IMG/VR virus record: IMGVR_UViG_3300017708_001005
Span: 1-25,061 of that record
Length of the DNA stretch: 25,061 nt
Source of the DNA: a virus
Reading direction: 5' to 3' (one strand)
Below, in pieces: positions 1 to 25,061 of the stretch; the first letter of the stretch is position 1, and every line of letters begins with the position of its first letter. Under the pieces are notes generated by a model, which saw only the letters and a program-made list of their open reading frames with translations, was not told the origin of the DNA and did not search any database. The position numbers and the translations under genes were made by a program.

Positions 1-195
1 ATCAAGAAATTCCGTAATCTGTGGTAAAGCACTTTCTGCAAATACAGACTCGGAATCAACTTCATGTACTATGACATTTGTTTTAAAGTTTGCAAGAATA
101 TAACACAAACTCGTAATTACATTCCTCAATCGATCATCAGATTCTAATCTGATTGGAACAATGAAGGTTGCATTAGATAGGTCGATCTTTTTCAT
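1..195 (-). CDS. Glycosyltransferase family 2-like protein, N-terminal fragment (gene runs off the left edge)
   Basis: The first 65 codons of a gene are visible, starting at an ATG at 195 and open to position 1. The N-terminus reads MKKIDLSNATFIVPIRLES, then a DDRLRNV segment and a predicted strand (FKTNVIVHEVD). This order of strand, Asp-rich turn, helix and strand is how GT-A-fold family 2 glycosyltransferases begin, with the (F/V)(I/V)P segment forming the nucleotide-binding strand. The catalytic half lies outside the window. The start overlaps the stop of the upstream glycosyltransferase as ATGA, so translation is probably coupled and the gene belongs to the same glycan operon. The family call rests on about 60 residues and is moderate; donor and acceptor cannot be told. 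Confidence 0.6.
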   Translation of the reverse strand, partial: MKKIDLSNATFIVPIRLESDDRLRNVITSLCYILANFKTNVIVHEVDSESVFAESALPQITEFLD

Positions 196-920
196 CTTTT
201 ATTCTTTTCTAAAACGTAATCTAATTCCTCTTTATTTACAACCCATGATCCTTCTGGATGATCGAATCGATAGTTGTAGTCCACATTAGAAGAACTAATT
301 CTATTTGGGTGTTCACGATTAGCAACTAAGTATTGTTCAACTAATCCAGGATCACCATTTTGACACTTCATTCTGTGATAGAAGTCGGTATCCATTAGCA
401 ATTTTAATTTAGAATCAAATCCCACAAAACTCTCCGTTTCAAATGCAACACAAGAAGGTGAACCAAGAAGATTTCTACCCTCTAACATCATATCACACCA
501 TCTAGGAATCATGGGTCTTACAAAATTTCTGCCGTCTGACGTATGTTTGAACCCACTGAATAACCACTTACAATCAGTTTCTTTAAGTGTTCTAACAATG
601 ATATCAAAAGCATTCTCATCAATAAAAAGATCATCTGAAAAGATGAGTTTGGTGTATTGACCAGAACACATCTCAACTGCGGAGTTTGTATTTGCTGGAC
701 CATTACCACGATCTTCTACGTTCTTAAAGTATTGAATCGTAAAGTCTTGAGAATACTCTTCACATACTTCAAGAGTAGAATCGTCCTTAGAATGATCTGA
801 GATACAAACCTCAAAATTCTTAAACGTTTGCTTTGCAATACTTGAAAACAATTCTCTAAGATAATCTGGTCCTACACCACCCATTTCATAAGTAGGAATA
901 GCAACTGATAGGTCAGTCAT
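192..920 (-). CDS. Family 2 (GT-A fold) glycosyltransferase
   Basis: A 242-residue protein with a GT2 layout. The N-terminal strand MTDLSVAIPTYEMGG is followed by a helix with SSIAKQTFKNFEVCISD, the usual family segment (sLl.Qt..n.EviI.D). A central IFSDDLFIDENAF segment near residue 95 carries the Asp-Asp that normally binds metal and the sugar-nucleotide diphosphate. The length suits a single-domain GT2 without membrane helices, so it should act in the cytoplasm on a soluble or membrane-peripheral acceptor. The ATG at 920 overlaps the stop of the fucosyltransferase upstream (ATGA), and its own stop overlaps the next glycosyltransferase. The donor sugar is unknown; with the GDP-L-fucose genes in the same operon, a GDP sugar is possible, but most GT2 enzymes use UDP or dTDP donors. 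The family call is firm and the specificity is open. Confidence 0.85.
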   Translation of the reverse strand: MTDLSVAIPTYEMGGVGPDYLRELFSSIAKQTFKNFEVCISDHSKDDSTLEVCEEYSQDFTIQYFKNVEDRGNGPANTNSAVEMCSGQYTKLIFSDDLFIDENAFDIIVRTLKETDCKWLFSGFKHTSDGRNFVRPMIPRWCDMMLEGRNLLGSPSCVAFETESFVGFDSKLKLLMDTDFYHRMKCQNGDPGLVEQYLVANREHPNRISSSNVDYNYRFDHPEGSWVVNKEELDYVLEKNKR

Positions 921-1702
921 ACTTTCAACCAGTTACTGGGAACAATGTCACGAGTATCATTTTTTGCAGTATATCCTTCACCAAACCACCGAGCAGGAGC
1001 AACTACTCCTCCACGATTTGCCAACCAAGCACCCCACCATGAGAAAGAAGAGTTAGCAATGATGAAGTCATTGCATAGAGACATCAAACATAGATCATAA
1101 CGATTATCATTTCCTTCAGCAACCATGAAACGATCTGAAGAGAAGATACTTTGTTCCTTACACCATACAGGATCATCAGAGAATACAATTACATTGCGGT
1201 CATCATCAAACTTACCCAATGCTTCTTGATAATATTCAGCACTGCATGGTGGATGATCTACTGCCTTAGACACATAATCAGTTCTACGAACATGAAGTGC
1301 AAGAGGATTGTCTACTTGCTCAATAAATTCGGTGCAAGTCTCTACAATCTCATCATGGAAAGTATAGTCTTCTCTAATACTATCAGCAATATTCTCAAAG
1401 TATCTTTCAGTTTGAAAATATCCAAATAGACAAGTTTGATCGGGACAATTATCTACATACTCCTGATCATAATGAAATTGCTTCTCCTGATAATAATCTG
1501 GTTGAAGTTGAAACCCACGATTTTTATTGTGAGGAAGTTTAAAAGTTTCAAATAATTGATGATCCTTCCATTCATCTGCAAAATTAGATTGAGGAATACA
1601 AAAATCATATCCATGTACTGCAGCAATGCCACGGAGTGCTGCATATTGAAACATTTGATTGCCAAGTCTTCCGTGCTGACCTAAATGATTAAAACCGATC
1701 AT
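917..1702 (-). CDS. Alpha-1,2-fucosyltransferase-like protein (GT11 family)
   Basis: A 261-residue protein carrying the diagnostic GT11 blocks in order: GRLGNQMFQYA at residues 11-21, GYFQTERYF at 94-102, HVRRTDY at 137-143 (the HxRRxDY motif that binds the GDP-fucose pyrophosphate) and NSSFSWWGAWL at 217-227. These are the motifs of bacterial FutC/WbsJ-type alpha-1,2-fucosyltransferases, which move L-fucose from GDP-L-fucose to a galactose-type acceptor. The length is slightly short for the family (about 280-300), but all blocks are present. The gene overlaps its neighbours by ATGA on both sides. The same operon encodes the enzymes that make the donor GDP-L-fucose, which strongly supports the call. 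The acceptor is unknown, and GDP-L-galactose could be an alternative donor given the epimerase gene at 3551-4540. Confidence 0.9.
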   Translation of the reverse strand: MIGFNHLGQHGRLGNQMFQYAALRGIAAVHGYDFCIPQSNFADEWKDHQLFETFKLPHNKNRGFQLQPDYYQEKQFHYDQEYVDNCPDQTCLFGYFQTERYFENIADSIREDYTFHDEIVETCTEFIEQVDNPLALHVRRTDYVSKAVDHPPCSAEYYQEALGKFDDDRNVIVFSDDPVWCKEQSIFSSDRFMVAEGNDNRYDLCLMSLCNDFIIANSSFSWWGAWLANRGGVVAPARWFGEGYTAKNDTRDIVPSNWLKV

Positions 1703-2568
1703 AAGAACTTCAAGATAGTGTTAACTCTGTTAATGAATGTATGTTTTTCTTTGACGAAAAGCATTGCTTCTCTAATGTCAATATCTCCACCAGCATCTGC
1801 TTCTAGTAGATTTGAGTATAGTGTGTCTGGTGTACCACCGTATGCAACGTATTCACCAAATGCACGTTTTACAAATGGTGAATTTGTTCCAGTCACTCTG
1901 CCATAACTAATATTCTTGAATATTCTACACGGAATGTACCCACATTGCAAGTGCCAATCACTTCTAAAATCAGGACACAGATAAGATGACCTAACCATCT
2001 GCAGATTTTCTTCAAACGATGCATTCTGTGTGAAGACTTTAAACTCAACTCGTTTCTTTTCCCAAAGGATATCTGCAAATAATTGTGCCCACCAAGGTCC
2101 TTGCTCATATAACATCCCAATATAATTTAAAGACTTGTTATTGTGATCAAACTTAGCAGGATTATTCTCATCAATTTCATGTGGAAGTAAATCAGTTCCC
2201 CAAGTTTGATATAGTGTACGAGTAGACTTGTCCCAATATGCTAGATGATCTACCTTCTCATGAATCTCTAGACTTGGAAGATAGTTCCCCAACTTGAGAA
2301 CATTTTCATATGGAACACCAGCATTAGTTAGATACTTTGTATCAATATGGTGTGTAATATACTTACAGTCTTTCCTCAGAGGCATCCCACCTTTTACAAA
2401 ATTTTCTGTAAAGAAGACAGAATCACTAAAATCATATTGACTTATATCATCTCTAGAGTCAATCCAATAAACTTCATGTCCCAAATAATCAAATGCTTTA
2501 TAGTATGAAGCATGTATATAACTGTGAGTGTGTTCGTGGAGTTTGTGTCCCCAAATATAAATCTTCAT
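1699..2568 (-). CDS. Putative GT-B-fold glycosyltransferase (CgeB/group-1-like)
   Basis: A 289-residue protein. It opens with MKIYIWGHKLHEHTHSYIHA, a strand and loop followed by a helix and YLGHEVYWID, a typical first Rossmann unit of GT-B enzymes. The C-terminal half has the pattern LNYIGMLYEQGPWW, a strand FKVFTQ, then SDWHLQCGYIPCRIFKNISYG near residues 205-225 with TGTNSPFVK. That resembles the donor-binding region of group-1/CgeB-like transferases (pRxFE-x-a-x-G, then a locally conserved small-residue loop). The usual E-x7-E motif is not clear, so the assignment is moderate. The start (ATG at 2568) lies directly after a 43-codon ORF, and the stop overlaps the GT11 gene by ATGA. The donor sugar cannot be predicted from the sequence. 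Confidence 0.6.
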   Translation of the reverse strand: MKIYIWGHKLHEHTHSYIHASYYKAFDYLGHEVYWIDSRDDISQYDFSDSVFFTENFVKGGMPLRKDCKYITHHIDTKYLTNAGVPYENVLKLGNYLPSLEIHEKVDHLAYWDKSTRTLYQTWGTDLLPHEIDENNPAKFDHNNKSLNYIGMLYEQGPWWAQLFADILWEKKRVEFKVFTQNASFEENLQMVRSSYLCPDFRSDWHLQCGYIPCRIFKNISYGRVTGTNSPFVKRAFGEYVAYGGTPDTLYSNLLEADAGGDIDIREAMLFVKEKHTFINRVNTILKFL

Positions 2569-2573
2569 ATCAT

Positions 2574-2705
2574 TTACTCCAAAGGTCTTTCAAAAATATA
2601 ATGTGGGTTTTGAGATTTAAACATTTCTACTTGCTCTTCAGTTTTAAAGAATTTAAAGAGTGTCGTATTTGAATACTCTTTAATCTGATATTTTACTTTA
2701 ATCAT
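2574..2705 (-). CDS. Small ORF of 43 residues, unknown function
   Basis: An ATG at 2705 opens a 43-codon frame ending in TAA at 2574. It fills the only gap between the propeller-like gene (stop at 2712) and the glycosyltransferase (start at 2568). The protein is basic at the start, MIKVKYQIKEYSNTTLFKFF, followed by KTEEQVEMFKSQNP and a short tail, a strand-helix-like pattern seen in many small phage proteins. No strong Shine-Dalgarno sequence precedes it, so it may be read by coupling to the upstream stop six bases away. No family is recognised. Its exact fit to the intergenic space and unbroken frame favour a real gene, but it could be chance. Confidence 0.5.
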   Translation of the reverse strand: MIKVKYQIKEYSNTTLFKFFKTEEQVEMFKSQNPHYIFERPLE

Positions 2706-2711
2706 TACAAT

Positions 2712-3560
2712 TCATATCATTGCTAATTGTGGGTTTGATGCCTTGCGTCCAATGTCAAGGATTGATAAAATTTGACCCTCGTCTTCTAAAACGAGTTCAC
2801 TAACTTGATTCCAATCTTCATCATACTTGCGAATTATACCATCACCAAATGCACGATCACTTCTCTTTGATGTAGGTGAAACACCAACCCAAAAGTGATT
2901 GTCTACATGAGCAAAACCACGTACCCATCCACCAAGATCTTTTACAAAACCACCAGTAGATCTTACATATCCTTCCTTAGAACTCAGAGTGTAGATGTCA
3001 CCTTTGTGTAACCACAAGTCATGACATTGAATACCCATATTATTATGGATCTGTCTTGGTGGTTGACCAATACCATCAAACTCAAGAATGTAACTACCAT
3101 TATCCCAGTTGTGTGCAAGGATATATAAACGATTGTCAGTTCCGTAGACAGTGTTTAGGTGATGACTATCTCTGTAATTACAGTTCCTTCGTGGTGGAAT
3201 TGGCTGCCAACGATCCCACTTCTCACCATCATAGATTGCAATGTAATCACCATAACTTGATGTGCAAAGAAGTTTACCAGACCAGAATCCAATACCATGA
3301 AGGTCTTGTAGTTTAAAATCTTCTGGTTCAAGAATTGCTTCAGACCTTAGTTTATTATCTAAGACCATAATATCACCAGATTCTTGTTCTGGTGGAATAA
3401 AAGTATTAGTATGAGTTGGATCACTATTGCGGCAAGCAACATAATACTTACCGAAACTTTTTGATAGACCATAGTAAAGACCTTTACCACGATCTACAGG
3501 AGTAATTACGTTATCTTCACGGACATATAATAACGACCTTGTAGTTGCTACTAGGAACAT
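2712..3560 (-). CDS. Beta-propeller-like protein resembling TIGR03032/DUF4915
   Basis: A 282-residue protein built of repeated short strands with Trp/Tyr/Gly turns. Blade-like units include DLHGIGFWSGKLLCTSS, CHDLWLHKGDIYTLSS and GWVRGFAHVDNHFWVGVSPT. Alternation of (D/C)HDLxxxxGxIYTxSS with GxVRGxAxxxxxxxVGxS is characteristic of the TIGR03032 family of unknown function found in bacterial glycan and secondary-metabolite clusters; I recognise the pattern rather than a search result. There is no signal peptide or membrane helix. The start (ATG at 3560) lies inside the end of the epimerase gene (10 bp overlap), so it is co-translated with the sugar-nucleotide genes. A lectin-like, scaffolding or glycan-binding role is possible, as is a minor virion protein. 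Function is not established. Confidence 0.55.
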   Translation of the reverse strand: MFLVATTRSLLYVREDNVITPVDRGKGLYYGLSKSFGKYYVACRNSDPTHTNTFIPPEQESGDIMVLDNKLRSEAILEPEDFKLQDLHGIGFWSGKLLCTSSYGDYIAIYDGEKWDRWQPIPPRRNCNYRDSHHLNTVYGTDNRLYILAHNWDNGSYILEFDGIGQPPRQIHNNMGIQCHDLWLHKGDIYTLSSKEGYVRSTGGFVKDLGGWVRGFAHVDNHFWVGVSPTSKRSDRAFGDGIIRKYDEDWNQVSELVLEDEGQILSILDIGRKASNPQLAMI

Positions 3561-4540
3561 CGAGCACTCTCCTCAACTTGCTGCTTAATCCAATTGTATG
3601 TAATCTCAATACCTTCTCTTAAGGACATTGTATAGTCCCATTCTAACATCTTACGAATCAAATCGTTGTTTGAGTTACGTGCCTTAACACCAATACAGTT
3701 AGCATCAATCTTATGAACTCTACGAACTGGTTTTCCTGCAACATTAGAAACAATATCTACAAGTTGATTAATAGTAACCATCTCTTCAGAACCAATATTA
3801 ACTGGTCCACTCCAATCAGATTGCATCAAACGATATGTTGCTTCAATACATTCATCAATGAATAGAAATGATCTTGTCTGTTCTCCATTACCCCAAACCT
3901 GAACATGTCCACCAACTTCAGGAACCTCTGCAACCTTTCGGCACATAGCAGCAGGTACTTTCTCCTTACCACCAGTCCAAGTGCCCTCAGGACCGAACAC
4001 ATTGTGATAACGGGCAACCTTTACATCTAGATCATACTGCCTTGCGAATGCAAAGAAGAGTCTCTCACTGAATAGTTTCTCCCATCCATACTCAGAATCT
4101 GGTTGTGCAGGATATACACTTGCCTCAGATGTATCGATATGCTTCACATCCTCCTGGTTGAGTTCTGAATAAACACAGGCAGAAGATGAATAGAAAATCT
4201 TTGTAGTATCAATCGAAGTAATTGATGCTGCTCTTAAAACATTCAGATTAATCTGAACAGAGTTATGCATAATATTTGCATCATTCTCACCTGTAAAGAG
4301 ATAACCTGCACCACCCATGTCAGCAGCAAACTGATAGATCTCATCAAAAGATCGATTACAAACATTTAATGCTAATGCATCATCAGTCAAATCACCAATG
4401 ATAAACTCATCTGCTTCTGTTTCTGAAAACTCTGGATACTTTAGATCAACTCCACGAACCCAATATCCTTCTTTTTTAAGACGACGAACCATATGACTTC
4501 CGATGAATCCACCTGCCCCACATACTAATGCTGTTTTCAT
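3551..4540 (-). CDS. GDP-mannose 3,5-epimerase-like extended SDR
   Basis: A 329-residue NAD-dependent epimerase. Visible are the Rossmann motif GAGGFIGSH (8-16), the AADMGG segment (72-77), SSSACVYSE (118-126), YGWEK (151-155), the HNVFGPEGTW segment and GGKEKVPAAMCRK (190-202). From knowledge of the plant GDP-mannose 3,5-epimerase, the YxxxK pair plus a Cys in SSAC and a Lys in GG(R/K)EK are the catalytic residues. Here they are Cys122, Tyr151, Lys155 and Lys194, with the same spacing as in plants (29 and 43 residues). The enzyme would convert GDP-D-mannose to GDP-L-galactose and/or GDP-L-gulose. The gene overlaps GDP-fucose synthase by ATGA, so both branches from GDP-mannose are co-translated. 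A different NDP-hexose epimerase is the alternative, less likely given these residues. Confidence 0.85.
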   Translation of the reverse strand: MKTALVCGAGGFIGSHMVRRLKKEGYWVRGVDLKYPEFSETEADEFIIGDLTDDALALNVCNRSFDEIYQFAADMGGAGYLFTGENDANIMHNSVQINLNVLRAASITSIDTTKIFYSSSACVYSELNQEDVKHIDTSEASVYPAQPDSEYGWEKLFSERLFFAFARQYDLDVKVARYHNVFGPEGTWTGGKEKVPAAMCRKVAEVPEVGGHVQVWGNGEQTRSFLFIDECIEATYRLMQSDWSGPVNIGSEEMVTINQLVDIVSNVAGKPVRRVHKIDANCIGVKARNSNNDLIRKMLEWDYTMSLREGIEITYNWIKQQVEESARCS

Positions 4541-5547
4541 CCTTCACTACACCCTTTACAACAATTATTTTTAAGAATCTCATTCACTTCACCTTCAATA
4601 TCATCCATACCTCTAGCTGTACCTTGATATTCAAGGAACCACTTATAGGTAGACTCAATACCTTCACGCAAATTAATTTTTGGTTCCCATCCAGTAGATT
4701 TCATACGAGAAACATCCATTACCTTACGCATTGTTCCGTTAGGTTTTTCAGTATCCCACATAATATGACCAGTATATCCTACCACATCGGCAATAGTCTC
4801 TGCAAGTTCCTTGATTGAAACTTCAATTCCAGATCCAACATTGATAATTTGCTGTGGATCATCATAATTATTCAACAGATATAAACACGCATCAGCAAGA
4901 TCATCTACATGTAGAAACTCACGTAAAGGTGAACCATCACCCCAGCAAGTTACTGTTGGTAAATTCTCCTCCATTGCTTCTTGGAATCTACGAATCAATC
5001 CAGGAAGAACATGAGACTTTTCTGGGTGAAAGTTATCACCAGGTCCATATAGATTGCAAGGCATTGCACTTATAAAATTGCATCCATACTGTTCATGATA
5101 TGACTGACACATCTTAATACCAGCAATCTTTGCAATTGCATAAGCATCATTCGTTGGTTCCAAAGGACCAGTCAATAGAGATTCCTCTTTGATTGGAATC
5201 GGTGCATGTTTTGGATAAATGCATGACGATCCAAGGAAAAGAAGTTTTTTAACATTCCAATCCCATGAGAGATCAATCAGATTTGATTGAATCATTAGAT
5301 TATCCCAGATGATATCTGCTTTATAATCTCTATTACCAAGAATGCCACCAACTTTTGCAGCAGCACAGATAACATAATCTGGGGATGAGTTTGAAATAAA
5401 TGACTTTACTTGATCATAATACCTAAGATCAACAGATCTATCAGCAAGAATAATATTTTTATATCCGTCTCTTATTAACTTTCTAAGAATTGCTGACCCA
5501 ACTAAACCGTTATGACCAGCAAGAAAAATTCTTGAATCATTGTCCAT
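4537..5547 (-). CDS. fcl: GDP-L-fucose synthase (GDP-4-keto-6-deoxymannose 3,5-epimerase/4-reductase)
   Basis: A 336-residue SDR enzyme that converts GDP-4-keto-6-deoxy-D-mannose to GDP-L-fucose with NADPH. The N-terminus has the GHNGLVGSA nucleotide-binding loop (11-19). The catalytic segment [15 protein letters not shown] gives Ser107 and Cys109, then YAIAK gives Tyr136 and Lys140, and NFHPEKSHV gives His179. These are the same residue numbers as in E. coli GMER, which supports the ATG at 5547. An in-frame TTG at 5565 would add six residues but is not needed, and a TTGAGGA sequence lies ahead of the ATG. The start overlaps the end of gmd by 11 bp, the usual gmd-fcl order. Length fits the family (about 320). 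The call is firm. Confidence 0.95.
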
Positions 5548-6565
5548 AGATACACATATCCTCAATTAGTTCATCGAAAGAAATTTCAGGTTCCCATCCT
5601 AGTTTCTCTTTTGCTTTGGTAGGATCACCAAGAAGAGTTTCAACTTCAGCAGGACGGTAATATTTAGGATGGACTGCAATAATTGTTTTTCTAGTATGCT
5701 TATCCATACCGATCTCATCATCACCTTCACCAACCCATTCAATTGTAATTCCAAAGTAAGGAGCAACTCTTTCTACAAATTCACGAACTGAATACTGCTT
5801 TCCAGTGGCAATCACAAAATCATCAGGTTCATCCTGTTGCAGCATTAACCACATAGCACGAACATAATCCTTTGCATGTCCCCAATCTCGTTTTGCATCT
5901 AGGTTTCCCAGATAGAGAACCTTTTGCTCTCCAACAGAAATACGAGAAAGACCACGAGTGATCTTGCGAGTTACAAAGGTCTCACCACGACGAGGTGATT
6001 CATGATTGAATAAGATGCCAGTACAAGCATACATTCCATAGGACTCACGATAGTTCTTTGTGATCCAATAGGAGTAAACCTTTGCACACCCATATGGAGA
6101 ACGTGGATAAAAAGGTGTGGTCTCAGTCTGAGGAGATTCCTGAACAAGACCATACATCTCAGACGTTGATGCTTGATAGATACGACACTTCTTCTCCATA
6201 CCTAAAATGCGGACTGCCTCAAGAATACGAAGTGTTCCTAGACCATCAACATTACCAGTGTACTCAGGCATCTCAAAAGATACCTTAACATGACTCTGTG
6301 CTGCAAGATTGTAAATCTCGTCAGGTTGAGATTTCTGAAGTATATGAACAATATTTGCGGAATCAGATAGATCCCCATAATGCAATTTAACTCGTTCATG
6401 GTCAAAGATGTGATCAATACGAGCAGTGTTGATTAGAGATGCTCTCCGAACAATTCCATGCACCATATATCCTTTTTCAAGTAGCAACTCGGCAAGATAA
6501 GAACCATCCTGTCCAGTGATACCAGTAATTAATGCTGTCTTCATTTTCTTATTTGCATTACTCAT
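5537..6565 (-). CDS. gmd: GDP-mannose 4,6-dehydratase
   Basis: A 342-residue extended SDR making GDP-4-keto-6-deoxy-D-mannose, the first committed step to GDP-L-fucose. Visible are [12 protein letters not shown] (NADP-binding glycine loop, 15-26), GIVRRAS (37-43), the NLAAQSHV segment (87-94), STSEMYG (133-139) and YGCAK (158-162). Thr134, Glu136, Tyr158 and Lys162 match the catalytic set of GMD. The [17 protein letters not shown] segment typical of GMD follows. Length matches the family (340-370). The start is the ATG at 6565, preceded by TAGGATATAATC, a fair ribosome-binding site. An in-frame ATG seven codons downstream begins KTALITG directly and is an alternative. The gene overlaps its upstream neighbour by 8 bp and fcl downstream by 11 bp. 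Confidence 0.96.
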
Positions 6566-7172
6566 GATTATATCCTACATTAAATGTAAATGTCAATCTC
6601 ATATCAGTCCTAGTTTGATCTGGAATTACTTCATGAACCAACCAAGGTGGAAATAAAATTACATCACCATCTCGAACTTCTTGATCGCACATATCAGAAT
6701 ACATATCTGAAATTGGTGAATCGGGATGAATGTCTGATGGCATACAAAGTTTCATATATCTATGTGCATTATGAAACCTTGTTGGTGATGCTCCCTTATT
6801 ATAATAAATTCCAGACCAATATGAATTAGTATCTCCAGCATTTACTAAATGATCATGAGGTTCTTGACCCTGATTGTCATGATACACATTATACCAGATT
6901 TGTGTACAGTAAGCACCCTTATAAGATATTCCGAGACGTTTCAATACTACTTGAATATCCATAAGTAAATCACGTTCAATACAATTCCTAGTCTCAGGAA
7001 AGATGTATGGATCATCATCTTCAATATCTGGAAAAGAACTATTAAGCGAAACTTCCCAACCATCGGGAATACGTTCTTTCCTTTCGATGATTGGGAAATT
7101 ATAATTATTGTGCTTGCTAAACTTAAATTTAATAACAGGGACAGAAAATAAAGGTATCAATTCAATTGACAT
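6558..7172 (-). CDS. 2OG-Fe(II) oxygenase-like protein (TIGR02466 type)
   Basis: A 204-residue protein with the jelly-roll oxygenase pattern. [18 protein letters not shown] gives candidate metal ligands His106 and His108, then [11 protein letters not shown], a [15 protein letters not shown] segment with distal His180, and RLTFTFNVG with Arg192, which would bind the 2-oxoglutarate carboxylate. The W-N near the first His, the SGxYY strand and the FPxxxxH...R...FN tail fit the TIGR02466 group common in marine phages. The first ligand set is HxH rather than HxD. The substrate is unknown, and it lies between the sugar-nucleotide genes and a coiled-coil protein. Family is likely; role (protein or sugar hydroxylation) is open. 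Confidence 0.75.
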
Positions 7173-7178
7173 ATGTCA

Positions 7179-7496
7179 TTAGGAAAGTTGTGCAATCAGT
7201 GCCTCAAGTCTTGCTTCTAGTGAGTCGATTCTTCCTCCTGCAGGAGTCGTCTTTCTAGGTGCTGCTACTGGAAGTGCTGCTGCATCTAGTTTAGCACCTT
7301 TACTACCACCAGTGCAAGGTGTGTGTGCTTTTGCTTCCAAAGCAGATAGTCTTTCCTCAACCTTTGCCGCAGTAGCACCAGTTGGTTTTTTGTGTGCTTC
7401 TGATTCTAGTGCTGTAAGTCTTGCTTCAACTTCTACATCATACTTTGACATAGATGCACCACTTGCAGATTTTGCTGCTTGTCCTTTGTATGCCAT
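7179..7496 (-). CDS. Small repetitive coiled-coil protein, unknown function
   Basis: A 105-residue protein starting at an ATG at 7496. It has three copies of a short helical unit: VEARLTALESEAH (about 22-34), VEERLSALEAKAH (about 46-58) and IDSLEARLEALIAQL near the C-terminus. These have heptad-like Leu/Ala spacing and are separated by Gly/Ser/Thr/Pro/Ala-rich linkers. No enzyme motif, signal peptide or membrane helix is visible. A late-promoter-like CTAAATA box lies 27 bases upstream, just past a terminator, so this is probably the first gene of a transcription unit running into the oxygenase and gmd genes. It could be a minor virion or fibre-associated protein, but this is inference. Confidence 0.7.
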   Translation of the reverse strand: MAYKGQAAKSASGASMSKYDVEVEARLTALESEAHKKPTGATAAKVEERLSALEAKAHTPCTGGSKGAKLDAAALPVAAPRKTTPAGGRIDSLEARLEALIAQLS

Positions 7497-7522
7497 GTTA
7501 ATTTGATTTAAACGTCATGTAA

Positions 7523-7529
7523 TATTTAG
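7523..7529 (-). promoter_or_regulatory. Late-promoter-like box CTAAATA
   Basis: On the minus strand the sequence reads TTCTAAATATTACATG, a one-base variant of the T4 late box TATAAATA. It starts only a few bases after the T-tract of the terminator at 7532-7557 and lies 27 bases ahead of the ATG at 7496. A gene that follows a terminator needs its own promoter, which supports the call. Late promoters of this kind have no -35 element and depend on the phage sigma-like factor gp55; that step is family knowledge. Confidence 0.55.
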
Positions 7530-7531
7530 AA

Positions 7532-7557
7532 TAAAAAAAGAGGGAAGAATTCCCTCT
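7532..7557 (-). terminator. Intrinsic terminator after the cupin gene
   Basis: On the minus strand AGAGGGA (plus one further A-T pair), a short loop and TCCCTCT form a perfect 7-8 bp stem, directly followed by seven T residues. It lies 76 bases past the stop of the phosphomannose-isomerase-like gene at 7633 and ends the transcript that carries the carbamoyltransferase and cupin genes. The intervening 7558-7632 holds a weak second inverted repeat (CTTGTTT/AAACAAG, 7577-7597) and no gene. Confidence 0.85.
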
Positions 7558-7632
7558 GGGTCTTGCAGGCTCGCCACTTGTTTTTTAAGGAAACAAGAAA
7601 CCTAATAGGGTCAATTGACTCCACCAGTTCTG

Positions 7633-7980
7633 TTACAGTCCGTCCGTGACTCTATTATAATCATCCTCTAAACGAATAATATCATCTTCTTTACATTCAC
7701 CTTCTTGAACTTCTAAAAAGGTAATACCATCAGCATTTGCTTCGATTCTATGAACCTCACCTCTACCGATAATAAAAGTTGAACTTGGATTTGCTGGTAT
7801 AGTTTCATTACCAACAATTACCTTACCAGAACCAGAAAGAATATACCAAAACTCATCCCTATGGGCATGTTTTTGAAGAGAAATTCTCTTGAAAGGTTTG
7901 ACATGAATCTTTTTAATCACCACATTATGATGTCTTTCAAGATCCTTATACCAACCCCATGGTTTATCTATGTGATTCAT
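7633..7980 (-). CDS. Stand-alone cupin, mannose-6-phosphate isomerase type II-like
   Basis: A 115-residue single cupin. It matches the C-terminal domain of bifunctional ManC/AlgA enzymes: KPWGWYKDL at the N-terminus, KKIHVKPFKRISLQKHAH, then DEFWYILSGSGKV and GEVHRIEA. The metal-binding set would be His38, His40, Glu43 and His77. Type II phosphomannose isomerases interconvert fructose-6-phosphate and mannose-6-phosphate, the entry to GDP-mannose, which feeds the gmd, fcl and epimerase genes nearby. No guanylyltransferase domain is attached and none is seen in the window, so the host may supply it. The ATG at 7980 overlaps the carbamoyltransferase stop (ATGA). Many small cupins share this fold, so another sugar-related isomerase activity is possible. 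Confidence 0.8.
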   Translation of the reverse strand: MNHIDKPWGWYKDLERHHNVVIKKIHVKPFKRISLQKHAHRDEFWYILSGSGKVIVGNETIPANPSSTFIIGRGEVHRIEANADGITFLEVQEGECKEDDIIRLEDDYNRVTDGL

Positions 7981-9527
7981 TTTGGAAAATAGTAATCTTC
8001 TAGGACTAACCCAGTTATGGGTTTTGCATCGAGTACTTCAAATGCTTCCTTATATGTATTCAAGATTGGTTTACCTGCTACATTAAAAGAAGTGTTAAGT
8101 AGAACTCCATGACCAGACAGAGTGTCTAGTTCACCCAAAATTTGGTAGATATATTCATTCTGCTTTCTAGTAACTGTTTGAACTCTTGCAGTTCCGTCTA
8201 CATGAGTAACAGAAGATAGTAATTTACGATACTCTGGTCTCACTTCAGGAGAAAAGGTCATATGTCTAGACTCTTTTTCCCAATCGAAATACTTGTTTAA
8301 ATCTTCAAGTCTTACAATAGGAGAAAAAGGTCTGAACGATTCTCGATTCTTGACATTAAGATTCATAATATCTTTCATGTCAGGATTAGTCGCATCACAT
8401 AGGAGACTCCTATTCCCAAGTGCTCTAGGACCATGCTCAGATCCACCACGTACTACACCTACAATACCACCATCAAGAATAATCTTTGCAACTTCTTTTG
8501 CAGAAATTTCTTGAGAATTCTCCCTTTCACGTAAGTATCTACCAATTTCCATTCGATCCCATACAGGTGATCCTGAATAAGTGATGTCAACTTGACGTTC
8601 TGGTTTGATGATGAATAGCAATGCACCTAATGCAATACCACAATCACTAGGATTTGGTGGAACAAAAACTCTACGTTCCCGTGCAATATTCGTGTTGTTA
8701 ATGATATTCAAAGCACAACCACCAGTCAGAATCAGAGGTAAATCTGAATACTGATCTAGAAATGGTTGTATCTCTTCTCTGAACAACTTCTCAAATATAA
8801 TTTGATTTGTTGTTGCAATATCTTGTGCGTTCTGTAGTCCGAATTGTTCAGACCAATCTTGCAGTTCAAACTTTTCTACAAATCTACAGACAGCATCTGG
8901 AACATCATCATAAGTATTTGATTCATAGAACTCAATTAATTTTTCAGCAATATCCTTTCGGTAATTACCATACCCTACATAACCCATCAACTTACCAGGA
9001 TAAACTAAATTTCCCTGGTAAATATCATCTTCATTACGAATAGCAGGGATAAAGTGTGCTGGTGCCATATAAGAGACTGCATAGTCTTTTTCCCCAGTAT
9101 AGATTCTTACTGGGTCTTCACCTCTCTTCATAGTATAGATATTGAAGAAACCTTCATCAGAACCACCATCAAAGGAAACAATTAATGCTTCCCTATAAGG
9201 TGACTGATAAAAGGCACAGCAAGTATGAGCAACATGATGATCACAGTACTCAATATTGGCATCACCAAATATTTCTTTCCACGGAAATACTTGTTCTGAT
9301 ATAGAATTAATAGCAATTAAATCATACTTATCAAAATTATATTTTCTTTTAAAGTATTCACTAATCTCTCTCACATAATTAATTTTGTGAGGAGGTTTCT
9401 CATAAAAATATAGAGCAGCATTTTTATGAGAGATAAATCTCTCAAGTTCTACTACTTCTAAAACTTCATCTTCATAAGACAATGCAAGTGCTGCATTGTG
9501 AGAACCATGAATACCTAAGTTAAACAT
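7977..9527 (-). CDS. O-carbamoyltransferase (NodU/TobZ family)
   Basis: A 516-residue protein of the NodU/CmcH family, which transfers a carbamoyl group from carbamoyl phosphate, through a carbamoyl-adenylate, to a hydroxyl of a sugar or other acceptor. Motifs in order: GIHGSHNAALAL (5-16), DHHVAHTCCAFY (96-107, metal-binding histidines of the Kae1-like domain), SFDGGSDEG (118-126), ILTGGCALNI (266-275), GGSEHGPRALGNRS (361-374), RESFRPFSP (395-403) and LLNTSFNVAGKPI. The length is near the shorter end of the family (520-600) with no gap. It overlaps the cupin gene by ATGA and lies among fucose genes, so its likely acceptor is a sugar of the phage-made glycan; that part is inference. The family call is firm. 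Confidence 0.93.
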   Translation of the reverse strand: MFNLGIHGSHNAALALSYEDEVLEVVELERFISHKNAALYFYEKPPHKINYVREISEYFKRKYNFDKYDLIAINSISEQVFPWKEIFGDANIEYCDHHVAHTCCAFYQSPYREALIVSFDGGSDEGFFNIYTMKRGEDPVRIYTGEKDYAVSYMAPAHFIPAIRNEDDIYQGNLVYPGKLMGYVGYGNYRKDIAEKLIEFYESNTYDDVPDAVCRFVEKFELQDWSEQFGLQNAQDIATTNQIIFEKLFREEIQPFLDQYSDLPLILTGGCALNIINNTNIARERRVFVPPNPSDCGIALGALLFIIKPERQVDITYSGSPVWDRMEIGRYLRERENSQEISAKEVAKIILDGGIVGVVRGGSEHGPRALGNRSLLCDATNPDMKDIMNLNVKNRESFRPFSPIVRLEDLNKYFDWEKESRHMTFSPEVRPEYRKLLSSVTHVDGTARVQTVTRKQNEYIYQILGELDTLSGHGVLLNTSFNVAGKPILNTYKEAFEVLDAKPITGLVLEDYYFPK

Positions 9528-9533
9528 ATTTTA

Positions 9534-9809
9534 TTAACGACTTACCGAGTCTGTAACATAACAAGGAACACCTTCTGGATCTAACCATTTAGGATATTCT
9601 GGATCTTCAATAGCAAGAAGCATTTGATCACCATTGTCAAACAAATAAACATCTGAGTATTTTTTAGTATACTCATTTGCTTTTTGCATACGAAAGTCTG
9701 GTTTACCATTCAGTTGAATGTAACCTCTTTGAACGAACCGATAGGGAAATCGTTCGTGAATTACAATAGTCTTTGTTGAAGCAACAGACTTGGGATCCAG
9801 ATCGTTCAC
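9534..9809 (-). CDS. Hypothetical protein of 91 residues, GTG start
   Basis: The frame starts at a GTG at 9809 preceded by GGAGG four bases away, a strong ribosome-binding site that decides the start. The start overlaps the stop of the gene upstream as GTGA. The protein is mixed alpha/beta: a strand with TIVIHERFPYRFVQRGYIQL, a helical KANEYTKKYSDVYLFD segment and MLLAIEDPEYPKWL. It has no cysteine pair, membrane helix or known catalytic motif that I recognise. It lies between the carbamoyltransferase and another small gene and is probably co-translated with both. Function is unknown. Confidence 0.75.
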   Translation of the reverse strand: MNDLDPKSVASTKTIVIHERFPYRFVQRGYIQLNGKPDFRMQKANEYTKKYSDVYLFDNGDQMLLAIEDPEYPKWLDPEGVPCYVTDSVSR

Positions 9810-10021
9810 GCAACCTCCACAGACTCAAGATCAATAGCAACTTGTTCCATCAAGATATCATAATCATCAAGTGGATCACCTGAGAATACAACACCTGTAT
9901 TCTCATAATAACGACGTACTTTTTTGAAAAGTTTTGGATTCTTCACGTCTAGAAGAATTTCACCGTTTGCAGCAGAACGAAGGGTATTGATATCCTTCTT
10001 GAACTTAGCAGTGATAGTCAT
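9806..10021 (-). CDS. Hypothetical protein of 71 residues
   Basis: It starts at an ATG at 10021, 37 bases past a stem-loop next to the tRNA, and ends in GTGA overlap with the following gene. The N-terminus is basic (MTITAKFKKDINTLRSAANG) and the C-terminal half acidic (DPLDDYDILMEQVAIDLESVE), with KLFKKVRRYYENTG between. No family is recognised. Close packing and shared overlap with the next gene support it as real. Confidence 0.7.
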   Translation of the reverse strand: MTITAKFKKDINTLRSAANGEILLDVKNPKLFKKVRRYYENTGVVFSGDPLDDYDILMEQVAIDLESVEVA

Positions 10022-10057
10022 TGTCTTGTGTAAGGTTACTCTTGTAGTTTATCAGAT

Positions 10058-10080
10058 TTGGGACTGAAAGTCAATCCCAA
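10058..10080 (-). other. Strong stem-loop directly 3' of the CAU tRNA
   Basis: On the minus strand TTGGGATTGA, a CTT loop and TCAGTCCCAA form a 10 bp stem with one T-G wobble, beginning at the base after the tRNA discriminator. No T-tract follows, so it is not a standard intrinsic terminator. It may protect or mark the 3' end of the tRNA precursor for processing, or shield the following mRNA 5' end. Confidence 0.65.
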
Positions 10081-10153
10081 TGCTTCCTGTGAGGATCGAA
10101 CTCACCTTAGGCAAATTATGAGTTTGCTGCATTCACCAGATTGCTAAGGAAGC
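10081..10153 (-). tRNA. tRNA with CAU anticodon (elongator Met or Ile2)
   Basis: A 73-nt cloverleaf on the minus strand: acceptor GCTTCCT/AGGAAGC (7 bp), a short D-arm with GCA...TGC and a GG in the loop, anticodon arm GCAAA-CTCATAA-TTTGC, variable loop CTAAG, T-arm GTGAG-TTCGATC-CTCAC, discriminator A. No CCA is encoded. The anticodon is CAT. The first pair is G-C and the anticodon stem lacks the three G-C pairs of initiators, so it is not tRNA-fMet. CAU could read AUG as elongator Met, or AUA if C34 is changed to lysidine. I cannot decide between these from the sequence alone. It stands apart from the other three tRNAs, inside the glycan region. Confidence 0.9.
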
Positions 10154-10155
10154 AG

Positions 10156-10238
10156 TGGTATCAGGAACCCTGATTATGATTATGATACCATAGGATATAG
10201 TCCTCGTCATCTTCCACCTGTGCCAGTTCGTCAGGTGG
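10156..10238 (-). other. Two inverted repeats between an oxygenase gene and the CAU tRNA
   Basis: This 86-base spacer holds no gene. It contains TGGTATCA/TGATACCA (8 bp, 10156-10190, loop 19, with a small TCAG/CTGA hairpin possible inside) and CCACCTG/CAGGTGG (7 bp, 10214-10238, loop 11). Neither has a T-tract on the minus strand, so they are more likely RNA-processing or stability elements than intrinsic terminators. Confidence 0.45.
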
Positions 10239-10239
10239 T

Positions 10240-10935
10240 TTAAATAGTTCTAGGGACGACTCTTTCTTCTCTGTTGTAGAGATATTCTTGTCCGTAGTAG
10301 TTTCTAAATTCTGCTCCATCTCTAAAATCGGTTCTTAGGTCATACAAATCTTCATACCACCAATCAATTGGTTTCCAGTGGAAATACATGTTTCTATAAT
10401 AGTCTCCTTGGAAAGGATCAATTCTTCCATGCAAACATAGACTTTCGTAGAAGAGCATATCACCAGGTTCAAAAAGAACTTTGTGATGATTATGTTCATG
10501 ATCAAAAAAATCCAATGCCCAATTCTCTTGTGATTGTTGGTCAACGTAAATTATACAACTAATTATATGAGTTTCAATTCGGTCTCTGTGAAGATGAAGT
10601 ATGGAATCCCGAACATAATTTCTAATGCCATATGCCCAAGTCATCTCCAACTCTTGACCAGACCAGTCCTCAATCATAGGAGTGATCTCTTCATAACACA
10701 TATTATAAAGTTCCTGAGATATTTCAGTCTTCATACAGAAAGGTGATCTAGAACCTTTGATCGATATTCCACCACTCGTATAAGTTTTATAGTTCCTATC
10801 GTAAGTAACGTCTTGATCTTTAATATCAAAGACCAAAGTCTCATACTCATCCATCATAAATGAATAAAGATTATCAGGAACCTTTACTTTCTTGAAAGGA
10901 ACATCATTGAATATAGGTTGTAAAACTTCTTTCAT
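10240..10935 (-). CDS. 2OG-Fe(II) oxygenase, prolyl 4-hydroxylase-like
   Basis: A 231-residue protein. The jelly-roll motifs are SILHLHRDRIETH with the HxD pair His116-x-Asp118, ISCIIYVD, then FEPGDMLFYESLCLHGR with distal His169, and GDYYRNMYFHW with Arg181 as candidate 2OG ligand. The order and spacing are those of prolyl 4-hydroxylase-type enzymes. The N-terminal 100 residues are less conserved. The ATG at 10935 overlaps the stop of the O-fucosyltransferase-like gene by ATGA, so the two are made together. This raises the possibility that it hydroxylates a side chain that is then glycosylated. The substrate is not known. Confidence 0.82.
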   Translation of the reverse strand: MKEVLQPIFNDVPFKKVKVPDNLYSFMMDEYETLVFDIKDQDVTYDRNYKTYTSGGISIKGSRSPFCMKTEISQELYNMCYEEITPMIEDWSGQELEMTWAYGIRNYVRDSILHLHRDRIETHIISCIIYVDQQSQENWALDFFDHEHNHHKVLFEPGDMLFYESLCLHGRIDPFQGDYYRNMYFHWKPIDWWYEDLYDLRTDFRDGAEFRNYYGQEYLYNREERVVPRTI

Positions 10936-12071
10936 ACTCCAACCAACTTACCACTTTCTTCATGCATCCACTGCAAATGAGATGAGGAATTCCATTGCCA
11001 AGTATTGTCAGACATTTTTCTCCAAGGAAATACATCTGTCAGATTCTCATCGGGTTCTTCTGGTAGATGATTAATTCCAAGATGATCTTCTGCTTGTCTA
11101 CCCTCAAGACCTCTCATAATATTAATTCTTTTTGAAAATGTTGAAAGATACGTTCCAAAGAAGTTTTCTGACTGTGAGCATATAGTTTGCTCTAAGACTG
11201 CAATGTGAAGATCATCTTCTTCAAAGTCATCACCAAACTTATAATCAAAATCTTCGTAGAAGTAAATGTCATACTTTTCTCCAACTAGATCAAAGAATGA
11301 TCTGTCTTGCTCATCAGTGGCAATATAAAGAGGCAAAGACTTATCATAGAATGGAAGTCTATCTACCATCTCCAGAATCTTCTCAGGAGCATTTACGCAT
11401 TGAATCTCATCCTCTCTTGCATCTAAGAAATCATTTCGTCTGACGTGAATAGAATTGAATGGTCCAAGTTCTTGATGAACCGTATCTGCATAGAAGTAAA
11501 ATTTATCATGATATCTCAAGACTCTATTCACTTTATCCTTTAGTTTATTCCTAAGGTTTTCACCACCAGGATAAACATGATACCAGAAATGACCAAACAG
11601 ATTGTTCTCAAAATGCATAAACTTCTCATCACAATCTAATTCCATCACGGTTCTGTCGTGACAGAAATCATGAAAGTCTTGAGTATCAATTTCTTCATTT
11701 ACAAATACAGTATGCTCATCAGATACTGTAGATGAGTCAAAAAACATTTCAGCAAGATCTAATCCACACTTTCCAAGGTCTTTCGTATAAGAATTCTTTC
11801 CCTGCATCTTTCCCAATTTTCCTCGGAACTCTGGTACATCTTTATGTTCAATACAATCAAATTCTTCTAGAAGGACTTCCTTATCAAAGATCTTCCAGAA
11901 GTCAATCCAGTCTTTTTTCTTCTGACTCTTAGACAGGAAAAGCATCCAACAATCTGGAGGAAGAATAACCTTCCTCTTAGTGATTGCTGCAATTGCCAAG
12001 AACATTTCATATGACATTATAATGTTCACTAGTCCAGAATAATAGGGACTAAAGGAAATATATCTAACCAT
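10932..12071 (-). CDS. GDP-fucose protein O-fucosyltransferase-like glycosyltransferase
   Basis: A 379-residue protein with the layout of the O-FucT superfamily. Near the N-terminus SGLVNIIMSYEMFLAIAA followed by KRKVILPP (33-39) matches the nucleotide-binding entry (G-x-N-x7-E-A-x9-R-x-(L/I)-(L/V)-P-P). The centre has NSIHVRRNDF (206-215), the HxRR.D donor-binding motif. Then come LYIATDE (248-254) and LEQTICSQSENFFGTYLST (293-311) with FSKRINIMRG, the hallmark C-terminal block (EQ-x-(I/V)-C-x3-(D/E)-x-F-x-G-(T/N)-x3-(S/T)-F-x3-I-x3-R). Such enzymes, related to rhizobial NodZ and eukaryotic POFUT, move L-fucose from GDP-fucose to protein or glycan. The operon makes GDP-L-fucose, which supports the call. 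The acceptor is unknown. Confidence 0.75.
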   Translation of the reverse strand: MVRYISFSPYYSGLVNIIMSYEMFLAIAAITKRKVILPPDCWMLFLSKSQKKKDWIDFWKIFDKEVLLEEFDCIEHKDVPEFRGKLGKMQGKNSYTKDLGKCGLDLAEMFFDSSTVSDEHTVFVNEEIDTQDFHDFCHDRTVMELDCDEKFMHFENNLFGHFWYHVYPGGENLRNKLKDKVNRVLRYHDKFYFYADTVHQELGPFNSIHVRRNDFLDAREDEIQCVNAPEKILEMVDRLPFYDKSLPLYIATDEQDRSFFDLVGEKYDIYFYEDFDYKFGDDFEEDDLHIAVLEQTICSQSENFFGTYLSTFSKRINIMRGLEGRQAEDHLGINHLPEEPDENLTDVFPWRKMSDNTWQWNSSSHLQWMHEESGKLVGV

Positions 12072-12072
12072 C

Positions 12073-12657
12073 TTACACTAGTTTAGGACCAAGCATCCAA
12101 GTTACAAGAGAAATTCTAGTACCCTTAGTCACAGGTCGAACACGGTGTGGAATGCGAGAATCAAATACAATCATTGTTCCTTTGATGGAAGGTGCAACAA
12201 CTAGATTATTATGGTAATCAATAAACTCCAGTTCACCACCCTCATACTCACTAGAGTCAGTAACTAGAAGAGTTGCACTTAGCTTCCTGGTAAAACGATT
12301 ATCTTCTGCAGTTCCATAATCAGAATGCCAAGTATAATGATCACCTTCATCATAACGGGTGATTTGAATACCGTCTAGACAATTGAGATCATATTCCCAA
12401 TACTCTTTGTTTGCCAAGTGAAAGTAGTGTGCAAACATAGATGAAACCCAGTCATCCTCATACATCCAAGAAACTTTGGAGTTTCTTTTATTTTCAAACA
12501 ATGCTCCAGTTTCACGATCTCCAATCTCTGCTTCTGCATATGATCCATCATACTTTGGTAGTTCTTCTACCATGAGATCTATTAGTTTCTCAGGAATGAT
12601 CTGCTCATAAAAAACGAAAGGATCTTCAGCAACTTGATGCTTATTACTAGGTTCCAT
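12073..12657 (-). CDS. 2OG-Fe(II) oxygenase (PKHD/P4H-type)
   Basis: A 194-residue oxygenase from the ATG at 12657. A TTG three codons upstream (12666) is in frame but has no clear ribosome-binding site, so I prefer the ATG. Motifs: ITRYDEGDHYTWHSDYG with His111 and Asp113 as metal ligands, KLSATLLVTD, YEGGELEF, GTMIVFDSRIPHRVRPV with distal His171, and TRISLVTWMLGP with Arg181 for 2OG binding. This is the complete set of the PKHD/PiuC-like family (GGEL.., P-x-G-x(3)-F-x(4)-H-x-V-x-P, R-x-S-x(3)-W). These enzymes hydroxylate amino-acid side chains or small molecules. It lies one base ahead of the O-fucosyltransferase-like gene. The family is firm and the substrate unknown. Confidence 0.9.
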   Translation of the reverse strand: MEPSNKHQVAEDPFVFYEQIIPEKLIDLMVEELPKYDGSYAEAEIGDRETGALFENKRNSKVSWMYEDDWVSSMFAHYFHLANKEYWEYDLNCLDGIQITRYDEGDHYTWHSDYGTAEDNRFTRKLSATLLVTDSSEYEGGELEFIDYHNNLVVAPSIKGTMIVFDSRIPHRVRPVTKGTRISLVTWMLGPKLV

Positions 12658-12698
12658 TATTATCAAAAAATTCCGAACATACTAATTATAAGACTTTA

Positions 12699-12875
12699 CT
12701 AACCATCTGTCAAATCATCGTCATTTAAATCATAACTAAGACGACAGTCCCAAAGATCATCATCCCACTCTGGTTCATAGAGTGGGCAAGGTTCTTCAAA
12801 GAGATGACCCATCCGCAATTGATGAATTCTTTCTCTCAAAGATTTATAGAATTCTCTTTTCTCTTCTGGATTCAT
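12699..12875 (-). CDS. Hypothetical acidic protein of 58 residues
   Basis: An ATG at 12875 opens 58 codons ending with TAG at 12699. The start shares one base with the stop of the upstream gene (TAATG), a typical coupling arrangement. The N-terminal half is helical and basic (MNPEEKREFYKSLRERIHQL), the rest acidic with EPCPLYEPEWDDDLWDC and a poly-Asp tail. No known family is recognised. The spacer to the next oxygenase gene (12658-12698) holds nothing visible. Confidence 0.65.
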   Translation of the reverse strand: MNPEEKREFYKSLRERIHQLRMGHLFEEPCPLYEPEWDDDLWDCRLSYDLNDDDLTDG

Positions 12876-13060
12876 TAACTACTATATTCTTGTAGAATGT
12901 CTAGAACTTTATTTAAAGTGTAGTGAGCACCATCGGACCATTGACCTGTCATTGATGAATTCATTTCTCTATTATACAATTCATTTTTTAATCTATATAC
13001 TCTTGCTTCAAGATCAATCTTATTCATTCTACTTCTTGGCATTTCACAGGTCCAATTCAT
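12875..13060 (-). CDS. Hypothetical helical protein of up to 61 residues
   Basis: An ATG at 13060 gives 61 residues. Later in-frame ATGs at 13042 (55 residues) and 13027 (50 residues, MNKIDLEARVYRLKNELYN) are alternatives, and no start has a clear Shine-Dalgarno sequence. The core is a helix-loop-helix with Leu/Arg heptads and a NSSMTGQWSDGAHYTLNKVL segment. The reading frame overlaps the zinc-ribbon gene upstream by 17 bp from the first ATG and shares TAATG with the gene downstream. No family is recognised. The short acidic/basic helix pair could be a nucleic-acid or protein adaptor, which is a guess. Confidence 0.6.
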   Translation of the reverse strand: MNWTCEMPRSRMNKIDLEARVYRLKNELYNREMNSSMTGQWSDGAHYTLNKVLDILQEYSS

Positions 13061-13271
13061 TTTGCTTTTTATTTAGACTATCCAGTCTATCTTCCCAAGT
13101 AATTCCCTGCTCAGAACCACGTTTTGGGTTGATACAGTCATCGTTTCCTAACTTATTACAGATTAATCCAGCAAGATCATCTTCATTTCCTAGTGCTCCA
13201 GTGCCACCCCAATAGTGTTGACCATCGACCCAAGTAGCACCACACTTAATGCAAGTTTTTGTTTCCGACAT
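13044..13271 (-). CDS. Small zinc-ribbon-like protein
   Basis: A 75-residue protein. The start is the ATG at 13271, because GGAGG lies five bases upstream; an earlier in-frame ATG at 13283 has no such site. The N-terminus MSETKTCIKCGATWVDG has a CxxC knuckle, and a second pair of cysteines follows (LICNKLGNDDCINPKRG), so a single zinc ion could be bound by four Cys. Between them is a conserved-looking HYWGGTGALGNEDDLAG loop. The C-terminal segment WEDRLDSLNKKQNEL is helical. The end overlaps the next gene by 17 bp. The role is unknown; nucleic-acid binding is possible. Confidence 0.75.
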   Translation of the reverse strand: MSETKTCIKCGATWVDGQHYWGGTGALGNEDDLAGLICNKLGNDDCINPKRGSEQGITWEDRLDSLNKKQNELDL

Positions 13272-13476
13272 TTTTGCCTCCATATTTTTTGTGAAAAGAT
13301 TTCATATCCTTTTCTAATTTACGCTTCATAAAAAATACTCGGATTTGGATAATCTCCATCCTGAGTTGTAAGTCAAGATAACGAACTAACCGTAGTGTAG
13401 ACTCATAACCACCAATTACAATAAGTGCAAAAAAAGTTAATAGGACAAGATATACTGTATAGTAAATGGAAGTCAC
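13246..13476 (-). CDS. Single-span membrane protein, unknown function
   Basis: A 76-residue protein from a GTG at 13476, preceded by GAGGTGAGGTA, which supports the unusual start. The GTG shares bases with the stop of the upstream gene (TAGTG). One hydrophobic segment, YYTVYLVLLTFFALIVIGG (5-23), is followed by a highly basic amphipathic tail (RLVRYLDLQLRMEI, then MKRKLEKDMKSFHKKYGGK). An N-out or N-in inner-membrane anchor with a cytoplasmic basic helix is likely. Its end overlaps the longest version of the zinc-ribbon gene. It could be a small phage effector or a lysis-related membrane protein; no family is recognised. Confidence 0.7.
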   Translation of the reverse strand: MTSIYYTVYLVLLTFFALIVIGGYESTLRLVRYLDLQLRMEIIQIRVFFMKRKLEKDMKSFHKKYGGKNVGNKNLH

Positions 13477-13724
13477 TACCTCACCTCAAAATCAAGTTTA
13501 CGGACTTTTCTTTGTCTACGGTTCTCCTGATATTGTAGATCTGAACTTGATAAAGAGGTGTTATTGTTAATACTTTTATTTGATTTTATTATCAAAACAT
13601 CACCTAGATTAACTGCAGACACTTTGTCGTCTTTTAATATCATTTGATTTGGACATCCACAGCATTGATCTTTGGATGTACTTGATAATTCTGTTTTACA
13701 TATCTTACATTGTACAGTAATCAT
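13476..13724 (-). CDS. Small zinc-finger protein with CxxC and CCxC motifs
   Basis: An 82-residue protein starting at an ATG at 13724. The N-terminus MITVQCKICKTELSSTS contains CxxC (6-9), and DQCCGCPNQM follows (CCxC, near 21-24), so a compact treble-clef or zinc-ribbon knuckle is likely. A short beta segment (VSAVNLGDVLIIKS), a Ser/Asn-rich linker and a basic C-terminus (RRQRKVRKLDFEVR) follow. This suggests a small nucleic-acid or protein binder. A CTAAATA late-type box lies 26 bases upstream, between this gene and the tRNA-Gly gene. It heads a chain of overlapping small genes down to 12699. Confidence 0.72.
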   Translation of the reverse strand: MITVQCKICKTELSSTSKDQCCGCPNQMILKDDKVSAVNLGDVLIIKSNKSINNNTSLSSSDLQYQENRRQRKVRKLDFEVR

Positions 13725-13749
13725 GATCAGATTAAATTAACAATGACTG

Positions 13750-13756
13750 TATTTAG
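13750..13756 (-). promoter_or_regulatory. Late-promoter-like box CTAAATA inside an inverted repeat
   Basis: On the minus strand ATGACTAAATACAGTCAT contains CTAAATA and is flanked by ATGACT/AGTCAT (6 bp, 13743-13760). It lies between tRNA-Gly and the zinc-finger gene, 26 bases ahead of its ATG, the same distance as at 7523. The box may be a late promoter, or the hairpin may process the 3' side of the tRNA. Confidence 0.4.
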
Positions 13757-13769
13757 TCATATTTTATAA

Positions 13770-13840
13770 AGCGGGTTAGGAGAATCGAACTCCTGACGAA
13801 AGGTTGGAAACCTTTAGTTTTACCTCTAAACTAAACCCGC
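13770..13840 (-). tRNA. tRNA-Gly (anticodon UCC)
   Basis: A 71-nt cloverleaf on the minus strand: acceptor GCGGGTT/AACCCGC, D-arm GTTTAGAGGTAAAAC, anticodon arm AAAGG-TTTCCAA-CCTTT, variable loop CGTC, T-arm AGGAG-TTCGATT-CTCCT, discriminator T as expected for Gly. No CCA is encoded. Anticodon TCC reads GGA and, by wobble, GGG. It is three bases downstream of tRNA-Asn and so is part of the same precursor. Confidence 0.96.
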
Positions 13841-13843
13841 ATA

Positions 13844-13916
13844 CTCCTCCACCTGGACTCGAACCAGGGACAGGGTGATTAACAGTCACCTGCTCTACCA
13901 ACTGAGCTATAGAGGA
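13844..13916 (-). tRNA. tRNA-Asn (anticodon GUU)
   Basis: A 73-nt cloverleaf on the minus strand: acceptor TCCTCTA/TGGAGGA, D-arm GCTCAGTTGGTAGAGC, anticodon arm GGTGA-CTGTTAA-TCACC, variable loop CTGTC, T-arm CCTGG-TTCGAGT-CCAGG, discriminator G, typical of Asn. Its first ten bases overlap the end and stop codon of the small gene at 13907-14107, so RNase P cleavage would cut that mRNA. Confidence 0.97.
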
Positions 13917-14107
13917 TTGTTTGCCTTTTCTTCTTTATTGGTCTTGAAGTAGAGTTTATAATATCTCCTCTTCATTTCATTGATCGTATTCATATCTTCT
14001 TCAAATCCCATATATTTAAGCATTTGAGAAGAACCTTCCAACTCACTAATGAGTCTGAGTATATTGACTGCTACTGGTGGTTGTCCACCAAAATCATATT
14101 TACCCAT
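13907..14107 (-). CDS. Hypothetical protein of 66 residues lying between two tRNA genes
   Basis: An ATG at 14107 starts 66 codons; the TAG stop lies inside the 5' end of tRNA-Asn (10-base overlap). The protein has a helical middle (AVNILRLISELEGSSQMLKY) and a strongly basic C-terminal helix (NEMKRRYYKLYFKTNKEEKA), with a small-residue N-terminus (MGKYDFGGQPP). Composition looks coding rather than random. The upstream leader is only 16 bases from the end of tRNA-Arg, is pyrimidine-rich and has no Shine-Dalgarno sequence, so translation after tRNA processing would be almost leaderless. Function is unknown. Confidence 0.6.
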   Translation of the reverse strand: MGKYDFGGQPPVAVNILRLISELEGSSQMLKYMGFEEDMNTINEMKRRYYKLYFKTNKEEKANNPL

Positions 14108-14123
14108 AAAAGAAGAAAGGCAA

Positions 14124-14197
14124 CGATTCAGGCAGGACTCGAACCTGCGACCAACGCATTAGAAGTGCGTGGCTCTATCCATCTGAGCTACTGAACC
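14124..14197 (-). tRNA. tRNA-Arg (anticodon UCU)
   Basis: A 74-nt cloverleaf on the minus strand: acceptor GGTTCAG/CTGAATC with one G-T pair, D-arm GCTCAGATGGATAGAGC, anticodon arm ACGCA-CTTCTAA-TGCGT, variable loop TGGTC, T-arm GCAGG-TTCGAGT-CCTGC, discriminator G. Anticodon TCT reads AGA and AGG, codons favoured in A+T-rich phage genes. It is the first of three tRNAs in the cluster 14197-13770. Confidence 0.96.
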
Positions 14198-14201
14198 AGA
14201 G

Positions 14202-14276
14202 TGGTAGTTCTTATCGCCGCTAACTCTGAACTACCAAGAGAGTTACCGCAGTTGAGTGAGGAGTTCCTTCTCAACT
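14202..14276 (-). other. Two inverted repeats upstream of tRNA-Arg
   Basis: The 96-base spacer 14198-14293 holds no gene. It contains a 9 bp inverted repeat TGGTAGTTC/GAACTACCA (14202-14236, loop 17) and a 7 bp inverted repeat AGTTGAG/CTCAACT (14250-14276, loop 13). Neither is followed by a T-tract on the minus strand. As at 10156-10238, hairpins precede a tRNA, which suggests a role in processing or stability. Confidence 0.45.
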
Positions 14277-14293
14277 CTTAAATTATAAATCAT

Positions 14294-14461
14294 CTACTCC
14301 AATCTGTCAAGATATAAAAGATCAATTTCATCTTCTTCTAACCATTCCTTAAACTCCAATGATAGTGCTACTACATCTTCCCACTCAAGTTCTTGTGATG
14401 CTATGCGTCCATGTGCCCAATCAATAACATCCGAGACGCAATCGATTACTTTTTCTTCCAT
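14294..14461 (-). CDS. Hypothetical acidic protein of 55 residues
   Basis: An ATG at 14461 opens 55 codons ending in TAG at 14294. The protein is acidic and helical, with EEKVIDCVSDVIDWAHGR at the N-terminus and EFKEWLEEDEIDLLYLD at the C-terminus. It starts 14 bases after the stop of the oxygenase-like gene, without a clear ribosome-binding site. No family is recognised. The composition (many Glu/Asp/Trp/Leu) is like that of small acidic phage proteins that mimic DNA or bind host factors, but this is only an analogy. Confidence 0.6.
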   Translation of the reverse strand: MEEKVIDCVSDVIDWAHGRIASQELEWEDVVALSLEFKEWLEEDEIDLLYLDRLE

Positions 14462-14475
14462 GAGTCTTTTGCAAC

Positions 14476-15195
14476 TCAGTCATCATAACACTCTTCATCA
14501 TCGTAGTCAAGCACATACGACAATCTCATCATGATGCGTGGGTTTTCTCTTGTATAATACTTATCGATTACTGGTGAATGAAAGCATTTAGAGTCATAGA
14601 ATATTGCCTCATTAAACCCATATGTCATTTCAAATGCTTTGTGCAAAGTTGTGCAGCAAGACTTCTCATCATAATTATCATAATTTATATCATTAACGTA
14701 TTCATTATATTCATCAGCAAAGTCATCAGTATCTTCCATAAGTAATCCCTTAAATCTCCAAAATGCAGTAGACACATCCCTTTGATTTAAATTAATAAGA
14801 CCAATTATATTGCATTGAGGTCTATTAGGACCAGGATCAGTATGAGGAAGTATACAATTATTGCTAACTAAACTATCAATGCCCATCTCCATACATGTAT
14901 TATTATAATAAAAGTAATAAAACTCAGATTCATTTTTGTAACTATCATGTTCTGGTAAATCAAGTATTTCATCAGAAATAATATCAGCAGTCCAATACGG
15001 AATCTTCAAAGACATAATTCCTGGTTTGGAATTACTGCACGATTCCCATTTAGTTAATAGTGATTGAAAATTAAGCATCCTATAAGGATCCTTAAAAACA
15101 TTCTTCACATGTGTTACTTGACCAGAACGTATAGTCCGTTCATGATCTTTACTTATCTCTGCACAGTATCTAAAATAAGTGTCAATCGTTTCCAT
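14476..15195 (-). CDS. 2OG-Fe(II) oxygenase-like protein (DUF6445-like)
   Basis: A 239-residue protein. The candidate active site is NNCILPHTDPG with His118 and Asp120, INLN (predicted strand) 15 residues later, then NEAIFYDSKCFHSPVI with distal His206 and PRIMMRLSYVLDY with Arg224. HxD, distal H and downstream R in this order, with a strand between, fit the double-stranded beta-helix oxygenases, and the overall look is that of DUF6445. The long Asp/Asn/Tyr-rich insertion (about 152-180) is unusual. The ATG at 15195 overlaps the GIY-YIG gene upstream by 14 bp. The substrate is unknown. Its distance from the main glycan operon leaves its partnership with it open. Confidence 0.65.
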   Translation of the reverse strand: METIDTYFRYCAEISKDHERTIRSGQVTHVKNVFKDPYRMLNFQSLLTKWESCSNSKPGIMSLKIPYWTADIISDEILDLPEHDSYKNESEFYYFYYNNTCMEMGIDSLVSNNCILPHTDPGPNRPQCNIIGLINLNQRDVSTAFWRFKGLLMEDTDDFADEYNEYVNDINYDNYDEKSCCTTLHKAFEMTYGFNEAIFYDSKCFHSPVIDKYYTRENPRIMMRLSYVLDYDDEECYDD

Positions 15196-15610
15196 AATAA
15201 TCTTTTCTGAAGTATCGACTTAAAATATTACTGTTATAGTATGCTGGTTCTCCATTAAGAGATTCTGTAAGAACGTTATATGCGAACAGTTGACGAGTCT
15301 CTTCAAAGTTTGTCTTTCCCTTTGTTTTATGTAGTGATAATATTTTCCTTTTGAATTTATCCCTACCAATCTTTTCGATATCTTCTTTCAATTCTGGGCA
15401 AGATCCATAATACCGCTTCCAATCACTCTCTTGCTTGACTTTTCGTTTCTTCCCTTTTGGAGTTCTGAACGACCAAAAATACTTTCTCCCAATGTACTGT
15501 CGTTGGTTTGTGAGATTGGTAATGAGATAAACAAAGCCAAAGTAGTCCCCAACATCGCAACTATCAAAAGCTCGTTCCATGTATATCCAAGGATTTTCAT
15601 AGTCTACCAT
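15182..15610 (-). CDS. GIY-YIG family endonuclease (Seg-like)
   Basis: A 142-residue protein with GFVYLITNLTNQRQYIGRKYFW (25-46), the GIY and YIG strands of the nuclease core (here VYL and YIG) followed by the RK of the catalytic helix. Then come a basic segment (PKGKKRKVKQ) and SDWKRYYGSCPEL, which resembles the DNA-contact region of T4 Seg-type and other phage GIY-YIG enzymes. Such enzymes nick or cut DNA and often spread themselves as free-standing homing endonucleases. The ATG at 15610 has a CTAAATA box 23 bases upstream, behind a terminator. In-frame M11 is an alternative start. Target is unknown. Confidence 0.82.
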   Translation of the reverse strand: MVDYENPWIYMERAFDSCDVGDYFGFVYLITNLTNQRQYIGRKYFWSFRTPKGKKRKVKQESDWKRYYGSCPELKEDIEKIGRDKFKRKILSLHKTKGKTNFEETRQLFAYNVLTESLNGEPAYYNSNILSRYFRKDYYGND

Positions 15611-15632
15611 TCATATATTACATAGTCCAAAA

Positions 15633-15639
15633 TATTTAG
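15633..15639 (-). promoter_or_regulatory. Late-promoter-like box CTAAATA behind a terminator
   Basis: On the minus strand ATGTCTAAATATTTTGG lies directly after the T-tract of the terminator at 15644-15665 and 23 bases ahead of the endonuclease ATG. The same arrangement and a nearly identical TCTAAATATT core occur at 7523-7529. This repeated context supports a promoter role; the exact box differs from T4 TATAAATA by one base. Confidence 0.55.
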
Positions 15640-15643
15640 ACAT

Positions 15644-15665
15644 AAAAAAGGGATCGTATGATCCC
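15644..15665 (-). terminator. Intrinsic terminator after the 57-residue ORF
   Basis: On the minus strand GGGATC, loop ATAC and GATCCC form a perfect 6 bp stem followed by six T residues. It lies seven bases past the stop of the 57-codon ORF at 15673, and separates it from the endonuclease unit. Confidence 0.85.
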
Positions 15666-15672
15666 ATATAAA

Positions 15673-15846
15673 CTAAACTAAGATTCTCTTACAAATTTTT
15701 TTACATTCATGCTGTCCTAAAAAGTCACATTCAATTAAACATTCATAATAATCATTAAATTTTTCGTTTTCTACCGTCAACTCATCAAGTGTATTCTCGA
15801 AGTGCCTCCATTCATTTAACTGTGCTCTGGATAGTAAATTTTTCAT
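15673..15846 (-). CDS. Hypothetical protein of 57 residues, Cys-containing
   Basis: An ATG at 15846, preceded by GAGGA eight bases away, opens 57 codons ending in TAG at 15673. The protein starts MKNLLSRAQLNEWRHFENTL, continues as an acidic helix and ends with four cysteines in YYECLIECDFLGQHECKKICKR, in two CxxxC-like pairs, which could bind a metal or form disulfides. Terminator hairpins bound it on both sides, so it may be its own small transcript. The leader 15847-15992 (about 146 bases) holds no gene I can support. A weak overlapping frame from 15898 with GAGAGG ahead encodes only 28 residues. Function is unknown. Confidence 0.65.
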   Translation of the reverse strand: MKNLLSRAQLNEWRHFENTLDELTVENEKFNDYYECLIECDFLGQHECKKICKRILV

Positions 15847-15993
15847 TGGTTAATCCTCGTGTACAAGTGGACATAATAAAGGAAGGATTTGGGTTCATTT
15901 AAACACCTCTCATAATTCTGTACTATGTATACAGTTTGTGTGCGAATCAATACATTTTAGCAATAAAAATTTATGCCTACTAATATGTAACCA

Positions 15994-16015
15994 TAAAAAA
16001 AGACCCGAAGGTCTT
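15994..16015 (-). terminator. Intrinsic terminator with UUCG tetraloop after the nrdA-nrdB unit
   Basis: On the minus strand AAGACC, loop TTCG and GGTCTT form a 6 bp stem closed by the very stable UUCG-type loop, followed by a run of seven T residues. It lies four bases past the stop of the 50-residue ORF and ends the primase, nrdA, nrdB transcript. UUCG hairpins are common in T4-type phages. Confidence 0.88.
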
Positions 16016-16019
16016 AAGA

Positions 16020-16172
16020 TTAATCAGATTTAACTTTGAGTTTCAATAGGTTATACCGTATAACTTCATGAGGCAACCAAGGTTGAGGTCCAAATCTCAA
16101 TAACCTAATATCATCATCAGATAATTTGACAGTATTATCCGAAATTAATTTGATTGCCCACTGTGTCATCAT
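16020..16172 (-). CDS. Small ORF of 50 residues downstream of nrdB
   Basis: An ATG at 16172 overlaps the nrdB stop as ATGA and opens 50 codons ending in TAA at 16020, right before the UUCG terminator. The protein reads MMTQWAIKLISDNTVKLSDD, then DIRLLRFGPQPWLPHEVIRY and a basic tail, a mixed strand-helix pattern. The coupled start and position in the nrd operon support it as real. It may be accessory to nucleotide reduction or unrelated. No family is recognised. Confidence 0.65.
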   Translation of the reverse strand: MMTQWAIKLISDNTVKLSDDDIRLLRFGPQPWLPHEVIRYNLLKLKVKSD

Positions 16173-17338
16173 AGTTTAAATCCAGAGAACGTATCTGCCT
16201 TAACATCTTGCTTGATTCCACCTACCACGTAAGACTCAACTTCGGTCTCTTGTGGTGCCACTTGGAGTCCTTTAGAAGAGATCCAGTGCTCTGTCCATGG
16301 TAGTGGATTTGCTTTGGCAGAAATATCATAAACTGGTTTAAGACCAATAGACTTCATACGACGGTTTGCAACCCACTCAACATAATTCTTAAGTAGTTTG
16401 TCATTCAGACCAATCATCGAACCATCTTTGAACAGGTACTCTGCCCATTTCTTTTCTTCATCTACAGCATTCTTAAACATCTGATAGGTCCACTCTTCCT
16501 CTTCCTTCATAATCTGCTTCATCTCAGGATCATCACCCTGCTTCCACTTATTCAAGATATTCTGAGTAATACCTAGATGTTGGTTTTCATCTCTTGCAAT
16601 GAGTGAAATAATTTTTGCTGATCCTTCCATGAGCTTGAGTTCACCAAAGGCGAAAGAACAAGCAAAACTAACGTAGAACCTAATACCCTCAAGAACATTA
16701 ACGTTTGCGACTGCTCTGTAGAGTTTTCTTTTGACATCTTTGATTTCCCATTTGGATGAAGGTGAGTCTCTAAAATCATCTTGCCACATATTACCATTGC
16801 CCCAAGTTTGAGCACTGTTAATAAAATCATCATATGCACCTGTAACACTCGCAGCACGTTCTAGGATGCGAGGATCTGTGACAATAGTATCAAAGATCTC
16901 TGAAGGATCTGAATAGATATTCTTAATGATATATGTGTAAGAACGACTGTGGATCATCTCCATGAATCCCCAGACTTCCATACATGCTTCTAGTTCGGGT
17001 AGACTGCAATAAGGTATAAAAGCCATCCCAGGACCACGCCCTTGTATGGAGTCAAGCATAATCTGATACTTGAGGTTACTTGTATAGATATGCTTTTGTT
17101 CAGGACGAAGTGTTTGATAATCTCCACGGTCTTTCTGTAACGAAACTTCTTCTGGTCTCCAAAAATAACCCAATTGTTGGGTAGTTAATTTATCAAAAAT
17201 AGGATACTTGTAAGAATCATATCTCTGAACACCCAGAGGTTTACCGAAGAACATAGGTTGCTTCTTTGTATTTACTTGTTCAGTATTGAAGACAGTCATG
17301 CCTTCAATTACATTATTAGACTCTTCTACTGATGACAT
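16169..17338 (-). CDS. nrdB: Ribonucleoside-diphosphate reductase class Ia, small (beta) subunit
   Basis: The radical-bearing subunit of aerobic ribonucleotide reductase, which with NrdA makes dNDPs for phage DNA synthesis. Numbering from the ATG at 17338, the segment MEMIHSRSYTYI gives Glu127, His130 and the radical Tyr134, in the E-x2-H-x3-Y spacing of E. coli. FWRPEEVSLQKDRGDYQ carries the first Asp ligand, FACSFAFGE the later Glu and DENQHLGI the last Glu-x2-His pair. Length (389) is close to the family. The start is unsure: the ATG at 17338 lies one base after the nrdA stop, a GTG at 17359 has GAGGAGG six bases upstream, and a third ATG gives the commonly seen MTVFNT start. The family call does not depend on this. 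Confidence 0.95.
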   Translation of the reverse strand: MSSVEESNNVIEGMTVFNTEQVNTKKQPMFFGKPLGVQRYDSYKYPIFDKLTTQQLGYFWRPEEVSLQKDRGDYQTLRPEQKHIYTSNLKYQIMLDSIQGRGPGMAFIPYCSLPELEACMEVWGFMEMIHSRSYTYIIKNIYSDPSEIFDTIVTDPRILERAASVTGAYDDFINSAQTWGNGNMWQDDFRDSPSSKWEIKDVKRKLYRAVANVNVLEGIRFYVSFACSFAFGELKLMEGSAKIISLIARDENQHLGITQNILNKWKQGDDPEMKQIMKEEEEWTYQMFKNAVDEEKKWAEYLFKDGSMIGLNDKLLKNYVEWVANRRMKSIGLKPVYDISAKANPLPWTEHWISSKGLQVAPQETEVESYVVGGIKQDVKADTFSGFKL

Positions 17339-17339
17339 T

Positions 17340-19637
17340 TTAAACTGCACAGGATTCACACTCTCCCTCCTCGGATTGACTTAGTTCTTCTAAAATTGCG
17401 TTTAGTTGTTCTTTTTTATCTTCACCGACCTCATCGGTCTTGTTATCATAAGTATTTTGATAATAAGAAGTCTTCCAACCATACTTGTATGTAGTTAGAA
17501 AATCATTTGCCATGACAGAAACTGGAACTTCATTATCGGGATAGTTCTCAGGGTTATAGGACCAATTACCAGATATAGCTTGGTCAAAGAATTTTTGCAT
17601 AACGGAAACGACGTTGATGTAACCTTGGTTACTCTCCATCTCCCAAAGCAAAGTATAATTATTTTTCAGTGTATTATATTGTGGAACAATCTGCTTAAGA
17701 GGTCCTTTCTTTGATTTTTTAACGGACAGGTATCCTCTAGGTGGTTCGATTCCATTGGTTGCGTTTGACACAACGGAGCTACTCTCTGATGGCATTTGTG
17801 CGGACAATGTTGAGTGCCTAAGACCGTAGGTAGTGATAGATTCTCTAAGACTTTCCCAATCATGCTGCAATGCGATAGAAGTAACTTCATCCAAATCCTT
17901 CTTATATGTATCAATCGGAAGAATTCCATCAGAATATTTTGTTCGTGAGAAACCTTCACAAGCACCTTTCTCTTTTGCAATCTCATTAGAAGACTTTAAA
18001 AGATAATATTGGAAGGATTCTGATAAACCATGAACGGCATCCCATGCCTCTTGAGAATCGTAGTTGAACCCCAATTTGGCAAGGTAGTGAGCAAGACCAA
18101 TAAAACCTATTCCAAGAGATCTACGTGCCTTTGTAGCAAGTTCTGCTGCAAGGATGGGATACTTCTGATAGTCAATCAATTCTTCTAATCCACGGACAGA
18201 AAGATCACAAAGATTTTCTAATTCAGAATCAGACTTAACCTTGCCTATGTTAATAGCAGATAAAATACACAGTGCAATTTCACCTTCACCATCAATATGC
18301 TGGAGTGGATCTGTAGGTAGAGTAATCTCCTGACATAGGTTACTCATATACACCTTATCTTTGAAAGATGAATGTGAGTTGCAATGATCGATATTCATAA
18401 TGTAAAGACGACCAGTCTCTGCACGTTCCTTTAGAAGATCTAGGATCAGACTTTGACACCCAATCGTCTTTCTTGGAGTAAACTCATCTGATTCATAACG
18501 TACATAGAGATCGTCAAATGTATCAGTACCAAAAGCATCATAGAGACCTGGTACGTCATGCGGTGAGAAGAGGCTAATCTCTTCATCTTTGATGAAACGT
18601 TCGTAGAAAAGTTTTGAAATCTGGATTGAGTAGTCAAGTTTCCTCACTCGATTGTCTTCTGTACCCTTATTGTTCTTAAGAACAAGGATGTCTTCTATTT
18701 CTTGGTGCCAGATTGGGAAGTGTACAGTCGCACTTCCACCTCGTATGCCATTTTGAGTGCAGCATCTGACAGTCGATTCAAACTTTTTAAGGAATGGTAC
18801 AACACCAGTGTGTTGAACTTCTCCACCTCTGATCTTAGCGTTGATTCCACGGATTCTACCTGCGTTGATACCGATTCCCGCCCTTTGTGCAACATATCTG
18901 CCGATAGCCATATCAGAACTAAAGATGCTATCGAGGGTGTCATCAACATCAACAAGAACACAGCTAGCAAATTGTCGCAGTGGAGTTCGCACTCCCGCCA
19001 TGATAGGTGTGGGAATGTTGATTTTGTGTTTGCTGATTGCGTCGTAGTATCGTTTGACATATGTTAATCGTGTTTCTTTGGGATACTCTGCAAAGATAGT
19101 AAGTGAAATCAGAATGTACATGAACTGAGGAGTCTCGAATACATCCCCATTACTTCTATCCTGTACCAAATATTTATCAGTAACTTGCCGCAAACCAGCA
19201 TAGGTGAATAGATAATCTCTATCATGATAGATAAAAGAGTTTACCCTTTCAAGTTCTTCTTCAGTATACTTTTGCAGCAATTCTTTATCATAGACATTAT
19301 TCTCAATGCCATAATTAATCTGCTCTAAGAGAGTAGGACTTCTCTTAAACTTTACCGCAAGTTGTTTACGGATGGAAAATAGAAGTAGACGTGCAGCTGC
19401 ATATTGATAATTAGGGTGCTCAAGGTCAATTAGATCCGAAGCAGAACGAATCAAAATCTCTTGAATTTCATCAGTAGTGACACCATCATAAAATTGAATT
19501 CCAGATTGAATCTCTACCTGACTTGCAGACACACCAGAGAGACCCTCACAAGCAGCCTCAACCATCTTATGCATCTTTTCTAGGTTCAATACCTCAATAG
19601 TTCCACTACGTTTTTTAACCTTGATACCGTTGCTCAT
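17340..19637 (-). CDS. nrdA: Ribonucleoside-diphosphate reductase class Ia, large (alpha) subunit
   Basis: A 765-residue catalytic subunit. The N-terminal ATP-cone (about 5-90: KKRSGTIEVLNLEKM, then NYQYAAARLLL) is complete. The catalytic Cys/Asn/Glu set is visible in MSNLCQEITL as Asn433, Cys435 and Glu437; the redox cysteines are Cys226 (ASCVLVD) and Cys458 (ALCILSAIN). The two radical-transfer tyrosines are in YNTLKNNYTLLWEM. The C-terminus ends CESCAV (Cys760, Cys763), the pair reduced by thioredoxin or glutaredoxin. Full length and all key residues make an active enzyme likely. The ATG at 19637 overlaps the primase stop by ATGA, with GGAAGAAAAT as ribosome-binding site. Allosteric control by ATP/dATP is expected from the intact cone. 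Confidence 0.97.
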   Translation of the reverse strand: MSNGIKVKKRSGTIEVLNLEKMHKMVEAACEGLSGVSASQVEIQSGIQFYDGVTTDEIQEILIRSASDLIDLEHPNYQYAAARLLLFSIRKQLAVKFKRSPTLLEQINYGIENNVYDKELLQKYTEEELERVNSFIYHDRDYLFTYAGLRQVTDKYLVQDRSNGDVFETPQFMYILISLTIFAEYPKETRLTYVKRYYDAISKHKINIPTPIMAGVRTPLRQFASCVLVDVDDTLDSIFSSDMAIGRYVAQRAGIGINAGRIRGINAKIRGGEVQHTGVVPFLKKFESTVRCCTQNGIRGGSATVHFPIWHQEIEDILVLKNNKGTEDNRVRKLDYSIQISKLFYERFIKDEEISLFSPHDVPGLYDAFGTDTFDDLYVRYESDEFTPRKTIGCQSLILDLLKERAETGRLYIMNIDHCNSHSSFKDKVYMSNLCQEITLPTDPLQHIDGEGEIALCILSAINIGKVKSDSELENLCDLSVRGLEELIDYQKYPILAAELATKARRSLGIGFIGLAHYLAKLGFNYDSQEAWDAVHGLSESFQYYLLKSSNEIAKEKGACEGFSRTKYSDGILPIDTYKKDLDEVTSIALQHDWESLRESITTYGLRHSTLSAQMPSESSSVVSNATNGIEPPRGYLSVKKSKKGPLKQIVPQYNTLKNNYTLLWEMESNQGYINVVSVMQKFFDQAISGNWSYNPENYPDNEVPVSVMANDFLTTYKYGWKTSYYQNTYDNKTDEVGEDKKEQLNAILEELSQSEEGECESCAV

Positions 19638-20602
19638 ATTTTCTTCCAGGTGGTGAATTTTAGTTTTGCTTCTAAACCAGAATAAGTATTTAATTCTATC
19701 AGATTTTGGACATCATGTCCAGCAAGGACCATATCATTTATGTCCTTTTCCTTAATATGTGATGGCCAAATGACTATGGAGTCGCCACTATCGATTGTTC
19801 GACTGACCCTGCTAAGGATCTCTCTGTTCCGTGGTTCATTATCATAGATCCAAACAGGATTGCTGATACCCCAACTACTAATATCAAGGTCAGCTCCGCA
19901 CATAGCAATTGAGTTGCGAATAAACGTGCTGTCGAATGGTCCCTCTGTAATGTAGACTCTAGAGTCTTTTGCGATGTTATCAAGTCCATATATTTTTGGT
20001 GCTCCATCTTTAAGCATTATAGTAATATATTTAATAGATTTGGAATTTAGACTTCTGCCTTGAAATCCAATAAGATTCTTATCCCAATATAATGGAATAA
20101 TAATTCTAGGTTCTTTGCCCATATATCCATGGTTTAAACCATTAAAAGATTGTACAAACTCATCAAAGTTTTCTGCATAATAAAATTTGGTAGGATCAAT
20201 CTTACGATTTTGAAGATAGGTTTTACTAACTTCTATCTCACTGCATAGAGGAAGATTGACCTTTTGTACAAACTTAGGTTTCTCAAAAACAAAATTAGGT
20301 TCATCTACTACAAAGTTCCTACCAGTGTGACCATCTTTAAATTTATCAAGACAATAACTCTTATACAAAACAACATCCATTTTCTTAAGGAAATTGTTAA
20401 AAGACATTGAGGCACCACAATTATGGCACTTGAAGTTAGTATTTGTCTTTACTTGATAGATGTATCCCCTAGTTTTACTCTTATTCTTCTGTGAATCTCC
20501 ACAGATTGGGCATCTAAAATTGTATAGATTTGATTTTACTCTTTTAAATTTTTGTAGTCTGGCAGAAACTAAAGTAATATATTTTGCATCAATTTGATCC
20601 AT
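19634..20602 (-). CDS. 61: DNA primase, T4 gp61-like
   Basis: A 322-residue primase that makes RNA primers for lagging-strand synthesis with the phage helicase (gp41 type). The N-terminal zinc-binding domain is visible as FRCPICGDS (Cys31, Cys34) and KCHNCGASM (Cys59, Cys62). A TOPRIM domain follows, with YITEGPFDSTFIRNS near residue 220 supplying the catalytic Glu, and MCGADL and VWIYDNEPRN further on. Length is near T4 gp61 (342). No helicase domain is attached. The ATG at 20602 overlaps the membrane/coiled-coil gene by 14 bp, and the stop overlaps nrdA by ATGA, so primase and nucleotide supply are produced together, as in other marine T4-like phages. Confidence 0.92.
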   Translation of the reverse strand: MDQIDAKYITLVSARLQKFKRVKSNLYNFRCPICGDSQKNKSKTRGYIYQVKTNTNFKCHNCGASMSFNNFLKKMDVVLYKSYCLDKFKDGHTGRNFVVDEPNFVFEKPKFVQKVNLPLCSEIEVSKTYLQNRKIDPTKFYYAENFDEFVQSFNGLNHGYMGKEPRIIIPLYWDKNLIGFQGRSLNSKSIKYITIMLKDGAPKIYGLDNIAKDSRVYITEGPFDSTFIRNSIAMCGADLDISSWGISNPVWIYDNEPRNREILSRVSRTIDSGDSIVIWPSHIKEKDINDMVLAGHDVQNLIELNTYSGLEAKLKFTTWKKI

Positions 20603-21026
20603 TTACGAAAGACACTACTTCTGCTCTTTCCATCATACTCGTATTTAACGATGGTGTCAATGCTTTTATGAAAGGTGGAACCACTTGTAATATTGCCACA
20701 AAGGTTGCGAGGACTGCTCCCGCACCGATAACAAACTTTGCGTTCGTATCCACTCTCTTCTGGATCTTGCTGATCCTACTTTGAACCAGTTCATGATCCT
20801 TGTCATGCCTCTCCTTCATCTCCTCAAGCATACCGATGATAAGTTTATCAGCACGATCAGATTCATCCAATCTATTTTCATGACGTTCTAGTATAACAGC
20901 AACTTTATTACTGTTATCAGAGATTGTACCTACTGCTCTTTCAAGTTTGTCAAGCATCTCTTTGGAGAGATCTTCATAAATGTCTAATTTTGATTCCAGC
21001 ACTGCTAATTTACCGAAACCTAACAT
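20589..21026 (-). CDS. Coiled-coil protein with C-terminal membrane segment (XhlA-like topology)
   Basis: A 145-residue protein. Residues 8-92 form a long charged helix with heptads (LESKLDIYEDLSKEML, then VAVILERHENRLDESD and MLEEMKERHDKDHELVQ), followed by a hydrophobic segment FVIGAGAVLATFVAILQVV (98-116) and a short polar tail. This layout is that of XhlA-type and similar holin-associated proteins, which sit on the membrane with a coiled coil in the cytoplasm. The family was not tested, so a membrane tether for replication proteins is an alternative, given that it overlaps the primase gene by 14 bp. The ATG at 21026 lies inside the end of the upstream gene. Confidence 0.65.
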   Translation of the reverse strand: MLGFGKLAVLESKLDIYEDLSKEMLDKLERAVGTISDNSNKVAVILERHENRLDESDRADKLIIGMLEEMKERHDKDHELVQSRISKIQKRVDTNAKFVIGAGAVLATFVAILQVVPPFIKALTPSLNTSMMERAEVVSFVNGSN

Positions 21027-21225
21027 TTTTCTTGTCTAAAGATTTTACCCATTGTTTGTAAGTTTTAGGAACTTTTCTATAATCTGTGTTTCCACGTCTC
21101 TGAAATTTAATCAGAGGATCATAACCTGCGGTTGGTCCTGCTGCAGCAGAAGAACCAGTAAATCCACCAGCACCGACTGCGATCATTTCACGGATGAGTT
21201 GTATGAATCGATCAGTCTTTTCCAT
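21010..21225 (-). CDS. Conserved-looking small basic protein of 71 residues
   Basis: A 71-residue protein from an ATG at 21225. After a short helix (MEKTDRFIQLIREMI) comes a Gly/Ala/Ser-rich segment, VGAGGFTGSSAAAGPTAGYD, then PLIKFQRRGNTDYRKVP and a basic tail. The G-F-T-G-S-S-x-A-x-G-P-(T/V)-A-G-(Y/F)-D-P-L block is one I associate with small proteins of cyanophages with unknown function. The basic tail suggests DNA or protein binding. It overlaps both neighbours by 14-17 bp and probably belongs to the primase transcript. Confidence 0.7.
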   Translation of the reverse strand: MEKTDRFIQLIREMIAVGAGGFTGSSAAAGPTAGYDPLIKFQRRGNTDYRKVPKTYKQWVKSLDKKNVRFR

Positions 21226-21604
21226 TATCGTTATATAAAATTTGTAATTTTTCTAATGCAATGGCATCACTTTCAATATCATGAATATAACATCGTGGAT
21301 ACTCTGGCAACCTATTCAAAAAATGTACAAAAGTTTTTGTTGTTGACCAGAGATCCTCTTCGAGTTTATAAAAGAGCATTGGTGTTGTTGCATCATCAAA
21401 TATATTGTACAAAATGATGAAGTGATTAAGAAGCAAATGTACCTTTAATTCACCAGTGCTCTTATATTTCCTCATGAGCCTTTTAATGTACTTGAAGTGA
21501 TTCAAGTCACGATGGAAATCATCTTTAGTAATAGCTTGAGGATTCTCATAATTTTTTATAGCAAATAATAAGAAATTTTCCTCATTCAATTCATCAAATA
21601 ACAT
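21212..21604 (-). CDS. Conserved phage protein of 130 residues, all-alpha, unknown function
   Basis: A helical protein with MLFDELNEENFLLFAIKNY at the start, KTFVHFLNRLPEYP near residue 90 and DIESDAIALEKLQILYND at the end. The segment FKYIKRLMRKYKSTGELKVHLLLNHFIILYNIF is strongly amphipathic. The pattern is typical of small T4-like phage proteins encoded near the primase, but no enzyme motif is visible. The ATG at 21604 lies 12 bases after the virion protein stop, and the 3' end overlaps the next gene. Soluble and cytoplasmic by composition. Confidence 0.75.
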   Translation of the reverse strand: MLFDELNEENFLLFAIKNYENPQAITKDDFHRDLNHFKYIKRLMRKYKSTGELKVHLLLNHFIILYNIFDDATTPMLFYKLEEDLWSTTKTFVHFLNRLPEYPRCYIHDIESDAIALEKLQILYNDNGKD

Positions 21605-21615
21605 ATCTCAAGTTA

Positions 21616-22149
21616 TCAACTTAGTGGGTCTGCGTCATAAATTGGAGCATTGCCTGTAGTAATACCAGACATTGCAACTAGAACTTCTTTCTTAACTCTA
21701 TAGTTTCCGTGAGTATCGTTATAGGTGGTAACTCCAACCCAACCAACACCAGTCTCAAACACAGTTCCATTTGCGTTCTGAGCACCCTGCTTTGCTACAC
21801 CGTAAACGTAAGCATCAGCAGTGCCACTAGCAGACTCACTATACTTAACATCTCCAACAGTGTATGAAGGACACTGACTTGCAGAGAAGTTAGTTGCAGC
21901 AATTGCAGCACCACTGAGACCAGCAGTAGAAGCAATAGTTAGTTGTGTGGTGCTTGTAATGGATGCGACGACAGCATCACCAAAATAAACACCAGATACA
22001 GGATCATCACCAAATCTGATTACATCACCTGCTTGAATAGATCCAGCATTACCAAACCCAGTGGTGGAACCTGTCACAACACGGGTAGCGTAATTAAGAC
22101 TAACGGTGCCAGCAGAGGTTACATTATCACTATTTCCCCAAAGTGCCAT
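21616..22149 (-). CDS. Probable virion structural protein
   Basis: A 177-residue, beta-rich protein with low charge and many Thr/Ser/Gly/Ala residues. After MALWGNSDNVTSAGTVSL come repeated short strands (ATRVVTGSTTGFG, AGDVIRFGDDPVSGVYFG, TTQLTIASTAGLSG) and an AYVYGVAKQGAQNANGTVF segment. This composition and the MALWGN(S/K)D start are typical of minor virion proteins of marine T4-like phages. The ribosome-binding site AAAGGAAAAGAAAC and a perfect late promoter TATAAATA 34 bases upstream indicate strong late expression, as expected for a structural protein. The exact position in the particle is unknown. Confidence 0.8.
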   Translation of the reverse strand: MALWGNSDNVTSAGTVSLNYATRVVTGSTTGFGNAGSIQAGDVIRFGDDPVSGVYFGDAVVASITSTTQLTIASTAGLSGAAIAATNFSASQCPSYTVGDVKYSESASGTADAYVYGVAKQGAQNANGTVFETGVGWVGVTTYNDTHGNYRVKKEVLVAMSGITTGNAPIYDADPLS

Positions 22150-22182
22150 GTTTCTTTTCCTTTGAATACATTTGCTATTAGA

Positions 22183-22190
22183 TATTTATA
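22183..22190 (-). promoter_or_regulatory. T4-type late promoter TATAAATA
   Basis: The minus strand reads TTATAAATATC, an exact T4 late-promoter box, 34 bases upstream of the ATG of the virion protein gene at 22149. It begins in the T-tract of the terminator just ahead of it. The match to the T4 consensus, distance and downstream structural gene agree. Confidence 0.85.
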
Positions 22191-22217
22191 AAAAATGGAG
22201 ACCACAAAATGATCTCC
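22191..22217 (-). terminator. Intrinsic terminator between the 70-residue and virion-protein genes
   Basis: On the minus strand GGAGATCA, loop TTTTG and TGGTCTCC form an 8 bp stem with one T-G wobble, followed by ATTTTTT. It lies 26 bases past the stop of the 70-residue gene at 22243, and its T-tract leads into the late promoter at 22183-22190. Confidence 0.85.
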
Positions 22218-22233
22218 GTATCATTTATTTTCT

Positions 22234-22241
22234 TATTTATA
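22234..22241 (-). promoter_or_regulatory. Second TATAAATA box, upstream of the terminator
   Basis: One base after the stop codon of the 70-residue gene, the minus strand reads TATAAATA again, identical to the late box at 22183. A start from here would meet the terminator hairpin within about ten bases, so it would give either a very short RNA or an RNA with that hairpin at its 5' end. It may be chance in A+T-rich DNA. Confidence 0.4.
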
Positions 22242-22242
22242 C

Positions 22243-22455
22243 TTATTCGGCAGGTGCTTCTTCTCTTGTAAGAATTGCTTTAGAGACAACTTCTAAGAGT
22301 TGATCGTCCATATCAGTCTTAGTTAACTTAACTGCCTTAGCAAGAATAACAAGACAGATCTCAATGAGTTTCTCACCAAGTTCTTCATTTTCTGGAATTT
22401 TTTTGACAGCATCAGAAATTACCTTCGATGCGAGTGGAAGTAGAAAGGATAGCAT
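22243..22455 (-). CDS. Small helical protein with hydrophobic N-terminus, 70 residues
   Basis: An ATG at 22455 with AGAGG seven bases upstream. The N-terminus MLSFLLPLASKVISDAVKKI is amphipathic to hydrophobic, followed by an acidic helix (PENEELGEKLIEICLVILAKAVKLT) and an acidic C-terminus (LTREEAPAE). The two helices could form a hairpin on a membrane or a coiled-coil dimer. No domain is recognised. It lies between the DUF3008 gene and a terminator, and so is the last gene of the unit that begins with the nucleotidyltransferase. A small-holin role is conceivable but not supported by a clear transmembrane span. Confidence 0.7.
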   Translation of the reverse strand: MLSFLLPLASKVISDAVKKIPENEELGEKLIEICLVILAKAVKLTKTDMDDQLLEVVSKAILTREEAPAE

Positions 22456-22476
22456 GATAAACCTCTGTTGTTAATA

Positions 22477-22677
22477 CTATATATTCTCCAAAAACTCTTT
22501 AAGAGATTTTTTCTCAGGGAGTTTCTTGTGTTTAGTAGAAGCAAAGTCTTTTGCATCACTCTTCTTCATTGATGCTGCTGCTTTAGCAACCTCAGGAGAA
22601 GGGTTGGTCATGTCACCTTTCTTAGTGGCATAAACCATACCCATAAATCTTTGCTGTGCCTTAGATACAGCAGGCAT
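22477..22677 (-). CDS. DUF3008 family protein
   Basis: A 66-residue basic protein with the DUF3008 signature from its first residue: MPAVSKAQQRFMGMVYATKK, then SPEVAKAAASMKKSDAKDFA and STKHKKLPEK. The family is short, conserved in many bacteria and phages, and of unknown function; a structural or DNA-associated role has been suggested only by context. The ATG at 22677 shares a base with the stop of the upstream gene (TAATG), so translation is coupled. Full length for the family. Confidence 0.88.
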   Translation of the reverse strand: MPAVSKAQQRFMGMVYATKKGDMTNPSPEVAKAAASMKKSDAKDFASTKHKKLPEKKSLKEFLENI

Positions 22678-24086
22678 TACTTCTTCTTGGTATCCATTAT
22701 TGCACCCTGTCCATGCTTGGCACGGATGCTTGCCTTTACTTTCTCAAGTGCAGACATACCATCATAGGGTTTCTTTTTACCAGCAGTGTTGGTAGGTTTA
22801 GTAGCACTCTTGTAACGGTTGTTTCCATCAACACCACCACGTTCCATGCGACGATCTCTTAGAGAATCTTCAGTTTCTTCTTTTGTAACTTTACCTAAAG
22901 CCTGCTTTCTCTTCTGTGCAATTTGTTGATCAACCATTGCCTTCTTTTTCTGGAGAGCAATTTCTTGAGGAGACATTTCCATAGAAGTCTCTTCACTCAT
23001 ACGATTAACAACTTTCTGTGCTGCTTTCTTAATCATACTTTTGACACCTTTCTTTGCCTTTTTAGGTGCTGCCGCGGCAGATGCCTTTGCCTTTCTAACT
23101 TTATCACCAGCAGTTTGTGCTGCTTCTCTACCTTTATTGTAAGCAGCAACTTGTGCCTGAGCAGACTTTAGTTTTGCTTTCTTACCAGTAGACTTAAGTT
23201 TTTGTCTTGCAAGTCTACCAACTGCCTTCACCATGCGACCAGTAGAAGTATCCTTCTTATGTGGTTTGTCAGTATCATGACCAAAAGTTACTGTTGCTTC
23301 AATGATTGCATACTCAACAGCATCTTCTACATCATATACATCAAATCCTTCTTGAACTAGTTCATCATATACAGTATAAACAGCAAGATCTACTTCATCC
23401 ATCTCAGTGTTTTCTAGGATAGTAACTTCCTCAGAAATCTTAGGATTAATGGTAATAGTATTCTTTACATTCTTTTCCTTTACTTGCTTTGATTCTTCAC
23501 CATCTTCACCAACAACTTCACGAAGATCATCTCTCCAGTTTGAATATCCTTCACCAATCTTAGTAGTTACTTTCTTCTTACCGTCAGGAGAAGGAACGAA
23601 CTCACCATAGTCACCCATAGACTTATCCTTTTTATTGACATCACCACTTACGTTGGTGTCAATTCTATTTGCTGCTTTCTTTGCAAGTTTTACGAGATCT
23701 TTAGATGGAACTTCAACATCTTTACTAGTTCCTTCCTTCATTGCTTTGCCGATTGCCTTACGACGATTTAGAAGATACTTATCAGACTTAGTATTTTTCT
23801 TACCGTCATTATCAACGTCACCGTCTTCCTTACCTACAGGATCAAGTCCTTCAGACATCTTTGCACGTTTTGCTCTTGCTTTTGCCAATAGTCTTTCTTT
23901 AGCAGCATCAGCATCTTTCTTAGGAACACGATACCCATCACGATCAGTCTTCAACCTTTCTGCAGGTGCTTCAACTGCTGCCTTCTTCATAGGTTCTTTT
24001 TTATTACCATCTTTATCTAGATCTAGAAAGTCAGGTTTAGCAACCTTCTCCATATACACATCGGAGATATCGTTGAGGTGAGTCAT
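22677..24086 (-). CDS. Long Lys/Ala-rich protein with DxDxDG loops, probable virion or head-core protein
   Basis: A 469-residue hydrophilic protein of low complexity. Two calcium-loop-like motifs are visible: DLDKDG at 22-27 and DVDNDG at 90-95, the second followed by KSDKYLLNRRKAIGKA. A GYSNWRDDLREVVGEDG block lies near 185 and an acidic VYDVEDAVEYAIIEATV segment near 255. Residues about 285-365 are almost pure Lys/Ala/Arg helix (KLKSAQAQVAAYNKGRE, then KAKKGVKSMIKKAAQKVV). The C-terminus is basic. These blocks recur in marine T4-like phage structural proteins of unknown role, as I recall them. The composition would suit a DNA-packaged internal head protein or scaffold. It is co-transcribed with the nucleotidyltransferase-fold gene (12 bases apart) and the DUF3008 gene. 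Confidence 0.65.
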   Translation of the reverse strand: MTHLNDISDVYMEKVAKPDFLDLDKDGNKKEPMKKAAVEAPAERLKTDRDGYRVPKKDADAAKERLLAKARAKRAKMSEGLDPVGKEDGDVDNDGKKNTKSDKYLLNRRKAIGKAMKEGTSKDVEVPSKDLVKLAKKAANRIDTNVSGDVNKKDKSMGDYGEFVPSPDGKKKVTTKIGEGYSNWRDDLREVVGEDGEESKQVKEKNVKNTITINPKISEEVTILENTEMDEVDLAVYTVYDELVQEGFDVYDVEDAVEYAIIEATVTFGHDTDKPHKKDTSTGRMVKAVGRLARQKLKSTGKKAKLKSAQAQVAAYNKGREAAQTAGDKVRKAKASAAAAPKKAKKGVKSMIKKAAQKVVNRMSEETSMEMSPQEIALQKKKAMVDQQIAQKRKQALGKVTKEETEDSLRDRRMERGGVDGNNRYKSATKPTNTAGKKKPYDGMSALEKVKASIRAKHGQGAIMDTKKK

Positions 24087-24098
24087 GAGTATAGTATT

Positions 24099-25061
24099 TT
24101 ACTTTTTAGCCTTATACTTATTTATGAAATTCTTGATAGCACTAGTTCCTGTCATTCTCATCGTATAGTTTCTGTTTGAATCAGTTCCAACTTCTCTCTC
24201 TGGACCAGATACACCAGAAGGTCCAGGATAATTTACAACTGCTTCCATCACATCCTTAATCCAGGACTTGAACATATAGTTCTCTTTAGTAACGCAAATA
24301 AGATGATTAGTTCCTCTACGAATAATCTCACCAACCAATCCAGTGTTTAGATTCTCTACAATATCTCCAAGACTAAAAATTTTCCCAGAGACATAGTTCT
24401 CACGAAGTCCTTTATGATCATACTTAGGAGCAATTTCCCACATCTCTGCAGTAACCTTTTCTTTACTCTTCAGTTTCATACCAGTACGAACTGCATTAAA
24501 GAGTGCTTTAGTGTCACCATCATCAAGTTTCTTAGGTGTTCCTCTACGGAATGAATCAAAGTCATCATCAATAACTGCCTTACGCATCTTAGATGCAGAC
24601 ATTCCTTCTACACCTTCAGCATCTGCATCTCTTACACCAGCAGAAATGACACGAATCAAATCAAACTCATATAGTTGTCCATTATATTTCTGAGCAAGAT
24701 TCTCAAACTCTGCTTGTCGATCTGAACCAACAACGATATTTACATTCCCATATCCATCTTCATTTGCTGCGACAAGAACATCAAAGATATTTTTCATTTC
24801 TGAATCATTGACAATATTCTCTTCATAGTCAGAGAACATCTTCTTCATAAATGAAATCTTCATGTCAGGGTCAAGAGGATTCTTCTTTGGATCCTGAGAA
24901 CGTGAAGGATATACTTTATAGTCTCCACCAGTAGATGTTTTCTTTGCCATACTCAAAAGTTTTTCATGTCCAACTGTTGGTGGATTAAATCTACCAAACA
25001 CTATAGTTAGTGTATCGGACTGTTGTTCTTTACCTTCTTCTGGTGGTGCTTCTTTATTAGA
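24099..25061 (-). CDS. Nucleotidyltransferase-fold protein with C-terminal KOW/SH3-like domain (5' end beyond the window)
   Basis: The reading frame is open to the right edge of the window. A GTG at 25001 could be read as a start, but it lies in the middle of the first strand (TLTIVFGRFNPPT), and 20 upstream codons without a stop lead to the edge, so the true start is outside. FGRFNPPTVGHEKLL is the cytidylyltransferase/NMNAT nucleotide-binding strand with the (H/T)xGH motif, VNIVVGSDRQAEF the second strand, and GMSASKMRKAV the ISxTxxR-like motif. Residues after about 210 (GDIVENLNTGLVGEIIRRGTN and FKSWIKDVMEA) form a short beta-barrel of KOW/SH3 look. Substrate may be NMN, CTP or another nucleotide; which is not clear. 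The neighbouring genes suggest a late or structural context. Confidence 0.8.
   Translation of the reverse strand, partial: SNKEAPPEEGKEQQSDTLTIVFGRFNPPTVGHEKLLSMAKKTSTGGDYKVYPSRSQDPKKNPLDPDMKISFMKKMFSDYEENIVNDSEMKNIFDVLVAANEDGYGNVNIVVGSDRQAEFENLAQKYNGQLYEFDLIRVISAGVRDADAEGVEGMSASKMRKAVIDDDFDSFRRGTPKKLDDGDTKALFNAVRTGMKLKSKEKVTAEMWEIAPKYDHKGLRENYVSGKIFSLGDIVENLNTGLVGEIIRRGTNHLICVTKENYMFKSWIKDVMEAVVNYPGPSGVSGPEREVGTDSNRNYTMRMTGTSAIKNFINKYKAKK

Follow-up and report, generated by a model that had tools for sequence, protein, structure and literature searches.

The 25,061-base IMG/VR virus sequence analyzed here (the window, meaning this whole stretch of DNA) very probably encodes a true GDP-mannose 3,5-epimerase (GM35E, referred to below as GME) that is of bacterial ancestry; the gene is an auxiliary one, situated in the glycan island of a marine, T4-like cyanophage of the Kyanoviridae. 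The window shares 84.5% DNA identity with Synechococcus phage S-SCSM1, a member of the Kyanoviridae, across an alignment covering 94% of the window. The GME of that phage (ORF123, QFG06381.1; PMC9602691) is 94.5% identical as a protein, occupies the equal position and has the same order of neighbors (mannose-6-phosphate isomerase (MPI), 2OG oxygenase, gmd, fcl, GME and a GT11-type fucosyltransferase). No important difference was seen between the two, and the window represents a related IMG/VR virus. The S-SCSM1 protein was annotated and discussed as a GME in that report and is listed again in an excerpt of PMC10665884. The preliminary description of the window, which called such an enzyme hardly described in phages, was therefore overstated; 37 phage records carry the gene, many of them under other names. 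The gene itself offers little novelty, as a near-identical phage was known before to carry it. The difference in GME carriage between phages and hosts, and the link with GT11, go beyond the published accounts that we found and provide a modest, directly testable lead.

The features of the window that are discussed below are as follows.

192..920, minus strand: GT2 glycosyltransferase (domain match)
917..1702, minus strand: GT11 (alpha-1,2-fucosyltransferase-type; PF01531, 3.3e-31), candidate user of GDP-L-galactose or GDP-L-fucose
1699-2568 and 2712-3560, minus strand: two unmatched ORFs downstream of GME
3551..4540, minus strand: GDP-mannose 3,5-epimerase, 329 aa, ATG start; predicted catalytic residues S120, C122, Y151, K155, K194 and R288
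4537..5565, minus strand: GDP-L-fucose synthase (fcl/GMER), 452 bits, just under the model cut-off of 500; C115, H185 and K281
5537..6565, minus strand: GDP-mannose 4,6-dehydratase (gmd), TIGR01472, 565.7 bits (cut-off 415)
6558..7172, minus strand: 2OG-Fe(II) oxygenase (domain match), role unassigned
7563..7644, minus strand: degenerate wcaG RNA-like element, 35.2 bits (gathering score 42), E=5.8e-5 over the 501 bases searched
7633..7980, minus strand: mannose-6-phosphate isomerase cupin domain (domain match); MPI is annotated in S-SCSM1
7977-9527, minus strand: NodU-type carbamoyltransferase (domain match)
10932..12071, minus strand: O-FucT family protein (PF10250)

Identification of the epimerase

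The motifs SSAC, YGWEK and GGKEK lie at residues 119-122, 151-155 and 190-194 of the translated GME, and a glycine-rich NAD motif of the form GxxGxx[GA] (GAGGFIG) occupies residues 8-14. When the protein was aligned to Arabidopsis GME (2c59), 136 of the 310 aligned residues were identical (44%), and all eight published GM35E marker positions were common to both, among them the pair by which GM35E is told apart from GDP-fucose synthase. They comprise the catalytic Ser/Tyr/Lys triad (S120, Y151 and K155, equivalent to S143, Y174 and K178 of the Arabidopsis enzyme), the Cys acid and Lys base (C122 and K194 for C145 and K217), the Cys-activating Arg (R288 for R306), and the diphosphate-binding Arg with a conserved Asn (R223 and N180 for R243 and N203). 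In phmmer searches of PDB sequences, GME from Arabidopsis (four entries) and from Myrciaria dubia was matched at E values of 9e-80 to 1e-78. The likeness to the Arabidopsis enzyme is not due to chance, because the best of these values, 9e-80, compares with 9e-22 for the next family.

GDP-L-fucose synthase (GMER), which adjoins GME in the window, resembles it in belonging to the SDR superfamily, in its Cys acid and in performing a double 3,5-epimerization. The two enzymes differ in that GM35E has a Lys rather than a His base and a Cys-activating Arg rather than a Lys (excerpt of PMC8787198). The window fcl, 24% identical to GME, served as an internal control and carries the complete GMER set (C115/H185/K281), with K281 at the place of R288 in GME. 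Assignment of the GME to GMER was rejected, since K194 and R288 replace the His base and the Lys activator; against the GMER model NF047922 the protein scored 102 bits (cut-off 500). UDP-glucose 4-epimerase was also rejected (NCBIfam galE, 74.8 bits against a cut-off of 262.3), as were other NDP-sugar epimerase families on the basis of phmmer, profile scores and marker residues. Pfam matched the protein to general epimerase families only, and PHROGs to the broad nucleotide-sugar epimerase family phrog_540 only.

The coordinates of the ORF, residues C122, Y151, K155 and K194 and their plant spacing, as given in the preliminary description, were all exact, and placement in another NDP-sugar epimerase family was checked and not found. 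Its proposal that the protein is a GDP-mannose 3,5-epimerase is supported by sequence, marker residues, predicted fold and tree. Its wording of a full plant catalytic set holds for the residues and their spacing but not for the word plant, as the set is common to GM35Es generally, bacterial ones included (excerpt of PMC6678494). The same excerpt gives the bacterial enzymes (MfGM35E; BlmG) the same proposed mechanism, with a proposed role in LPS or secondary metabolites. These are cellular and not phage proteins, and were compared here by their published description.

Predicted fold and ancestry

The AlphaFold model of the protein has a pLDDT of 82.4, with values below 50 at residues 77-82 and 144-150. 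Its nearest solved fold is GME in both comparisons made. Each of the best 14 Foldseek matches was a GME chain from a plant, with E values between 3e-33 and 4e-29, and the match after these stood at 4e-23. The top 6 rows of VIA-align were all GME (Arabidopsis, 2c59/2c54/2c5a/2c5e; Myrciaria dubia, 8sg0/8skb), with Z of 35.4-35.9 against 33.5 for the next family; the gap is narrow, about 2 Z units, as members of the superfamily have this fold in common.

In a tree built from 46 rows selected among those fetched, the window protein grouped with GDP-mannose 3,5-epimerases. Plant GMEs, which serve vitamin C and the cell wall, fell outside all bacterial and phage rows (100/100), and all 19 phage or virus rows fell inside one 30-row bacterial/phage clade (100/99), whose cellular rows are actinobacterial, Bifidobacterium-labelled, Moraniibacteriota, Kordia, Pelagibacteraceae and Prochlorococcus. 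A plant origin is rejected by this tree. The placement therefore indicates a bacterial-type GME, of which the window copy is a divergent lineage; as judged from the sequences, its ancestry is bacterial and not plant. The minimum number of virus/cell label changes on the tree was 3. Contigs filed under two metagenome-assembled genomes, one of a Rhodobacteraceae (L017) and one of a Euryarchaeota (L018), have GMEs that nest among those of cyanophages; they are perhaps phage contigs binned into these genomes.

The proteins of the window, S-SCSM1 and the GME locus L098 share a long branch, measured at 0.81-0.91 changes per column and at 0.91 in this tree, and they group with those of L107, L119, L176 and L136 (97/93). 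Because the lineage sits on a long branch, the specificity of the window GME may have shifted. It is conceivable, and in our estimate very unlikely, that the protein is an SDR that kept the GM35E set but has come to act on another GDP-hexose, such as a 6-deoxy or 4-keto-6-deoxy sugar made by gmd, as part of the gmd-fcl pathway. Besides the long branch, the abutting of gmd, fcl and GME fits such a change, and so does the presence of both gmd and fcl in the fetched flanks of the sister rows L107, L119 and L176. However, every marker residue is kept, most GMEs in phage records occur without gmd, and the adjoining fcl has its own GMER set, so that no epimerase is missing from the gmd-fcl pathway.

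Gene neighborhood

In minus-strand order the cassette consists of the NodU-like carbamoyltransferase, the MPI cupin protein, the weak wcaG-like RNA, a small ORF, the 2OG oxygenase, gmd, fcl, GME, the two unmatched ORFs, GT11 and GT2; fcl overlaps the start of GME by 4 nt, and GME overlaps the next ORF by 10 nt. The MPI cupin protein is a possible source of GDP-mannose supply, and the O-FucT protein a possible second user of GDP-sugars. On either side of the O-FucT gene lies a gene whose S-SCSM1 annotation is 2OG-Fe(II) oxygenase.

Rfam at gathering scores detected no wcaG RNA across the window. A targeted search of 501 bases, prompted by the wcaG annotated at the equivalent place in S-SCSM1, returned the degenerate element listed above, in which much of the first stem is missing. 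RNAs of this class are known from cyanophages and have been linked to exopolysaccharide or high-light genes (excerpt of PMC2864571). NCBIfam, Pfam, PDB sequences and PHROGs yielded no convincing match for either of the two ORFs downstream of GME, nor any support for the names given to them in S-SCSM1, 'coatomer subunit alpha' and 'DNA beta-glucosyltransferase'. Among 91 GME loci, they were found at 40% identity or more only at L098 and at L097 (IMG/VR contig 3300017721_000596, 25,901 bases), in addition to the same-place genes of S-SCSM1. The L097 contig encodes a GME that is 100% identical to that of the window, amid ORFs of matching lengths.

The carbamoyltransferase at 7977-9527 raises the question of which product is used. 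The enzyme might be a GM35E exploited, as has been proposed for BlmG, for GDP-L-gulose (or GDP-D-altrose), with the sugar then modified by the upstream NodU-like protein. Bleomycin biosynthesis also involves a carbamoyltransferase. BlmG, 42% identical to the Arabidopsis enzyme, has been hypothesized to make NDP-L-gulose in that pathway (excerpt of PMC6678494). We consider this use very unlikely. L-gulose is a minor product in the equilibrium of 80:15:5 given in the same excerpt, relatives of the NodU-like protein at 40% identity or more occur in only 2 of the 91 GME loci, each belonging to the same lineage as the window, and the frequent partner of GME is GT11, a fucosyltransferase family.

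The genes around GME differ greatly among the phages compared. Of 12 further phages, 11 have a full GME, mostly amid glycosyltransferase, methyltransferase and other sugar genes. This variability, together with a phage, S-B43, that has only part of the gene, would suit a recently moved GME that is unexpressed or unused in the phage. Such functionless cargo is highly improbable, as the spacing S-x-C-(28)-Y-xxx-K-(24)-N-(13)-K is intact in 160 of 160 relatives (80 viral and 80 genome loci, a biased sample formed by the best 80 of each scan), the window cassette is packed tightly like an operon, and GME is present in about a dozen phage lineages (37 records, merged by hand).

Distribution among phages and bacteria

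The 37 phage records were obtained by tblastn at E≤1e-30, all with at least 58% identity; some of them are RefSeq duplicates or strains of a single phage. At E≤1e-5 the number rose to 175, with the 23 records below the 37, among the matches listed, all at 28.3% identity or less. One record of 80-90% identity must be short, because it has no match at E≤1e-30. Relatives numbered at least 591 in IMG/VR and 407 in genome contigs, of which the best 80 of each were kept.

Cyanophages carry GME more often than the sampled host genomes do. In the family of a Prochlorococcus genome (G003), 1 of 300 genomes had GME at E≤1e-60, namely G003 itself, which was chosen for having it; by the same method, gmd was found in 200 of these 300. 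With the 471 phage records whose NrdA reaches 60% identity taken as a rough denominator for cyanomyoviruses, the comparison of 37/471 with 1/300 gave a Fisher p=1.5e-7, with near-identical strains treated as independent. The host, phylum and phage counts are uncorrected for kinship and include incomplete genomes. Three further Prochlorococcus single-cell genomes carry GME. One GME of Prochlorococcus (L021) has a ManC-type GMP/PMI protein and an O-antigen ligase in its vicinity, a plausible host surface-polysaccharide cluster that fits a GDP-mannose substrate and use in a surface glycan.

The gene occurs across many phyla in the genome contig scan. At E≤1e-60 it was found in 3 of 386 Cyanobacteriota, 13 of 398 Pseudomonadota and 23 of 395 Bacteroidota, each count including the center genome chosen for the gene (up to 5 first-look candidates were scored per genome in these phylum searches, and 7 in the family search). 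The earlier statement that this capacity is rare in bacteria was thus broadly right, though the gene is widely spread. Excerpts of two papers report 43 close bacterial homologues tabulated in 2011 (PMC3220709) and a biochemically characterized bacterial GM35E, MfGM35E of Methylacidiphilum fumariolicum (PMC6678494).

Association with GT11 and proposed role

With the window GT11 as tblastn query, 102 phage records were matched. GT11 is present in at least 35 of the 37 GME phage records, 34 among the matches listed plus SynMITS9220M01, in which it is the ORF next to GME; the single-cell virus contigs AG-345-O18 and AG-345-D19 are GME records without GT11 among the matches listed. The co-occurrence gave a Fisher p=8e-22, with near-identical strains treated as independent, 34/37 used (without SynMITS9220M01) and all GT11 records taken as lying within the 471. 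Among the 80 viral and isolate loci for which a next ORF was found, GT11 directly follows GME in 5, including Bellamy, S-PRM1 and SynMITS9220M01. Most of the 91 viral or isolate GME loci have no GT11 in their fetched flanks, which are often short; it is present there in 28 of 91.

The gmd gene was detected in 83 phage records at E≤1e-40, of which 63 are cyanophage records at E≤1e-155. Only 2 of the 37 GME records, both S-SCSM1, also have gmd among the matches listed (62 of the 63 cyanophage gmd records), and therefore GME, not gmd-fcl, would be the phage-encoded source of a GDP-L-hexose in most of them. Among 22 lineages of the GT11-bearing cyanophages listed, 13 had GME only, 6 gmd only, 1 both and 2 neither (Fisher p=0.002; lineages merged by eye, without SynMITS9220M01, one 'neither' being a 22.8-kb fragment). 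Such a distribution is consistent with GME and gmd-fcl standing in for each other as donor modules of GT11. However, gmd at 40% identity or more lies near GME in 12 of 91 IMG/VR and isolate loci, which counts against a strict either/or.

The marker residues of the window GME show no departure from the published mechanism, in which NAD+ with Tyr/Lys oxidizes C4, Cys and Lys invert C5 and C3, and C4 is reduced (excerpt of PMC8787198). Bound NAD+ with Y151 and K155 would thus oxidize C4 of GDP-mannose, C122 (the acid, sharpened by R288) and K194 (the base) would invert C5 and C3, and return of the hydride to C4 would yield GDP-L-galactose with some GDP-L-gulose. The GT11-type enzyme, and perhaps other transferases of the island, might then transfer L-galactose onto a surface glycan of the infected cell or onto the virion, and in the window phage L-fucose from gmd-fcl may be added alongside it. 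What the analysis shows directly is the sequence, predicted fold, marker residues, neighborhood and distribution of the window GME; we infer its activity, product, acceptor and benefit.

Some fucosyltransferases accept GDP-L-galactose (excerpt of PMC8787198), and we infer that the phage provides this donor for the decoration of the virion or the host surface by GT11-type transferases. A more specific proposal is offered tentatively, as one that is possible but may well be wrong: that the GT11s of many cyanophages are L-galactosyltransferases fed by the phage GME and paint L-galactose on the infected cell or virion, GME and gmd-fcl being interchangeable, with both in the window lineage. GT11 could instead use host or phage GDP-L-fucose rather than GDP-L-galactose, because 200 of the 300 host genomes have gmd, and GDP-L-fucose made by the host remains as an alternative donor. 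Most sampled hosts seem unable to activate L-galactose by the GME route. If the proposed use is right, cyanophages would, beyond boosting metabolism, add a sugar donor missing from nearly all sampled hosts, and infected cells or virions would bear a chemically distinct mark, with possible effects on superinfection exclusion, grazer recognition or receptor change. Searches of open-licence PMC papers, which did not name these topics, brought up no report of the GT11 association or of the phage/host contrast.

UDP-glucose 4-epimerase is the label on several GMEs of phages, while others are called just nucleotide-sugar epimerase or NAD-dependent epimerase. The identification of GME corrects such mislabelled annotations. 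In S-B43 (MN018232), the partial GME at 5974-6657 (about 227 aa) matches residues 113-324 only and lies right behind a tail-fibre-like gene; it is either a GME that has been cut short or a joint produced by assembly or recombination.
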